The position numbers were made by a program, and so were the translations under genes. The notes beneath the pieces are model-generated. The model was not told the DNA's origin and did not search any database. It saw only the letters and a list, made by a program, of their open reading frames with translations. Positions 1-64,000 of a stretch of 64,000 bases of DNA are shown here, one piece after another; position 1 is the first letter of the stretch; the number at the start of each line of letters is the position of its first letter. The stretch is from assembly GCA_002354735.1 (NCBI GenBank), contig DEMD01000015.1, positions 147,304 through 211,303 on the forward strand, in the 5' to 3' direction. The DNA is from Gammaproteobacteria bacterium UBA2679 (GTDB taxonomy: Bacteria > Pseudomonadota > Gammaproteobacteria > Pseudomonadales > Oleiphilaceae).

Positions 1-404
1 CGCGCAAGTACTACAGCGTCGACGTGATCGAGCAGCGAGTAGCCGACTTCGAGATAATATGTGGCATGCTCCTTGAGTGCACTGGTTTCCAGGAGCTGGG
101 GAATGTAGAGCCAGTAAGCAGAGTCAGTGAATCCCAGATTCACTGTGCTGCGTGAGTACGGCTTGAAGCTATGCAGTCGGTCCAGCGCTTCATGCTTCGA
201 AAGTCTGGCCTCGGCATCCTCGAGATAGAGCAGTTCCTTGCCCGACAGCGCGCCGCCAAGCTCAGCATCGATCTTGGCGGCTGCGTGCTTGACGCCAGTG
301 GGTAACAGTAAACAGGCCACGATCGCCAGCCGCATGAAACCCATGAGCACCCACTGGTACCAAGGGCAGGGTAAGCTGGAATAGTGCGGCGTCGTCCTTG
401 CCAT
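1..404 (-). CDS. 7TMR-DISMED2-type membrane signalling protein, N-terminal part
   Basis: This is the 5' end of a minus-strand gene that leaves the window, with 134 residues visible. I chose the ATG at 404 because an AAGGGA Shine-Dalgarno lies 10 bases upstream. A hydrophobic segment at about residues 19-37 (FMRLAIVACLLLPTG) should be a signal or anchor. The rest reads as the start of a 7TMR-DISMED2 sensory domain, with the pattern VNLGFTDSAYWLYIP followed by YYLEVGYSLLDHVD. The diguanylate cyclase at 31422 has the same domain, with GYTSAGYWVRF. Members usually carry seven membrane helices and a GGDEF or histidine-kinase output, but the output domain here is outside the window. It lies downstream of the atu operon on the same strand. 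Confidence 0.7.
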   Translation of the reverse strand, partial: MARTTPHYSSLPCPWYQWVLMGFMRLAIVACLLLPTGVKHAAAKIDAELGGALSGKELLYLEDAEARLSKHEALDRLHSFKPYSRSTVNLGFTDSAYWLYIPQLLETSALKEHATYYLEVGYSLLDHVDAVVLA

Positions 405-521
405 AAATCGTACGTCCCTTGATGACGGCGATCGATCCAGGACACCGGAACAGATCGGCCTACAATCAGCAGGATGCCAGATGGCTCAATCCAGAGCTAC
501 GTAGCAGATTGGTCTCCCGCT

Positions 522-2384
522 TCAGAAGCGGAGTGTAGCGCTATCGATCTGTTTGGCCAAGGCGAGTGTGAGACGAACGTAGGTGCTCTTGTCGGGGTGG
601 AGAACATACAGTGCATCTCCGGAGCGGGGCGTGTACCCGAGCTTCTTGAGGTCCACTTTTTTGTACTTGAACGTAGCGGTTTTCTCTATTTCAGGCGTAA
701 CGCGCAGAAAGACGGGAAGTGCATATCGAGGCAGACGCTCCTCCAGATAAACCAGCAGGGCGTTGGTATCGAGTCCAGCCGCATCATCTGACAATGTCAC
801 GGTGGCCATACCCACCCGACCGCTGGCCTCTGGTAGTTCGATGCCATACACGATGACCTCGCCGATGTTCGGAAAATCGTCAAGAACATTCTCGACCTCT
901 GTCGTCGAAACGTTCTCGCCTTTCCAGCGAAATGTATCGCCCATCCGGTCGACGAATTGCAGGTGCCGCCAGCCTATGCTTCGCAAAACGTCCCCAGTAT
1001 TGAACCAGGCATCGCCCTTGCGAAACGCGTCACGCACGATGGCCTGCTCAGTAGCCTCTGACTGGCTGTAGCCTTCGAACTTCCACCGGTCGGTTATTTC
1101 ACCCAATAGCAGGCCAGGTTCGCCCTGGGCAACCTTGGTCAGAAGCCCCCGCTTGTTTCTGACGGGCTCACGGGTCCCTTCCTTATACTGAACAAGTGCA
1201 AAGGGTGCTGTCGAAAAGCCTACTGTGTTGTCCAGATTCAGGAAGTTGCTGAAACCGATGTTGCCTTCGCTGGCCGCGTAGAGCTCTGATACCTGCTTGA
1301 TACCAAAGCGTCTTTTGAATGGCACCCATATGCTGGGGCGAAGGCCGTTGCCTATCATCCTTGTCAGTCGATGCTGCCTGTCCCGGGGACTTGGGGGCTG
1401 CGCGAGAAGATAGCGGCACAGCTCGCCCACGTAGCCAAAGACCGTGGCATCGAAGCGACGAACATCATTCCAGAACTGGGTGGCCGAGAACTTGCGCCGA
1501 ATAGCGATTGCACAGCTACCAGCCAACGCAGCACCCCAACAGACAAGCAGGCCTGTGCCGTGATAAAGCGGCAATGGGACGTAGACGACATCATCAGGTT
1601 TGAGCGCAAGCGCCATGTGCCCAAAGCCACCGTAGGCCTTGAACCATTTGAGGTGACTGCTCGGTGCGGCCTTGGGCAAGCCGGTCGTGCCGGAGGTGAA
1701 CAGATAAACGGCAGTGTCTCCAGCTACCGGACGATTGAGAATCCTCGGCTCATCGGAACGATAGCTGTCTACAGCGGTAATAATGTTGACGAAACGCTCA
1801 GGGGTCTTGTGACGCCGTTTCCACTGCTTAAAGGCACTGTCGCTGAGGATGTCGATATCAGGTACGAACAGCTTGAACTCGAAATCCAGGACGTCCGGTG
1901 AAGTCGCAGCCGCGATCGCAGTGTCCCACGCCTCCATCTGTTCTTCGCCCATAATGACGGCACGTGGTCGCGTAAGGGTGAGAGAATGAACGAGACTTTC
2001 GCCCCGTTGGGCTGTATTGATCATTGCGCAGGCCGCCCCAAGTTTGGCGGCGGCCATGATTACCGCGAGTACCTCAGGCCGGTTCTGCATATTAAGGGCG
2101 ATGACGTCGCCCCGTTCGATACCCATGGCATGGAGATAGTTGGCAGTCTTGTTGACGAGTGTGTTGAGCTGCCTGTAGGTGATCGCGCGTGACTCGTACA
2201 GAATCGCCGTGACGTCGCCATGTTCATCGGCGTTATTGATCAGAATGTCGCCCATTGTCAGATCGGCCTGCTCTCTGATAAGGGCGAAATAATAGACCCC
2301 CTTCAGAATGGATGGCAGTCGCCGGACCACTGCGGGCAAGGTTCTGACGATATCAGTCAGACCGATTCGCTCGCCTTCACTCAT
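522..2384 (-). CDS. atuH: FATP-type acyl-CoA synthetase, AtuH-like
   Basis: AMP-forming acyl-CoA ligase of about 620 residues, of the fatty-acid-transport-protein (very-long-chain acyl-CoA synthetase) type. The AMP-binding P-loop reads YLFTSGTTGLPKAA, and the C-terminal domain has WFNTGDVLR and DRMGDTFRWKGENVSTTEVE. It should activate citronellate, geranate or related branched acids to CoA thioesters for the upstream enzymes. The ATG at 2384 overlaps the stop of the carboxylase gene (ATGAGTGA), implying translational coupling. A TTG at 2408 would add eight residues but is less likely. It is the last gene of the atu set. AtuH is inferred from position and family; the substrate range is not visible in the sequence. 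Confidence 0.85.
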   Translation of the reverse strand: MSEGERIGLTDIVRTLPAVVRRLPSILKGVYYFALIREQADLTMGDILINNADEHGDVTAILYESRAITYRQLNTLVNKTANYLHAMGIERGDVIALNMQNRPEVLAVIMAAAKLGAACAMINTAQRGESLVHSLTLTRPRAVIMGEEQMEAWDTAIAAATSPDVLDFEFKLFVPDIDILSDSAFKQWKRRHKTPERFVNIITAVDSYRSDEPRILNRPVAGDTAVYLFTSGTTGLPKAAPSSHLKWFKAYGGFGHMALALKPDDVVYVPLPLYHGTGLLVCWGAALAGSCAIAIRRKFSATQFWNDVRRFDATVFGYVGELCRYLLAQPPSPRDRQHRLTRMIGNGLRPSIWVPFKRRFGIKQVSELYAASEGNIGFSNFLNLDNTVGFSTAPFALVQYKEGTREPVRNKRGLLTKVAQGEPGLLLGEITDRWKFEGYSQSEATEQAIVRDAFRKGDAWFNTGDVLRSIGWRHLQFVDRMGDTFRWKGENVSTTEVENVLDDFPNIGEVIVYGIELPEASGRVGMATVTLSDDAAGLDTNALLVYLEERLPRYALPVFLRVTPEIEKTATFKYKKVDLKKLGYTPRSGDALYVLHPDKSTYVRLTLALAKQIDSATLRF

Positions 2385-4497
2385 CGGGCTGAATCTCGAT
2401 TTCCGCAAGAAGCTGTCGGCCTTTCACCTGAGTGCCCGCGCTGACATGGACCGCCGCCAGACGGCCGCTAGCATTGGCGGTGAGCGGATGTTCGATCTTC
2501 ATGGCTTCCAGCGTGAACAGCAGTTCGCCCTGTTTCACAATGTCTCCTTCGCTTGCGTGAGCGGCAATGACCAGTCCGTCCATTGAAGCATAAATACGGC
2601 CATCACCAACACTGGCGGTCGCACTCTTTCGCTGGCGGGTGACATCGGTAAACGCGTGGTGCGAAGTGTGACTCACTTCTCTCACCTTGAGCCACACGCT
2701 GCGACCGCCTTCTGGTCCGGTCATTATGAAAGGGACACGAATCCGACGCCTGTCTATGACCACCATGATGGCATCAGCTTCTGTCGTCAGCACACGGAAC
2801 TCATGCCGGCCATGTTCAGCCGTGACTTCGAAGATGGGCTCTGACTGCTGCTGCCTCGTCTGACCTGCGGCGGCTATCCGGCGGATTCTCACAGCTTGTG
2901 CGGATGTTTCACTGTCTTCGGCCTGCAGGATAATGTTTGACGCAACAGGAATGGCCAGTGCGCCGCTTGCCTTGAGGCCGGCCGCGCGAGGATCGGACTT
3001 GAGGTAGATTACGAGCGCTGCCAGCGCTAGCGCCAGTCCAGCTTCATCCTGCTCCACGCCTAGTGCCTGACTCTGTTGTTGAAGAAAGGCGGTGGTGGTG
3101 CGGCCACTAATGAATTCACTGTTGCGGAGGATGCTACTGAGAAATGAAAGATTGCTGGTCAGACCAAACAGCGTCATGTTGTCCAGTCCCTTCAGCAGAT
3201 GACGGCGTGCCGTCTCGCGATCCGGTCCAAAGCCGATAACCTTGGCAAGCATGGGGTCATAATACGGGGATATTGTCTGACCGCTCAGGAAGCCATCGTC
3301 CACTCGCAGACCGCCGCTACGTGCAGCTACGGCAGTCGGTGCGCCGCTGAAGTCGGTGATAAGACCGAGCTCGTCAACGCTTTTACCCTGGTGCTGCCAT
3401 AGCGCAATATGCCCGGTCTGGGGCAGAAAATCGCGTGAAGGATCTTCCGCGTAGACTCGAACTTCTATGGCGTGACCGCGCAGGACAATATCGCTCTGCT
3501 GAAGTTTCAGCTGACGACCGGCCGCCACTTCGATCTGCATGGCGACCAGGTCCAGGCCTGTCACCATTTCCGTTACCGGATGCTCGACCTGCAAGCGGGT
3601 GTTCATTTCGAGGAAGTAGAAGCTTCCACTGCGGTCCAGCAGGAATTCCACAGTACCAGCGCCAGAGTAGCCACAGCTACTGGCGGCACGAACGGCTGCC
3701 TCGCCCATCTGCTGTCTCAACGCTTCGCTCACTACAGGAGAGGGCGCTTCCTCGACGACTTTCTGATGCCGTCGCTGTATTGAACAGTCACGCTCACCAA
3801 GATGGATGGTGTGGCCGTAGCGGTCCGCCATGACCTGAATTTCGATGTGACGTGGCTCGATGACTGCCTTTTCCAGAATGACCTCGTCGCTGCCGAAGGC
3901 GTTCAGTGCCTCGGAGCGAGCCGTCTTGAGCTGTGCCTCGAAGTCTGCTGCCTTTTGCACCAGCCGCATGCCGCGGCCACCGCCGCCAGCGGAAGCCTTG
4001 ATCATCAGCGGGTAACCGATCGCGTCTGCTGCAGACTTGAGTGTCTCGGTATCCTGTGCAGCATCTTCGTAGCCGGGTATGCAGGGTACACCGGCTTTCA
4101 GCATGGCGACCTTGGAAAGGCGTTTGCTGCCCATAAGTTCGATCGCGGCGGCAGGTGGTCCGATGAAGATGACGCCAGCGGCCTCACAGGCACTGGCGAA
4201 GGCTGTGTTTTCCGACAGAAAACCGTAGCCAGGGTGCACCGCGCCGGCGCCGGTGGCTTCGCAGGCCGCCACGATCTGCGCAATATCCAGATAGCTTTCG
4301 CTACTGGTGGAACCTTGCAGGGCATAGGCTTCGTCCGCGAGACGCACATGAGCGGCATCGGCATCAGGTTCGCTATAGACAGCGATAGCACGATAGCTCA
4401 GTCGTTGCGCCGTCCGAATGACGCGGCAGGCAATTTCGCCACGATTCGCGACCAGTATGCTATCGAACTGATGTACCTTCGCTTCGCTATCACTCAT
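2377..4497 (-). CDS. atuF: geranyl-CoA carboxylase alpha (biotin) subunit
   Basis: Biotin-dependent acyl-CoA carboxylase alpha subunit of 706 residues. The order is biotin carboxylase N-domain (ILVANRGEIACRVIRT), ATP-grasp (KASAGGGGRGMR, and EMNTRLQVEHPVTE near the active site), biotin carboxylase C-domain, linker, and a C-terminal biotinyl domain whose EAMKIEH motif places the biotinylated lysine at about K667. It carboxylates biotin for the AtuC carboxyltransferase, and together they convert cis-geranyl-CoA to isohexenylglutaconyl-CoA. Methylcrotonyl-CoA carboxylase is the close alternative. The surrounding AtuA, B, D, E and H homologues and AtuR favour the geranyl enzyme. Its start overlaps the atuE stop as ATGA. 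Confidence 0.9.
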   Translation of the reverse strand: MSDSEAKVHQFDSILVANRGEIACRVIRTAQRLSYRAIAVYSEPDADAAHVRLADEAYALQGSTSSESYLDIAQIVAACEATGAGAVHPGYGFLSENTAFASACEAAGVIFIGPPAAAIELMGSKRLSKVAMLKAGVPCIPGYEDAAQDTETLKSAADAIGYPLMIKASAGGGGRGMRLVQKAADFEAQLKTARSEALNAFGSDEVILEKAVIEPRHIEIQVMADRYGHTIHLGERDCSIQRRHQKVVEEAPSPVVSEALRQQMGEAAVRAASSCGYSGAGTVEFLLDRSGSFYFLEMNTRLQVEHPVTEMVTGLDLVAMQIEVAAGRQLKLQQSDIVLRGHAIEVRVYAEDPSRDFLPQTGHIALWQHQGKSVDELGLITDFSGAPTAVAARSGGLRVDDGFLSGQTISPYYDPMLAKVIGFGPDRETARRHLLKGLDNMTLFGLTSNLSFLSSILRNSEFISGRTTTAFLQQQSQALGVEQDEAGLALALAALVIYLKSDPRAAGLKASGALAIPVASNIILQAEDSETSAQAVRIRRIAAAGQTRQQQSEPIFEVTAEHGRHEFRVLTTEADAIMVVIDRRRIRVPFIMTGPEGGRSVWLKVREVSHTSHHAFTDVTRQRKSATASVGDGRIYASMDGLVIAAHASEGDIVKQGELLFTLEAMKIEHPLTANASGRLAAVHVSAGTQVKGRQLLAEIEIQPDE

Positions 4498-5393
4498 TGC
4501 TGGTCAGCCTCCCATCGTGGCTTGCGTTTCTGCATGAAGGCCATGGTCCCCTCTGCACCCTCGTCGCTCTGCACAGCCGCACTGAAGCTCAACGCAGCCG
4601 CATCGAGAATATCCTGCAATGGCTCGGACGAAGGCGGATCAACCCGGTGCAGCAGAGCTTTGGTTTCCCGGCTGGCTCGCGGCGCACAGCGTCGTATTTC
4701 CGCAATCACGGCGTCGACACGGTCTTCAAGGGCACCTGCGGACTCTACTGTTTCGTGTATCAGCCCGAGTCTCAGTGCTTCATCGGCGCCGAAGCGGCGA
4801 CCCAGAAGTGCCAGCGAACGGGCTTGAGTGAGCCCAATTCGACGCACCACGAAAGGCGCAATTTGGGCAGGCAGAATGCCGAGGCTGGTTTCAGGTAGGC
4901 CAAAGCGGGTGTCGGGCGCGGCAATGGCATGATCGCTTACGCAGGCAAGACCGAACCCGCCGCCAAGCACTGCACCATCAAGCGCAACGACCACGGCGCA
5001 GGGTGCCTGGTCGATGGTCATGAGCATTGTGCCAAAGGCGCGATTCAGCGCAGCAAATGGGTCTGCTGCGATTTGCTGGGCGCTGGTCTGCTGCAGATTG
5101 TCAGCGGCTGTAGTTCGGCCGTTATCGGATGATGCGCGCTGTCTTGCACCGGCCATGTCGCTGATATCCGCACCTGCACAGAAATGCTGCCCCTCACCGG
5201 AAATGACTACGACACGTACCATGTCAGCTGACAGATCAGTTGCGTTTCTTGAGGCAACAACCCCAAAGACTGCAATCAGCTCCTTGACCATCTGCAGGCT
5301 CATGGCGTTCCGTACCTGGGGACGTGAGAGCACGACCCGCAGGACACCAGCTGAAAAGTCCAGTTTCAGGGCCTCGGTTTTCGGGAAATTCAT
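4494..5393 (-). CDS. atuE: enoyl-CoA hydratase family protein, AtuE-like
   Basis: Crotonase-fold protein of 299 residues. The oxyanion-hole segments are visible as GEGQHFCAGADISDM and LDGAVLGGGFGLACVSDHAIA, followed by FGLPETSLGILPAQ. In the atu pathway this position encodes isohexenylglutaconyl-CoA hydratase, which adds water to the carboxylated intermediate before lyase cleavage. An insertion of about 25 polar residues (ARQRASSDNGRTTAADNLQQ) follows the first oxyanion segment. Both ends overlap neighbours as ATGA (atuD upstream, atuF downstream), showing tight coupling. Substrate assignment rests on context. Confidence 0.88.
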   Translation of the reverse strand: MNFPKTEALKLDFSAGVLRVVLSRPQVRNAMSLQMVKELIAVFGVVASRNATDLSADMVRVVVISGEGQHFCAGADISDMAGARQRASSDNGRTTAADNLQQTSAQQIAADPFAALNRAFGTMLMTIDQAPCAVVVALDGAVLGGGFGLACVSDHAIAAPDTRFGLPETSLGILPAQIAPFVVRRIGLTQARSLALLGRRFGADEALRLGLIHETVESAGALEDRVDAVIAEIRRCAPRASRETKALLHRVDPPSSEPLQDILDAAALSFSAAVQSDEGAEGTMAFMQKRKPRWEADQQ

Positions 5394-6610
5394 TTCAACG
5401 CCTCCTGTGAAGCGAGCTCTGCATTGGCGACTGCCGGTGCGGCGGCGACAGGCGATTTTTTCTTGCCGGGGAGTGTGCCCATCAGTTTGCAGATGATGCC
5501 AAGCATGATTTCGTCAGCACCACCGCCAATAGACACCAGCCGGACATCACGGAAGGCCCTCGAGACCTGGTTGTCCCACATGAAACCCATGCCACCCCAA
5601 TACTGCAGACAGCTGTCCGTCACTTCGCGGCCGAGTCGGCCAGCCTTGAGTTTGGCCATAGAGGCCAGATTGGTCACGTCTTTACCAGCTACATAAAGTT
5701 CACAAGCTTGATAGGTGAGAGCCCGCAGACATTCAATTTCAGTCTGCAGCTCGGCGAGTCGGAAATGAACGACCTGGTTGTCGATCAGTGGCTGGCCGAA
5801 AGTCTTGCGCTCGCGACAGTAATTGATTGTCTCGTTCACGCAGTTTTCCAGCGCCTTGATAGTGTTGGCAGCCCCCCAGAGCCGCTCTTCCTGAAACTGC
5901 AGCATCTGCAGCATGAACCCCGTACCCTCGGCGCCAACGCGATATCGCTGCGGCACACGCACGTCATCGAAGAAGACCTGCGCCGTTTCAGAGGAACGCA
6001 TGCCTAGTTTGTCGAGGTGCTTGGAGAGGGTGATGCCTGGGGAATTCATCGGCACGACAATCAGTGTCTTGTTCTTGTGAGGCTTATCAACGCTGGTATT
6101 TGCCAGCAGACATATGAAATCGGCCTGCGGCGAGTTGGTGATCCACATCTTGTGGCCATTGATGATGTAATCGTCGCCATCCTTGCGTGCCGTGGTCTTC
6201 AGTCCGGCAACGTCTGAACCGGCGCCGGTCTCACTGACGCCGATGCAGCCGATGGCTTCGCCGGTAATGGACGGCGCCAGGAACTCGCGCTTGAGCTCAT
6301 CAGAACCAAAACGGGCAATGGCCGGGGTGCACATGTCGGTCTGGACCCCGATAGCCAGCGGGATGCCACCGGCCCATGCCGTACCGAGCTCTTCGGCAGC
6401 CACGAGATTGTACGAGTAGTCGAGGCCAAGACCACCATACTTCTCAGGCTTATGGATGCCTAGAAGACCAAGTGCGCCCATTTTGCGGAAGATATCGCGC
6501 ATCGGAAAACGGCCATCTGCTTCCCACTGCGCAACGTTGGGGTTTATCTCCTGCTCGACGAACTGGCGCACAGTCCGACGGATTTCATTATGTTCCTGGG
6601 TGAACAGCAT
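5390..6610 (-). CDS. atuD: acyl-CoA dehydrogenase, citronellyl-CoA dehydrogenase type
   Basis: FAD-dependent acyl-CoA dehydrogenase of 406 residues, predicted to oxidise citronellyl-CoA to geranyl-CoA. FAD- and substrate-binding stretches are IGVSETGAGSDVAGLKTTA and the C-terminal RDVRLVSIGGGADEIML. The usual MCAD EGT glutamate is replaced by glycine (SIGGGADE). A glutamate in QEERLW occupies the position used as base in isovaleryl-CoA-type enzymes, so that is the inferred catalytic base. The tail ends in a low-complexity Lys/Ala extension (KKKSPVAAAPAVANAE). The stop overlaps the atuE start as ATGA, and about 30 bases separate its start from atuC. Confidence 0.88.
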   Translation of the reverse strand: MLFTQEHNEIRRTVRQFVEQEINPNVAQWEADGRFPMRDIFRKMGALGLLGIHKPEKYGGLGLDYSYNLVAAEELGTAWAGGIPLAIGVQTDMCTPAIARFGSDELKREFLAPSITGEAIGCIGVSETGAGSDVAGLKTTARKDGDDYIINGHKMWITNSPQADFICLLANTSVDKPHKNKTLIVVPMNSPGITLSKHLDKLGMRSSETAQVFFDDVRVPQRYRVGAEGTGFMLQMLQFQEERLWGAANTIKALENCVNETINYCRERKTFGQPLIDNQVVHFRLAELQTEIECLRALTYQACELYVAGKDVTNLASMAKLKAGRLGREVTDSCLQYWGGMGFMWDNQVSRAFRDVRLVSIGGGADEIMLGIICKLMGTLPGKKKSPVAAAPAVANAELASQEALK

Positions 6611-6642
6611 TCGGCTACTCCCGTAGATGGTCTTGTTATGAA

Positions 6643-8256
6643 TTAGAAACGGGCGACGCCGAAGGTGCTGGGTCGCAGTGTTCGTGCCTCGGCTTCGTTA
6701 CACACCAGCAGGCAGTGGGCGAGTACAGATCGGGTTTCGCGCGGGTCAATGAGGCCATCGTCCCAAAGTCTTGCGGTGCCATAAAGGGAGGTGCTGCCCT
6801 TGTTAAGTTTTTCTGCAGTCGCAGCCTCCAGCGCGTCGAGCATCTTCGGATCTGGCTCCACGCCCAGCTTGCGCTGTTTTTCTTCTGCTACGATGCGCAG
6901 CACCTTGCCCGCCTGTGCGCCACCCATGACTGCCGTTCGGCTGTTGGGCCAGGCGAAAATGAATCTCGGGTCGAGACCACGCCCGCACATGGCATAGTTG
7001 CCGGCACCGTAGGAGCCGCCGACCACGACAGTCAGCCTGGGCACAGTGGCGTTGGCCACAGCCTGCAGCATTTTCGAGCCATGTTTGATAATGCCATGCT
7101 GCTCGCTATCGGTGCCGACCATGAATCCGGTCGTGTTATGGAAGAAGATGATGGCGGTATTGCTTTGCTCGCAGAGTTGAATGAACTGCGCCGCTTTGGT
7201 CGCCCCGGCCGAGGTGATCGGGCCGTTGTTACCGATGATGCCGCAACTGAAGCCATCGATGCGGATAAAACCGCAGACGGTCTGTGCATCGTAAGCCGCC
7301 TTGAAGTCCTGATAGCGCCCCCCATCGGCCAATCTGATGACGATTTCACGAACATCGTAAGGCGTCTTGGTATCGGCGGGTACGAGACCGAGCAGCTCAT
7401 TCTGGTCGTAGGCGGCGGGCCGTGATTCTGCACGATTGAGCGGCAGTGTGCGCTGCCATGGCAGCATCGCTACCAGCTCCCGCACGGTTTCGATGGCATC
7501 GCCGTCGTTGTCAGCGATATATTCAGCCGTACCGGCTTCGGTGGCGTGCATCTCGGCACCGCCGAGCTCTTCGTCGCTGGCGACTTCACCGGTGGCGGCC
7601 TTGAGCAGGGGAGGGCCCGCGAGAAACAGTTTGGACTGACCTTTCACCACCACGACGTAATCAGACAGGCCGGGTTGATAGGCGCCGCCCGCTGTGGCGT
7701 TACCATGCACAACAGTAATCTGTGGGATGCCAAGCGCCGAAAGCCGCGCCTGATTGGCAAAGCCTCGCGCACCTTCAACGAAGACATCAGTGGCGTAATT
7801 GAGATTGGCACCGCCGCTTTCAGCGAGCGTGATGATGGGCAACTTGTTTTCCCGGGCGATCGTCTGCAGTCTGAGTGACTTTTGCAGTCCCGCTGGACTG
7901 ATGGTCCCACCCTTGATCGCTGCGTTACTGGCGACCACCAGGCAGCGCATGCCGGAGACCACGCCAATGCCGCCGATGATGCCACCGCCTGCCAGGCTAC
8001 CGTCCTTATCGTCATGCATTTTGTAGCCGGCAAGGCTGCAGATTTCGAGGAACTCGCTGTCGCGATCTATAAGCCGGCGAATCCGATCCCATGGCAGGAG
8101 CTTTCCGCGTTTCTCGAATTTCTCTCGCGCCGCTTCAGCACTATCGAAGACCTTGCGTTCTATCGCTCGGAACTCCTCCACCTGCGCACGCATGGCCGCA
8201 GTATTTCGCTCAAAGGCTTCACTGCGGGTATTGAGGGTGCTTTCGAATCCATACAT
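6643..8256 (-). CDS. atuC: geranyl-CoA carboxylase beta (carboxyltransferase) subunit
   Basis: Carboxyltransferase of 537 residues with the duplicated crotonase fold. Visible stretches are GGTISPAGLQKSLRLQTIA, SGGANLNYATDVF, GNATAGGAYQPG and, in the second half, GSYGAGNYAMCGRGLDPRF. It moves CO2 from carboxybiotin on AtuF to geranyl-CoA. Methylcrotonyl-CoA carboxylase beta subunits are very similar, so the geranyl assignment depends on atu context. It lies between atuB (3-base gap) and atuD. Confidence 0.9.
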   Translation of the reverse strand: MYGFESTLNTRSEAFERNTAAMRAQVEEFRAIERKVFDSAEAAREKFEKRGKLLPWDRIRRLIDRDSEFLEICSLAGYKMHDDKDGSLAGGGIIGGIGVVSGMRCLVVASNAAIKGGTISPAGLQKSLRLQTIARENKLPIITLAESGGANLNYATDVFVEGARGFANQARLSALGIPQITVVHGNATAGGAYQPGLSDYVVVVKGQSKLFLAGPPLLKAATGEVASDEELGGAEMHATEAGTAEYIADNDGDAIETVRELVAMLPWQRTLPLNRAESRPAAYDQNELLGLVPADTKTPYDVREIVIRLADGGRYQDFKAAYDAQTVCGFIRIDGFSCGIIGNNGPITSAGATKAAQFIQLCEQSNTAIIFFHNTTGFMVGTDSEQHGIIKHGSKMLQAVANATVPRLTVVVGGSYGAGNYAMCGRGLDPRFIFAWPNSRTAVMGGAQAGKVLRIVAEEKQRKLGVEPDPKMLDALEAATAEKLNKGSTSLYGTARLWDDGLIDPRETRSVLAHCLLVCNEAEARTLRPSTFGVARF

Positions 8257-8259
8257 GGC

Positions 8260-9126
8260 TCAGTCCTTCTGCAGCACTTTCGGTGTCACACTGCGGTGGA
8301 AGCCATTGAACTCCGGCTTGTTGCGGGCTTTGGCCAAGGGCCAGACCCGATTGCCGAGAGATGCCGCCCCGTCCACACGTATTGTGGCGCCGTTGATAAA
8401 GCATGCCCCTTCGCTCAGGAGGAAGCAGATCGCTGCGCTGACCTCGGCTTCAGTGCCAAGGCGCTTCTGGGGCACGCTTTCAGCGAGTTGAGAAATCAAT
8501 GGCTTCATGCTGATGTCATAGTTATCGAGGCCGCTGGAGGCGATCCAGCCCGGTGCGATCGCATTGACGCGAGTGCCACTGGACGCCCACTCGACGGCAG
8601 CAGTTTTCGTCAGGTTTTCCATGCCCGCCCTTGCCGCACCCGAGTGCCCCATGCCCGGCATGCCGCCCCACATGTCGGCAATAATGTTCACGATGGCCCC
8701 GCCATGCTTGCTCATTGACTGCTTGTAGACCTCGCGCGCCATCATGAAGCCGCCAGTCAGATTAGTCCTGACGACAGTTTCGAAGCCTTTCTGTGAGATC
8801 GAGCTGAGTGGCCCTGGAAACTGGCCACCAGCGTTGTTGACCAGACCATGAATCTGGCCATGCGCATCCACGATCGAGCGCACCGTTTCGACGACGCTGG
8901 CCTCTTCACGGATATCGCACGCTCGAGTATCGACCTTGCCGCCGTCCTCGATGATTTCAGCCTGCGTCGAGTCGAGCTTTTCCTGCTTGCGCCCAATCAG
9001 CACGACACGGGCGCCAAGGGCAGCAAGCTCGTGGGCATTACAGCGGCCTATGCCACTGCCGCCGCCAGTGACGATGATGGTCTGGCCTTCGAACAGCTGA
9101 TCTTTGAAAACGGAGGAATAAGGCAT
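8260..9126 (-). CDS. atuB: short-chain dehydrogenase, AtuB-like
   Basis: Classical SDR of 288 residues. The cofactor glycine motif is VTGGGSGIGRCNAHEL, the NNAG motif is present (GLVNNAGGQFPGP), and the substrate-binding end is NAIAPGWIASSG. The usual YxxxK active-site tyrosine is not obvious: the expected region reads MGHSGAARAGMENLTKTAAVEW, as in 2,4-dienoyl-CoA reductase-like SDRs. In Pseudomonas this position is AtuB, thought to oxidise a terpenoid alcohol or process a CoA intermediate. The missing tyrosine makes a dienoyl-CoA reductase-like role a real alternative. Confidence 0.82.
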   Translation of the reverse strand: MPYSSVFKDQLFEGQTIIVTGGGSGIGRCNAHELAALGARVVLIGRKQEKLDSTQAEIIEDGGKVDTRACDIREEASVVETVRSIVDAHGQIHGLVNNAGGQFPGPLSSISQKGFETVVRTNLTGGFMMAREVYKQSMSKHGGAIVNIIADMWGGMPGMGHSGAARAGMENLTKTAAVEWASSGTRVNAIAPGWIASSGLDNYDISMKPLISQLAESVPQKRLGTEAEVSAAICFLLSEGACFINGATIRVDGAASLGNRVWPLAKARNKPEFNGFHRSVTPKVLQKD

Positions 9127-9135
9127 GTCGGATTC

Positions 9136-11046
9136 TCAGGCGCGGGTTGTTGGTGAGCTTGCTGCGAGCTGGGCTGCGATTTCGGCAGTCACCGGAATCG
9201 GGAAGTCGAGCAGTTGCTGACCGAATGCCTTGCCCTGGGGGTCAATTCGCAGACTGGCGACGCCCCCGCCACCTAATGCCTGCTCTAGTACAAAGTTGAG
9301 CGCGTTGATGCCAGGCAGGTCGTACCGGTGCACCAGTGAGCGTTTGTCCGCTGCCGAGCCTGCGAGGGTATGGCCCATATACTCTGCGACTGCATCAGCC
9401 GTGAGCGCTGCACGTATGACAGGCAGCCATTCCGCTCTGCGGGCGATCACACCAATATTCGATACATCGCCCTTGTCGCCTGAGCGAGCCCAGGCCAGCT
9501 TGATGAGCGGCACTAGCTCGCTGGTAGCTGTTGGGGCAGTGTCCGGAGTCGAGCTGTCCACAGCCTGTTTGGCTGCTGCAGGCGCTTCCACGGCGGGCAG
9601 TTCTACCGATATTGTCTCGTCGCCATCTTTGCCGAGTACGGTCACTGAAAGATCGCACGCAGCTTTGGGAACCAGGCACGAGAAAAGGCGAATTTTCGGC
9701 CAGACGTCGGGGCGACCGCCGACAAGGCCGGTCATACCCGGCGCCATGCCAGTACTGGCCTGCGCGATTTCCCGCGAAAACAGTACGAGCGCTTCCTTCT
9801 TCGGGTGAGCGCAACCAATCTTCACCACCACCTCGCGGCTGTCCACCAGCTTCTGCTGTGCATTCGGACCGTAGGTCTGTTCGATGCCCAGTACCTCGAT
9901 AGTGGTCTCGGTGTAATCAGGCCAACCCTTTTCCGCGAACAGTCTGCTGGTTTTCTTCAATATGGCTTCAGCCACCGACCGCGCCTTGGCCGGCGCTTCG
10001 ATACCAGCGAGCATAAAACTCACGGCACACTTGAAGCCATCAGGCCAGGTGCCGGACACCTTGTAGTCAGGTCCAGGCGGTAAGCCTCGCGCGCCGGATA
10101 CAGTCACACGCCTGCCGGCCTCGACCGTTTCGATATTGACTTGCCTGAAGTCACAGTTCACGTCCGGGAGTCGGTAGCTGGCCGGGTCGCCGATCTCGTA
10201 GACCAGCTGCTCTGCTACGGTAGCGAAGCTGACTGTGCCACCAGTGTTCTCCGGTTTGCTGACTGTAAAGCTGCCGTCGGCTCGGACGTCGATGATGGGG
10301 AAGCCCATATTGTCGTAGCCATCGCAGACGTCCTTCCAGTCGGTGAAGTTGCCGCCGGTGCACTGTGCGCCGCACTCGATGATATGGCCGGCAAGACTGG
10401 CCTGTGCCAGTCGGTCATAGTCCTGCCAATTCCAGCCGAATTCGTGCATCAGCGGCGCCACAACGATAGCGCTGTCCACGACACGCCCAGTAATAACCAC
10501 ATCAGCGCCTGTTGCCAGCGCTGCTGTGATCGCAGGGGCGCCAAGATAGGCGTTCATGCTCACCATCATTTCAGGCAGTGCTTGATTGGTGAACATCTCC
10601 CGGACGCCCTGACGGACAAAGTCAGCTTTCTTGGGTAGCACGTCGTCGCCGTTCACCACCGCGATCTTCAACTCGATGTTCTGTTCATTTGCGAGCGCCT
10701 GGATGGCTTCGGCGCAAGCCTGAGGATTCACGCCCCCGGCGTTACTGATGACCTTGATGCCTTGACGCTTGAGCTCGGGGAGCAGCGGGCCCATTACCTG
10801 CCTGACGAAATCGCTGGCATAACCAGCCTTGGGATCCTTCATCTTCTGTGCAGCCATGATGGACATGGTGATTTCTGCCAGATAATCGAACACGAGGTAG
10901 TCCAGCCGACCTTTTTCCACCAACTGCTGCGCGGCAGTATTGGTATCGCCCCAGAAGCCAGAGGCGCAACCGATGCGGACAACCCGCTCCGAGGCTGGAC
11001 TGGAGGAGGTGTCTTGAGCTGTTGTGGATGGGCGTCCCGGGTTCAT
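9136..11046 (-). CDS. atuA: acyclic terpene utilisation protein AtuA (DUF1446)
   Basis: Protein of about 636 residues matching the AtuA/DUF1446 family. It begins [20 protein letters not shown], continues with [20 protein letters not shown] and [21 protein letters not shown], and ends in a smaller domain with [21 protein letters not shown] typical of the AtuA-like ferredoxin-fold end. The biochemical role is unknown, although the gene is a hallmark of citronellol/geraniol catabolism clusters. I chose the ATG at 11046, preceded by AAGGAG about 7 bases upstream, over an upstream alternative start at 11094 that would lie inside the putative operator. It is the first gene of the operon. Confidence 0.9.
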
Positions 11047-11056
11047 TGCGTGCTCC

Positions 11057-11107
11057 TTTTGCAAGCGCTGGCGATCGTTGCAAAACACTACCAAGCAAGC
11101 GCTTGGT
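11057..11107. promoter_or_regulatory. two inverted repeats in the atuA-atuR intergenic region
   Basis: Repeat 1 is TTTTGCAA, 13 bases, TTGCAAAA (11057-11085). Repeat 2 is ACCAAGC, AAGC, GCTTGGT (11090-11107). Both also contain the core GCAAGCGCT. They lie between the divergent atuA and atuR starts, where AtuR of Pseudomonas is known to bind two inverted repeats. Operator function is inferred from position and symmetry. Confidence 0.65.
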
Positions 11108-11168
11108 TTGTAAAGCTGTAAAATTCGGATATGATCGCTTTAGTCGATCAAATACGGGACCCTCAAGC

Positions 11169-11756
11169 ATGAAAGAATCAGACCGCCTTGCGGTAGAAGG
11201 CGAGTCGCCGCGTGGCAGGCTCCTGAGGGAGGCTGCGCATCTGTTCCGCGAAAAAGGCTTTGAACGCACTACAGTGCGCGATATTGCTGCGGCTGTAGGG
11301 ATCCAGAGTGGCAGCATCTTTCATCATTTTCGGTCAAAGGAAGACATCCTTTACTACATCATGACCGACACGATCGAGGAGATCACCGCGCGAATGGAAG
11401 CCGAACTGGCACGGTCGTCCGATCCGGTGGAGCGGCTGCGCTCGCTGATATTCTGCGAACTGCAGGCTGTGAATGGCCAGACCAGCGAAGCCATGGCGGT
11501 TCTGGTGTACGAGTGGCGCAGTCTGGCCAAGGAGCGGCAGGAACAGGTTCTCAAACTGAGAGATTATTATGAGCATCTGTGGCTGAGTGTATTGCAAGAA
11601 TGTGCAGCGGCTGGTCAAATAGCTGCTGACCCCGGTATTTTAAGGCGTTTTCTCGCCGGGGCGCTCAGCTGGACGGTAACCTGGTATCGCACGGACGGAA
11701 GCGCATCATTGGAAGATCTTGCTTCGCAGGCACTTACGCTGGCGGTGAAGCAATAG
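11169..11756 (+). CDS. atuR: TetR-family repressor of the atu operon
   Basis: TetR-type regulator of 195 residues. The N-terminal helix-turn-helix reads AAHLFREKGFERTTVRDIAA, then GIQSGSIFHHFRSKEDILYYI. The C-terminal ligand domain (about residues 70-195) resembles those of acyl-CoA-responsive TetR proteins. It is divergent from atuA, and the two inverted repeats lie between them. In Pseudomonas AtuR represses atuA onward until a terpenoid inducer is present. I took the ATG at 11169 because the domain starts 15-20 residues later; longer in-frame starts run into the operator. Confidence 0.85.
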   Translation: MKESDRLAVEGESPRGRLLREAAHLFREKGFERTTVRDIAAAVGIQSGSIFHHFRSKEDILYYIMTDTIEEITARMEAELARSSDPVERLRSLIFCELQAVNGQTSEAMAVLVYEWRSLAKERQEQVLKLRDYYEHLWLSVLQECAAAGQIAADPGILRRFLAGALSWTVTWYRTDGSASLEDLASQALTLAVKQ

Positions 11757-11842
11757 CACAGGGCCATTGCCCCTTTTGATGGCAGCCTTCGGGACTGCAT
11801 GACTAATAACAATATTTATAAGAATCAGGACGCTCACCTCAT

Positions 11843-12808
11843 ATGCCGAACTCATCTCTGAACAGCTCATCCCGCTCTCTCGCCACTCGCAAGAGCGCAT
11901 CCTATCGTTGCCTGACTGTTGTCTTTGCAATGCTCGGCGGCCTGGCTTTTGCCAATATGGCCCGCGCAGAGGCTATCTATGTCTTTGGTGACAGCCTGTC
12001 TGATACTGGTAACCTGGCTTCGGTCACCAGTGACTTTCCAAACCCGCCGTTTTCCGGTAATCGCGTTACAAATGGTGATACCGCGGTAGAAGTGCTTGCT
12101 GACCTTCGTGGCGTAGCACTTGAAGCCTCGCTGCATCTCGTGGGTCCGGCTCAAGGCACCAACTACGCCGTGGCTGGTGCCAAAGCTGGTACCGATGAGC
12201 CAATCGACCTTAACACTCAGGTCGACGCGTTCCTGCTCAATACACAGGGCCAGGCCCCTGCTGATGCACTGTACGTCGTTTTCATTGGTGGTAACGACGT
12301 CCGTGCAGCACGCGATGAGCCAAATCATCGCGCTTCGAGTGAGCTGCTCAAGGCCGCGCTCGATGGGGTAAAGACCAATGTCGAGAAGCTGATCGCTGCC
12401 GGCGCTGAACAGGTCGTTGTGGTGAACGTGCCAGATATCGGCGCTATTCCTGAAACAAGTCAGCTTGCGGCGACCACGGGCAACTGGTTCCTTCCCACTT
12501 CAGCGACTGTCAAGACAGCGGCTTACAACCTGGGCCTCAAACAGCGGGTGAAGTCACTTGAGAAAGCCAGCGGCAAGGACATCGTCCTGATCGACCTGTT
12601 TTCAGCCTTCCGCAGCATCGACAAGGATGCCGAGGCGTATGGCATCAGCAATACCACTGAGCCTTGTTTCAGCCAGGCGACCCGCAGCTATACCGAAGGC
12701 TGTGCGTTTGGCCAGAATATCAGCAGCTACGCCTATTTCGACGAAGTTCATCCAACCGCGAAACTTCACGAGCGTGGCGGTCGGCTGCTGTTCGCCTACG
12801 CGCCCTGA
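11843..12808 (+). CDS. secreted GDSL-family lipase/esterase
   Basis: SGNH hydrolase of 321 residues with a long N-terminus and signal peptide ending near NMARA-EA, so it is exported. Family blocks are in order: block I YVFGDSLSDTGN with the nucleophile serine, block II GTNYAVAGA, block III FIGGND, and block V DEVHPTAKLHE with the catalytic Asp and His. The layout resembles thermolabile-haemolysin/phospholipase-type GDSL enzymes rather than short TesA forms. A Cys pair (EPCFSQATRSYTEGC) may form a disulfide. It probably hydrolyses esters or lipids outside the cytoplasm. There is no autotransporter domain. It stands alone between atuR and ahpC. Confidence 0.85.
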   Translation: MPNSSLNSSSRSLATRKSASYRCLTVVFAMLGGLAFANMARAEAIYVFGDSLSDTGNLASVTSDFPNPPFSGNRVTNGDTAVEVLADLRGVALEASLHLVGPAQGTNYAVAGAKAGTDEPIDLNTQVDAFLLNTQGQAPADALYVVFIGGNDVRAARDEPNHRASSELLKAALDGVKTNVEKLIAAGAEQVVVVNVPDIGAIPETSQLAATTGNWFLPTSATVKTAAYNLGLKQRVKSLEKASGKDIVLIDLFSAFRSIDKDAEAYGISNTTEPCFSQATRSYTEGCAFGQNISSYAYFDEVHPTAKLHERGGRLLFAYAP

Positions 12809-12851
12809 GCCGGATTTCATTCCTGCCTGATCCCCGCTTGAACCCCCAATA

Positions 12852-12876
12852 GCCGTCTGCCTTTTCCGGAGGCGGC
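12852..12876 (+). terminator. possible terminator hairpin after the GDSL esterase gene
   Basis: Arms GCCGTCT (12852-12858) and AGGCGGC (12870-12876) pair with one G-T wobble around an 11-base loop. There is no clear T-run afterwards, so the call is tentative. Confidence 0.3.
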
Positions 12877-12879
12877 TTG

Positions 12880-12916
12880 ATAGATTGTACCTATCGCTCC
12901 TAAAAAGATTATCAAT
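12880..12916 (+). promoter_or_regulatory. OxyR-binding motif upstream of ahpC
   Basis: The first half (12880-12894) is ATAG-ATTGTAC-CTAT and matches all ten fixed positions of the OxyR half-site ATAGnTnnnAnCTAT. After the expected 7-base spacer, 12902-12916 keeps about six of ten. It lies about 90 bases before the ahpC start, as expected for peroxide-activated ahpCF transcription. Binding is inferred. Confidence 0.65.
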
Positions 12917-12986
12917 TTTTGATATCAGTCCTGTCGCTGTAGTATTGTTTCCACGGTTTACCCAACTGACCTAATGGAGACAAAGA

Positions 12987-13556
12987 ATGTCAGCAACCTT
13001 GATCAATACCGAAATCAAACCTTTCAAAGCAGAGGCCTTCCACAACGGCGAATTCATCACCGTCACCAACGAAGACCTCAAGGGCAAGTGGGCAATCGTC
13101 TTCTTCTACCCAGCTGATTTTACCTTCGTGTGTCCAACCGAACTTGGTGATCTGGCGGATTACTACAGCCAGCTGAAGGACATGGGCGTGGAAGTGTACT
13201 CAGTGTCGACTGACACTCATTTCACGCACAAGGCATGGCACGACACATCTGACACCATCGGCAAGATCCAGTTCCCGATGATCGGCGACCCAACCGGTGC
13301 CATCACCCGCAACTTCGGCGTCATGATCGAAGAAGCTGGTCTGGCAGAGCGCGGCACTTTCGTCATCGATCCAGAAGGCAAGATCCAGATCATCGAGATC
13401 AATGCTGGTGGTGTAGGTCGCGATGCTGGTGAGCTGGTTCGCAAGGTGAAGGCTGCGCAGTATGTTGCAGCGCATCCAGGCGAAGTTTGCCCAGCCAAGT
13501 GGAAGGAAGGCGAAGCCACACTTGCACCTTCACTCGACCTCGTCGGCAAGATCTAA
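12987..13556 (+). CDS. ahpC: alkyl hydroperoxide reductase peroxiredoxin AhpC
   Basis: Typical 2-Cys peroxiredoxin of 189 residues. The peroxidatic cysteine is C49 in FVCPTE, and the resolving cysteine is C168 in EVCPAKW. The GGVGR and PAKWKEG stretches are those of the AhpC1 class. It reduces hydrogen peroxide and organic hydroperoxides and is recycled by AhpF, encoded 44 bases downstream. The start has a GGAGA ribosome-binding site. The OxyR motif upstream suggests induction by peroxide. Confidence 0.97.
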
Positions 13557-13600
13557 ACAGTCGTATTGATAGTCAGCCAATCTTAAGGAGAACTTCAGAT

Positions 13601-15235
13601 ATGTTGGACGCTAATCTCAAGCAACAGCTCAACGGTTATCTGCAGAAAATAGTCAAGCCAATAGAATTGACCGTGTCGGTTGATGACAGGCCGAAGTCGC
13701 AGGAGCTGCTGGATCTGGCACAAGAGATTGCAGCAATGTCTCCGAAGATTGCGCTGACCGTCAATCAGCCCGCTCAGGAGGGCCGCGTGCCCCTCCTGAC
13801 AATTTCACCTGAAGGCGAAAAGGCCAGGGTGGAGTTTGCAGGTATTCCGATGGGTCATGAGTTTACTTCGCTGGTGCTGGCATTGCTCCAGGCGGGTGGT
13901 CATCCATCGAAAACCGAAAAAGCATTGCTCGATCAAATTGTCGAGCTTGATCCTTCAACGGAGCTCAAGTTCGAGACGTACATATCACTGTCATGTCACA
14001 ACTGCCCGGATGTGGTTCAGGCGCTGAACCTCATGGCTGTGCTGAACCCCAGAATCAGCCATACCATGATCGACGGCGGTCTGTTCAAGAGTGAGGTCGA
14101 AGATCGCAACGTGCTGGCTGTACCGGCAGTGTTCGTGAACGGCGAGCTCTTCGGGCAGGGCAAAATGACGCTGGCCGAAATCCTGGACAAGGTGGACGAC
14201 AAGTCGGCTGAGAAGAAGGCCGCTGCCCTGGCAGACAAGACGCCCTATGAAGTGCTGATCGTCGGCGGTGGTCCAGCTGGCGCTTCTGCGGCGATTTACG
14301 CAGCACGCAAGGGCATCCGTACGGGTATCGTAGCCGAGCGCTTCGGTGGCCAGGTCGCCGATACCATGGGCATCGAGAATTTCATTTCAGTGAAAGAGAC
14401 CGAGGGTCCGAAGCTGGTCGCGAATCTCGAGCAGCATGTGCTGCAATATGATGTCGACCTGATGAATGGCCAGAAAGCGCGCAAGCTGCACGCAGCGAGC
14501 GTCTCTGCAGACGGTACCCCTGCCGATTATATCGAGGTGGAACTGGAGTCTGGCGCGCGCCTGAAGAGTCGCTCAGTCATTCTGTCCACTGGTGCCCGCT
14601 GGCGCGAGATGAACGTGCCAGGGGAGAAGGCGTATCGAGGCAAAGGTGTGGCCTACTGTCCACACTGTGACGGCCCATTATTCAAGGGCAAGCGTGTTGC
14701 GGTCATCGGTGGTGGCAACTCTGGCATCGAAGCGGCGATCGATCTCGCTGGCATCGTCGAGCATGTGACGGTACTCGAATTCGCCGATACGCTGCGAGCC
14801 GACGCGGTTCTTGTTCGCAAGGCGCGTTCGCTGAAAAACGTCACCATCATCATGGAAGCTATGTCGACCGAGGTGACTGGCGACGGCAAGCGCGTAAACG
14901 GCCTCAACTATGTGGATCGCGCCACCAATGAAACGCATCATATCGAGCTGGCGGGTATCTTCGTGCAGATTGGTCTGGTGCCAAACACTGAGTGGCTCAA
15001 AGGCGATATCGAGTTGAGCGAGCGCGGTGAAATCGTGGTGGATACCAAGGGCCAGACTTCACTGCCGGGTGTGTTCGCTGCCGGTGACGTCACCACGGTG
15101 CCTTACAAGCAGATCATCATTGCGATGGGTGCGGGGTCAGGCGCAGCGCTGGGTGCCTTCGATCACCTTATCCGGACGCCACTGCCCAGCAGTGTGAGCG
15201 AGCAGGAAGACACTGCCGAGGAAGAGGCAGCCTAA
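13601..15235 (+). CDS. ahpF: alkyl hydroperoxide reductase flavoprotein AhpF
   Basis: NADH-dependent flavoprotein of 544 residues that re-reduces AhpC. The N-terminal thioredoxin-like double domain carries CHNC (C132, C135). It is followed by the FAD site [17 protein letters not shown], the second redox pair CPHC (C353, C356), the NADH site [15 protein letters not shown] and the C-terminal FAD motif [11 protein letters not shown]. An acidic tail of about 20 residues ([12 protein letters not shown]) extends beyond the usual end near GAFDHLIR. The ATG at 13601 has AAGGAG ten bases upstream. Confidence 0.97.
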
Positions 15236-15264
15236 GGCGATCCAGGCTCACGATTGACTGACAA

Positions 15265-15280
15265 GCCCGCTTCGGCGGGC
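15265..15280 (+). terminator. hairpin after ahpF
   Basis: A perfect stem GCCCGC-TTCG-GCGGGC with a stable UUCG loop follows ahpF by about 30 bases. The downstream T-run is weak (TACACTGCTT). Probably the ahpCF terminator. Confidence 0.6.
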
Positions 15281-15321
15281 TACACTGCTTCATTCAGTCT
15301 TCATCAAGGTGCGCCTTTCGC

Positions 15322-15954
15322 ATGCAGTTTCAGGTCATTCCCGTCACGGCTTTTGAACAGAATTGCTCCATCATCTGGTGTGAGCAGACTCGCAAAGCTG
15401 CGGTGGTGGATCCTGGTGGCGACCTCGACCGAATCCTGCACGCACTGGACTTCGAAGATTTAGAGCTCGAGAAGATCCTGGTGACCCATGCCCATATCGA
15501 TCATGCCGGAGCGGTTTCGACACTGGCAGCCTTACGTAAGGTGCCCATTGAAGGGCCAGCGCTTGAAGACAAGTTCTGGATAGACCTGCTGCCGCAGCAG
15601 AGCCAGATGTTCGGCTTCCCGGAGGCGGAGACTTTCGAGCCAACGCGCTGGCTGGTCGATGGTGACGAAGTCACCGTCGGTAATGAGGTTCTTCAGGTCA
15701 TCCACTGTCCCGGCCATACGCCCGGGCACGTGGTCTTCTATAACAAGAGTAGGGGCCTTGCCCTCGTTGGTGACGTTCTGTTTCACGGTTCTATCGGCCG
15801 AACCGACTTTCCCAAGGGCGATCACGCCACGCTTATTTCATCGATTCGCAACAAGCTTTGGCCACTCGGCGACGATATTGCATTCGTACCCGGTCACGGC
15901 CCCATGTCGACTTTCGGTGACGAAAAGGAAAATAACCCCTTCGTCAAAGTCTGA
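15322..15954 (+). CDS. MBL-fold hydrolase, type II glyoxalase (YcbL/GloC-like)
   Basis: Metallo-beta-lactamase-fold protein of 210 residues. Metal ligands are visible in THAHIDH (about residues 56-62), CPGHTPGH, GDVLFHGSIGRTDFP and the terminal VPGHGPMSTFGDE. The length and the GSIGRTD motif fit the short YcbL/GloC subfamily, which lacks the C-terminal glutathione-binding domain of classical GloB. It likely hydrolyses S-lactoylglutathione or a similar thioester in the cytosol. The gene is convergent with the amidase gene. Confidence 0.88.
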   Translation: MQFQVIPVTAFEQNCSIIWCEQTRKAAVVDPGGDLDRILHALDFEDLELEKILVTHAHIDHAGAVSTLAALRKVPIEGPALEDKFWIDLLPQQSQMFGFPEAETFEPTRWLVDGDEVTVGNEVLQVIHCPGHTPGHVVFYNKSRGLALVGDVLFHGSIGRTDFPKGDHATLISSIRNKLWPLGDDIAFVPGHGPMSTFGDEKENNPFVKV

Positions 15955-15964
15955 TCAATTCCGG

Positions 15965-17692
15965 CTACGAAAAGTCGAGAAAGTTAGGCGGCCTGTGCGT
16001 AGCGTTGAAACGCAGAGCTGACTCCAGTGATCTTGCCGTACGCAGCAGAACGTGTTCCTGCCAGGGCCCCGCATGCAACTGCAGACCAATGGGCAAGCCT
16101 TCTCCGGATAGCTTTACAGGCAGCGTAATCGCCGGCATGCCTATCAGATTATCGTTGATCGAGAAACGCATGATCTCGGTCATCAGGCCGAGGTCGAGCG
16201 CTACCTTACTGCCCTTAGGCCGCCTCGGGGGCAAGGCTCCTGTCGCCGGCGTCACAAGCATATCCACCTTGGCGTACAGGGCTTCATGCTGGGCAATGGC
16301 GCGCGTCCGCACACGCTGAGCCTTCACATAATCCGTGCTCCTGAACAAGCGGGCGAAAGCCAGCAGCATCCGGGTGTCATCGTTGAAGCGCTCGGGGGTC
16401 GCGCGGTAAGGCTGCTCTACTGACGACAGCATTTCCGTCATGATCGTAACCGCATGGGCAAGTCGCATGTCCTCCAGCCCTTCAATGATAACAGGCACGA
16501 TTTCCGCGCCCAGACTCTCGAGCACTTTCACCGCCTCGCGACAGGCCGATACGATGGCCTGATCGGCATGCTCGAACCAGGGCTTGTAGATGCCGATCTT
16601 CAGACCTTTCAGGTCGGATTTGAAATAGTTCGACAGATGGGGAAATGGTTGATGACAGCTGGGGCCATGAAGTGGGTCAGGCCCGGCAATGGTTGCGTAT
16701 GCGAGTGCGACATCATCGACGCTGGCACCTATCGGTCCCAGGTGATCCACAGTGTCACAGAGAGAAAGCGTGCCTGCGCTGCTGATGCGGCCCCAGGTAG
16801 GCTTCAGCCCGACCACACCGCAAAACGCGGCTGGTATTCGCACAGAGCCGCCACCATCCGAGCCAATAGCGACGGGACATATGCCACTGGCCACTGCAGC
16901 CGCGCTGCCACCCGACGAGCCTCCGGCGAGATACTCAGTGTCCCAGGGGTTGAGACAGTGCCCGTAATGCGGGTTGGCACCGGTCACGCCTATGCCGATT
17001 TCGTGCATATTGGTCTTGCCCAGAATCATGGCGCCTGCGGCACGCAGCCTGGAGACTACGGAGGCGTCACTTTCGACACTGTGATCCTGACCGAAGACTT
17101 CAGTGCCACCGGTGGTCGCGAAGGGCACAGCATTGATACTGTCCTTGATGGCAACCGGCACCCCTTCGAGCAAACCTCTCGGCTGCACCGACATGAAGCG
17201 CTTGGTACTGGCCTCCGCCTGGTGTCTCAGTGCATGGCTATCGGTAAATATGAAAGCCTTCGAGTCCTGCATGTGGGGCGATTCAAGTGCAGCCTGTAGC
17301 TGCAGCGAGACTGTGAGTGGCGATCTGAGCTCACTGCGGTAATCGCGAGCATAGGCTAGGGTGGCGCAGTTAAGCGACCCGCGCAGACTTGCGCTCTTCT
17401 GATTGAGGTTCTCCTCTTCTACCGACTCCATGAACATCTGCACGGAACGCTGTGCGCCAGTCGCGGTAACTGCAGAGGTGTTGGTGTGCAGGGCGGTAAA
17501 ACTTGGGTGGATGTCATAGCGGTGCTGCCTGAACTCGTTCATCCCAAGCTGAGAATTGACGATTGGCTCAAGAATCTTCCTTGCCATATCGGTTTCGAGT
17601 ACCGATACGGAAAGACCTAGTCCACGGCCGGTGAGACCCGGCATCTTGTAAGTTTTTAAATCGTAGCTCATTGCATGTACCGGTTTGGTCAT
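15965..17692 (-). CDS. amidase signature family enzyme
   Basis: Amidase-signature hydrolase of up to 575 residues. The Ser-cisSer-Lys machinery is visible: lysine in GVPVAIKDSI, cis-serine in GGSSGGSAAAVASG, and the nucleophile in SDGGGSVRIPAAFCG. An extra N-terminal region of about 90 residues precedes the core, longer than in GatA-type proteins, so this is more likely a small-molecule amidase or hydantoinase-like enzyme than a tRNA amidotransferase subunit. No GatB or GatC gene is nearby. The first ATG was taken; an internal ATG eight codons later is possible. A strong palindrome lies upstream. Confidence 0.85.
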   Translation of the reverse strand: MTKPVHAMSYDLKTYKMPGLTGRGLGLSVSVLETDMARKILEPIVNSQLGMNEFRQHRYDIHPSFTALHTNTSAVTATGAQRSVQMFMESVEEENLNQKSASLRGSLNCATLAYARDYRSELRSPLTVSLQLQAALESPHMQDSKAFIFTDSHALRHQAEASTKRFMSVQPRGLLEGVPVAIKDSINAVPFATTGGTEVFGQDHSVESDASVVSRLRAAGAMILGKTNMHEIGIGVTGANPHYGHCLNPWDTEYLAGGSSGGSAAAVASGICPVAIGSDGGGSVRIPAAFCGVVGLKPTWGRISSAGTLSLCDTVDHLGPIGASVDDVALAYATIAGPDPLHGPSCHQPFPHLSNYFKSDLKGLKIGIYKPWFEHADQAIVSACREAVKVLESLGAEIVPVIIEGLEDMRLAHAVTIMTEMLSSVEQPYRATPERFNDDTRMLLAFARLFRSTDYVKAQRVRTRAIAQHEALYAKVDMLVTPATGALPPRRPKGSKVALDLGLMTEIMRFSINDNLIGMPAITLPVKLSGEGLPIGLQLHAGPWQEHVLLRTARSLESALRFNATHRPPNFLDFS

Positions 17693-17754
17693 GGGATGTA
17701 TGTGTGAGTTGCTGTAAGTACCTGCACGTACACAAAGTCAAGTGTAGTTAACGC

Positions 17755-17777
17755 AATTGCTACATACGGTAGCAATT
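17755..17777. promoter_or_regulatory. 23-bp perfect palindrome between the amidase and protease genes
   Basis: AATTGCTAC-ATACG-GTAGCAATT has perfect 9-base arms. It lies about 60 bases upstream of the amidase start and about 120 bases upstream of the protease start, where an operator for one or both divergent promoters would be expected. The binding protein is unknown. A weaker repeat, GATCAG-N12-CTGATC, lies at 17820-17843. Confidence 0.55.
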
Positions 17778-17897
17778 CAACGCCAAGTTGGAACTGAACT
17801 TCGGCCGGTGGCCTTCTAAGATCAGTAGACAAGAGATCTGATCAAAGATCCACCAGAAGACAAAGCCGATGATCATCACCGTGGCAGTACACAGCTT

Positions 17898-20765
17898 ATG
17901 TTCGATTTTCAGAAAAATAGCATGCCGAAGGGCAGGGCAGAAGTAAAAGCCGCCAGTGCTGCTCAGGTCAGACCGAACCTTTTCGTCCCCACATTCCTTG
18001 GCTTGAGCATCGCGCTCGCCGGTTGTGGCGGTGGCGGCGGTGGCAGTGGCAGCGGAGCTACTGCAGTTGCGCCGATCGTGAACAAGACTTTTGCGGTGTC
18101 TGGTCGTATCCAGGTCGCTGCCAATGCCTATGTCGATCTTGATACAGCTGATACCGGCGGCGGTGTCTTCTCCCCGCGCAATAACCAGATCACCTCACCA
18201 CAAGCCATCAACAATCCCGCCATCGTTGGCGGCTACGTGAGCTCGCGCGCTGGCACTTATGCCGGTTCGGGCAACAGCTTCAGTTATGTGGAAGATCCTA
18301 CAGATTTCTATCGGGTCACACTGGTTGCTGGTCAGCAGGTTACCCTGAAGCCGCGGATAGCCGATGATTTCCTGGGTCCGGCCTCTGTAGCACAACGTTT
18401 AACCGTGAAAAAAATCGACGAGAACAATCCAGGTGCTACCCCGGTAGACATCAACGTGCCCGTCGTGTCCGACGATCCACAGACCGTCTCGATTACCCAA
18501 TCCGGCGAATACCTCATTCAGATCGACGAAACCCAGGGGCCCTCGAATTACACTTTGATCGTTGGTGAATTCGGCGCCCTGTCGAGTCTTGATGACTCCG
18601 CTGCAGCTGCCTTGTCAGTGCCTGAAGGCGCTCGCTTTGTAAGCGGTGAAGCAATCGTGATCATGAAGGGTGCTGCTGGTAGCTATTCTACTGCGGCGTC
18701 CACTACTGACAGCTCAGCATCGCTTGCAGAGCTCATGTCTTCCCAGAATATCGTCGAAGTTGAATCGTTGACCGAAGGGTCGAGCACCCACAAGATCAGG
18801 TTCGATATGTCAGGTGGCATGTCGATCGCCTCAGCGTCCTTCGCCGGAACAGCGGCGGATGCAGCTCGTGCAGAGACGCTGGCCAGGATCGCAGAGTTAC
18901 GAAAGCAGCCGGGCGTACTGCTGGCCGAGCCAAACTACATTCGTCACGCCAGCTCAGCGCCGGTAGGCACCAATCCACTTCGTCGATTCCAGTGGCACAA
19001 TGACACGATCAATCTTGCGCCGGCCTGGGAGCTGACAAATGGGACTGACGCCGTTGTTGCGGTTCTCGATACCGGTATCTTCCGCAGTCATCCGGACTTG
19101 CAGGGCCAGACAACTCAAGGTTGCGATTTCGTGAGTAATCTCGACGCTTCGCTGGATGGCGACGGTGTTGATAACGATCCTCAGGATCCTGGCGACAGCC
19201 TGATTGGACAGAGCAGCTATCATGGTACCCACGTGGCCGGCACGGTAGTCGCTGCGGACAACTCAGTCGGCGGTATCGGCGTAGCTTTCGGTGCCAAAGT
19301 CATGCCCCTGCGAGTCCTTGGCAAGAACGGTGAGGGCAGTGATTTCGATATAGCGCGCGCCATTCGCTTTGCAGCAGGGATCGAGAACGTGCCTGAATGC
19401 GGCGGTTTTGCCACCAAAGTCGATGTCATCAATCTCAGCCTGGGCAGCGCCGGCAGTTCCGTGACCTTGGCCAATGCCGTCAAGGCTGCCAGTGATGCTG
19501 GCGTAGTCGTGGTAGCCGCCGCTGGCAACGACAGCACCTCAGCACCCTTTTATCCAGCAGCCTATCCTGAGGTCATCTCAGTCGGTGCTGTTGGTCTTGA
19601 CCGGGTCAAGGCGCCATACTCGAACTTCGGTTCTACAATCAGTCTTGTCGCGCCTGGTGGGAATATGCAGCAGGACCTGAATACCGACACCTACGGTGAT
19701 GGCGTGCTGAGCACCTGGGTGAACGATGGTAGCGGCTCTCCAGTTGCGAGCTACGGCTTCATGCAGGGCACCTCTATGGCAGCCCCACATGTGGCTGGCG
19801 TGATTGCGCTGCTGCAGTCCTATCGCAAGACCGTCGACTTTGCGGCGAATCTTACTCCTGAGGCAGTCCGCGGTTATATCGCCAATGGCGACTTTACCCG
19901 TGATCTTGGCGATCCCCAGCGTGATGATGTGTATGGTCACGGCATAATCGATGCCACCAAGGCGCTGACCATCGTTGCTGGAGCAGGGCCGAATCCGGTG
20001 CCCACCCCTGTCATCAATGCCAACCTGACCAATATTCAGTTTACCGTTTCTGGTGCTGTCGATCTCAATCTGACGATCCCTGATTCCGGTATCGTGATTA
20101 CCAATGTCGAGACTACGACCGTCGACAACCAGACCTGGTTAAGAATAGATGATCTTGCCGATGGCAACGATTCGACCTACCGCGTCATTGCCGATGCCAC
20201 AGGCCTGGCAGAGGGTGTCTCCTATCCTGGTGCCATCAAGGTGTCGTATACGTCTGCGGTCGATGGTGGTACGCCAAAGGCCCGCACGCTGATGATTCCT
20301 GTGGCTTTTGATATTCCCAACAGCAATATCGCCTCTGATGCAGGCACTCATTATGTCCTTCTGGTGGAAGTCGATACTGGTCAGAATTATCAGTTCGTCG
20401 CGACCGTCAGCAATGGCTTCTATGACTTCGCCTTCAACGGTATTCCAGCCGGCAATTACCAGGTCTACGCTGGTTCGGATATCGATAACGACGGGTTTAT
20501 CTGTGACACCGGTGAAGCCTGTGCCGCCTTCCCGCTGAGAAATCTGCCCGACATCATCCGGCTCGACGGCAATCGCAATGACATCGACTTTGGGACTGGC
20601 TTCGAGGACGACATTGCTGCAGAAGGTTCATCGTCAGACGCCCTGTTATCGAGTATCCTCACTGGAAAGGGCATCAAGCGCCTGCCGGGAACGCCCCGCA
20701 GCCAGAATCAGAACGTTCTGTCCGTTGACAAGCAGATCTTCGGAGGTGCGGTGCCTACCCATTAA
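17898..20765 (+). CDS. subtilisin-like (S8) serine protease lipoprotein
   Basis: Large exported protease of 955 residues. A signal sequence ends in the lipobox LAGC with lipidated C43, followed by a glycine-rich tether. A pre-peptidase-like beta domain spans roughly residues 60-235, and a propeptide-like segment roughly 240-350 (KQPGVLLAEPNYIRH resembles the end of S8 propeptides). The catalytic domain has D391 in VLDTG, H442 in HGTHVAGT and S626 in GTSMAAPH. About 250 further residues form beta-rich domains, including a carboxypeptidase-regulatory-like segment (AGNYQVYAGSDIDNDG). It is probably tethered to the outer membrane. The next gene encodes a PrcB-like lipoprotein, suggesting a complex. 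Confidence 0.88.
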   Translation: MFDFQKNSMPKGRAEVKAASAAQVRPNLFVPTFLGLSIALAGCGGGGGGSGSGATAVAPIVNKTFAVSGRIQVAANAYVDLDTADTGGGVFSPRNNQITSPQAINNPAIVGGYVSSRAGTYAGSGNSFSYVEDPTDFYRVTLVAGQQVTLKPRIADDFLGPASVAQRLTVKKIDENNPGATPVDINVPVVSDDPQTVSITQSGEYLIQIDETQGPSNYTLIVGEFGALSSLDDSAAAALSVPEGARFVSGEAIVIMKGAAGSYSTAASTTDSSASLAELMSSQNIVEVESLTEGSSTHKIRFDMSGGMSIASASFAGTAADAARAETLARIAELRKQPGVLLAEPNYIRHASSAPVGTNPLRRFQWHNDTINLAPAWELTNGTDAVVAVLDTGIFRSHPDLQGQTTQGCDFVSNLDASLDGDGVDNDPQDPGDSLIGQSSYHGTHVAGTVVAADNSVGGIGVAFGAKVMPLRVLGKNGEGSDFDIARAIRFAAGIENVPECGGFATKVDVINLSLGSAGSSVTLANAVKAASDAGVVVVAAAGNDSTSAPFYPAAYPEVISVGAVGLDRVKAPYSNFGSTISLVAPGGNMQQDLNTDTYGDGVLSTWVNDGSGSPVASYGFMQGTSMAAPHVAGVIALLQSYRKTVDFAANLTPEAVRGYIANGDFTRDLGDPQRDDVYGHGIIDATKALTIVAGAGPNPVPTPVINANLTNIQFTVSGAVDLNLTIPDSGIVITNVETTTVDNQTWLRIDDLADGNDSTYRVIADATGLAEGVSYPGAIKVSYTSAVDGGTPKARTLMIPVAFDIPNSNIASDAGTHYVLLVEVDTGQNYQFVATVSNGFYDFAFNGIPAGNYQVYAGSDIDNDGFICDTGEACAAFPLRNLPDIIRLDGNRNDIDFGTGFEDDIAAEGSSSDALLSSILTGKGIKRLPGTPRSQNQNVLSVDKQIFGGAVPTH

Positions 20766-20808
20766 TCTGATTAAGCCGGCCACGGATGCCGGCATGGGAT
20801 GAAGCACC

Positions 20809-21360
20809 ATGTCACATTTCACGCTCTTCACAAAAGCCGCACTTGCGGCTTCTGTCGTTTTCATGACGAACGCCTGCGCGTCATCCGATAGCGAAAAAGA
20901 CGCTGTTCCAAGCGGTGAGGTCGCGCTCAACACCTTGTGGCTGAGCAACCAGTGCAACCTACTGCCTGCTGCCGTCAAAGCGCTCGAACCTGAACAACAC
21001 CTGAACGATGCAGCGGTCGAGCGTGTTATCGTGATTCGCGACACCACCAAATGGCAGCTATTCTGGAAATCAGTCCATGCCTCACAGTTCGAGATCCCCA
21101 AAGCGCCTGACGTCGATTTCGACAAGCATTCGCTGGTGGCCGTGATTGCCTCGCCCCAGAGTCGAGCGGGCGGTGGTATCGAGCTGGCGGGCAATGCCGC
21201 GCGAGCTGAAGGTCTCCTGCAGGTGCCAGTGACCATTCGTGATCCCGCGGCTGGTACGATGTCGGCCGCAGTGGTGACCCAGCCCTGTGTTGTGGTACAA
21301 ACATACCCCGCGCTCGAGGACGACCTGAAGGTTACAGCGGGAGCCTCATCAACTAATTGA
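20809..21360 (+). CDS. PrcB-like exported lipoprotein
   Basis: Protein of 183 residues with a signal sequence and probable lipid-modified cysteine in TNAC-ASS, followed by a polar linker. About residues 65-175 resemble the PrcB C-terminal domain: a conserved tryptophan pair region (TTKWQLFWKSV), then DFDKHSLVAVIASPQSRAGGG and TQPCVVVQ. In Treponema, PrcB is a lipoprotein needed for the dentilisin subtilisin complex. Here the gene starts 43 bases after a subtilisin lipoprotein gene, so a partner or stability role is likely by inference. The lipobox is not ideal, and domain assignment is from pattern only. Confidence 0.65.
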   Translation: MSHFTLFTKAALAASVVFMTNACASSDSEKDAVPSGEVALNTLWLSNQCNLLPAAVKALEPEQHLNDAAVERVIVIRDTTKWQLFWKSVHASQFEIPKAPDVDFDKHSLVAVIASPQSRAGGGIELAGNAARAEGLLQVPVTIRDPAAGTMSAAVVTQPCVVVQTYPALEDDLKVTAGASSTN

Positions 21361-23289
<1,929 letters not shown>

Positions 23290-23343
23290 TCCATTTACTC
23301 GCGCGAATCTGGGATCGCGCACCGTCAGACCATGCCGGCGACT

Positions 23344-24588
23344 TCAGCTAGCTGCCGTCCAGCTCAGTGCCTCAAGCGCTGCAGCGACATGAATCTGGTT
23401 TTGCGCAAGCGGGCGTGGCAGCAGCTCTTCGGCACGCGCCAACCTGCGCAGAAGCGTGTTTCGATGCGTATGGAGGCGTTCAGCTGCCAGCGTTGCGTTG
23501 CAACCTGCCGAAAGATAGATTCGTAGCGAGCGCCTGAGACTGGGTTGCGCAGTGGACAGCCCGCCGAGGGTATGTTTGATAAACTGCAGAGTCGCTTCCG
23601 GGTCTCGAGCCATCAAGGCAACCAGCCGTATTTCATCGAAACTCGCCACCTGTGCCGGAGAATTGAGTCTTCCCAGAACACCTTGCGTGGCCAGAGCATC
23701 GAGATGTGCTCGCCTGAAGCCTTCAATGCCGTGGCCAGCTGTTGCTATCGTCATGCGCACATCCGACAGCTTTCTCAAAGCCACCTGAAGTGCCTGTACA
23801 TCTAAGGCCTTATCGCCGGTGGTCCAGACCCACAAGGTCGCGGCATTGGCGATAACCGTCAGCGGTTGTGTGCTGCCAGCGCAGCGGGCAAACGTGTTGG
23901 CCGCCTCATCGAGAACGCCAATTTCGGTCTCAGCCTGCTCACTCCAGATTACTGCGGCATGATGAGCATGATTCAGGGGGTAGTCGAGGCGGTGGCTGGC
24001 CTGCTGAGCGCTTACCACGGCACCTTCGAGTATGGCGGTTACCAGTTCGCGACGATCCACATGTGTGCCTCGAACCAGCTGGTCGTGCTCAGCTTTCATG
24101 AAAATCGTCATTTCGCGCATGCAGGCATCAATGAAGCTGGCGATGGACCGTGCGGATACGGAGAGCAGTTCCCGCAGCTCGCTTGGGTCTGAGGTCAGCT
24201 GGAAGGCGATTACCATCCAGCGCTGCCAGGCGGCATCCTGGGCTGCTCTGGCAGCGGTAAACATGAGGCTGGTCGCGTCTCGTCGAACCAGTTCACGAGC
24301 AGTGCTCAGCATATCCGGCGGCAGGTGGGGCGCGACAGGAGCGCCAGGCTTTTCGATATTCGCCATTGCCCAGTGAACAAGATTTGACCGGTTGGCACGT
24401 CGAGTGGCTGCCATGATGACGGGGTCGTCTGCCATGAGGTGCAGATTGTCGGTTGAGAGACTCGCTTGATCGATTTCTTCAAGCCATTCAGGCGGAGCGC
24501 TCAGCGCCATTTCGGCACCTCGTCGGAACAGTTCACATACCGCCGGGGATGGTGGCGGCCATCTGGCCACTTGTGGCGTTTTGGTCAC
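23344..24588 (-). CDS. PucR-type helix-turn-helix regulator
   Basis: Regulator of about 414 residues with the PucR/CdaR layout: an N-terminal sensor-like region (about 1-150), a GGDEF-related middle domain, and a C-terminal helix-turn-helix reading LAAERLHTHRNTLLRRLARAEELL. I chose the GTG at 24588 because AGGAG lies six bases upstream; a TTG at 24633 is less likely. It is divergent from the Baeyer-Villiger monooxygenase operon and is therefore its likely regulator. The inducer is unknown. Confidence 0.85.
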   Translation of the reverse strand: MTKTPQVARWPPPSPAVCELFRRGAEMALSAPPEWLEEIDQASLSTDNLHLMADDPVIMAATRRANRSNLVHWAMANIEKPGAPVAPHLPPDMLSTARELVRRDATSLMFTAARAAQDAAWQRWMVIAFQLTSDPSELRELLSVSARSIASFIDACMREMTIFMKAEHDQLVRGTHVDRRELVTAILEGAVVSAQQASHRLDYPLNHAHHAAVIWSEQAETEIGVLDEAANTFARCAGSTQPLTVIANAATLWVWTTGDKALDVQALQVALRKLSDVRMTIATAGHGIEGFRRAHLDALATQGVLGRLNSPAQVASFDEIRLVALMARDPEATLQFIKHTLGGLSTAQPSLRRSLRIYLSAGCNATLAAERLHTHRNTLLRRLARAEELLPRPLAQNQIHVAAALEALSWTAAS

Positions 24589-24729
24589 ATGGTTCTCCTG
24601 GTGCGGTTTTCTGACAGACCCGTTGCAGAGCAAGCTCAGGAATTCTAGCGAGCAGCACGCTGCAATTAAAGGGCAAAATGCACCATGCCGACTGATTGTT
24701 GGTGAGCTTCACACCTTGTTCCAGGCGAA

Positions 24730-24745
24730 TATTGTGCACACAATA
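24730..24745. promoter_or_regulatory. 16-bp palindrome between the PucR regulator and the monooxygenase operon
   Basis: TATTGTG-CA-CACAATA is a perfect inverted repeat located 40 bases before the monooxygenase start. An AT-rich run (TTTATAAAAAAAATATTC) follows it. It is a good candidate operator for the divergent PucR-type regulator; binding is inferred. Confidence 0.5.
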
Positions 24746-24784
24746 GCCTGACCTGTTTATAAAAAAAATATTCAAGGAGGCGCA

Positions 24785-26296
24785 GTGCCACTACAACAAC
24801 AAGCCGCCGCAGCGCACACAGATGTCCTCATCATCGGTGCAGGCATATCAGGTATCGGCGCTGCGTACTACCTGCAGCGGGATCAACCAGAGAAGTCCTA
24901 CATTATCCTCGAAGCCCGTGAAGCATCCGGAGGCACCTGGGACCTGTTTCGCTACCCCGGAATCCGTTCCGATTCAGATCTGCACACTTTCGGCTATGAA
25001 TTCAAACCCTGGATAGATTCCGAAGCCATCGCCGGTGCCGATAAGATTCTCGACTACCTTCGCAAGACCGCTGCCGAAAACGGTATCGATAGCAAAATTC
25101 ACTACAACCATAGAGTGCTCGGGGCTGCCTGGAGCAGCGCTGATGCACGATGGACGGTCGAAGTGGAGCGCAGCGATACTGGTGAGCGAATCAGCATGAC
25201 CTGTAACTGGATCTTTGCGGCCGCTGGCTATTACCGGTATGACGAAGGGTTTACGCCCGAATTTGAGGGTAGAGAAGACTTCAAGGGTGACGTGATCCAC
25301 CCTCAGCATTGGCCAGAGGATCTGGACTATTCCGGTAAGCGTGTCCTTGTAATCGGTAGCGGCGCAACGGCGGTCACACTGGTTCCGGCCCTTGCCAGGA
25401 AGGCGGCCCATGTGACCATGCTGCAGCGTACGCCGACCTATGTCATGAGTCTGCCGTCCAGGGATCCGCTGGCCAACGGCCTGCGGAAACTTTTGCCTGC
25501 TACCTGGGCCTACGCGCTGACCCGCCGCAAGAACATCGCGATCTCGAGTGCAGTCTGGCGTTTTTGCCAGAAGTATCCGAAGACCGCCAGACGAATCATC
25601 CGCCGTATGAATCAGAAAGCGCTCCCAGAGGGCTATCCGGTCGACGAGCATTTCAATCCCCCGTACAACCCCTGGGACCAAAGACTCTGTGCCGTGCCGA
25701 ACGGCGATCTGTTCCGGGCCATATCGAAAGGCAAGGCTTCCGTCGTGACCGACCATATCAGGAGCTTCACCCCGCGAGGCGTAGCACTCAAGTCCGGCCA
25801 GGAGCTGGAGGCCGACATCATCGTGACAGCGACGGGGCTGAATCTGCTGGTGTTCGGAGGCATCAAGGTGACCGTCGATGGCAAGGCTGTGGACTACGCC
25901 GAGAAAGTCGCTTTCAAGGGCATGATGCTCGATGGTGTGCCTAATCTGGCATTTGCTGTCGGCTACACCAATTCCTCATGGACCCTCAAAATCGGCTTGC
26001 TGTGTGAGCACTTCTGCCGCCTGTTGGCCCATATGGATAAACATGGTTTCAAGAGCTGTGTGCCGGAGTTGCCGGACGAGAATATGGAAACGCGCCCGCT
26101 ATTGGATTTTGGTGCCGGATACGTCAAGCGTTCGATCGACTCGCTTCCGCGGCAAGGTGAGGGTTGGCCATGGGTCATGTCGATGGATTATCAGCATGAC
26201 AGGGCGGTATTGAGAAAAGGGGAGGTTGCTGACCCCCATCTGAGGTTCGAATCCACTGTGACACCAGTCGCCGAAGCGGGAAACCAGGCTGCATGA
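24785..26296 (+). CDS. Baeyer-Villiger-type flavin monooxygenase
   Basis: FAD/NADPH monooxygenase of 503 residues. The FAD motif is [15 protein letters not shown], the NADPH motif is [17 protein letters not shown], and between them lies the type I BVMO fingerprint [12 protein letters not shown] (166-177). It is closest in pattern to EthA/AlmA-like enzymes acting on hydrophobic ketones or long-chain compounds. The GTG start has an ideal AAGGAGG. The stop overlaps the following SDR start as ATGA, so the pair is coupled: an alcohol could be oxidised by the SDR and the ketone by this enzyme. The substrate is not evident. Confidence 0.9.
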
Positions 26297-27123
26297 AAGA
26301 CTTCAGAAACAGGGTCGTTGTGGTTACCGGTGCCGGCTCGGGCATGGGTCGTGCCTATGCGCTGGAGTTTGCCGGCCTTGGCGCAAAGCTGGCACTGAAT
26401 GACTTCGATGCCGAAGGTCTCGCCGAAACTGTTCGACAGCTGGGGAACACATCAGCCGCTGTGTTCAGCAAGGTTTTCGACGTTGGCGATAAGGCAGCTA
26501 TGAATACTTTCGCAGATGAGGTGAAGGCTGAGCTGGGTAACGCGCATATCGTGATTAATAACGCTGGTGTAGGCGGTGGTGGTATGCCGGTGTGGCTCAA
26601 CAGTGACGAGGCCTACGAGCGCACGATGCAGACCAACTTTTTCGGTGTCGTTTATGGAACACGGGCGTTTTTACCGCAGCTGCTCACAAACGGTGAGGGC
26701 GCAGTGGTCAATGTGTCGAGTATTTTCGGTCTGGTCGGTACGCCCAATACATCCGACTATTGTGCGGCCAAATTTGCGGTGCGTGGCTTCACTGAATCAT
26801 TGATGGTCGAACTGCAACGCTCAGCGATATCGGTGCACCTGGTGCATCCCGGAGGCGTCAAGACGAATATTGCCAAGGGTGTCGAGGGCGGCGAAGAATT
26901 CACCGAGAAGTATCTTAAGACCGCCCCCGTAGACGTGGTTCGACAGGTGATACGTGGCATTCGGTCGGGCAAGCAGCGCATCGTCTGTGGTCACAACGCT
27001 TTCCCGGTCTGGCTCGCCTCGTGGGCACTGCCATTGGAGAAGCGCAATCGGCTGCTTTATGGCGAAATGAAGAAGATGATGGAGCCTGACCACTACAAGG
27101 TCCTGGACCAGCCAAAAGATTGA
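26293..27123 (+). CDS. short-chain dehydrogenase/reductase
   Basis: Classical SDR of 276 residues. The NAD(P) motif is [18 protein letters not shown], the NNAG motif is present, and the catalytic site is SSIFG followed by [13 protein letters not shown] (Tyr and Lys). It is coupled to the preceding monooxygenase by a 4-base overlap and followed by a PF10118 gene, a neighbourhood found in hydrophobic-ketone and alkane degradation. The C-terminal hydrophobic segment ([11 protein letters not shown]) suggests membrane association. The substrate is unknown. Confidence 0.88.
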
Positions 27124-27182
27124 TTTGAGTGGGGCGCCACAGTGCGCCCGGAGTCCCTGCCAATAACAATAAGGAAACAGTC

Positions 27183-28067
27183 ATGAGCATTCAGGCAGCC
27201 AGGGTGACAAGAATCCAGCCTAGAGAGCATATGGATTTCAAACTCGACGAGACGCTTCCGAAGTACTGGTTTCGGAACGACCCCTTCAAGACTCGACTAC
27301 TCGATGGCATGCAGATGTCCTTTCCTGAAGGCGAACGCTACTTCATCACGTCCGTTCGTGCCTTTCGGGAGCAGATTACAGACCCTGTACTCGAACAGCA
27401 GGTGAAGGACTTCGTTCGTCAGGAGGGGCAGCATGGTCTTGCCCACACCCACTTCAACACCTTGCTGGCCCGGCAGGGTATGCCGGTACCGCAGGTCATG
27501 GCGTTTCACAAGAAGCACCTGCAGCGCCATCTCGATCGTTTCTCGCCAAGTTTCAATCTCGCCCTCACGGCTGGGTTCGAGCATTTCACAGCGCTGATGG
27601 CCGACGGCTTCTTCACCAAGACCTCGGTGCTGGAAGGCGCTGATCATCGCGTCAAGTCGCTCTTTGCCTGGCATGCCATCGAGGAGATGGAGCACAAGGC
27701 CGTGGTCTTCGACGTCATGCAGCAGGTGGCGAAGGTTGGTTATGTCAAACGCACTACCGCGATGGCTTACAGCATGTTGCTGACTGTCCGAATGATGCTT
27801 GGCTTCTGTGATGTGTTGCTGAAGGCTGACGGCTTCAGCTGGTGGGCCCGAAAGCGCCTGCTTTTTGCCAATCTGGGCTGGATGTACGGCCCGAAAGGCA
27901 TTTTCTCCACCTTGCTGCCGAAGATTCTGGTCTACTTCAAGCCAGGCTTCCATCCAACTGATATTCCGGACATGCGCCACTACGCCAGGTGGGTGGAAAC
28001 CTTTCAGCAGACCAACGACCCCCTCCGGGCCTGTGACGCCCTCGTTGATGCCGCCCGAGCGGCATAA
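27183..28067 (+). CDS. PF10118 family protein (annotated as metal-dependent hydrolase)
   Basis: Protein of 294 residues matching PF10118. It starts at the ATG at 27183 with AAGGA upstream; the longer frame upstream lacks a ribosome-binding site. Two ExxH motifs are evident, RQEGQHGLAHTHF (about residue 80) and HAIEEMEHKAVVFD (about 165), a ligand layout typical of ferritin-like di-iron proteins. The family is usually annotated as a hydrolase without strong biochemistry. It commonly accompanies BVMO and SDR genes, as here. A di-iron oxygenase or oxidase role is my inference. Confidence 0.8.
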   Translation: MSIQAARVTRIQPREHMDFKLDETLPKYWFRNDPFKTRLLDGMQMSFPEGERYFITSVRAFREQITDPVLEQQVKDFVRQEGQHGLAHTHFNTLLARQGMPVPQVMAFHKKHLQRHLDRFSPSFNLALTAGFEHFTALMADGFFTKTSVLEGADHRVKSLFAWHAIEEMEHKAVVFDVMQQVAKVGYVKRTTAMAYSMLLTVRMMLGFCDVLLKADGFSWWARKRLLFANLGWMYGPKGIFSTLLPKILVYFKPGFHPTDIPDMRHYARWVETFQQTNDPLRACDALVDAARAA

Positions 28068-28147
28068 TGGGCCTGAAGTGACTCGCGCGGTAAGTCCGCT
28101 TCAGTTACCCTCTCGTAACAAGTCGGACCTAACGCGGGAACCTCTTC

Positions 28148-28705
28148 ATGAAACTCCAGACGATTGCCTGCAGCACGCGACCGGGTCGCATCGGTCTCTC
28201 CATAGCACAATGGTTTCACGAGTTTGCCAGCGCTCATGGCAAGTTCGACTGTACTTTGGTGGATCTGGCCGATTTCGGCCTGCCCGTCTTCGATGAACCA
28301 AAGCATCCTTCTCTGCAGCAGTATACTCATGACCACACCAAGCGCTGGTCCAGCTGTATCGCCGAAGCCGATGCCTTCGCCTTCGTACTGCCGGAATATA
28401 ATTACTTCCCACCGCCGTCCTTCGTCAATGCGGTCGATTTTCTGTACAGGGAGTGGAACTACAAGCCCTGTTGCTTCGTGAGCTATGGTGGCGTATCGGG
28501 GGGATTGAGAGCTGCCCAGGCTGCGAAACAACTGGTGACGACCGTAAAAATGATGCCCATGGTTGAGGGCGTCATGATCCAGATGGCAGGCAAGCGAATC
28601 AATGACAGCAAAGTCTTCCAGACCGACGACCACATCGATAGTTCCGCCACGGCCATGCTCGATGAGCTGGGCAAATGGGCGACTTCGCTGAAGACCATGC
28701 GCTGA
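28148..28705 (+). CDS. NAD(P)H-dependent FMN reductase family protein
   Basis: Flavodoxin-fold protein of 185 residues. The FMN phosphate loop is STRPGRIGLSIAQWF, and the flavin-ring stretch is LPEYNYFPPPSFVNAVD, followed by YGGVSGGLRAAQ. It belongs to the NADPH-dependent FMN reductase/quinone reductase family. It follows the monooxygenase operon after 80 bases and could supply reduced flavin or detoxify quinones. Confidence 0.85.
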   Translation: MKLQTIACSTRPGRIGLSIAQWFHEFASAHGKFDCTLVDLADFGLPVFDEPKHPSLQQYTHDHTKRWSSCIAEADAFAFVLPEYNYFPPPSFVNAVDFLYREWNYKPCCFVSYGGVSGGLRAAQAAKQLVTTVKMMPMVEGVMIQMAGKRINDSKVFQTDDHIDSSATAMLDELGKWATSLKTMR

Positions 28706-28742
28706 TCCTCACCGCTTCCAGCCAATCGACATGTGCTAACTC

Positions 28743-29108
28743 ATGCCCCTGATTCGCGGCTTTTTCGTTTTATGTCTGTTCCTGATCGTCGGTGAGTCGC
28801 TCCGATTCGGCTTTGGCTGGCCGGTCAGCGGCGGTGTCCTCGGCATGTTGCTGCTGACCCTGTGGCTGCTCGCCAGCCGTCAGGTCAGTGCGGATATCGC
28901 CATCGCCAGTCAACACCTGATTGCGATACTGATTATCCTTATTCTGCCTGGGCTCGTTGGCGTATTTTTTCTCGCTGAACGATTTGCCGGGCAATGGCTG
29001 ACGTTTGGTGTGGCACTGGTGCTTGGGACCTTGTTCAGTGTCGCTAGCACTTTCCTGATCATGATGGCACTGACGCGTCGCGCACCCGGACAGAGCGAGA
29101 ATGATTGA
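28743..29108 (+). CDS. CidA/LrgA-family membrane protein
   Basis: Small membrane protein of 121 residues with four predicted helices and the family stretch FGWPVSGGVLGMLLLTLWLL. CidA/LrgA proteins are holin-like or metabolite-transport partners of LrgB proteins. The next gene, encoding the LrgB-like partner, overlaps it by 8 bases. Confidence 0.85.
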   Translation: MPLIRGFFVLCLFLIVGESLRFGFGWPVSGGVLGMLLLTLWLLASRQVSADIAIASQHLIAILIILILPGLVGVFFLAERFAGQWLTFGVALVLGTLFSVASTFLIMMALTRRAPGQSEND

Positions 29109-29829
29109 GCAGCCCTCCTGGTTGGCTGCACTGCTGGCACATCTTGGCCAGTCGTCGATATTCGCCATCACCTTGACGATAGCGACCTACATCGCCGGGA
29201 CCTGGCTGTTCCGCAAGTTGAAGCATCCGATATGGTGCCCACCAGTGCTGATGTCTGCCACGTTAACGGCCGGTATCCTGGCGCTGCTCTCGATTGATTT
29301 CGTTGACTACCAACGGGGTGCGCAGTGGGTGTCGATTCTTCTTGGTCCGGCAACCGTGGCGCTTGGCGTGCCGCTCTATCAGCAGATTCACCATATCCGT
29401 GCGCTCTGGCTACCGATTCTGGCAACAGTGCCGCTCGCAGCAACACTGGCCTGTGCCTATGCGGTCGGGTTGGCCTGGTGGATGGGCGGGACGCCCGAGG
29501 TGATGCTTTCGCTTGCACCGAAATCGGTGACGGCGCCAATTGCAATGGGTATTACTGAGCACATTGGAGGATCGCTATCATTAATGATGGGCGGTCTGCT
29601 GGTGACAGGCGTCGTGGCAACACTTTTCGTAAGCTTGCTGGCGCCCCTGTTTGGTATCAAAGACGATCGCATCATCGGTTTTGTGCTGGGGGTCAACGGT
29701 CATGCCATAGGCACCGTTCATGCCTTCAGTATCAGCCCGCTGGCCGGCGCCTTTTCCTCTCTGGGAATGGGGCTCACCGGCATATTCACCGCACTCTGTC
29801 TGCCATTTGCTGTTGAGCTCCTGCAGTGA
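29101..29829 (+). CDS. CidB/LrgB-family membrane protein
   Basis: Multi-pass membrane protein of 242 residues. The LrgB pattern is clear: LGPATVALGVPLYQQ, SLAPKSVTAPIAMGITEHIGG and the C-terminal GVNGHAIGTVHAF. It forms a pair with the overlapping CidA-like protein, implicated in other bacteria in programmed lysis or export of small acids such as pyruvate. No LysR- or LytTR-type regulator gene is adjacent. Confidence 0.88.
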   Translation: MIEQPSWLAALLAHLGQSSIFAITLTIATYIAGTWLFRKLKHPIWCPPVLMSATLTAGILALLSIDFVDYQRGAQWVSILLGPATVALGVPLYQQIHHIRALWLPILATVPLAATLACAYAVGLAWWMGGTPEVMLSLAPKSVTAPIAMGITEHIGGSLSLMMGGLLVTGVVATLFVSLLAPLFGIKDDRIIGFVLGVNGHAIGTVHAFSISPLAGAFSSLGMGLTGIFTALCLPFAVELLQ

Positions 29830-29880
29830 TGACGACGAACCTCGGAGCAACCCGACGGCAGGCATCTGGAGTATGAGCGC

Positions 29881-30090
29881 ATGAACAAACAGTTCTGGGA
29901 CTTTCTACTTGCAACTGCACTGGAAATAGAGGAACTGGAAGCAGGTGAGACATCATCGGACAGGATCTCGGCACTGATCGAAACCATTGATGTGGCCTAC
30001 AAAGGCGCGTTCGATCCTGCCGATGCCTACGAAGCGTATGTCGTTACCGCGCTTTGCTCCGCACTTCACAAGAAGCTCCCGCGCGACTAG
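29881..30090 (+). CDS. small hypothetical acidic protein
   Basis: Open frame of 69 codons, with GGAG nine bases before the ATG. It is acidic and mostly helical in character (FLLATALEIEELEAGE, then SALIETIDVAYKGAFDPADAYEAYV). There is no signal or membrane segment. It lies 51 bases after the LrgB-like gene and before a CDF exporter gene. I do not recognise the family. Base composition is like its neighbours, and the frame seems genuinely coding. Confidence 0.55.
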   Translation: MNKQFWDFLLATALEIEELEAGETSSDRISALIETIDVAYKGAFDPADAYEAYVVTALCSALHKKLPRD

Positions 30091-30204
30091 CATCTGAAGG
30101 CAATGCAAAGATGCGAGCCCGAAGCGGAGCACCGTGAGCAGCCACTGACTATAATCAGGTGGCGACAGGTTTTTGCTGTATTTTCAGCTCAAGGAGCGTT
30201 TGGC

Positions 30205-31179
30205 ATGGCTGGCCACAAGCACGAACACCATCATCATGCTGACCACACGCGTGGTCATACACACAGCGATGGCCACAGCCACGGTCACAGCCACAGTCAC
30301 GGCAGTGGCCGAACATTATTGTTTGCACTGGTGTTCACCATCAGCTTCGCCATCGTCGAAGTGGTGGGCGGCATCATGGCCGATTCGCTCGCATTGCTTT
30401 CCGATGCTGGACACATGTTCACTGACTCTCTGTCGCTGGCTGTTGGCGCGTTCGCCGCATGGCTGGCCAGTAAGCCCGCCTCCCTGCGTCATTCATTCGG
30501 TCTTCAACGTGCCGAAGTGCTTGGTGCGCTCTTCAATGTCATTTTCATGTTTCTGGTCGTGGCATTCATCATCTACGAAGCGCTCATGCGACTGAATGCC
30601 ACACCTGAGGTCAATGGCCTTGTCGTCATGGTTATCGGAGGGCTTGGGCTCCTGGTGAATGTGATTGTCGCCTGGGTGCTGTTACGTGGAGAACAGAATA
30701 TCAACGTTCGTGGCGCCTTTCTGCATGTGCTGGGCGATCTGCTCGGCTCCGTGGCAGCGCTAGCCGCTGGTGCAACAATTTACCTTGGCGGACCATTCAT
30801 CATTGATCCGATACTGTCGCTCGTGGTCAGCCTGTTGATACTGGTTTCGGCAATTCGCCTGCTGCGGGAGATTGCACATGTGCTGATGGAGGGTGTTCCG
30901 GCTGGTATCGATGCGGGGCAAGTCAATGAAGCGTTGATCGCCACCCCCGGCGTGCAGGCCGTCCATGACATGCACATCTGGAGCCTCACCACGAGCAGCC
31001 ATGCACTTTCAGCGCATATTGAGCTGAGCTCGATGCAATCATGGTCGGAGACGCTCCCGCAGTTGCGCAGTGTACTGCGAGATCGCTTCGATATTACTCA
31101 TAGTACTTTACAGCCGGAAGATGCGGCCATGCGCAGCGCGTGCGATGCGGACCCCGGCTGTGGTAGCGGCACCGCCTGA
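30205..31179 (+). CDS. cation diffusion facilitator (CDF) metal exporter
   Basis: Inner-membrane CDF antiporter of 324 residues. The N-terminal cytoplasmic stretch has about 15 histidines (HKHEHHHHADHTRGHTHSDG, continuing with HGHSHSH). Six transmembrane helices follow; the metal site is in LLSDAGHMFTDSLSL (HxxxD) and a second in HVLGDLLGS. The C-terminal cytoplasmic domain contains GVQAVHDMHIWSL. It is of CzcD/ZitB type, exporting Zn, Co or Cd against protons. The ATG at 30205 follows AAGGAG; the upstream in-frame extension is not supported. Confidence 0.92.
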   Translation: MAGHKHEHHHHADHTRGHTHSDGHSHGHSHSHGSGRTLLFALVFTISFAIVEVVGGIMADSLALLSDAGHMFTDSLSLAVGAFAAWLASKPASLRHSFGLQRAEVLGALFNVIFMFLVVAFIIYEALMRLNATPEVNGLVVMVIGGLGLLVNVIVAWVLLRGEQNINVRGAFLHVLGDLLGSVAALAAGATIYLGGPFIIDPILSLVVSLLILVSAIRLLREIAHVLMEGVPAGIDAGQVNEALIATPGVQAVHDMHIWSLTTSSHALSAHIELSSMQSWSETLPQLRSVLRDRFDITHSTLQPEDAAMRSACDADPGCGSGTA

Positions 31180-31342
31180 TTCGGTTGGGTTATCGACGGC
31201 GAGCCGTTCAATTCTTTACAAGATCCTGCCTCCCTGGAATGGCCGGCACCCCGTGGCCTCCTATACTTGACTGTATCGGGTGCCATTGGTGCCTCTCAAA
31301 GGTGTCCGCGGAGATATTTGATCTGACAGCGCACAAGCAAGC

Positions 31343-31361
31343 TACTGCCCGTCGCAGTAGT
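31343..31361. repeat. hairpin and repeated 9-mer upstream of the diguanylate cyclase gene
   Basis: CTACTGC-CCGTC-GCAGTAG is a perfect 7-base-arm hairpin. Its right arm with flank, GCAGTAGTG (31355-31363), recurs as a direct copy at 31402-31410, just before the 31422 start. Another stem, ACGGCA-N9-TGCCGT, lies at 31373-31393. The 31180-31421 interval has no gene; this may be the CDF terminator or a regulatory site. Confidence 0.4.
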
Positions 31362-31421
31362 GTCCCCTGATACGGCAGAAATCAAAGTGCCGTCATTAGG
31401 TGCAGTAGTGGATGAAGCCGC

Positions 31422-33263
31422 ATGATTCGCTGGCTTCGTATCTTGATGCTGGCTCTGATATTGCCCGCTACGTTCTGTGTTGCGCTCGAAGAAGTGCGGG
31501 TGGACGACGCCTTCAGCAGCGTATCGCTTGGCACCAGCATGGATTACCTCGAGGACCCTGAAAGGGACCTGACCTTACCCGACATACTCGCCAGGTCCGA
31601 TGAGTTCCAGCCGAGCACGGTGGAGGTGTTGAATCCTGGTTACACTTCGGCCGGTTACTGGGTGCGCTTTCGTCTGAAGAACGTGACGACCGACGCACAG
31701 ACTGTGTTTCTGGACTATCAAACGCCTTTCGTTGACACGATCAGACTTTATCAGCCTGCCTACGAGCCTGGTGAGGGGGCATATCAGGTGCAGCGCTCGG
31801 GACGGATGGTATTGCCGCAGAATCGGCCTTACCAATCCCGCCATTTTGTGTTTCCCATCACGCTACCGCCCGAGCAGTCGCAGACTTTCTATCTTTACGC
31901 GGATAGTGCGGATACTTTTTACATGCCCCTGAAGCTGTTCGACGAGGTGGCACTGAATGAGTATCTACGAACCGGCTATGCCTGGCTGACCTTCTATCAG
32001 GGCCTGATTTTCGCGATGATGGTGTTCAGTCTGTTTCTACTGATCACCATACGAGACCGAGTGTATGGCGCCTATATTCTGGTGATCGTCGTTCATCATG
32101 GGCTGTTCTTCGCCATGTACGACGGCTTGACCTATACCCTGTTTGGCCTCGAACATCCGTGGTGGTCGCGCGAAGCACTCTCGGTAGTATCTGGCGCGTC
32201 GATGGTTCTGCTGATGCAGTTTACGCGACTTCTGCTGTGCACACCCCAGGAGCAGCCAAAGCTCGACCGTTGGATCGTCCGGCTGCAAATCCTGGGCATA
32301 GTTGCCACCCTTGGCAGTATCTTCGTGGATTACTACATCTCCATTCGTGTGGTGAATCCGATCGCCTCCACTACGGGCGTTCTGCTATGCGTGGCAGGCT
32401 GGAACAGTCTGCGTAATGGCAATAGCGCTGCTCGATATTTTCTGCTGGCCTGGACCTTTGTCATCGTAGGTGGCTTTGCTTTCAGCCTGAAGGCCTGGGG
32501 TCTGTTGCCTGTAAATCTGTTCACAGAGTATGGCTGGCAGATGGGCTCTGCACTGGAGGCGCTGCTGCTATCCATGGCCATTGCTGAGCGCATCAATATC
32601 GAGGTTCGCCAGCGTGAGCGCTCGCAGCGCCAGGTGCAGCAGGCGCAGGCACATGCTCTGGAAGTGCAGTTGCGGGCGAATGATACACTCGAAGAGCGGG
32701 TGCGCCAGCGCACCGAGCAGCTTGAAATGGCCAACCTGAAGCTTGAAAAGATGAGCTTTACCGATGGCCTCACCGGCCTGCATAACCGGCGTTTCTTCGA
32801 GCAACGGCTGGACCTGGAGTATGCAAGAGCGTTTCGCGACAAGATCACGCTGGTAGCGATGGTACTGGACATCGACAACTTCAAACGCTTCAACGATACC
32901 TATGGTCATCTGGTGGGGGATCAGTGTCTCAAGGCGGTTGCGGAAACGATTCGTGCCCAGCTGCAGCGGCCAACCGATGTGGCCTCACGCTACGGCGGTG
33001 AGGAGTTCTGTGTGCTCCTGCCCGCCACCAGCCTCGAAGGTGCCTGCCACGTTGCGGAGCGAATCAGGCTGGCAACCGAGAATCTTGGCTTCCTTGTCGA
33101 GGGTAAGCTGGTTCCGGTTTCCATCAGCATCGGTGTTGCCGGCCTCGTTCCCGAGGAAGAAGGAGCAGGGCAGACCTTGTTGAAGATGGCGGATCTGGCG
33201 CTTTACGAATCCAAGCACAAGGGACGGAATCGCGTCACCTTATCTGAAACGCTTCCCGCTTAG
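31422..33263 (+). CDS. membrane diguanylate cyclase with 7TMR-DISMED2 sensor
   Basis: 613-residue signalling protein. A signal peptide (LRILMLALILPATFCVA) precedes a periplasmic DISMED2 domain (about 45-185, pattern GYTSAGYWVRFRLKN). Seven transmembrane helices follow (7TMR-DISM, about 190-405), then a coiled coil (about 410-450) and a GGDEF domain. The active site GGEEF is at 525-529, and the product-inhibition site RPTD is at 516-519, so it should make c-di-GMP and be feedback-controlled. The ligand is unknown; the domain often binds carbohydrates or small molecules. No EAL domain is present. Confidence 0.92.
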   Translation: MIRWLRILMLALILPATFCVALEEVRVDDAFSSVSLGTSMDYLEDPERDLTLPDILARSDEFQPSTVEVLNPGYTSAGYWVRFRLKNVTTDAQTVFLDYQTPFVDTIRLYQPAYEPGEGAYQVQRSGRMVLPQNRPYQSRHFVFPITLPPEQSQTFYLYADSADTFYMPLKLFDEVALNEYLRTGYAWLTFYQGLIFAMMVFSLFLLITIRDRVYGAYILVIVVHHGLFFAMYDGLTYTLFGLEHPWWSREALSVVSGASMVLLMQFTRLLLCTPQEQPKLDRWIVRLQILGIVATLGSIFVDYYISIRVVNPIASTTGVLLCVAGWNSLRNGNSAARYFLLAWTFVIVGGFAFSLKAWGLLPVNLFTEYGWQMGSALEALLLSMAIAERINIEVRQRERSQRQVQQAQAHALEVQLRANDTLEERVRQRTEQLEMANLKLEKMSFTDGLTGLHNRRFFEQRLDLEYARAFRDKITLVAMVLDIDNFKRFNDTYGHLVGDQCLKAVAETIRAQLQRPTDVASRYGGEEFCVLLPATSLEGACHVAERIRLATENLGFLVEGKLVPVSISIGVAGLVPEEEGAGQTLLKMADLALYESKHKGRNRVTLSETLPA

Positions 33264-33270
33264 AGCAGGT

Positions 33271-34170
33271 TCACCAGGGCAGATCCCTGCCTACATTCAC
33301 GAGGTCATCGATCAGCAGTCTGACCTTTGCAGACAGATACCTGTTCTGCGGATAGATGGCATATATGCCTCGGGCTGGGACAGTCTGATAATCCGGCAGC
33401 ACTTGCTCGATGGTACCAGCCTTTAGCTGCTCTGCAGCCGCAAATACAGGTAGAAGACCCATGCCTATACCTTCGGCAACGGCTGTGCTCAACATTTCTG
33501 CAGAGTTCGCCAGCATATGGGCGTTTCGGTGCACGATACCCTGCTGACCGTCCTTGTGCTCGAAAGACCAGTCTGACTGAATACCATGGCGGCTGTAGAT
33601 GATGTGTCTGTGCACAGCGAGATCTCCAGGTGTTTCCGGCCGGCCATACTGCTCCAGATAGGCCGGGCTGGCGCACAGTAGTATGGGGCAGTCGGCCAGC
33701 CTTCTGGCCACGAGTGTCGAGTCGGCCAGTGTGGCTATACGAACTGCGACATCGTAGCCTTCGGCCACGATGTCGACATGACGATCGTCGAAATCAACCT
33801 GGAGATGAACCGCAGGATAACGGGCCGCGAAGGCGGCCAAGGGCTTGACCAGGTGCCTACGGCCGAAGGACATTGGGGCGCTTATCTTCAATGTACCCTG
33901 TGGCCCGGCGCCCAGATCCTGAATCTGCCGCTCGGCCTCGGCCAGGTCATCCAGTGCCAGCCGGGCCCGCTCATAATAGATGGCCCCAGCCTCGGTGACC
34001 GATACATGACGAGTGGTGCGGTTCAACAGTTTCACCCCCAGCTGACTCTCCAGGTTCTGCATCTGTTTGCTCAGTGCAGAACCGCTCGTACCGAGCGCTT
34101 TGGCAGCCCCGGTAAAGCTCCTGTGCTTTACGATTTCAAGAAAAAGTTCTACCCGGTTGAGACGTTCCAA
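33271..34170 (-). CDS. LysR-family transcriptional regulator
   Basis: LysR-type regulator of 299 residues. The N-terminal winged helix reads FLEIVKHRSFTGAAKALGTSGSALSKQMQNLE, followed by the CrgA-like effector domain (GTLKISAPMSFGRRHLVKPL and the HRHIIYSRHG region). It is divergent from the azoreductase gene, which it probably regulates. The subfamily often responds to quinones or aromatic electrophiles. Confidence 0.92.
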   Translation of the reverse strand: MERLNRVELFLEIVKHRSFTGAAKALGTSGSALSKQMQNLESQLGVKLLNRTTRHVSVTEAGAIYYERARLALDDLAEAERQIQDLGAGPQGTLKISAPMSFGRRHLVKPLAAFAARYPAVHLQVDFDDRHVDIVAEGYDVAVRIATLADSTLVARRLADCPILLCASPAYLEQYGRPETPGDLAVHRHIIYSRHGIQSDWSFEHKDGQQGIVHRNAHMLANSAEMLSTAVAEGIGMGLLPVFAAAEQLKAGTIEQVLPDYQTVPARGIYAIYPQNRYLSAKVRLLIDDLVNVGRDLPW

Positions 34171-34197
34171 TTTGTGTGCCTGCTGATATCGAGATAC

Positions 34198-34246
34198 TAA
34201 TTATAGTGGTTTTGGACTTAATTATATTCCTCCGCACTTGATTATC
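34198..34246. promoter_or_regulatory. three phased AT-rich repeats in the LysR-azoR intergenic region
   Basis: TAATTATA occurs at 34198-34205 and 34219-34226, and a variant TGATTATC occurs at 34239-34246. The spacing is 21 and 20 bases, about two helical turns each, so the copies face the same side of the DNA. This fits LysR tetramer recognition and activation sites; part may also act as promoter. The function is inferred. Confidence 0.5.
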
Positions 34247-34311
34247 ATCCTCCTGGAAAGAGATAGAGTAGATCCAAGCATTTTCGATTCTCTGAAAAAA
34301 AGGACAGGACC

Positions 34312-34905
34312 ATGAGCACTATTCTCCATCTGGATGCCAGCGCGCGTAGTACAGACTCTACCAGCCGAAAACTGTCACGCACTTTGCTGCAGGGCCTTCA
34401 GAACGATGGCGATCAGGTTATCTATCAGGATCTTGCCGAAGGCCTTCCACTGGTGACCGAAACGATGATTGGCGCCTACTACAGCCCGGCCGCTGAACGC
34501 ACAGTAGCGCAGCGCGAGACCATTAGTGTTTCCGAGGCCCTGGTCGATCAATTGGAGGCTGCCGATACCATCGTGATCGGGCTGCCAATGTACAACTTCA
34601 ATGTCCCAGCCAGTTTCAAGGCGTGGATTGATCTTGTGGCCCGAGTTGGCCGCACCTTCCGCTACACCGACGGTGGTCCGGTGGGTCTGCTCGAAGGCAA
34701 GCGAGCTTTCATTGCAGTCGCGACCGGTGGGGTAGCCGTTGGTAGTGAAGCCGACTTCCTCACGCCCTACGTCCGTTTCGTGCTGGGCTTCATTGGTATT
34801 ACCGATGTCACGTTCATCACGGCCGATCAGCTGAATGCCAAGGGCGACGAGAGTGTGGAACGTGCACGCGCGCAGATAGAGGGTATTCTGGGCGAGGCTG
34901 CCTAG
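34312..34905 (+). CDS. azoR: FMN-dependent NADH azoreductase/quinone reductase
   Basis: AzoR-type flavodoxin-fold enzyme of 197 residues. Motifs are LHLDASARSTDSTSRKLS (FMN phosphate), GLPMYNFNVPASFKAWIDLVAR and VATGGV. It reduces quinones and azo dyes with NADH in the cytosol. The start has AGGACAGGACC upstream. Its stop overlaps the convergent methyltransferase stop by four bases, within the palindrome CTGCCTAGGCAG. Confidence 0.92.
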   Translation: MSTILHLDASARSTDSTSRKLSRTLLQGLQNDGDQVIYQDLAEGLPLVTETMIGAYYSPAAERTVAQRETISVSEALVDQLEAADTIVIGLPMYNFNVPASFKAWIDLVARVGRTFRYTDGGPVGLLEGKRAFIAVATGGVAVGSEADFLTPYVRFVLGFIGITDVTFITADQLNAKGDESVERARAQIEGILGEAA

Positions 34906-35696
34906 GCAGGTTGCCGCCTGCGCCGCCGCCAGACAGTCAACTCAGCTACAGTGTGCTGAAACTTTCTGGCGGTCTCGCGGATCACGAAGTGCACGTCGAC
35001 GGGCTTACCCTGAAGTTCAAAATCATCATTTAGAATGGCGTGCATGCCATCGAGTACTGTTCGCGGCTTGCTGTGCTCATCGATAAAACCACCCAGCCAG
35101 GCATCACGTCCGGTGAAGGCCTCCAGCAGTGTATATGGACTGCTGATAACGAGAAGGCCATCATCATTGATGCGCGCTTGCATACCAGCGAGGAACTGGG
35201 CGGGTTGCGCAAGCCGGTCAAGCAGATTGCCGGCAAAGATCAGGTCGTGTCGCTGATGTTCCTCAACAGCGCAGGCGTCGCCGACCCTGAACTTCACTCT
35301 ATGAGCTGTCTGCCTGAGCCCGAGGCTGGCGAGATCGGCGGATCGGTTTTCCAGCAGCTCGCCTTGTATTGCGACCGAGTAGGGGTGCTGCCCGGTCTGT
35401 TGCAAATGCTGTGCGGCTTCGATAAACCGCGCAGACAAATCGACAGCCTCCACATGTTGGAAATGGCGGGCCAGCTCGAAAGCGGTACGGCCGCAGGCAG
35501 AGCCGAGCTCAAGTACACGTGCGGATTCACGAAATCCCTCGCGGGTGTGAGGGCCCGAGAGCGCCTCGACGCACAGTTGCGCGCAGCGTGCAGGATAATT
35601 GACGACCCCGAAGTGCTCGGGACCGTAGTGAAAATCGAGATACTGATTCAGTAGCTCATCAGTCTCATAGGTGGCCTGATTCATGCCGACACTCAT
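34902..35696 (-). CDS. OvoA-type 4-mercaptohistidine N-methyltransferase-like protein
   Basis: SAM-dependent methyltransferase of 264 residues resembling the C-terminal domain of ovothiol synthase OvoA. It has the entry motif YETDELLNQYLDFHYG, the SAM loop ARVLELGSACGRTAFELARHF, FAGNLLDRL, and the tail SSPYTLLEAFTGRDAWLGGF then VIRETARKFQHTVAELTVWRR. In OvoA this domain methylates the imidazole nitrogen of 4-mercaptohistidine. Here it is a separate gene whose ATG overlaps the stop of the sulfoxide synthase gene (ATGA). The longer upstream frame only shadows that gene. Assignment is from sequence pattern and context. Confidence 0.82.
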   Translation of the reverse strand: MSVGMNQATYETDELLNQYLDFHYGPEHFGVVNYPARCAQLCVEALSGPHTREGFRESARVLELGSACGRTAFELARHFQHVEAVDLSARFIEAAQHLQQTGQHPYSVAIQGELLENRSADLASLGLRQTAHRVKFRVGDACAVEEHQRHDLIFAGNLLDRLAQPAQFLAGMQARINDDGLLVISSPYTLLEAFTGRDAWLGGFIDEHSKPRTVLDGMHAILNDDFELQGKPVDVHFVIRETARKFQHTVAELTVWRRRRRQPA

Positions 35697-37111
35697 GACG
35701 GCTGGCCCCGCGTGAGCGCACAGCTGCGAAAACCTGTAAAGACGTCGAAACGGTCGGGCAGATAGGCCTGGCGGTACGTACCACGGATCAGCAGCGATGA
35801 TGTGGCACAGGAGCCACCGCGAGTGGTTTTGTGGCTGCCGAATTGCAGCGTCGACATATAGGGATACATATCCATCTTGAAGCCATCGTAGGGCAGGAAC
35901 TGGGATGAGGTCCACTCCCAGCAGGTGCCTATCATCTGCAGGCAGCCCGACGGACTTGCACCATCGGCCAAGGCCGTGACCGGCAGACGACCCAGGCTCC
36001 GGGCGTCCATGTCGACCAGATTCGTCCACTCATCAGGTGAGCGAGGATCGCTATCGCCGGCTTCCCAGGGCAATAGTCGAAAACGCTGACCAGGCCGATT
36101 TTCAAGGGCAGCGGCTTCCCACTCCTGCTCTGTCGGGAGTCTGCGTCCAGCCCACGCGCACCAGGCTTCCGCTTCCCAGTAAGAGACGTGGATGACCGGC
36201 ATGGATGGTTCGAGCGGCAGCCACTTATCGAAATGTCGGACCTCCCAGGCGCCAGTCGATGCTGATTTGCGCCAATATTGGGGGTGCTTCGGCTGGACAT
36301 CGATGATCTGCTGCGCTTCATACCCCTGCTGGGTTCGCCATTCTGCGGCGAGCTGCCGCTTATGAACATTCTGCAACCAGCTTTTGCCCCCCCGACTCCA
36401 GAGTTCGGTTCGCTCGTAGCCCCCCGCTTCCACAAACGCCAGATAGTCTCCACAACTGACGAGAGTTCTACTTATCGAGAAGTCGCTGATGGCCGTATGA
36501 AACCGCGGCTGTTCGCTGTCAAAGGAGAAATCGCGGCGCGCAAATTCGCTTGAATGACCAGGTTGGCCGATCAGAAAGCGGCCGCCGCGAATATGCACGT
36601 CATTCGCCTGATCATTCGCGCTGGTCGCCTCCCGGGCAGCCGCAACGTCACTCGCCGAAGACGGGGCTGGCAAGGCCAGGGTCTGTCTGGCCCAGATCAT
36701 CGACTCGATGTGCATGTTCTGATGACAGATGGCATAGCGGTACAGATAGTGATCCTGCGGCGTCAATGGCCGATCACGTAGCCGTGTCATGACCTGAGTG
36801 TGCACATATCTCGCATATTCCAGCGTCGCCGCACATGAGGGGAAGAGACTCGCTGACCAGCGGTCCTCGTGATCCATTTCGAAGGAATCCCAGACATCAT
36901 CCATGCCTGGATCGAATGAGGCGATCCCATCCAGCGCCATGAGCAGGAAGCTTTCGTAGAAGAATGCGCTGTGACCAAGCTCCCATACCGGCGGATTTAT
37001 GCCCGGGTGATACGGCACCGAGCGCTGCGCCTCAGACAAGTCGCTAACCAGGGCCTCGATTCTCCGCTGGGTGATATCGAGCGCTGCGATAAGCTTCTCT
37101 TGATTATCCAT
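35693..37111 (-). CDS. EgtB/OvoA-family non-heme iron sulfoxide synthase
   Basis: Protein of 472 residues with a DinB-like N-terminal domain and a C-terminal FGE-sulfatase (formylglycine-generating enzyme-like) domain. Iron ligands read as H47 (WELGHSAFF), H130 and H134 (CHQNMHIES), with the same 83 and 4 spacing as H51, H134 and H138 of mycobacterial EgtB. FGE-domain landmarks are VIHVSYWEAEAWCAWAGRRLPTEQEWEAAAL and the end TTRGGSCATS, GTYRQAYLPDR. It should join a thiol to a histidine derivative with O2. The downstream ovothiol-type methyltransferase suggests a 4-mercaptohistidine product, but the DinB half looks more like EgtB than canonical OvoA. Confidence 0.82.
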   Translation of the reverse strand: MDNQEKLIAALDITQRRIEALVSDLSEAQRSVPYHPGINPPVWELGHSAFFYESFLLMALDGIASFDPGMDDVWDSFEMDHEDRWSASLFPSCAATLEYARYVHTQVMTRLRDRPLTPQDHYLYRYAICHQNMHIESMIWARQTLALPAPSSASDVAAAREATSANDQANDVHIRGGRFLIGQPGHSSEFARRDFSFDSEQPRFHTAISDFSISRTLVSCGDYLAFVEAGGYERTELWSRGGKSWLQNVHKRQLAAEWRTQQGYEAQQIIDVQPKHPQYWRKSASTGAWEVRHFDKWLPLEPSMPVIHVSYWEAEAWCAWAGRRLPTEQEWEAAALENRPGQRFRLLPWEAGDSDPRSPDEWTNLVDMDARSLGRLPVTALADGASPSGCLQMIGTCWEWTSSQFLPYDGFKMDMYPYMSTLQFGSHKTTRGGSCATSSLLIRGTYRQAYLPDRFDVFTGFRSCALTRGQPS

Positions 37112-37250
37112 GGTCTTTAGCGGGCAAGACTGCGTAGGTCATTCAGAGGCCAATTCAACTGATGCGGAGGCAATCCATGCCGTATAAATCTGATTCATTA
37201 TCACACATCATCTTTACTGATGCCGCTTTTCGTGTCGGGAGTGCACGATC

Positions 37251-38081
37251 ATGAAGTCGCAGACAGCAGTCATAGGTGGCATCCCAATGCGCTGGATCGA
37301 GCGAGGGCGAGGTGATGAGGTCCCGCTCGTGCTTATTCACGGTATTCCGACTTCGCCTCGTCTATGGCGGCATGTGATGGCAAAACTCCGAGGAGTGCGC
37401 TGTCTGGCCTTCGAGATGGTCGGCTATGGCGAGTCGATGGAAGCAGGCGTCGGACGTGATATCTCGGTTGGACGCCAGGCAGACTATCTCATCGACTGGC
37501 TTACTCATCTCGGTATAGAGCGAGCAGTATTTTGCGGCCACGACCTCGGTGGCGGGGTTGCGCACATTGCAGTAGTCCGCCATCCACAACGTTGCGCAGG
37601 GCTCTTTCTGACCAATGCGATTGGCTATGATTCCTGGCCCATTCCCAGCGTGAAGGCCCTCAAGCTGACAGCACCATTGGTAAAGCATCTGCCTGACATC
37701 GCCGCCAAGCAGATTCTGCGCGTATTGATGATTCGCGGTCATGACAAGCTGCAGATCGCCGAGGAATCACTGGACGTACATTGGTCGGCTTATGAGCGTC
37801 ATGGTGGTGCCGCTAGCCTCATCCGTCAGGTCATGGCGCTGAATGTCGAAGATACCGAGTCGATCGCCGGGGCCCTGCCAGGCTTGAACATACCGGCAAG
37901 AGTGGTGTGGGGCACTAGCGACAGCTTTCAGAAACTGCGTTATGGTGAACGCTTCGCGCGGGACCTGAATGCACCGCTACACCGCATTGAAGGCGGCCTC
38001 CATTTCACGCCGGAGGATCATCCGGAAATCATTGCTGAGCAGATCACACGTCTGCTCGAGGACATTGAAAGAGCTGCCTGA
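37251..38081 (+). CDS. alpha/beta hydrolase with aspartate nucleophile
   Basis: Alpha/beta hydrolase of 276 residues. The oxyanion motif is HGIPTSPRLW, and the nucleophile elbow is CGHDLGGGVAH, with Asp instead of Ser as in haloalkane dehalogenases, fluoroacetate dehalogenases and epoxide hydrolases. The catalytic histidine is probably in GGLHFTPEDHPE and the acid in VVWGTSDSFQ. It is cytosolic, with no signal peptide, and starts at ATG with GGGAG upstream. It is divergent from the sulfoxide synthase gene. The substrate could be a halogenated compound or an epoxide. Confidence 0.85.
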   Translation: MKSQTAVIGGIPMRWIERGRGDEVPLVLIHGIPTSPRLWRHVMAKLRGVRCLAFEMVGYGESMEAGVGRDISVGRQADYLIDWLTHLGIERAVFCGHDLGGGVAHIAVVRHPQRCAGLFLTNAIGYDSWPIPSVKALKLTAPLVKHLPDIAAKQILRVLMIRGHDKLQIAEESLDVHWSAYERHGGAASLIRQVMALNVEDTESIAGALPGLNIPARVVWGTSDSFQKLRYGERFARDLNAPLHRIEGGLHFTPEDHPEIIAEQITRLLEDIERAA

Positions 38082-38216
38082 GCACACACGAGCCTGCTGA
38101 TCGGCTTCAAAAGGGTGAGCGTATTATTCCAAGCCTGGTTGTCATCTCAGTCGCTACCTTTAACAGGTCTTCTCTGAGATTGTGCTGCTGTCGATGTATC
38201 TCTGGAAGGACTGTTA

Positions 38217-38255
38217 ATGCGCCTTGAAATGAGCGCAGTCCATGGCTCGGTCTGA
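38217..38255 (+). other. possible 12-codon leader ORF coupled to the hybrid kinase gene
   Basis: ATG at 38217 follows a strong GGAAGGA site and encodes a 12-residue peptide ([12 protein letters not shown]) ending in TGA at 38253-38255. One base later is ATG 38257, which is in the kinase frame. The kinase's own upstream ATG (38242) lacks a good ribosome site, so translation of the leader may drive the kinase by coupling. This is an inference from sequence only. Confidence 0.4.
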
Positions 38256-40956
38256 GATGACCGAAGCCTTGCTGCAAACTGCCTACTGGCTGAGAACCAC
38301 CCTTGACAGTATTGCTGATGCGGTCATTGCCGTTGATGCTGAAGGCCGCCTGACCTTTCTCAATGCGGTCGCTGAAAAGCTGACCGGCTGGACCTTCGAG
38401 GATGCCGAAGGTGTCGATCTGGACCAGATCCTTGTTCTCGTCAATGCCGATACCCGGAACACGGTCAAAAATCCGGTGTTCAACGCACTGAATAAAGGCG
38501 TTGCAGTCGGGCTTGCCAGTAATACGCTCTTGATCGCACGCGATGGTACCGAGCGCCCCATAGACGATAGTGCAGCGCCGATCCGGGACCGTCAGGACCG
38601 CATCGCTGGCGCCGTGATCGTGTTCCGGGATATTTCGGAGCGAAATGCCCAGGCCCAGAAGATCGAAGATGCCCTGGCCTATGCCACTAATATCATCGGC
38701 ACCATGCGTGAGTCCCTCCTTGTGCTCGATCATGGGCTGAAAGTGGTGTCAGCCAACAGGGCGTTCTACGAAAACTTTCATTTAAGGCCTGAAGAAACAG
38801 AAGGGGAGCTCATTTACGCGCTGGGTGGCGGTGAGTGGGATTCGCCTGAGCTGAGAAGGCTGCTCGAAGAACAGTTGTTGTTCGAATATTCGGACTATGA
38901 GGTGCAGCAGTATTTCCCGGGTCTTGGTTTCAAAGTGCTGCAGCTTAACGCGCGGCGGATGCAGTCACCTGAATACGGTGAACTTGTTCTGCTGGCCATC
39001 GAAGATGTTACCGAACGCAGGCAAGCTGAAGAGAAACTGCAGATGGCGCGTTCGCGACTGAACTCTACGCTGGGGGCAGCTGAAATCGGCACCTGGGAGT
39101 TTGATCTGCTGTCAAATCGTGTGTGGGCTGACGCCAACCTGGCCGAAATGTTTCACATAACGCCAGCAGAGGCGGCCGGCGGCCCTGTAGAAGCTTACAT
39201 CCGGTCCATTCATCCAGACGATCGGGTACGCGTGAATTCGGCGATTTCGGACGCTATCGAGCAGGATCATCTCTTCGAAGCGGAGTATCGCATCGTTGGA
39301 CCGGGGAGATCTGTGCGTTGGGTCGTCGCGCGGGGACGGCTGGAAAAGAATGCTGCAGGCACAGCGATTCGTCTGCCGGGGGTTGCAGTCGATATTACCT
39401 CACGAAAACAGGCCGAGCGTCGGCTCAAGGAGTCCGAGAAACGATTTCGACGGTTATTTGAATCGGCAAAGGACGGCATCATCATTCTCGATGCCGAAAA
39501 CATGAGTATCATCGATGCCAACCCGTATATGACCGAGTTGCTCGGCTATTCCCAGCAACAGTTCAAGGGCAAGCAGCTTTGGGAAATCGGCCTCTTCAAG
39601 GACAAGCAGGAAAGCAAGGAGGCGATGGAAGCGCTCAAGACCGAAGGCTATGTCCGTTACGACGATTTGCCATTGGAGACCAAGCAGGGCCGGGTGCAGG
39701 AGGTCGAGTTTATCTGCAACGTCTACGAAGAAGACAGCCGGATGGTGGCGCAATGCAACATTCGAGACATCAGTGAGCGCAAGGCAATGGAGCGGCAGAT
39801 CAACAAGCAGACTGCTGAGCTGGCCGATGCCGACAGGCACAAGGACGAATTTCTCGCCATGCTCGCACACGAGTTGCGAAACCCGCTGGCGCCGGTCTTC
39901 AACGCGCTTGAGCTGATCAGGCATGTAGGCCACGAGTCGCAGCCCCAGCATGATGCTCGTGGTGTCATTGAAAGGCAGGTGCGCCATCTTGCGAGACTTG
40001 TAGATGACCTGACGGAAGTCTCCCGCATTTCCAGCGGCAGGATCAGGCTCAGCCGGGATCGGGTGACAGTCAATCAACTCGTCGAGCGGGCGGTCGAGCG
40101 TGTGCGACCACTGATCGAGCGTAAACACCAGACGCTGAAGCTCTCGTTCAGTTCTGTTGACCTTTATCTCAATGCAGACGCCACGAGGCTGGAGCAGGCC
40201 ATAGGCAATTTGCTGAACAACGCCTCCAAATACAGCGGAAGCGAAAGCGTCATCCGACTGATCGTTGCTCAGCATGGCCAGGAGGCAGAAATCCGTGTAG
40301 TAGATGAAGGCGTCGGCATCGAGGCCGATTTGCTGCCACGAATATTCGAACTGTTCACGCAAGGCGATAAATCGCTGGATCGTTCAGAGGGTGGTCTGGG
40401 CATTGGGCTGGCGCTGGTGAAAAGCCTGATCGAGCTCCACGGTGGCCGCATTGATGCGAAAAGCGCTGGCCATGACAAGGGCAGCGAGTTTGTGGTGAGA
40501 CTGCCGCTGGATCAGAGCAGGCAAGACGCAGCTGTTTCGGAGTCCGGCGGAGACTCTGCTACAGCGTTTGTTCCTATGCGTATCCTCGTAGTGGACGATA
40601 ATACCGATGCTGCCCAGATGACCGCCATGCTGCTTGAAATGTGGGGACATGATGTCAGAACTGCTCATGACGGTACGGCTGCACTCGATCTGGCAAAGGC
40701 GTTCAAGCCTCAGGTGATACTGCTCGACATCGGTCTGCCGCTGATGAATGGCTACGAGGTGGCAGCACGTCTGCGGAAGCAGCCAGATTTCAGGAGGGTC
40801 TTGCTGGTTGCCATGACTGGCTATGGCCAGGAGGACGACCGCAGGCAATCGCGGGAAGCTGGCTTTGACGAGCATCTGGTCAAACCAGTGGAAGCCCAGG
40901 TGCTGCGGGATTTACTGGAGGCGTATCAGCCACACAGCGTCAATCAGTCCTCATAG
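38242..40956 (+). CDS. hybrid sensor histidine kinase with several PAS domains and a receiver
   Basis: About 904 residues, with no obvious membrane segment. Four PAS/PAC-like domains lie in the first 530 residues (for example [22 protein letters not shown] and [19 protein letters not shown]). HisKA carries H543 in [12 protein letters not shown]. HATPase has [20 protein letters not shown] and [21 protein letters not shown]-terminal receiver (about 782-900) has D829 in [14 protein letters not shown]. It probably senses a cytosolic signal, and phosphate moves to its own receiver, as in kinases without a paired regulator. The start may be 38257, coupled to a leader ORF. Its 3' end overlaps the convergent SDR gene by 13 bases. 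Confidence 0.92.
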
Positions 40957-41735
40957 ATCATTTTGCGGGTCATCCCGCCGTCGACCACCAGATTCTGACC
41001 GGTAATGAATCCCGCTTCCGGCGACAGCAGGAACGCGACTGTCGCGGCGATATCGACGGGTTTACCGACGCGTCCGACTGGGTGCTGCTGATGATCGCGT
41101 TCACCAAGGTCGGCCTGCTGCCGTTCACTGCGCTTCTGCCACCCACTCACATCGATCCAGCCGGGGCTCACAGCATTCACGCGTATATCGGGACCCAGAC
41201 TGATCGCCATCGCATGTGTCAGAGCAAGTAAGCCGCCCTTGCAGGTGGCGTAGGCTTCGCTATTCGGCTCCGATTGTAATGCTCGAGTCGAGGCCATGTT
41301 GACGATGCTGCCGGCATTCTGCCGCAGCTGAGGCAGGGCGTATTTGGAAACGAGAAAGGCACCGCTCAGGTTGGTATTCAGAACCCTCTGCCAGTCAGCG
41401 AAGTCGAAACGCTCAAGCGGCGCATTGTACGGGTCTGCTATTGCCGCATTGTTGACGACGCCATCGATGCGACCAAAGCTTTGTATCGCGGTATCGATGC
41501 TGGCCTTGACCGAAGCCTCGTCAGCCACGTCAGTCTGGATGAACTTCAGTCGCTGACAATGCTCTTCGTACGCGTCGACGAGATCGGCACCGGCTTCTGC
41601 GTCAATATCCGCGGCCAACACCTGATGACCACGCTCGAGCAGATATTTCACGATCCCCCTGCCGATGCCCTGTGCACCGCCAGTGATATAGATTACCTGC
41701 TTTTGCCTCATCCTCTGCTTGTCGGCCAAAGTCAT
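40944..41735 (-). CDS. short-chain dehydrogenase/reductase
   Basis: Classical SDR of 263 residues. The cofactor motif is [16 protein letters not shown], followed by the NNAAI motif, catalytic Ser in NMASTRAL and Tyr/Lys in [13 protein letters not shown], and C-terminal [23 protein letters not shown] took the ATG at 41735, overlapping the decarboxylase stop as ATGA; a start at 41711 (MRQKQVIY) is also possible. Coupling to an amino-acid decarboxylase suggests it may act on a product of that pathway. The longer upstream frame only shadows the decarboxylase gene. Confidence 0.88.
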
Positions 41736-43693
41736 GCCTCCGTCTGTGAATTCTCGATTTGCTGCTCGGGATTGGCAAGTACATAAATATCGCCGTCGAA
41801 CATGCCCTGAATCGTGAGCTTCTGTGTCGAGAGGGCCTTGAGATAGCTGAGGTGTGCCTCTTCGATCCGCTGGCCCGGCACCAGCAAGGGGATGCCCGGC
41901 GGGTAGGGCGTTACCAGAGCACAGGCTATCCTTCCTACGGCTTCCTGCAGGGGTATGGATTCGCGACGACCAAAAAACGCCTCCGACGGCAGGCATGCTA
42001 GATTGATAGGTGGAATACCATCAGGTAGCCGGTGCTTGGACCGGCTTCTTATGAGGCTGACCTTGCCGTCGTCGAGTTTCTTGAGGGCGTTGTAAAGTCT
42101 GACCATCTTCGAGCGCATGCCGCCTAGCGTCAGCAGTACCAGCAGGGTGGAGTGCGTAAACTTTTCGATCTCCAGTCCCACTTCGTCCATGAGATAGCGG
42201 TGAATTTCCTGGTTCGAATATTCCAGCGCTGATATGTCGATAAGGATCTTCAAGGGGTCGTGCCCCATGTTATTCGACTCGAAGTGGCTGAACATCTTCG
42301 CGAAATCTTCAGGCCCGAGAATGCGGATACGCTTGAAGCGGCTAACCTGCTGTTTGAGCTCCTCAACGTTGCGCAGCAGCGTATTGAGGATCTTGTAGCC
42401 CTCCATCTCAAGCTGTTTACGACAGACATCGAGCGAAGCAATCAGCTGATACTTCGGTGAGGTACTGACATAGATGTTGTAGATTTCCTTGAAGTAGTCC
42501 TGGTCGAACTCTGGGTCATTTATATGGATGTATGAGGCTTGCGAGAAGGCTGAGACGACCTTGTGGGCCGAATGGGTAACGTAGTCGGCGCCAGAATTGA
42601 TGGCTGAGTAATGTCTGAAGCGCGGGTGGAACGAGGCGTAGGCGAACCAGGCTTCATCGATGAAGACCTTGATGTTGTGCGCATGGGCTTTCTGCACCAC
42701 CTGTTCCAGATCGATCAATAGGCCGTCGTAGGTGCAGCCGGTGAGCACCAGCAGTTTGGCGTCGGGATTTTCATCGATAGCCGCGCTGATGTTTTCCAGT
42801 GAAGGGGGCGCAAAGATACCGTACTGCGGGTTCAGTATACTATCGAGATAGATCGGCATGGCGTATGACTGAACGACGCCATAGTGGACGGACTTGTGAC
42901 AATTTCGATCGATGATAGCCTTGTCGCCAGGCCTGAGCAGAGTCTGCAGAACGATCTTGTTCGACGTGCTCGATCCATTGGTCACGAAGTAGGACTTGCG
43001 AACATCGAAGGTGTAGGCCACGGCTTCCTGCGCACGACGGATAGCGTTGGTGCTATCGGAAAGCGAGCCCAGGGAATCGACTGAGACAGAGAGGTCGCTC
43101 ACGAATACGTTGCGACCGAAGAAGTCGTAGAAGTCCTTGATGTAGGACGAATTACGAAAACTCGCGCCACCGCTGTGTCCCGGCGTATGCCAGGAGTCAT
43201 TGGCCTCGACTACATATTTCCGGTATGCGGTCCAGAACGGCGTGTCACAGCGATCGTCATAGTCGTTGATGATGTAGCCGAGGATCGACTCAGGATCCGA
43301 TATGATGTCGTTGCGATAGAAGAAGGATTCCATGGCCCGCGTGTCGTTGACGATCTCGAGGCCTCTTTCGGCATCACCAAGCACATACACCGGAAGTTCA
43401 TGACGAATATGCTTGATCGCATCGATCACGACCGCATTGTTGTCGACCTTGCCGCTGCGATCGACATCGATCTCTCTCCAGTTGGTACTGACGTCCCAGC
43501 TGAATACGACGGCCTGGATGTCGCCATCGTTCCTGACCGCCTCGAGCGCGCTCCTGACGTTGTCAGCCTCAAGCACCACGATGTCGATATCCTGCCGTTC
43601 GAAGGTGACGATGGTCTTGGTGATGTTCTCGACAATCTGGCTGAGCAGCGCAGCGTCATCTTCTATTATCAGTATCTTGAGCGTAGGGCGCAT
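41732..43693 (-). CDS. Orn/Lys/Arg decarboxylase, fold type I PLP enzyme
   Basis: 653-residue basic amino-acid decarboxylase. The N-terminal receiver-like wing domain (about 1-125) starts [16 protein letters not shown]. The PLP core follows: [43 protein letters not shown] and the Schiff-base lysine K378 in [15 protein letters not shown]. The C-terminal domain holds [15 protein letters not shown]. It makes cadaverine, putrescine or agmatine from lysine, ornithine or arginine; which one cannot be read from sequence. It is shorter than the 710-750-residue inducible LdcI and AdiA enzymes. No antiporter gene is adjacent; instead an SDR gene is coupled by ATGA overlap. Confidence 0.9.
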
Positions 43694-43837
43694 CTTCTCT
43701 CCGTGCCGTGGTCATACGTTTTGTGCAGAGTGTAGTGGCGAGGGCGACGTCTGTCAGCCGAAGACGTGTCAAACGCGCTGGCTGCTTCTAACGTACCAGT
43801 GTCTGCTCTATTCTTTTCGCCAACCAGAGACTTCGTT

Positions 43838-44341
43838 ATGTTTACGTCAGTTTTACTCAGGCAATGCACTTTCATTTGCCTGCTCGCCGCAATGCCTGTG
43901 GTTGCGGAGTCTGCTCCAGCAGGCAAAACATGCCTCGATACCGAAGGTACCGATGAAATCGTGCGGCAGGTCAATGAGCTGCGTGCCAGCAACGGTCTCG
44001 GAAAGGTTTCAGTATCACCGGCCCTGACGACAGCTGCAGAAGTTCACAGCCGCTCCATGCGTGAGCGGAGTGAAATGACGCATGCAGGCCCTGATGGTAC
44101 GCGTGTTTCAGACCGGGTGAAGAAACAGGGCTATCGCTATAGGGTGGTGGCAGAGAACGTCGCAGCCGGACAGGAGAGCGTCGATGCTGTGATGACAGCG
44201 TGGAAGAATAGTCCCTCGCATCTCAAGAACATACTCAGGCCGCGGATAGTCGAAATTGGTGTCGCCTGCTTCAGCGAAAATGTCACCGACTACGGCACCT
44301 GGTGGACCATGGTGCTGGCAGCGCCTCTGGAGGAAAGGTGA
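43838..44341 (+). CDS. secreted CAP-domain (SCP/PR1-like) protein
   Basis: 167-residue exported protein. The signal peptide (CTFICLLAAMPVVAES) is followed by a CAP domain. Family residues are visible: VNELRASNGLG, TTAAEVHSRSM, MTHAGPDGTRVSDRVKKQGY, VAENVAAGQ and WKNSPSHLKNIL, giving the two cavity histidines and acidic residues. The role of bacterial CAP proteins is mostly unknown; some bind sterols or act in the envelope. I chose the ATG at 43838, which gives a clean signal peptide. It lies just upstream of gph (one-base gap). Confidence 0.88.
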   Translation: MFTSVLLRQCTFICLLAAMPVVAESAPAGKTCLDTEGTDEIVRQVNELRASNGLGKVSVSPALTTAAEVHSRSMRERSEMTHAGPDGTRVSDRVKKQGYRYRVVAENVAAGQESVDAVMTAWKNSPSHLKNILRPRIVEIGVACFSENVTDYGTWWTMVLAAPLEER

Positions 44342-44342
44342 T

Positions 44343-45071
44343 ATGAACGGTTCTGGTACAAACCTGCCTGATGACAGCCCGTTTCGAAACCAAGGCCTGG
44401 CACTGCAGGACGTGCAACTGATCATCTTCGATCTTGACGGCACGCTAGTCGATTCCGTGCCCGACATTGCCGTCAGCGCGGATATCATGCTGCAGCATAT
44501 GGGCTTGCCACCTTGCGGTGAGGGCGTGGTTCGCCATGCCATAGGCAACGGCATCGACAGACTGGTGAAGCGTCTCCTCACAGGAGAGGTCGACGGTGAG
44601 CCCGAAGCGGCAAGCTTTCAGAAGGCACTGCAGTTATTTCGGGCCGCGTATGCAGAGCACCTCTGCGAGCAGTCCCGCCTGTACCCCGGTGTAGAGGATA
44701 CCCTCAAGGTTCTACACGAGTCGGGTTTCAACCTGGCCTGCGTCACGAATAAGGCCGAAGCGTTCACCTTGCCTCTACTCGAGGCGCTAGGCATCCGGCA
44801 GCTGTTCGACGTGGTGGTCTCGGGCGATTCGCTGGCCACGAAAAAGCCCGACCCGATGGTTCTTTTTCATGCTGCTGCGCATGTCAATGTTCCGATTGGC
44901 AGAAGCGTCATGGTCGGTGATTCGAAGCACGATATCGCGGCTGCGAAAAACGCTGGTATGACAAGTATTGCTGTGCCATATGGCTACAATCATGGCGAGG
45001 ATATTCAACTGTCGGATCCAGATGTGCTCGTGCAGAGTCTCAACGAACTACCAGCGCTGCTCCGTGGATGA
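44343..45071 (+). CDS. gph: HAD-family phosphoglycolate phosphatase
   Basis: HAD hydrolase of 242 residues. Motif I is IIFDLDGTLVDS, motif II is CVTNKAE, motif III has the lysine in LATKKPDP, and motif IV is VMVGDSKHDIAAA. The cap helix region YPGVEDTLKVLHESG fits Gph. It clears 2-phosphoglycolate from DNA repair in the cytosol. It begins one base after the CAP protein stop and overlaps the GIY-YIG gene by 8 bases. About 25 polar residues precede motif I, somewhat longer than usual. Confidence 0.92.
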   Translation: MNGSGTNLPDDSPFRNQGLALQDVQLIIFDLDGTLVDSVPDIAVSADIMLQHMGLPPCGEGVVRHAIGNGIDRLVKRLLTGEVDGEPEAASFQKALQLFRAAYAEHLCEQSRLYPGVEDTLKVLHESGFNLACVTNKAEAFTLPLLEALGIRQLFDVVVSGDSLATKKPDPMVLFHAAAHVNVPIGRSVMVGDSKHDIAAAKNAGMTSIAVPYGYNHGEDIQLSDPDVLVQSLNELPALLRG

Positions 45072-45354
45072 GCCCTTGAGTGTAGCGGTCGATAGAGCCT
45101 GGTATGTGTATATGCTGAGGTGTGCCGATGGCACGTTCTACACTGGCATCACCACAGACTGGCAGCGACGTGAATCGGAGCATAACGAGTCAGACCGGCT
45201 CGGCGCGAGATACACCCGCTCGAGGCGTCCGGTGCAACTTGTCTGGCTGGAGTTGCAGCCAGACCGCGCTGCAGCCTGTAAACGGGAGTATGCAGTCAAG
45301 CGCTGGACCAGGGCCGCAAAGCTCAAGGCTGTTTCTGACTACACGCACTCCTGA
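45064..45354 (+). CDS. small GIY-YIG domain protein (UPF0213-like)
   Basis: Protein of about 96 residues consisting of a GIY-YIG nuclease domain: WYVYMLRCADGTFYTGITTD (the Y..Y and YTG pair), then the arginine in WQRRESEHN and the ARYTRSRRPVQLVWLE stretch. This is the UPF0213/YhbQ type, with nuclease activity known for some members. The likely start is GTG 45064, overlapping the gph stop; TTG 45076 is an alternative. Confidence 0.82.
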   Translation: MDEPLSVAVDRAWYVYMLRCADGTFYTGITTDWQRRESEHNESDRLGARYTRSRRPVQLVWLELQPDRAAACKREYAVKRWTRAAKLKAVSDYTHS

Positions 45355-45357
45355 TAC

Positions 45358-46275
45358 CTAACTGAGGGTCGGCTGGCCCTGCAGGGTTTCCCTCATGCCT
45401 AGCCAGGCGTGTATGCACACCGCGCCCAGTATGAAAATTCCGCCAAACAGGGTAAGTGGTGGGATAATCTCGCCCAGCACCAGCCAGACCCAGACTGGCC
45501 CGAGTACGGTCTCTATGAGGAGAAAAAGGCTCACTTCCGGCGCAGGAATATACCGGGTGGCCGTCAACGCGCAAATCCAGGCGATCGGGATCTGCACCAG
45601 ACCCATCACCATGAGCCAGCCGAGGCTCTCAGCTTCAGTGCCAAGAGGATTTGCAAAGGGCAGGGCGAGTAGGCCGGCGACCGCCCCGCTTAATGCCAGA
45701 ATGGGAATGAGTGGCAGGGCCGCATACTTCCTGAGCAATGTCAGCGTCAGCCCGGTGATCAATGCAATCAGCAGGGCCAAAAAGCTGCCGACTACATCAT
45801 GGAGACCGTCACCGAAACCCGCCGCACCAGCAAAGACCACCACGATGCCCGTGGTCGCCGCCAGCATCGCAATGACCGTGCGCAGGCGAATCCGCTCGCC
45901 CAGGATGAACCAGGAGAAAAGTGCGGCACAGAAGGGCGTGCAGCTGAGAATAAGTACGGTGTTGGCTACCTTGGTCAGTTTGATGGAGAACACGAAAAGA
46001 GAGGAGCCCAGTGCATACAGGGCAGCGATGACGAGTGTGGCGACCCAGAATTGCTTCAGCAGCCGGATTTGCGACAGCTGACGCGCGGCAACCAGATAAA
46101 TCGTGAGTGCCAGACACACCAGCCAACCACGCCAGAAGACGATGTCCCAGGCGGCCACGTCGGCGAGTCGCACGAGCAAAGCATCGAAACTGAGAACAAA
46201 CATTCCAATAGCGGCTAGCGTGACGCCTGTGCGATGGTCATCCTGTTGTAAGCCAGTCCTGGCAAAGCGATTCAA
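45358..46275 (-). CDS. EamA/DMT-family transporter
   Basis: Inner-membrane transporter of 305 residues with ten predicted helices and two EamA repeats (for example IVFWRGWLVCLALTIYL; ALFSWFILGERIRLRT; LLIETVLGPVWVWLVLGE). The substrate is unknown; the family exports metabolites. The TTG at 46275 overlaps the upstream kinase stop (TTGA), so the two are probably translated together. It is convergent with the GIY-YIG gene, whose stop is three bases away. Confidence 0.88.
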   Translation of the reverse strand: MNRFARTGLQQDDHRTGVTLAAIGMFVLSFDALLVRLADVAAWDIVFWRGWLVCLALTIYLVAARQLSQIRLLKQFWVATLVIAALYALGSSLFVFSIKLTKVANTVLILSCTPFCAALFSWFILGERIRLRTVIAMLAATTGIVVVFAGAAGFGDGLHDVVGSFLALLIALITGLTLTLLRKYAALPLIPILALSGAVAGLLALPFANPLGTEAESLGWLMVMGLVQIPIAWICALTATRYIPAPEVSLFLLIETVLGPVWVWLVLGEIIPPLTLFGGIFILGAVCIHAWLGMRETLQGQPTLS

Positions 46276-47516
46276 GGTTTTGCGGGGGGCGCCTGCTCTG
46301 ACGCCTCCAGGCCGGGCCGGTCATAGCTGAGCGGGAAATGGATGGTGAATCTGGTGCCGTCTGCAGGCGCTGACCTGACCTGAATGCTGGCGCCGAGGGC
46401 TTCACAGAGTCTCTTCACAATGGTCAGACCTATGCCTTCTCCCGAGAACGCGCCAGCTGGTTTTCGGATTGGTTTATCCGTTTCCAGCTCGTGAGCCAAT
46501 GAGGTTGGGTGAGTACAGTCGATGCCAGGACCTGAATCACTGATTTCGATGGCCCAGCGTTCCTGTTCCCGCTCAAGATACCACGCCAGGTTCACCTCAC
46601 CTTCCAGCGTGTACGTGAGCGCATTGATCAGGATATTCTGCACAATCCGACGAATCTTCTCCGCGTCAGTCTCGACGATGAGCGAATGCTCGCCGGAGGT
46701 CGAAAGTTTCAGATGCTTGCCGTGCGCAACAGGCCGATACTCCTCGGCGAGTCTCGTCAGCGTCTCAGCAATATCGACCGATTTCAGCTGGGCCTGGTCT
46801 TCACCAGATTCCAGACGGGACAGATCGAGCAGGGAGTCCAGCATTGCCTTGACTGATGCCACGCCACGTTCAAGGCTTTCCAGTGCGTCACCAAACATCT
46901 TGTTCGGCTGTTCCGAAACTTTGAGAACGGCAGTGGCGCCTGCTATGGCGGACAAGCCTCCCCGCAGATCGTGTGTGGCCTCACGCAAAAGTTGCGACCG
47001 CGAATGGGTGGCCTCTTCGAACTGATCATGGATTGCCTGCAGTTCATTGGCGACACCACCGGCCTCTCGTTGGCGTAATGCCTCGAAACAGCGAACACTT
47101 TCGCTCAGGGCATTCTTGATGAAGTCTGCAAACCTGGTGAACACGAGCGCACGCGCCGCGTGATCCGCCTGATGATGCTCATGGAAAAACGCGTCAAGTT
47201 CGTTGATGAGTATCTTGTTGAGGTTACCCCAGTCGCGGATGAGTTGCCTGAGACTGAAGCCCTGCTTCCAGCGATGCTGACTGTGAAGATCAAGCACCTT
47301 GGCGTCAGGCGCGAAAAAAGCATGGTCGCCGCAGGCTATCGTTTTGGCCAAGCCCTCGATGGCATCGGGAATATCGTCAAGAAATGCTTTCCGCGAGAGC
47401 TTGGTAACGATGATGCCCAGCGCGTCGTCCTGCTTACAGGCCTCGAACCACTTCTCTATGATGACATCTAGTCGAGCATTCAGATGTGCGCCGCAGTCTT
47501 TCAGCAAGTCAGTCAC
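46272..47516 (-). CDS. soluble histidine kinase with RsbRD_N-like N-terminal domain
   Basis: 414-residue cytosolic sensor kinase. The N-terminal helical domain (about 1-160, with IIEKWFEACKQDDAL and RWKQGFSLRQLIRDWGNL) resembles RsbT co-antagonist N-terminal domains. HisKA has REATHDLRGGLSAIAG. HATPase has NILINALTYT, ISDSGPGID and GEGIGLTIVKRLCEALG. There is no transmembrane segment. GTG start with an ideal AAGGAGG. No response regulator gene is adjacent; the coupled partner is an EamA transporter gene. The signal is unknown. Confidence 0.88.
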   Translation of the reverse strand: MTDLLKDCGAHLNARLDVIIEKWFEACKQDDALGIIVTKLSRKAFLDDIPDAIEGLAKTIACGDHAFFAPDAKVLDLHSQHRWKQGFSLRQLIRDWGNLNKILINELDAFFHEHHQADHAARALVFTRFADFIKNALSESVRCFEALRQREAGGVANELQAIHDQFEEATHSRSQLLREATHDLRGGLSAIAGATAVLKVSEQPNKMFGDALESLERGVASVKAMLDSLLDLSRLESGEDQAQLKSVDIAETLTRLAEEYRPVAHGKHLKLSTSGEHSLIVETDAEKIRRIVQNILINALTYTLEGEVNLAWYLEREQERWAIEISDSGPGIDCTHPTSLAHELETDKPIRKPAGAFSGEGIGLTIVKRLCEALGASIQVRSAPADGTRFTIHFPLSYDRPGLEASEQAPPAKP

Positions 47517-47664
47517 GTCTTATTCCTCCTTCACCAGAATCCCCACTCTAAATGGTTCGACCCCAAGGTTCCATGCACATGTACATTTTTACAGGCTCAA
47601 CTCGGTAGACGGGTTTGGCTCATGCGTGCTGGGGGCAACCCTGGCTAACTGAAAGCGCTCACAC

Positions 47665-48630
47665 TCAAGACGCTGGCCGAGCGCTGACGACATAGAGCTT
47701 GGACAGATTGCTGGCGTCGACCCGCCCAGACACCACGGAGGCAAGCGACACCTCTTTGTCACCCTGGGTGGAAAAGGACTCCACTTTCACAGTACCAATC
47801 TGCTTGCCTGGTAGCTCGAGCAGTATACCCGATTGTGGACTCCTGACTATCTGGCCGGCAATCATCAGCTTGAACTCGTCGCCCACTGCAATGCCCTGAG
47901 ACTGACCGCCTGCAAGCATGTACATGCCATCCTGTTCACCGATGAGTGGTGCACGCCAGGGCTGGTCCAGGAGATTGTTCACCAGAGGGTTGAGGAGCTG
48001 ACCAAGCGCGGCGGCAATGGCCTTGTCGTCGAGTGATGCATCGTAGGCAGCCTTCTGACCGGCGCCAGTCGTATTGACCTCAGCAGACGCCTCACCACTG
48101 GCCTCTTGTGAAAAGATGATCTGGCCAGTCCTGACGTCAATCAGCCGCACGTCGACTTTGGCACGAGCTGTCTGAATCTTGTTGCGGCTGAACATGCCCA
48201 CTTCACTCTCGGCCGAGCGGCCGAACTCGGAGATCGAGCCAACAATGAGATAATCAGCCCCAATCAGCTGTTGTTGGGCGCCAGGGTATCCCTTCTCTGC
48301 AGCTGCGGTCGTGAGGTCCGAACGTTCTACCATCATGAACTTGCCGGTCTGGCTGAGTCGGCGCGATAGCATTGCCATCGTCTGCTTGCCTGCCTGCTCA
48401 TCATTCTGGTCGAGCGCAGAGGCATTACGATGTCGGGTTTCATCGGTGAAGCGTGCTATGGCGACCTTGCGCTTGAGCGTCCTTTCGATTTGCACAGTGG
48501 CGGGGCCGGTTTTGCTCTGCCGCGCACTGGCCTCAACGAGATCGCTGGTTTCCGGGCCTGTCATGCCAGAACAGGCGCCGAGAGTGAGACTGGCGAACAG
48601 AGTCATCGGCAAGAGAAGGTGTCTGAACAT
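47665..48630 (-). CDS. CsgG-like lipoprotein
   Basis: 321-residue exported lipoprotein with lipobox LGAC-SG at about residue 20. The CsgG/curli-assembly-type domain reads KVAIARFTDETRH, LSQTGKFMMVERSDLT, LIGADYLIVGSISEFGRS and VDVRLIDVRTGQIIFSQEASGE. CsgG forms curlin-secretion pores, but many relatives are general outer-membrane lipoproteins of unknown role. The C-terminal extension (SH3-like, GVAVGDEFKLM-type) is unlike E. coli CsgG. No csgA, csgB, csgE or csgF is nearby, so curli function is unlikely. Confidence 0.82.
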   Translation of the reverse strand: MFRHLLLPMTLFASLTLGACSGMTGPETSDLVEASARQSKTGPATVQIERTLKRKVAIARFTDETRHRNASALDQNDEQAGKQTMAMLSRRLSQTGKFMMVERSDLTTAAAEKGYPGAQQQLIGADYLIVGSISEFGRSAESEVGMFSRNKIQTARAKVDVRLIDVRTGQIIFSQEASGEASAEVNTTGAGQKAAYDASLDDKAIAAALGQLLNPLVNNLLDQPWRAPLIGEQDGMYMLAGGQSQGIAVGDEFKLMIAGQIVRSPQSGILLELPGKQIGTVKVESFSTQGDKEVSLASVVSGRVDASNLSKLYVVSARPAS

Positions 48631-48750
48631 AATGGCTCTGCTGCGGCAGCATCCTGAAGAATTCGATCTTAAGCATAGCGCGTAACACGATGCCGAAGCT
48701 GGCAGGAATTCGGGGTACGGCCGGCGAATTTCAGAATTGCGGTGCAGTTC

Positions 48751-51312
48751 TCAACGCCGGGGTTTCGCGCGTGTGGTGGGTGGCGCATTGGCTGGATCAT
48801 CAGGCCAGGGATGTTTTGGGTAGCGCCCGCGCATTTCCTTTGCCACCTCTCGGTAGCTGCCGCTCCAGAAGCCGGGAAGATCACTGGTTAGCTGCAATGG
48901 TCGTTGAGCCGGCGAAAGCAGTTCCACGAGCACAGGTGCGCCGTTTGGCAGCCTTGGGTGCTGCTTCAGTCCGAACAGCGCCTGCAGGCGCACTCGCATT
49001 ACCGGTCCTCGCTCTTCACTGAAGTCGAGTGCCACGACCTGACCATTGTCCAGAGCCATTGATGCCGGCGCGATCTGGTCGACCAGAGTCCATTGTGACC
49101 AATCGAGACGCCGCTTAAGGGCCGAGGCCAGGTCGATCTGGCCTAGAGAGGCAAAGCCTGAGGCCTGATCCAGGTCAGGGCCGAGCCACTCATCCAGAAC
49201 CTCAGGACTCTGCAGCAGGGCACGGTCGCTCATATCCGGCCACTGTTCAGGGTGCTGCTGATGCAGCCACTGCAGCCGGGCTCGAAGCTGTCGGGTTGCC
49301 TCGTTCCATGGTAGCTGGGCGCAATTCTCAACTGCGAGCTGACGCAGCAGCTGTTGCTTGACTTCAGAGGCAACCGCGAGCGGCCAAGGGCGCTGCATAG
49401 GCTGTGCGCTGATCACCAGCTCGCCGAGCGTCTGCTGACTTTCCACCTCCACTGTCTGACGCTGCCGATTCCAGGCGATATGCTCACGTCGCACGAATAA
49501 CGGTGCTAATGCGCTTTCGAGTTGACGCTTACTGAGCGCGCACGCTAGCGCTATGGTGAGTTCTCGTGCCTGACTTTCGCCGTGACGACCGTTGCCGAGA
49601 CTGCCGCCCGCCTGACCGGAGGTATCCAGCACGACCAGGTATGCGCTGCCCGCTAGACTATCCTCGTTATGAAGCCTTACACCGCGGCCATCTGCCATTC
49701 GATACCGTGTCGCACTGTTTTCGCGGAGCTGGGCCACCCGGTCTGGCCACGTCTGCGCGAGCGCTTCAGCAATCCCCTCCAGATCAGTCGATTGGGGAGC
49801 CCACTCGATGCTGGTTCTTCGCGCCAGCTGCTTAATAATCTTCTGAAGACTCTGCCAGGTGGATCGCTGGAGCACACCGAAGCTAGGTGAACGCTGCCAG
49901 AGGGCCAGTCGCAGCCGGATGTCGCTATGTGGCGCCTCACCTGGAAAACGCAGTGGATCGCCTTCGGATAGTAGTGCGGCGCAGGCCAGCGCTGCCGAAG
50001 CCAGCTCGTCATCACGATGGCTCAACAAAAGCTGGCCCAGGCGCGGATGCATGCCAAGATCGGCAAGCCGGCTACCCTGTGGCGTCAGACGACCATCAGC
50101 TTCGATGGCGCCAAGATCGTGAAGGATGCCGCGTGCGGCTTGCCACGCCACCGGTTTCGGCTGACTGGGCAAGCTGAATTCATCAAAGGCGGTCAGCCCC
50201 CATTTGGCGAGTTCGAGCGCAACTGGCACCAGATCGGAAGTGAGGATATCCGGCTCATCGAATAGGCTCATGGTGGCTTCGTCGGCCTTGCTCCATAGCC
50301 GATAGCAGACACCAGGTGCCATCCGTCCAGCTCGACCCTCTCGCTGTCGGGCAGAGGCCAGAGAGATCTTTCGGGTTTCGAGCGTATCGAGACCTCGCCG
50401 CTCGTCGTAGCGTGAGACGCGCGCCAGGCCACTGTCGACGACGATGCGGATCCCTTCGATGGTCACGCTGGTTTCAGCAATGTTGGTCGACAATACGACT
50501 TTTCGTTGACCCGCGGGCGCCGGTCGAAGCGCTGCCAGCTGCTCTGACTGTGGCAGCGACGCATGGAGGCTATGCAATACAGTCGCCGACGGCAAAGACT
50601 CAAGCAGCGTTCGTCTGACCTGATTGATCTCGCGGAAGCCGGGCAGGAAAACCAGCGCATCACCAGGATCAGCAGCCAATGCCTGCAGAATCACCTGGGA
50701 AACATGTTGACCGACAGGTATTCTCGAAGCGCTTGGCCGGTGGCGAACTTCAACCGGAAACAGGCGGCCCGCGGACTCATGGAATGGCGCCTCCAGCCAT
50801 TCCGAAAACTGGCGTCCGTCCAGTGTGGCCGACATGACCAGCAGGTATAGAGGATCAGCTGACTCCCGCAGCGCCAGTTGTGACTCAACTGCAAAAGCCA
50901 GGCTCAGGTCCATTGCAACGGTGCGCTCGTGGAACTCGTCGAACAGCACCGCAGACACGCCCTCCAGCGCCGGGTCGTTCTGAATCCAGCGCAAAAAAAT
51001 CCCATCGGTGACGACTTCGACCCTGGTCGCCTTCGAAACAGCGCTGTCGTGTCGCGTACGATAGCCGATTGTCTGTCCGACCGGTTCTGCGAGCATGCTT
51101 GCCATTCGGTTGGCTGCCGCAAAAGCCGCCAGACGCCGGGGCTGGATCAAAATGATGCGGCCGGGCAGCCAATTGCTATTCAGCAAGGCGATCGGGATGG
51201 CCGTGGTTTTACCTGCACCAGGCGGCGCCTGCACGACGACACGATGCTGCTGCCTGAGCGAAGCGAGTACATCGGCAAGTATGGCGTTAATGGGTAAGTG
51301 CTGGTCTGGCAT
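48751..51312 (-). CDS. hrpB: ATP-dependent helicase HrpB
   Basis: DEAH-box-type helicase of about 853 residues. Walker A is QAPPGAGKTTAIPIALL, motif II is DEFHER, motif III is MSATLDG, and motif VI is QREGRAGR. The HrpB-specific C-terminal region follows (the RLPNGAPVLVELLSPAQRPLQ end). It is an RNA helicase-like protein of largely unknown role, widespread in Gammaproteobacteria. I preferred the ATG at 51312 to a TTG nine codons upstream. It is divergent from the epimerase fusion gene. Confidence 0.93.
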   Translation of the reverse strand: MPDQHLPINAILADVLASLRQQHRVVVQAPPGAGKTTAIPIALLNSNWLPGRIILIQPRRLAAFAAANRMASMLAEPVGQTIGYRTRHDSAVSKATRVEVVTDGIFLRWIQNDPALEGVSAVLFDEFHERTVAMDLSLAFAVESQLALRESADPLYLLVMSATLDGRQFSEWLEAPFHESAGRLFPVEVRHRPSASRIPVGQHVSQVILQALAADPGDALVFLPGFREINQVRRTLLESLPSATVLHSLHASLPQSEQLAALRPAPAGQRKVVLSTNIAETSVTIEGIRIVVDSGLARVSRYDERRGLDTLETRKISLASARQREGRAGRMAPGVCYRLWSKADEATMSLFDEPDILTSDLVPVALELAKWGLTAFDEFSLPSQPKPVAWQAARGILHDLGAIEADGRLTPQGSRLADLGMHPRLGQLLLSHRDDELASAALACAALLSEGDPLRFPGEAPHSDIRLRLALWQRSPSFGVLQRSTWQSLQKIIKQLARRTSIEWAPQSTDLEGIAEALAQTWPDRVAQLRENSATRYRMADGRGVRLHNEDSLAGSAYLVVLDTSGQAGGSLGNGRHGESQARELTIALACALSKRQLESALAPLFVRREHIAWNRQRQTVEVESQQTLGELVISAQPMQRPWPLAVASEVKQQLLRQLAVENCAQLPWNEATRQLRARLQWLHQQHPEQWPDMSDRALLQSPEVLDEWLGPDLDQASGFASLGQIDLASALKRRLDWSQWTLVDQIAPASMALDNGQVVALDFSEERGPVMRVRLQALFGLKQHPRLPNGAPVLVELLSPAQRPLQLTSDLPGFWSGSYREVAKEMRGRYPKHPWPDDPANAPPTTRAKPRR

Positions 51313-51463
51313 GTTGGGTCTGCAAATCACTGTCGGCAAAGGGGGAACTACTGCGAGACTGGCGCCGTAGACACTTCACGATTCAAGCTACCATAGAACG
51401 CCAGGCCATACTGTCGCCAGTGGCGCCAGCACCAGCTGTAGGCGTGCGGAATAGGGAGAGCCC

Positions 51464-53962
51464 GTGGAAACGCAGGAGACCGCTCCGAAAGAAGCGAACA
51501 AGCCCCGAATTCTTATCACAGGTGCGAGTGGCCGAATTGGCACCGCACTCAGCAAAGTCTTCCAGAAAGAGTACCATGTTATCGGTCTGGATCGCAGCGG
51601 GCCGGGAGACGAGAAACGTCCGGCGGACCGGGTGCTTGAATGTGATTTGACCAATCCAGAGTCCATCCAGCTGGCGATGAACAAGATCATCGAGGCTCAT
51701 GGAGAACATCTCGCCGCCGTCATTCACCTCGCCGCTTATTTCGATTTTACCGGAAAGAAGAGCCCGCTCTACGACGAGGTGAACGTTCAGGGGACGCGCA
51801 ATCTTCTTAAGGCGCTGCAAGGTTTCAAAGTCGAAAGATTTCTTTACGCTTCGACCATGCTAGTGCATCAGCCTGCCGTGCCCGGCAAGAAGATCGACGA
51901 AACCACACCGCTCGCTCCGGGCTGGGCCTATCCCGAGTCGAAAGCTGAGACCGAGGCCGTAATCGAGCAGGAGCACGGCAACATACCTTATACCCTGCTG
52001 CGGCTCGCAGGCCTCTACGATGATGAATCGGCGGTGCCCACGCTCAGCCAGCAAATTGCGCGCATCTACGAGAAAGATCTCAAGAGCCATGTCTACTCCG
52101 GAGACCTGATGACAGGGCAGGCTTTCCTGCATCAGGAGGACATGATCGACGCCTTCATCCGGGTCATCGAGCGGCGTAACGAATTGGAGCAGAACGGCAG
52201 TATCCTGATCGGTGAAGATTCAGTGATGAGCTATCAGGCTTTGCAGAACCGAATAGGGGAACTACTGTTCGGCGAGGCGCAATGGCAGACCATGGTGGTG
52301 CCAGAGCTGATCGCAAAGCCTGGTGCCTGGTTGCAGGTCAAGGCAGAGCCAGTGGTGCCGGATGCGATCGATCAAGGCGAAAAACCTTTCATCCGTCCTT
52401 TCATGATCGAACTTGCTTCCGATCACTACGATCTCGATATCCGCAAGGCGAAGGCCCAGCTCGGCTGGGCGCCGAAGCACAAGATCTACTATGGATTGGA
52501 AGCACTGACCGAGAACCTCAAAAAGGATCCTTTCAGCTGGTACAAGCGCAACGGCATCACACCGCCGGACCGTGTCGAGACTGCAGAAGAAAAGGATCGC
52601 AATGCGGAAACACTGCGGAGTGAGTACGACAAAAAATTTCGTGCACAGCACAGGCGCAGTCTCTGGACGCATTTCATCAACATGGCGCTGGCCTGCTGGT
52701 TGATCACCGCGCCGTTTACCCTGGGGTATCAATCTTCGGCAATGACCATCAGCGATATGGCTTCGGGCGCTGGCCTGCTGCTCTTCGCCACCTTGTCGTT
52801 ATCGCATCGGCTCAGTGCCTTGCGGTGGGTCAGCGCCGCAATAGGACTGTGGGTCCTGTTCGCACCGCTAGCCTTCTGGGCGCCGACAGCAGCTGCCTAT
52901 ATGAACGGTACCTTGGTCGGCATGCTGATTATTGGTTTTTCTGTTGCTGTGCGACCAACGCCAGGTGTTGCCAGTGTGGCTTTGATGACTGGTCCAAGTA
53001 TTCCTCCAGGATGGTCCTACTCGCCGTCCGGTTGGTTCCAACGTGCACCCATAATTGGCCTGGCGGTCGTTGGCTTCCTCATATCCCGATATCTGGCTGC
53101 CTATCAGCTTGGCCATATCGACGGAATCTGGGACCCGTTCTTCGGTGGTGCGCTCGATAATGAGAAAAACGGTACCGAAGAAATAATCACTTCCCGTGTT
53201 TCTGAGGCGTGGCCGGTTCCAGATGCAGGTCTTGGTGCCTTGACCTACGCCCTCGAAATACTCACTGGCCTCATGGGATCGAACCGACGCTGGCGCACGA
53301 TGCCCTGGCTGGTCATGCTGTTCGGAATAATGATCGTTCCGCTGGGCGCCATTTCGATTTTCTTTATCATCATCCAGCCCATTCTGCTTGATACCTGGTG
53401 CACGCTCTGCCTCTTGGCGGCTGCAGCGATGCTTATCCAGATCCCGTACTCTATCGATGAGCTCGTCGCCACGGGGCAGTTTTTGTGGCGCAGGAAGAAA
53501 AAAGGGCGCCCACTGCTTCGGGTCTTCTTCATGGGTGACACCGATGATGGACCAGGCGACGATATCGAAGAAGATTTCGAGCAAAGGCCTCGCCGGATAC
53601 TGGCTGAAATGCTGAGTGATCTTCGCATACCCTGGAATCTCGGACTCTCCCTGCTGGTCGGGCTCTGGTTGATGCTCACACGCCTCACCATTGGACAGAC
53701 CGGTGATATGGCCAACGCAGATCATCTGATCGGTGCCTTGGCAATTACTGTTGTGGTCACGGCGTTCGCCGAATGTGCCCGACCACTGAGATTCCTGCTG
53801 ATTCCACTGGGCCTGGCGCTCTTCGTCACGCCATTCGTCTACGAGACCGAGATCATCGGTATGATCACCAGCTTCGTGAGCGGCGCGTTACTTATTGGCC
53901 TGAGCATCAGACGCGGTGCGATTAATGAACGATATGGTTCCTGGAATCGTCTGCTCGTTTAG
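51464..53962 (+). CDS. NAD-dependent epimerase fused to SPW and VKOR-like membrane domains
   Basis: 832-residue chimera. Residues about 12-345 form an extended SDR/epimerase domain (ITGASGRIGTALSKVF; IHLAAYFDF; active tyrosine probably in GWAYPESKAETEA). About 400-500 form a four-helix SPW-repeat-like membrane unit (INMALACWLITAPFTLGY). About 520-690 form a VKOR-like unit, with AWPVPDAGLGALTYALEILTGLMG and CxxC C646-C649 in DTWCTLCLL. A second SPW-like unit lies near 720-825. The loop cysteine pair of typical bacterial VKOR is not visible. It is an inner-membrane protein with a cytosolic enzyme head. GTG start with GGGAG upstream. The combined function is unknown. Confidence 0.8.
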   Translation: METQETAPKEANKPRILITGASGRIGTALSKVFQKEYHVIGLDRSGPGDEKRPADRVLECDLTNPESIQLAMNKIIEAHGEHLAAVIHLAAYFDFTGKKSPLYDEVNVQGTRNLLKALQGFKVERFLYASTMLVHQPAVPGKKIDETTPLAPGWAYPESKAETEAVIEQEHGNIPYTLLRLAGLYDDESAVPTLSQQIARIYEKDLKSHVYSGDLMTGQAFLHQEDMIDAFIRVIERRNELEQNGSILIGEDSVMSYQALQNRIGELLFGEAQWQTMVVPELIAKPGAWLQVKAEPVVPDAIDQGEKPFIRPFMIELASDHYDLDIRKAKAQLGWAPKHKIYYGLEALTENLKKDPFSWYKRNGITPPDRVETAEEKDRNAETLRSEYDKKFRAQHRRSLWTHFINMALACWLITAPFTLGYQSSAMTISDMASGAGLLLFATLSLSHRLSALRWVSAAIGLWVLFAPLAFWAPTAAAYMNGTLVGMLIIGFSVAVRPTPGVASVALMTGPSIPPGWSYSPSGWFQRAPIIGLAVVGFLISRYLAAYQLGHIDGIWDPFFGGALDNEKNGTEEIITSRVSEAWPVPDAGLGALTYALEILTGLMGSNRRWRTMPWLVMLFGIMIVPLGAISIFFIIIQPILLDTWCTLCLLAAAAMLIQIPYSIDELVATGQFLWRRKKKGRPLLRVFFMGDTDDGPGDDIEEDFEQRPRRILAEMLSDLRIPWNLGLSLLVGLWLMLTRLTIGQTGDMANADHLIGALAITVVVTAFAECARPLRFLLIPLGLALFVTPFVYETEIIGMITSFVSGALLIGLSIRRGAINERYGSWNRLLV

Positions 53963-53999
53963 CACGTCATGCCAGATATCGAATCGTTTGGCGTGCTAA
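53959..53999 (+). terminator. long stem after the epimerase fusion gene
   Basis: TTAGCACGTC (53959-53968) pairs with GGCGTGCTAA (53990-53999) with a single G-T, around a 21-base loop, and includes the stop codon. There is no T-run. It may be a terminator or an mRNA-end structure. Confidence 0.4.
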
Positions 54000-54050
54000 C
54001 CAACTTGGCCGAGCGCCGCGATAGAACAATTGGCAGAAATGGGCGTCGAC

Positions 54051-54992
54051 TCAGCCGCCGTTGTCGTCCTCTACTGTGCTGGTCTTGGCCTGCTCTTTAG
54101 CTTGCGAGGATAGAGACTGCGCATTGCGAGGGTTCGAATCCTCAGCGTCCTTCCTGAATAGCGTTCTGAGCATCTTTACGGTGTCCAGTGGTTTGACCAC
54201 CGGCCGAAGACGTCGGCTGGCATGCTCATCGGCGAGCTCTACCAGCGTTTGAAGATCCTCTGGTGTGACATCTATGAACGAATCCATTTTCTGCAGTGCT
54301 GCGGCAAAATCTTCCTCGGTCAGTGCCGCGGCTCTCTGGGCCGTACGAATAACAGGGCGAGGCTGGCGCTGCGCCAGATGGGCAGGATAGCGGCGCCACG
54401 CGAAGAAGGCGTTGAAGACAACAGCGACGGTCATGAGAATGAGGGCATTGGCAAGGACCGGCATGAGCACGAAACCGAAACCCTGCTCGGTAACGCCGGC
54501 ACCACCGGTCACTGCCAGCAAGGCTGCTGCGCCGCCCGGCGGGTGCAGGCATCGAAGATAGTGCATGGCAACGATGGCGAGTCCAACCGCGATAGACAGG
54601 GCGAGGCCGCTATCGGTTATCAATTGCTGGCAGCTCACGCCGATCATAGCTGAAACTAGATAACCGCCCAGAAGGGGCCAGGGTTGCGATAATGCCCCGT
54701 GGGGCGCTGCAAACAGCAGTACTGCCGAGGCACCAATAGATGCAGTCAGCCAGATGGACTGCTCTGCCCCAGCGTAATGAGTGCCAAACAGCACGATGGC
54801 ATACATACCCAGGGCCGCACCTATACCCGAAAGCAGTTTTTCCTTATGGCTGGTAGCGTTGTCTCCCAGGCCGATGAGAAGGAAGAATTCATGCCAAAAC
54901 TTTTGCACTACAGACACACTGACTTCATCAATTACCAGTACAAATGATCGATTGAATAGAGCTGGCGGATTGTAGGTTGAAACCTGGATCAC
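54051..54992 (-). CDS. HPP-family integral membrane protein
   Basis: Membrane protein of up to 313 residues with about five helices and the HPP signature YLRCLHPPGGAAALLAVTGG. A cytosolic C-terminal stretch of about 100 residues follows (LTEEDFAAALQKMDSFIDVTPEDL), ending in a polar tail. HPP proteins are poorly characterised; some are nitrite transporters. The N-terminal start is uncertain: GTG 54992 gives the longest frame and later GTG codons are possible. It is divergent from a LysR gene, its likely regulator. Confidence 0.8.
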   Translation of the reverse strand: MIQVSTYNPPALFNRSFVLVIDEVSVSVVQKFWHEFFLLIGLGDNATSHKEKLLSGIGAALGMYAIVLFGTHYAGAEQSIWLTASIGASAVLLFAAPHGALSQPWPLLGGYLVSAMIGVSCQQLITDSGLALSIAVGLAIVAMHYLRCLHPPGGAAALLAVTGGAGVTEQGFGFVLMPVLANALILMTVAVVFNAFFAWRRYPAHLAQRQPRPVIRTAQRAAALTEEDFAAALQKMDSFIDVTPEDLQTLVELADEHASRRLRPVVKPLDTVKMLRTLFRKDAEDSNPRNAQSLSSQAKEQAKTSTVEDDNGG

Positions 54993-55009
54993 TGATAATG
55001 AATTTGAGC

Positions 55010-55022
55010 GATACTTAGTATC
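55010..55022. promoter_or_regulatory. short palindrome between the HPP and LysR genes
   Basis: GATAC-TTA-GTATC lies midway in the 60-base divergent interval and matches the T-N11-A type LysR recognition form. It is the likely self-regulation site for the LysR protein at 55053; this is inferred. Confidence 0.45.
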
Positions 55023-55052
55023 AATATTTTTGATGTGTACGGTGGTAGCTTG

Positions 55053-55898
55053 ATGGACATCAACCTGGCCAAAACTTTCATCGAAGTCATGAACTCACGC
55101 AGCTTCATTCGAGCTTCGGAAAAGCTCAACGTGACCCAGACTACTGTCACGACAAGGATTCAGAACCTGGAAGAGCAACTGGGGGTGCCACTTTTTATCA
55201 GGAACCGCTCAGGTGCTTCACTGACGCCGGAGGGTGAACGATTCGCCCCTTATGCCAATTCTCTGGTCCAGACCTGGGCCAGGGCGCGCAACGACCTGCG
55301 CAATCCGCAAGGGGATCAGGTCTGTCTTCGATTGGGTGGTGAAACCAGCGTGTGGAATCCGCTGCTACTGAGCTGGCTGCTCTGGATCAGGCAGAACGAG
55401 TCGGCGATCATCTTCGATGCCCGGGTCGACACCTCGGCGAACCTGACCAGCGACCTCGAGCACGGCGTACTTGACGCGATCATCGTTCACCGCCCCGTAT
55501 ACCACCCGGGCCTCGTGGTGGAGCAGATACTGGAAGAGAAGCTGATCCATGTTCAGTCAAGTGAGCGGTCGGAACCTGACATCTTCGTGCAGTGGGGTGA
55601 TGAGAATTCGGGTGATTTCAATGCTGGTCTTCCGCGTCCAAAGAAAAACGCCTACGGCTTCAATCTGGGCTTGTTAGCGCTGCACACCATGTTGGCGAGT
55701 GGCGGGAACGGATGGTTCAGGACGAGAGTCGTGGATCAGTACCTGCGTGCGGGCAGCTTGATTAAAGTGCCCGGGTCACCGGAGTTCACCTATCCACTTT
55801 TCGTCAATCACAGGCTGGATATGGGTTCGCCCGAGCTTGATGCCATTCTGTCCGGCCTCCGACAGGTCGTCGCAGAAGATCCGGCCTGGATCGTCTAA
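55053..55898 (+). CDS. LysR-family transcriptional regulator
   Basis: LysR regulator of 281 residues. The winged-helix region is FIEVMNSRSFIRASEKLNVTQTTVTTRI, followed by LEEQLGVPLFIRNRSGASLTPEGE, then an effector domain. I took the ATG at 55053 because the helix-turn-helix begins seven residues later; GTG 55035 is a weaker choice. It is divergent from the HPP gene and upstream of a hydratase gene, so either may be its target. Confidence 0.9.
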   Translation: MDINLAKTFIEVMNSRSFIRASEKLNVTQTTVTTRIQNLEEQLGVPLFIRNRSGASLTPEGERFAPYANSLVQTWARARNDLRNPQGDQVCLRLGGETSVWNPLLLSWLLWIRQNESAIIFDARVDTSANLTSDLEHGVLDAIIVHRPVYHPGLVVEQILEEKLIHVQSSERSEPDIFVQWGDENSGDFNAGLPRPKKNAYGFNLGLLALHTMLASGGNGWFRTRVVDQYLRAGSLIKVPGSPEFTYPLFVNHRLDMGSPELDAILSGLRQVVAEDPAWIV

Positions 55899-55951
55899 TG
55901 GGTTGAACTCCGGTAAGGTTACGTCATCAATCACTGCAAAAGGCGCCAGGT

Positions 55952-56749
55952 ATGACAGCACCCTCGAACAAGACACAATCTGCGGCAGACGCGCTCGTTC
56001 AGGCCCACCGTACTGCTCGGCAACTCGACGTAGAACCCTTCAGGCTCAGCGGTGAAGACGAAGCCTACCAGGTACAGGCGCTAGTCGCGGATGAGCTCGG
56101 TTTGCAAGCTGGCTGGAAGCTTGGTTTGAATGCGGAAGGCCGGGTGGTTTACGCGCCTTTGTATGCCGAGCGAACTCATCGCTCGCCAGCTACCTTGAGC
56201 AGGCAAGAGTTCAATCGCTTTCTGCTGGAGAGTGAACTGGCAATCAGCTTCCGCCAGCCACTTCCTCCACGCGCTGAACCCTATAGTCTCGCGGAAGTCC
56301 AGGCGGCAGCCGGCTTTATTCATTCCGCATTCGAGATTGTTGATACACGCTTCGCAGCCTGGCCGGATGTCGAGCCACTCTGGCTGCTGGCGGATGGTCT
56401 GAGCCATGGCAGTTTTATTCTGGGTCAGGGCGTTGAGCTGAAGGATCCGCAGATGCTCACACACGCCGCTTATGAGCTGGTAGTGAACGGCGAGCTTGCT
56501 CAGAAGGATGAACGAGCTCATCCACAGCCAGATCCGTGGGACTCGATCCTGCAACTGGCCAATCATCTCAGGGCGCAGGAACTGGGAATAGGCGAGGGTG
56601 ACGTCATTACCACAGGTTCATTTTCCGGTGTGACGCCTCTCGAGCCGCATCAGTGGGCGGAAGTGCGTTTCGCAGGCATCGGAGGCTGTAGGCTCAACCT
56701 GGTCGAATGCGAAGGCCTGCCAGATAAGCGAAAAGTTAGCCCTTCCTGA
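55952..56749 (+). CDS. 2-keto-4-pentenoate hydratase/FAH-fold protein
   Basis: 265-residue member of the hydratase/decarboxylase branch of the FAH superfamily. Metal-binding glutamates are likely in LLESELAISF (ExE) and HSAFEIVDTRF, and the C-terminal end has GDVITTGSFSGVTPL. The family hydrates 2-oxopent-4-enoate in meta-cleavage pathways. No ring-cleavage genes are near, so the substrate is uncertain. Confidence 0.85.
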   Translation: MTAPSNKTQSAADALVQAHRTARQLDVEPFRLSGEDEAYQVQALVADELGLQAGWKLGLNAEGRVVYAPLYAERTHRSPATLSRQEFNRFLLESELAISFRQPLPPRAEPYSLAEVQAAAGFIHSAFEIVDTRFAAWPDVEPLWLLADGLSHGSFILGQGVELKDPQMLTHAAYELVVNGELAQKDERAHPQPDPWDSILQLANHLRAQELGIGEGDVITTGSFSGVTPLEPHQWAEVRFAGIGGCRLNLVECEGLPDKRKVSPS

Positions 56750-56822
56750 TGCAAACAGGCGTACTGTCTCTTATATGGTCTGGTGCTACCTGCAGCGTCA
56801 GACGCGCAGGCAAAGGTAAAGA

Positions 56823-57494
56823 ATGACCTCAATTCGTGTTCGCTATCAAACTGTTGAATTCGGTGATGTCGACATCCATATCCGTTCTCTGCGCGATAGT
56901 CAGCAATTTTACGATGCTGAAGGCATTGCCGAAAAACTTGGCATTTCATCAGCCAGCTGGCCGATTTTCGGCATTGTCTGGGGGTCCGGGGAGGTGCTAG
57001 CCAGATATCTCTACGACATTGATATCGCGGGCAGGCGTGTGCTGGAGGTTGGCTGTGGTATAGGCCTGGCGAGCCTGTTGCTGAACCATCGGGGCGCCGA
57101 TATCACTGCGACTGATTATCACCCAGAGGCAGGCAATTTTCTGGCAGAGAATGCCAGGCTGAATGGCGACAGGGATATTCCCTTTCTCCGCACAGGCTGG
57201 GCCGATGATGATGGCGCGCTCGGGCTTTTCGATCTTATCGTCGGTAGTGATCTGCTCTACGAGGCCGAGCATGTCGATCTGCTGTCGAAATTCATCGACC
57301 GTCACGCGAGGCCTCGTTGCGAAGTCATCATCGTCGATCCTGGACGAGGCAATCATGCGCGCTTCAGCAAGCGAATGGTGGCTTTGGGTTATGTTCATAC
57401 CCAGGCGCTATCCGTCCATGGTGCGGCACTCAATCCGCCACTACGGGCACAGGTGCTTCGTTATATCCGCAGCTCTCCTCAAGAGGTGTATTGA
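56823..57494 (+). CDS. SAM-dependent methyltransferase, METTL/FAM86-like
   Basis: 223-residue class I methyltransferase. The SAM site is VLEVGCGIGLASLLLNHRG. The post-motif IV stretch DLIVGSDLLYEAEHVDLL has the D-LLY arrangement typical of protein-lysine methyltransferases of the METTL20/21 kind, and IVWGSGEVLARYL matches the substrate-side motif of that group. It probably methylates a protein such as a flavoprotein or translation factor, by family inference. It lies 70 bases after the hydratase gene and before metY. Confidence 0.8.
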   Translation: MTSIRVRYQTVEFGDVDIHIRSLRDSQQFYDAEGIAEKLGISSASWPIFGIVWGSGEVLARYLYDIDIAGRRVLEVGCGIGLASLLLNHRGADITATDYHPEAGNFLAENARLNGDRDIPFLRTGWADDDGALGLFDLIVGSDLLYEAEHVDLLSKFIDRHARPRCEVIIVDPGRGNHARFSKRMVALGYVHTQALSVHGAALNPPLRAQVLRYIRSSPQEVY

Positions 57495-57556
57495 CTACGC
57501 AAGCCTGTCATGGCGTAGTGGGCATCTAACAATCGCAACTACACTGACAGCCGAAG

Positions 57557-58840
57557 ATGACCTCGATGAAACTGGAATCAATTGCACTGCATCACGGATA
57601 CAAGTCTGAAGCGACTACGCGCGCAGCCGCAGTCCCTATTTATCAGACAACCTCCTACACCTTTGATGACACCCAGCACGGCGCCGATCTGTTCGATCTG
57701 AAAGTTGCCGGCAATATCTATACGCGAATCATGAATCCGACCAATGCAGTGCTCGAAGAGCGCATTGCAGCAATGGAAGGTGGCATAGGGGCGCTAGCCC
57801 TCGCTTCAGGTATGGCAGCAATCACCTATGCCATCCAGTGTTTATGTGAAGTCGGCACTAACATCGTTAGTACAAGCCAGCTTTATGGCGGAACCTATAA
57901 TCTGTTCGCCCACTCTTTCCCACGTCAGGGCATTGAAGTGCGTATGGTGTCAGCGGACGACTTCGATGGTTTCGAGCGCGCCATCGATGAGAACACAAGA
58001 GCAGTGTTCTGCGAGTCAATTGGTAACCCGGCAGGTAATGTCGTCGACATCGAACGGCTGGCGAAAATTGCTCATGCCGCTGGTGTGCCGCTGATTGTCG
58101 ATAATACGGTGGCCACACCATATCTTTGCCGCGTCTTCGATCACGGTGCCGATATCGCGGTCCATTCCTTGACGAAGTATATCGGGGGGCACGGTACTTC
58201 GGTGGGGGGCGCGATTGTCGACTCTGGCCGCTTCGACTGGACCAGAGACAAGAAGCGCTTTGCGGTGTTCAATGAACCGGACCCTTCATATCACGGCGTC
58301 GTCTACACCGAAGCCCTGGGAGAAGCCGCTTTTATTGGCCGATGTCGCGTCGTGCCGCTGCGAAATACAGGTGCTGCCTTATCGCCAATGAACGCATTTC
58401 AGATACTTCAGGGCCTGGAGACGCTTGGCCTGCGCATGGATCGTCACTGCGAGAATGCCGAAAAGCTGGCCAGCTATCTGCAGAAGCATGACAAGGTCGA
58501 GTGGGTGAATTATGCAGCCCTGGCAGACAGCCCATATTTCGAAACCTGCCGGAAAATCACGGGTGGACGAGCATCCGGTATCCTCAGTTTTGGGATCAAG
58601 GGTGGTCAGGCCGCTGGCGCACAGTTCATTGATGCCCTGCAGATGATTCTGCGACTGGTCAACATAGGTGACGCCAAGTCTCTGGCCTGCCATCCGGCAT
58701 CGACCACTCACCGTCAGCTCAATGATGAAGAGCTGGCGAAGGCAGGCGTTTCGCGCGATCTTGTTCGAATTTCAGTAGGCATTGAACACATTGACGACAT
58801 CATTGCAGACGTGGCACAAGCATTGGAGGCAATAGCATGA
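57557..58840 (+). CDS. metY: O-acetylhomoserine sulfhydrylase (Cys/Met PLP enzyme)
   Basis: 427-residue PLP enzyme of the gamma family. Motifs are YTRIMNPTNAVLEERIAAMEGG, SQLYGGTYNLFAHSF, VDNTVATPYLC, and the PLP lysine in HSLTKYIGGHGTSVGG. Length and the PSYHGVVYTE insert fit O-acetylhomoserine sulfhydrylase, which makes homocysteine from O-acetylhomoserine and sulfide. The stop overlaps the carbonic anhydrase start as ATGA. The best start is the ATG at 57557 or the ATG three codons later (MKLESIALHHG). Confidence 0.92.
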   Translation: MTSMKLESIALHHGYKSEATTRAAAVPIYQTTSYTFDDTQHGADLFDLKVAGNIYTRIMNPTNAVLEERIAAMEGGIGALALASGMAAITYAIQCLCEVGTNIVSTSQLYGGTYNLFAHSFPRQGIEVRMVSADDFDGFERAIDENTRAVFCESIGNPAGNVVDIERLAKIAHAAGVPLIVDNTVATPYLCRVFDHGADIAVHSLTKYIGGHGTSVGGAIVDSGRFDWTRDKKRFAVFNEPDPSYHGVVYTEALGEAAFIGRCRVVPLRNTGAALSPMNAFQILQGLETLGLRMDRHCENAEKLASYLQKHDKVEWVNYAALADSPYFETCRKITGGRASGILSFGIKGGQAAGAQFIDALQMILRLVNIGDAKSLACHPASTTHRQLNDEELAKAGVSRDLVRISVGIEHIDDIIADVAQALEAIA

Positions 58841-59469
58841 TCAGCGCAATGGAAGCGCTTGCAAGACTGCAGGAAGGCAATCGGAGATTTGCAGCAGGCG
58901 AGGGTGGTAATGGCAGCTCCGATGCGGAGCGACGGAATCAACTGGTCTCTGGTCAGGAGCCGTTTGCAATCATACTCGGTTGCTCGGACTCGCGCGCACC
59001 TGCCGAGATCCTTTTCGACCAGGGGCTTGGCGATCTATTCGTGATTCGTGTCGCAGGTAACATCGTGGCGCCTTCACTGGTCGCCAGTATCGAGTTTGCG
59101 GCAGAGCGGTTCGGTACCCGTCTCGTCGTGGTGCTCGGCCATTCCAGCTGCGGAGCTGTTCAGGCCACAATTGAGGAGTTGAAGCGACCACCGGAAGAGC
59201 GTTCGCCGAACATGCGCTCAATTGTCGGACGTATCCGGCCTTCTGTTGAAACGCTACTGCAGACCGACCTCGAAAAAAGCCCGGAGAAACTGATGCACCA
59301 TGCTGTGCGCGCGAATATCCGCTCTTCCGCCCATCAATTGCGTAACGGCTCTCAGGTACTGGAGCAACTGACCGAGCAGGATGGGCTGCTGGTTGTGGGC
59401 GCAGAGTATTCTCTTGAAACCGGACTCGTGGACTTTTTTGACGGTCTGCCGAGCAAGACAAGGCGATAG
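58837..59469 (+). CDS. beta-class carbonic anhydrase
   Basis: 210-residue beta carbonic anhydrase. Zinc ligands are C49 (GCSDSR), H102 and C105 (GHSSCGAV), with the D51/R53 dyad. No signal peptide, so cytosolic. It interconverts CO2 and bicarbonate and may feed the biotin carboxylases. Translational coupling to metY (4-base overlap) is notable. Confidence 0.93.
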   Translation: MISAMEALARLQEGNRRFAAGEGGNGSSDAERRNQLVSGQEPFAIILGCSDSRAPAEILFDQGLGDLFVIRVAGNIVAPSLVASIEFAAERFGTRLVVVLGHSSCGAVQATIEELKRPPEERSPNMRSIVGRIRPSVETLLQTDLEKSPEKLMHHAVRANIRSSAHQLRNGSQVLEQLTEQDGLLVVGAEYSLETGLVDFFDGLPSKTRR

Positions 59470-59572
59470 TCTCTTCTGAACGGCGCTCTGCAGGTCTTCG
59501 TTAGCTGCACTTGAAATCCTGCAGATCGTTGACACTATATGATGAATGATTTTTACGCCCGTGGAGACGTTG

Positions 59573-60049
59573 ATGATGAAGCCAATTAAGGTCCTGATGC
59601 TATCCCTGCTGCTTGGGGCAGGTGCTGCAAATGCTGCTGGCGCCGACTCCGAAGTCGTGGAGGTTTACAAGACTCCGTGGTGCGGCTGCTGCACCGCCTG
59701 GGTCGATCATCTGGAGGCCAATGGCTTCGAAGTCAAGGTTCACAAGATCGAGGACCTTGCCCCCATCAAGCAAAAACTTGGCGTGCCATCTTCACTGCAG
59801 AGCTGCCATACGGCAGAGGTAGGCGGATACACCTTTGAGGGTCATGTGCCGGCGGAAGATATGCAACGGGTTCTGAAGGCAAAACCTGATGTACAGGGAC
59901 TTGCGGTTCCGGGTATGCCCATAGGATCGCCTGGCATGGAAACGGGTGGGGAGCCTGACAGATACGATGTGATACAGTTTGGCCAAAAGGGGCAGTCTGT
60001 CTACTCGAGCCATGTGGGATTGCGTGAGCCGCCGTCCGGGAAACATTGA
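59573..60049 (+). CDS. periplasmic DUF411 metal-binding protein
   Basis: 158-residue exported protein with a signal peptide (KVLMLSLLLGAGAANAAGA). The DUF411 domain has the metal-binding motif TPWCGCCTAW, followed by LQSCHTAEVGGYTFEGHVPAEDM and GLAVPGMPIGSPGME. DUF411 proteins occur in copper and Cus/Czc resistance clusters and probably bind Cu(I). The ATG at 59573 is preferred because GTGGAG lies six bases upstream; an earlier ATG at 59546 lacks a ribosome site. It opens the metal-response region. Confidence 0.88.
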   Translation: MMKPIKVLMLSLLLGAGAANAAGADSEVVEVYKTPWCGCCTAWVDHLEANGFEVKVHKIEDLAPIKQKLGVPSSLQSCHTAEVGGYTFEGHVPAEDMQRVLKAKPDVQGLAVPGMPIGSPGMETGGEPDRYDVIQFGQKGQSVYSSHVGLREPPSGKH

Positions 60050-60062
60050 AAAGAATGGCCTT

Positions 60063-60079
60063 GCGGCTAGCGAAGCCGC
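60063..60079. other. hairpin after the DUF411 gene
   Basis: GCGGCT-AGCGA-AGCCGC is a perfect 6-base-arm stem, 14 bases after the DUF411 stop. There is no T-run, so terminator function is only possible. Confidence 0.3.
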
Positions 60080-60152
60080 CGCCGCACTCCGCCCGGTGCC
60101 AAAGTTCGCTCCCACTCCGGAGTAAGCGGAATAACAGAAAAGTTAAGCGGCG

Positions 60153-60168
60153 TTCAGTTCTGTTTCAG
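60153..60168 (+). promoter_or_regulatory. TTCAG direct repeat upstream of the small periplasmic protein gene
   Basis: TTCAG occurs at 60153-60157 and 60164-60168, exactly 11 bases apart, about 50 bases before the ATG at 60221. OmpR/PhoP-type regulators bind such tandem half-sites; the regulator encoded at 61870 is a candidate. Inferred. Confidence 0.45.
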
Positions 60169-60220
60169 CTTGGCCTGTTTAAATGAGTCTGTAAGCAAGA
60201 GAAACCCAGAGGACTCAACC

Positions 60221-60496
60221 ATGAACATGATTATCAAGACACTTGCGATTACCTTGACGTTAACTGCAGCGGGAATGGCTTCAGCAGGTACCGGACTGGC
60301 CGATCGAATCAATGAAGCGCGGACGTATCCCTTCAAGACCGCTGGCGATGCTTTCTTGGCCAGTGAATCACACCGCAAGGTTGTTCAGTTGGTGAAGGAG
60401 ATTCACAAGATCGATCCAAATTCGGTTGATCAGGCAAAGCGCGACGAGTTGCATGAGCAACTTCACAGAGAGCTCGAGTTGCACGCTGTTCGCTAG
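60221..60496 (+). CDS. small periplasmic protein of unknown function
   Basis: 91-residue protein with a clear signal peptide (IIKTLAITLTLTAAGMASA), starting at ATG 60221 with AGAGGA upstream. The mature part is helical and charged (KVVQLVKEIHKIDP, DELHEQLHRELELHAVR) with several histidines. I do not recognise a family. It sits between the DUF411 gene and the convergent two-component system and has tandem TTCAG half-sites upstream, so it may be a regulated target of that system. Confidence 0.65.
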   Translation: MNMIIKTLAITLTLTAAGMASAGTGLADRINEARTYPFKTAGDAFLASESHRKVVQLVKEIHKIDPNSVDQAKRDELHEQLHRELELHAVR

Positions 60497-60521
60497 TCGA
60501 ACAAGACTGTGCATGTCTGCC

Positions 60522-61877
60522 CTAATGGCCACGGATGGCCATCGTTGGATTACTCTCAGCCATCGTGAGCTCGACCCGCACACATAGGCCGCCAAGTCTG
60601 GCCGATGCTGAAATGTCCATCACACCCCCATAGTCATTGACAAGCTCTCTTACGATAGCGAGCCCAAGTCCGTGGCCTTCGCGCTGATCATCGATACGGA
60701 AGCCACGATTACCCAGAAGTGAGCGTTGATCTTCAGGTACGCCAGGCCCGTCATCCTCCACCTGAATGCAGAATTGGCGGCGCGAGCCTTTCAGGGTGAC
60801 AACGACGACGGAACTCGCCCACTTCCCGGCATTGTCCACCAGGTTTCCCAAAAGCTCATTGAAATCCTGCTCTTCGATAGGCCAACGGTCACTGGGGCCG
60901 AAACCACTCTCTAACTCAAAACGCTTCTGCGGGTACAGGCGCCCAAGCATCCACAGCAAGTTGCGAGCCTGGCTCGATAAACTGGCCGTCTTACCGGCCT
61001 GTGGACCTGATAGGCGATTTCGGCGCAGCTCGGCGTCCAGTTGTCGATGCAGTGTTCGCAGCCGATCAGTCATCTGCTGACGCAGCGCCTGATCGATTTC
61101 AATAGTCGGGTCCTCGAGGATCTGCGTCAGGGCTGTAACCGGGGTCTTGATGCTATGCGAAAGATTGCCCAGCGCCTCTCTGGACTTCCGTACTTGTTTG
61201 TCTAGCGTATCGAGCAAACTGTTGAGCTGCCTGACGAGGCCAAGAAACTCAACCGGCGTAGCCTGGTCGAAACGACTGATCCGCCCAGCCTGCAGGTCAG
61301 CCAGACTGTGGCGAAGCGCCTTCAGTGGACGCAGTGAAAGATGAATCGCCGCAATAATGAGCACAACGAGCATGCACAGCAGGACAACGGAAACCACGCC
61401 GACCCAGAGGTGAAGTCTGGCCTCATCACTTTCGAGCTGTTCGAGGTCCTCTGCAACAACGACCACACCCGGCTGACCTTTGATACGGAACGGTTGTTGA
61501 ACCGCGTAGAGGCGCCTCTGGTCGACGACGATGAACAGTTTCTCAGATGTGGTGGGCAACTGAAGGGGCTCCAGGGTTGCAGCGAGATCCTGCGGATTTG
61601 ACCAACTCTGCAAGCCTATCCTGATCGCCACCATATGGTGAAAGGCTTTTGCAAAAAACGTATCATTCTCGAACCAGCTGTCCAGATCGGGATACTCTTC
61701 CTCGATCCTGCTCACAATATAGTCGGCCTCCTGCTGTAGCCGATCGCTGAGAAAGTTCTTGAGCATGGCATCCATGAGCGCGCCATGAACGACCCAGGCG
61801 ATCAGCATCAATACGGTAGCGAATGGGAGCAACCAGAGCAGGAGTGTACTTCTGATCGAACGGCGGGCCCTAGTCAT
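60522..61877 (-). CDS. membrane sensor histidine kinase of a metal/envelope system
   Basis: 451-residue sensor kinase. The first transmembrane helix is near residues 10-30, a periplasmic sensor region covers about 31-165, and the second helix is near 166-188 (VVSVVLLCMLVVLIIAA). A HAMP-like stretch follows, then HisKA (LSHSIKTPVTALTQIL) and HATPase (LLGNLVDNAGKWAS, VEDDGPGVPEDQ, GHGLGLAIVRELVNDYGG). It is similar in layout to PhoQ/QseC-type kinases. The regulator gene overlaps it by 8 bases. Neighbouring metal-related genes suggest it senses a metal; the ligand is not identifiable. Confidence 0.9.
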   Translation of the reverse strand: MTRARRSIRSTLLLWLLPFATVLMLIAWVVHGALMDAMLKNFLSDRLQQEADYIVSRIEEEYPDLDSWFENDTFFAKAFHHMVAIRIGLQSWSNPQDLAATLEPLQLPTTSEKLFIVVDQRRLYAVQQPFRIKGQPGVVVVAEDLEQLESDEARLHLWVGVVSVVLLCMLVVLIIAAIHLSLRPLKALRHSLADLQAGRISRFDQATPVEFLGLVRQLNSLLDTLDKQVRKSREALGNLSHSIKTPVTALTQILEDPTIEIDQALRQQMTDRLRTLHRQLDAELRRNRLSGPQAGKTASLSSQARNLLWMLGRLYPQKRFELESGFGPSDRWPIEEQDFNELLGNLVDNAGKWASSVVVVTLKGSRRQFCIQVEDDGPGVPEDQRSLLGNRGFRIDDQREGHGLGLAIVRELVNDYGGVMDISASARLGGLCVRVELTMAESNPTMAIRGH

Positions 61878-62532
61878 CAGGTTTGAAGCAGTAGCCCTGG
61901 CCGCGCATGGTCAGAATAGAGGACTTGCCGACTATGGCGCGGAGCCGATGAACATAGGCTTCGATGGTATTCGCACTTGCTTCCGTATCAAGATCATAGA
62001 GCTGTTCCAGAAGCTCATGCTTGGAAATGACCCAGCCTGGTCGACTCATGAGGGCCCTCAGCAGACGAAACTCTGTTGCGGTGAGGACTTGCCAACCGTC
62101 GGTCGTCTGGACCTGCTGTCTGTCACCGTCGAGTATGAATTTGCCGGCACTGAGTCGGTTCTCCGCGCGACCCTCACTACGGCGAACGAGGGCGTGAAGT
62201 CTGGCCAGAAGTTCTTCTATATGAAAAGGCTTCGCCAGATAGTCGTCAGCGCCTGCTTTCAGACCATTGACCTTGTCTTGCCAGTCGCCTCGGGCAGTGA
62301 GAAGCAGAACAGGCAACCGCTTGCCAGCTTCGCGCCATCGGCGAAGAACATCGAGACCATTGCCATCCGGCAAGCCTATATCGACGACGGCGACTTTGTA
62401 ATCTTCCTGCAGGCCGAGCTGAAGCGCGCTTTGCGCGGACCCAACCTGATCAACTACGAAGCCGCCAGCCATGAGATTTCTGCAGGTAGTTCGTGCCAGC
62501 ATCAAGTCATCTTCGACCAGTAGTAATCTCAT
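61870..62532 (-). CDS. OmpR/PhoP-family response regulator
   Basis: 220-residue response regulator. The receiver begins MRLLLVEDDLMLARTTCR with the phosphoacceptor aspartate in VAVVDIGLPDGNGLD and the lysine in LAKPFHIEELLARL. The C-terminal winged helix ends in ASANTIEAYVHRLRAIVGKSSILTMRGQGYCF. I took the ATG at 62532; the upstream extension has no ribosome site. It is paired with the overlapping sensor kinase. Tandem repeats at 60153 and 62669 are candidate binding sites. Confidence 0.92.
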   Translation of the reverse strand: MRLLLVEDDLMLARTTCRNLMAGGFVVDQVGSAQSALQLGLQEDYKVAVVDIGLPDGNGLDVLRRWREAGKRLPVLLLTARGDWQDKVNGLKAGADDYLAKPFHIEELLARLHALVRRSEGRAENRLSAGKFILDGDRQQVQTTDGWQVLTATEFRLLRALMSRPGWVISKHELLEQLYDLDTEASANTIEAYVHRLRAIVGKSSILTMRGQGYCFKPDD

Positions 62533-62668
62533 TATGGATGACCAGTCAGATTGCGAAAGTGGCGGGTTCTGCGCCAGCTGAGCAGAATGCCTTACCAACC
62601 TTAAACGAAACTGAATTCTATGACTTTACGCCGCTGTTAAGGAAAAATGAAATCACTTCGGCTTTCGG

Positions 62669-62685
62669 GAATTTAAGCGAATTTA
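62669..62685. promoter_or_regulatory. GAATTTA direct repeat between the regulator and the efflux genes
   Basis: GAATTTA at 62669-62675 and 62679-62685 are direct copies 10 bases apart, 35 bases before the plus-strand start at 62720 and upstream of the divergent regulator gene. The arrangement resembles an OmpR-family regulator box controlling the metal-efflux genes; inferred. Confidence 0.5.
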
Positions 62686-62719
62686 CTTTGCACTGCAGGC
62701 GGGAGTCTGCTAAAAATTG

Positions 62720-63130
62720 ATGATGAATCGTAGCGCAGCAAAGTTCTGGTTGGTACTCACATTGGTATTTCTGATGCCGATGCAGGTCTTTGCGGCCGGA
62801 ATTCAGTGTCATACCGGTACGCAGCAGTCATCGAACATTGCTGGTTCACCGCATGCGCATACTGGCTCGGCAGACCACCTTTCCAATATCGATTCTGCTG
62901 AGCTAGCCGACGACTCACATGCCCAAGGGGCACATGAGAAGAGTGTTCAGAAGCAGGCCCAGTGCATGCACTGCTCTCCATGCTGCGCGGGTTCCATTCT
63001 GATGCTCGATTCCGGATCAGATCTTTTCGAAGCCCGAGCGGTTCACGTCGGCTCTGATCCAACTTCGCTTTACGTGTATTCATTACTCCCTGCGCTTGAT
63101 CGCCCCCCTCGAACTACCTCCATTTCCTGA
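62720..63130 (+). CDS. Cys/His-rich periplasmic protein (CzcI/DUF2946-like)
   Basis: 136-residue exported protein with a signal peptide (FWLVLTLVFLMPMQVFAAG). The mature region is rich in His (HTGTQ, HAHTG, DDSHAQGAHE) and has a Cys cluster, CMHCSPCC. This looks like small metal-binding proteins placed at the head of CzcCBA/CusCBA clusters, such as CzcI, but I cannot confirm the family. The first ATG (62720) is preferred over TTG 62717. It is followed by another small secreted protein gene and a TolC-like gene. Confidence 0.7.
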   Translation: MMNRSAAKFWLVLTLVFLMPMQVFAAGIQCHTGTQQSSNIAGSPHAHTGSADHLSNIDSAELADDSHAQGAHEKSVQKQAQCMHCSPCCAGSILMLDSGSDLFEARAVHVGSDPTSLYVYSLLPALDRPPRTTSIS

Positions 63131-63207
63131 GTCTTGTCAAACGTAGATCCTCGGCTGGATTTTGATTGCCCTGCCGATATCTGAAGACGAAGTAATGTGA
63201 GGACCTC

Positions 63208-63561
63208 ATGTCTTTCAAATTTCATACCCGTATTGTCTACGGTTTATGTTTGCTTGGCCTTGGCGCCGCCGGGACAGTCTATGCCGAAGAGTCTTCCGTC
63301 GATTCTGAGGACAGCTGTGTCTGCGAAAGCTCTGCACACGAGGGCGTATCTGCGCACAAGAGCGTAGCAGTCATCGACAACTGGAAGCCCGTCTTCGCTG
63401 ACTACGAAGCTTTCAATGAACAGCCAGTGTTGTCTTGGGAGCGACTCAACGAGCGCGTCGGAGAAATTGGGGGCTGGCGCGTTTACGCGATGGAGCCCTA
63501 TGAAGACGATGAAGAGATGTCTTCTGAAGAGATGCCTTCAGATGGAGGTGATCACCAATGA
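63208..63561 (+). CDS. unknown secreted acidic protein in the metal-efflux operon
   Basis: 117-residue exported protein with a signal peptide (LCLLGLGAAGTVYAEES). The mature protein starts with a Cys pair (DSCVCESSAHEG), has a central WKPVFADYEAF segment and ends in an acidic, Met-containing tail (DDEEMSSEEMPSDGGDHQ). I do not recognise the family. The acidic and Met-rich tail is compatible with metal binding. Its stop overlaps the TolC-like gene start as ATGA, tying it to the efflux operon. Confidence 0.65.
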   Translation: MSFKFHTRIVYGLCLLGLGAAGTVYAEESSVDSEDSCVCESSAHEGVSAHKSVAVIDNWKPVFADYEAFNEQPVLSWERLNERVGEIGGWRVYAMEPYEDDEEMSSEEMPSDGGDHQ

Positions 63562-64000
63562 ATACGCTCAGACCACTCCGTCCTGCGCTGCTACTTGCCA
63601 TAGTCATTGCCAGTGGTTGCGCCTCGGTCGATATTTCTGAATCAGTCAAGCAGACCAATGACCGCGCGAGCGCTTTCACTGGTGGTGAGCTGCAACTTGG
63701 CACAACAGACGAACAGCGATCAGACATGCAGGCCGCTGCAACTGAACTGCTGACGCAGCCCCTTGGCGAAGCTGAGGCAGTTCGAGTTGCCCTGTTGAAC
63801 AGTCCGCGTATGCAGTTGCTCGTTGCCCGGTACTGGGCAAACGCCGCAGCCATTGCCGATGAAGGCCGCATACCGAACCCTGTTTTTGCCTTTGAGCGCA
63901 TCGAGGTCGGTGATGAGCTCGAAATCACCCGCGCATTGTCGATTGGACTGATCGATATCCTCACTTATCCACAACGCTACGACCGTGCCCAACAGGCCCT
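63558..64000 (+). CDS. TolC-family outer membrane efflux lipoprotein, N-terminal part
   Basis: The first 147 residues of a plus-strand gene cut by the window end. The signal sequence ends in the lipobox SGC-AS (residue about 21), typical of lipidated CusC/CzcC-type outer-membrane channels. The sequence LGEAEAVRVALLNSPRMQLLVARYW then NPVFAFERIEVGDELEITRALSIGLIDIL is the usual start of the TolC helical barrel. The membrane-fusion and RND pump genes expected downstream lie outside the window. The start overlaps the preceding stop as ATGA. Confidence 0.85.
   Translation, partial: MNTLRPLRPALLLAIVIASGCASVDISESVKQTNDRASAFTGGELQLGTTDEQRSDMQAAATELLTQPLGEAEAVRVALLNSPRMQLLVARYWANAAAIADEGRIPNPVFAFERIEVGDELEITRALSIGLIDILTYPQRYDRAQQA

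What the first reader, a model, noticed from the sequence alone, without database searches (positions are those of the whole stretch)
51464..53962. Epimerase/SPW/VKOR-like chimeric membrane protein
One 832-residue frame joins an NAD-dependent epimerase-type domain to SPW-like four-helix units flanking a VKOR-like unit with CxxC (646-649). The loop cysteine pair normally used by bacterial VKOR is not visible. VKOR fused to a sugar-nucleotide-type epimerase is not a textbook arrangement; it may couple a quinone or thiol redox step to a cytosolic carbohydrate or cofactor reaction. It is divergent from hrpB and not in an obvious operon.
Basis: partly seen in the sequence, partly recalled or inferred. 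Interest (0 to 1): 0.72.

Follow-up and report, generated by a model that had tools for sequence, protein, structure and literature searches.

The report
Dehydrogenase fused to repurposed VKOR fold
This is a bacterial membrane protein, found in many species, that joins an NAD-dependent enzyme to a relative of vitamin K reductase which seems to have given up its usual redox job, so the enzyme half, and not the vitamin K reductase half, probably does the chemistry.

Summary
ORF 51464-53962 is one 832-residue frame: an extended SDR (Epimerase), SPW, VKOR and a second SPW. All 120 listed relatives carry the three domains, so it is no chimera. The interpretation, a thiol/quinone step coupled to the SDR, is not supported.

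The VKOR loop cysteine pair is absent in all 445 sequences aligned. CxxC itself is absent in 166 of 444, a set enriched for such rows, over several changes on a tree. The SDR catalytic Tyr and Lys are kept in 123 of 123 CxxC-less (SA) rows that reach there.

The SPW-VKOR-SPW module also stands alone. In 14 of 14 such loci with flanks in hand an SDR lies on the same strand beside it: classical 11, extended 2, NDUFA9-like 1. A deep branch often sits in copper/heavy-metal islands with a trehalase-like GH15; the window's branch does not.

Best reading: a VKOR-derived membrane platform for an exchangeable SDR, the SDR being the catalyst. The substrate is unknown; I favour a membrane isoprenoid or quinone. 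Function is inferred, not shown.

The parts
51464..53962 (+). Whole gene: SDR-SPW-VKOR-SPW fusion, 832 aa
51509..52213 (+). Extended SDR (Epimerase, PF01370), residues 16-250; the SDR fold extends to about residue 366
51521..51541 (+). NAD-binding GxxGxxG (G20, G23, G26); D43 at the end of strand 2 suggests NAD rather than NADP (SDR rule recalled)
   Evidence: G20 316 of 319, G23 315 of 316, G26 315 of 316, D43 317 of 320
51929..51943 (+). SDR catalytic YxxxK (Y156, K160)
   Evidence: both present in 341 of the 349 rows with a letter in either column; of the 8 others one is a real loss (L090), one is truncated (P0235) and six are stand-alone or split membrane halves with no SDR there; SA rows 123 of 123
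52664..52942 (+). First SPW unit, residues 401-493, four TM helices
   Evidence: PF03779; model helices 400-420, 425-444, 453-470, 476-494
53048..53452 (+). VKOR-like unit, residues 529-663, four TM helices
   Evidence: PF07884 E 2.9e-25
53108..53221 (+). Predicted periplasmic loop, residues 549-586, with WDPFF and NGTEEIITS; no cysteine; T571 stands where the second loop Cys of a canonical VKOR stands
   Evidence: P558 445 of 445, G570 444 of 444, S577 443 of 444; alignment to a canonical VKOR
53399..53410 (+). CxxC (C646, C649); present here but absent in 166 of 444 aligned relatives (set enriched for CxxC-less rows)
53480..53632 (+). Predicted cytosolic charged linker, residues 673-723 (11 K/R, 11 D/E)
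53633..53908 (+). Second SPW unit, residues 724-815, four TM helices
   Evidence: two SPW stretches; model helices
48751..51339 (-). hrpB helicase, divergent neighbour (not part of the system)
   Evidence: HrpB_C E 1.9e-45
54051..54992 (-). HPP-family membrane protein, convergent neighbour (no link shown)
   Evidence: PF04982 E 4.9e-47

Best explanation
The protein is a membrane-anchored NAD-dependent SDR enzyme. Its chemistry is done by the cytosolic extended-SDR domain. The 12-helix SPW-VKOR-SPW half is a VKOR-derived platform that has left the disulfide-relay trade: it holds the SDR at the membrane and presents a membrane-dissolved substrate, most likely an isoprenoid (a quinone or a polyprenyl-linked compound), through the old VKOR pocket. 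SHOWN by sequence: the architecture, its conservation, absence of the VKOR loop cysteines, repeated loss of CxxC, retention of the SDR Tyr/Lys, and the pairing of stand-alone platforms with different kinds of SDR. INFERRED: topology, NAD preference, that the platform docks the SDR, and that the substrate is an isoprenoid. In members with CxxC (this one included) the pair may be a structural disulfide or a redox switch; in the 444 rows read it is kept or lost as a pair.
For: CxxC columns: CC 278, SA 152, AT 6, GT 6, ST 2, gap 1 of 445; none with a single Cys (SA rows were enriched on purpose by the query). Quick tree of 101 representatives without the CxxC columns: 5 changes between CC and not-CC, at least 4 forced by starred (SH-aLRT) branches. 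Loop Cys pair in 0 of 445. Invariant: Q548 and P558 in 445 of 445, G570, D587, W610, Q638 in 444 of 444, so the VKOR unit is under constraint for something else. SDR Tyr/Lys in 123 of 123 SA rows that reach there. Stand-alone SPW-VKOR-SPW: 14 of 14 loci with flanks have a same-strand SDR, 13 at -31 to +93 bp, one with GH15 between: 11 classical, 2 extended (Pontibacter 44% identical to this SDR, E 1e-102; L166), 1 NDUFA9-like (L148). Control: adh_short in 2 of 118 and 2 of 117 genes flanking fused copies. Where a classical SDR accompanies a fused copy (Cupriavidus, L090 and L113, 99.9% identical), the fused SDR has lost YxxxK.
Against: The substrate is a guess: the SDR is nearest in fold to UDP-sugar epimerases, and the recurring GH15 and sugar genes point to a sugar instead. 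CxxC is conserved as a pair in most members from genomes (66 of the 67 retained rows of the first 80 loci, one gap; 25 of 25 further loci read), which is hard to square with no thiol role at all. The quinone-binding CXXC+4 residue is Ala in 435 of 444, but this tells less than it seems: the four-cysteine VKOR of G009 has Leu there and PMC4555120 reports no conservation of that site in one VKOR clade; if it matters, it also speaks against a quinone in the pocket. SPW has no known function. The VKOR part was not compared with a solved VKOR. The 14 stand-alone loci are not independent (6 Halobacteria, 5 Pseudomonas/Stutzerimonas, two of these in one genome). The control tallies list only 25 families each and cover classical SDRs only.
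Confidence: 0.42

Rival explanations
1. One reading: a real thiol-quinone oxidoreductase. CxxC passes electrons to quinone and is coupled, directly or indirectly, to the SDR reaction.
For: VKOR family match; CxxC kept in 278 of 444 and always as a pair, and in nearly all members taken from genomes; loop serine kept, S577 in 443 of 444; periplasmic thiol genes (DsbA, CcdA, TlpA, DsbE or SCO) near some deep-branch copies, L104, L110, L111, L115, L147.
Against: CxxC lost repeatedly with the rest intact; no loop pair in 445; SDR and CxxC on opposite faces; the S. koreensis copy in a copper island has SA; hosts have DsbB in 17 of 18 genomes.
Confidence: 0.2
2. Sugar pathway: the SDR oxidises or epimerises a sugar released by the neighbouring trehalase-like GH15, and the membrane half is only an anchor, possibly making a protective glycan.
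For: GH15 or trehalase-like gene in the cluster in 5 of 6 haloarchaeal loci, Stutzerimonas L109, Pseudomonas L091 and L143 (not L092, L144), Cupriavidus L113, Nitrospirota L117 and Pontibacter L118; the S. meliloti copy follows a sugar ABC/LacI/Gfo-Idh-MocA cluster; SDR fold nearest NDP-sugar epimerases.
Against: GH15 near only 1 of 80 copies; SDR far below NCBIfam cut-offs for GalE, HpnA and the other listed models; a membrane half this conserved is more than an anchor (inference).
Confidence: 0.25
3. Metal handling: the module binds or senses copper or other metals, and the SDR is accessory.
For: A gene named as copper, mercury or heavy metal in 18 of 26 annotated plasmid loci, five more ambiguous; Met/His-rich N-termini in several stand-alone forms, 12 His in the Cupriavidus linker and a heavy-metal-binding domain at the end of the L166 SDR.
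Against: I picked the loci for diversity and plasmids are rich in metal genes; the window's branch lacks this context (four-helix Cu protein 0 of 80, DUF411 1 of 80); the window protein has no Met/His-rich linker.
Confidence: 0.1
4. Chance frame or chimera of unrelated genes.
For: None found.
Against: All 120 listed relatives have the same domains over 91-100% of the query.
Confidence: 0.01

Closest known systems
VKOR / DsbB thiol-quinone oxidoreductases (PF07884)
   Same: VKOR by profile (E 2.9e-25), CxxC at the start of the fourth helix, loop serine kept (S577, 443 of 444)
   Different: No loop cysteine pair in 445 rows, CxxC dispensable in several lineages, no thioredoxin domain found by Pfam, fused SDR and SPW units
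SPW proteins (PF03779)
   Same: Two SPW stretches
   Different: PMC8078820 (passages) mentions SPW with a VKOR or an epimerase; here both, with VKOR between two SPW units
Extended SDRs: NDP-sugar epimerases, 3beta-HSD, HpnA
   Different: Far below the NCBIfam cut-offs of all models shown; Q219 (349 of 351) stands where, from recall, NDP-sugar epimerases have the phosphate-binding Arg
NDUFA9-like SDRs of respiratory complex I
   Same: One haloarchaeal copy has such an SDR as its next gene (L148)
   Different: The window's SDR keeps YxxxK; NDUFA9-like proteins match the family's SDRs only weakly (best E 3.6e-5, to the Jiella SDR)

Membership tests
VKOR (PF07884) | Family profile above curated cut-off | tested here: met
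   89.4 bits against 27.5
VKOR (PF07884) | CxxC at the start of VKOR TM4 | tested here: met
   C646/C649 in this protein; absent in 166 of 444 aligned relatives
VKOR (PF07884) | Loop cysteine pair (Cys43, Cys51 human; PMC4555120 passages) | tested here: not met
   0 of 445; T571 in the second position
VKOR (PF07884) | Loop Ser (Ser57 human) | tested here: met
   S577, 443 of 444
VKOR (PF07884) | CXXC+4 aromatic or Arg, linked to quinone binding (PMC11208910 passages) | tested here: inconclusive
   Ala 435, Gly 7, Thr 2 of 444; but a four-cysteine VKOR has Leu there and one VKOR clade does not conserve the site (PMC4555120)
VKOR (PF07884) | Disulfide-forming, quinone-reducing activity | not testable with these tools
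   needs a bench assay
VKOR (PF07884) | Similarity of the VKOR part to solved VKOR structures | tested here: inconclusive
   Rows shown by the structure searches are all SDR matches; no sequence match in the PDB at E up to 1, one chance-level match at E 2.2
Extended SDR (PF01370) | GxxGxxG and YxxxK | tested here: met
NDP-sugar 4-epimerase (GalE) or HpnA | NCBIfam model cut-off | tested here: not met
   GalE 45.9 of 262.3 bits, HpnA 49.4 of 367.65
SPW (PF03779) | SPW profile, repeated | tested here: met
   two stretches, 64.9 bits against 31.5

The most novel reading that the evidence does not exclude
A VKOR-fold membrane protein family has abandoned thiol chemistry and become a docking and substrate-presenting platform for interchangeable short-chain dehydrogenases (extended, classical or NDUFA9-like), fused or as a neighbouring gene: a new kind of membrane dehydrogenase, spread across Bacteria and Halobacteria and repeatedly placed in metal-stress islands.
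Probability: 0.33. Interest if true: 0.72.

Novelty: new variant of a known kind. Interest (0 to 1): 0.52.

Why it matters
Database names call these proteins vitamin K epoxide reductases, which implies a disulfide or quinone function that the sequences argue against. If the reading holds, it is a natural case of a VKOR fold reused without its cysteines, and the genomes that carry it hold an uncharacterised membrane dehydrogenase. The exchange of SDR partners gives a direct handle: whatever the three SDR types share as substrate is what the membrane half supplies. The recurrence of the deep branch in copper and heavy-metal islands gives a phenotype to test.

Tried and rejected
A conserved operon for the window's branch: neighbours are mostly unshared; the only strong one is a CaCA (Na/Ca exchanger) gene, directly downstream on the same strand (about -25 to +66 bp, measured between matches, not stop codons) in 11 of 80 loci (13 of 80 within the flanks). 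I could not fit it into a mechanism. Frameshift or chimera: rejected. Fusion as the host's only disulfide oxidase: rejected for 17 of 18 genomes, which have DsbB. The first AlphaFold job on 19 rows was poor, pLDDT 68.2, and was replaced by the 102-row job. No significant PDB sequence match for the membrane half. The 50 rows shown by Foldseek and by VIA are all SDR matches, so the VKOR part is untested there. A search for S. meliloti locus tags gave one paper, listing only, not followed. Rfam: no match in the window at gathering thresholds. One search's alignment to a 'canonical VKOR' used a wrong frame and is discarded; one search replaces it. The linker search failed in most fused proteins; only the N-termini of stand-alone forms and the Cupriavidus linker are used from it. 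I first took the Ala at CXXC+4 for a third missing VKOR hallmark; on checking, a four-cysteine VKOR has Leu there and PMC4555120 reports a clade without that residue, so I no longer count it, and lowered the best reading from 0.45 to 0.42 and the novel case from 0.35 to 0.33, and raised the thiol rival from 0.17 to 0.20.

Dropped or partial sets: for the neighbour tallies 10 loci of Billgrantia and a near relative and the window were left out, and I passed 118 of 130 and 117 of 129 genes; each tally shows only its first 25 families. 461 sequences were reduced to 445 distinct ones. In one search my pattern read the CxxC site in 25 of 26 further loci (L158 not read); all 25 had CxxC, so the CxxC-less share in genomes is well below the 166 of 444 of my enriched set. 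Not counted among the 14 stand-alone loci: Jiella L104 (annotated as two ORFs, probably disrupted), the P. fungorum copy (L146, in pieces), broken copies in G983 and G925, and stand-alone-looking proteins without flanks in hand, such as Hahella P0140. Plasmid locus L094 carries no annotation and is outside the count of 26.

Full report
What is there. The frame at 51464-53962 is open from a GTG start to a stop, 832 residues. Pfam finds an NAD-dependent Epimerase domain (16-250), two SPW stretches and a VKOR domain (529-663), all well above the curated cut-offs. Each of the 120 best relatives listed has the same three families (2527 proteins reached E 0.001, the rest not seen). In an alignment of 19 of them the identity to this protein is 58-77% and C646/C649 are invariant. 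A first structure job with 19 rows was poor; with 102 rows the model has mean pLDDT 92.3 and pTM 0.86: a Rossmann-fold SDR, four helices, a VKOR-like bundle, a charged linker and four more helices. Charges place the SDR, the 604-613 and 673-723 loops and the C-terminus inside, and the 549-586 loop and the CxxC outside (inference by the positive-inside rule).

How common. A profile of the membrane half found matches in 6 of 398 genomes drawn from the phylum of G004, 8 of 390 from the order of G011 and 6 of 397 from the order of G004; the centre genomes are among them. So the family is patchy, at one or two percent of genomes there. It reaches Alpha-, Beta- and Gammaproteobacteria (classes recalled from the organism names) and, without the fused SDR, Nitrospirota, Bacteroidota and Halobacteria. 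136 of 72,556 plasmid records hold a match at E up to 1e-30, 118 of them over at least 80% of the query; 73 of the 136 are Sinorhizobium.

The VKOR part does not look like a working VKOR. I aligned 445 distinct sequences. None has the loop cysteine pair; 101 have one cysteine in the searched stretch, and the 20 of these that were printed all have it at its first position, before the loop. Aligned to a canonical four-cysteine VKOR, the second loop cysteine falls on T571 and the loop serine on S577. CxxC is present in 278, SA in 152, AT in 6, GT in 6, ST in 2, and one row has a gap. The SA rows are over-represented because the search was seeded with them; in the 67 retained rows of the first 80 loci it is 66 CC and one gap, and in 25 of 25 further loci read it is CC. 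CxxC-less members are not metagenome noise: they include Bradyrhizobium sp. sBnM-33 on a 9.2 Mb contig, Microvirga and Sphingomonas. On a quick tree of 101 representatives built without the CxxC columns the two states need 5 changes, at least 4 of them forced by starred branches. Yet Q548 and P558 (445 of 445) and G570, D587, W610 and Q638 (444 of 444) never change. The unit is therefore held to some task other than the full cysteine relay. A point that counts for less: the residue four after CxxC, Tyr, Trp or Arg in the VKOR and DsbB enzymes of PMC11208910 and linked there to quinone binding (passages), is Ala 435, Gly 7, Thr 2 of 444; but the four-cysteine VKOR of G009 has Leu there, and PMC4555120 reports no conservation of that site in one of five VKOR clades (passages).

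The two halves also occur apart, and then side by side. I found 14 loci in which SPW-VKOR-SPW stands alone and whose flanks I hold: six in Halobacteria (L096-L099, L119, L148; L099 and L119 from one strain), five in or near Pseudomonas/Stutzerimonas (L091 and L092 from one genome, L109, L143, L144), one each in Nitrospirota (L117), Bacteroidota (L118) and the order of G004 (L166). In all 14 an SDR gene lies on the same strand, 13 of them within -31 to +93 bp and one after an intervening GH15. The partner is not always the same protein. Eleven are classical SDRs of one family: three of these and the Cupriavidus one are 50-63% identical to one another, and the rest match them at 63-97%. Two are extended SDRs; that of Pontibacter is 44% identical to the window's domain with E 1e-102. 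One is NDUFA9-like and lacks YxxxK, which the other 13 have. As a control, genes flanking fused copies match adh_short in 2 of 118 and 2 of 117 cases (lists capped at 25 families, extended SDRs not tallied). Fused copies lack the classical partner: in the 80 loci the best classical-SDR hit is 26-33% identical, in 16 loci. The one exception seen is Cupriavidus (L090 and L113, fused proteins 99.9% identical), where the classical SDR is next door and the fused SDR has lost YxxxK. This reads as exchange of one SDR for another on a constant membrane platform.

Context. A deep branch sits in copper and heavy-metal islands. Of 26 annotated plasmid loci, 18 carry a gene named as copper, mercury or heavy metal within the 6-10 kb shown, five are ambiguous (L104, L111, L112, L120, L147: DUF411, SCO, plastocyanin, metal-sensitive regulator or cation transporter only) and three have none (L100, L116, and L101 with only a ZIP transporter). 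I picked these loci for diversity and plasmids favour such genes, so this is a lead and not a rate. A trehalase-like GH15 recurs in the cluster there, and Met- or His-rich tails or a heavy-metal-binding domain (L166) hint at metal contact. The window's own branch lacks this: GH15 in 1 of 80 loci, the four-helix copper protein in none, DUF411 in 1. There the one strong neighbour is a CaCA exchanger directly downstream in 11 of 80 loci. The window has a DUF411 gene 5.6 kb downstream, which may be chance.

How it most likely works. The shared element across the arrangements seen is an SDR plus the membrane platform; the cysteines are not. I therefore put the chemistry in the SDR and take the VKOR-like unit for a docking and substrate-presenting module. 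VKOR binds isoprenoid quinones, and SDRs that act on membrane lipids are well known (recalled), so an isoprenoid substrate is my first guess; a sugar released by the GH15 is the main rival. A thiol role in the members that keep CxxC is not excluded. None of this has been tested at the bench.

What is known. One search found one paper with 'SPW repeat', 'SPW domain' or PF03779 in the held library, PMC8078820; it says some SPW proteins carry a VKOR or an epimerase domain (passages). Other searches for VKOR with epimerase, SPW or domain architecture (listings) gave nothing else that I recognised as being about this fusion. The VKOR phylogeny PMC4555120 (passages) does not contain the words epimerase or SPW and culled sequences lacking known conserved residues, so such proteins would have been left out. 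Searches joining VKOR with copper resistance, GH15 or the four-helix copper protein gave three papers; the one opened, PMC6803676 (passages), names a VKOR in a metal-resistance plasmid region without mention of SPW; the other two were seen as listings only. Subscription papers are not covered, so this is no proof of absence.

Verdict. The fusion itself is a known architecture and ordinary in that sense. The dispensable cysteines and the exchangeable SDR partner are the interesting part.

Noticed in passing
window 59546-60049: DUF411 protein (PF04214, E 3.7e-27), a family annotated near copper genes in related loci; followed by a two-component pair at 60522-62598.
   Followed up: partly
L002, L004, L006, L008, L012, L018, L025, L038, L041, L056, L064: A CaCA (Na/Ca exchanger) gene directly downstream of the fusion on the same strand in 11 of 80 loci; the other ten are 30-56% identical to the L008 copy; reason unknown.
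   Followed up: partly
L166:8479-9762: Extended SDR with a C-terminal heavy-metal-binding domain (PF19335, E 4.6e-13), overlapping the stand-alone SPW-VKOR-SPW gene by 31 bp.
   Followed up: partly
L117:5998-7434 and L118:5923-7494 N-termini; L090:5778-8468 linker: Met/His-rich stretches: Manganitrophus 10 Met + 3 His and Pontibacter 11 Met + 6 His in the first 60 residues; 12 His in the 59-residue Cupriavidus-type linker.
   Followed up: no
L146, L104, genomes G983 and G925: Disrupted or split copies; described only, not mended.
   Followed up: no
window 54051-54992: HPP-family membrane protein convergent with the fusion; no link to it found.
   Followed up: no
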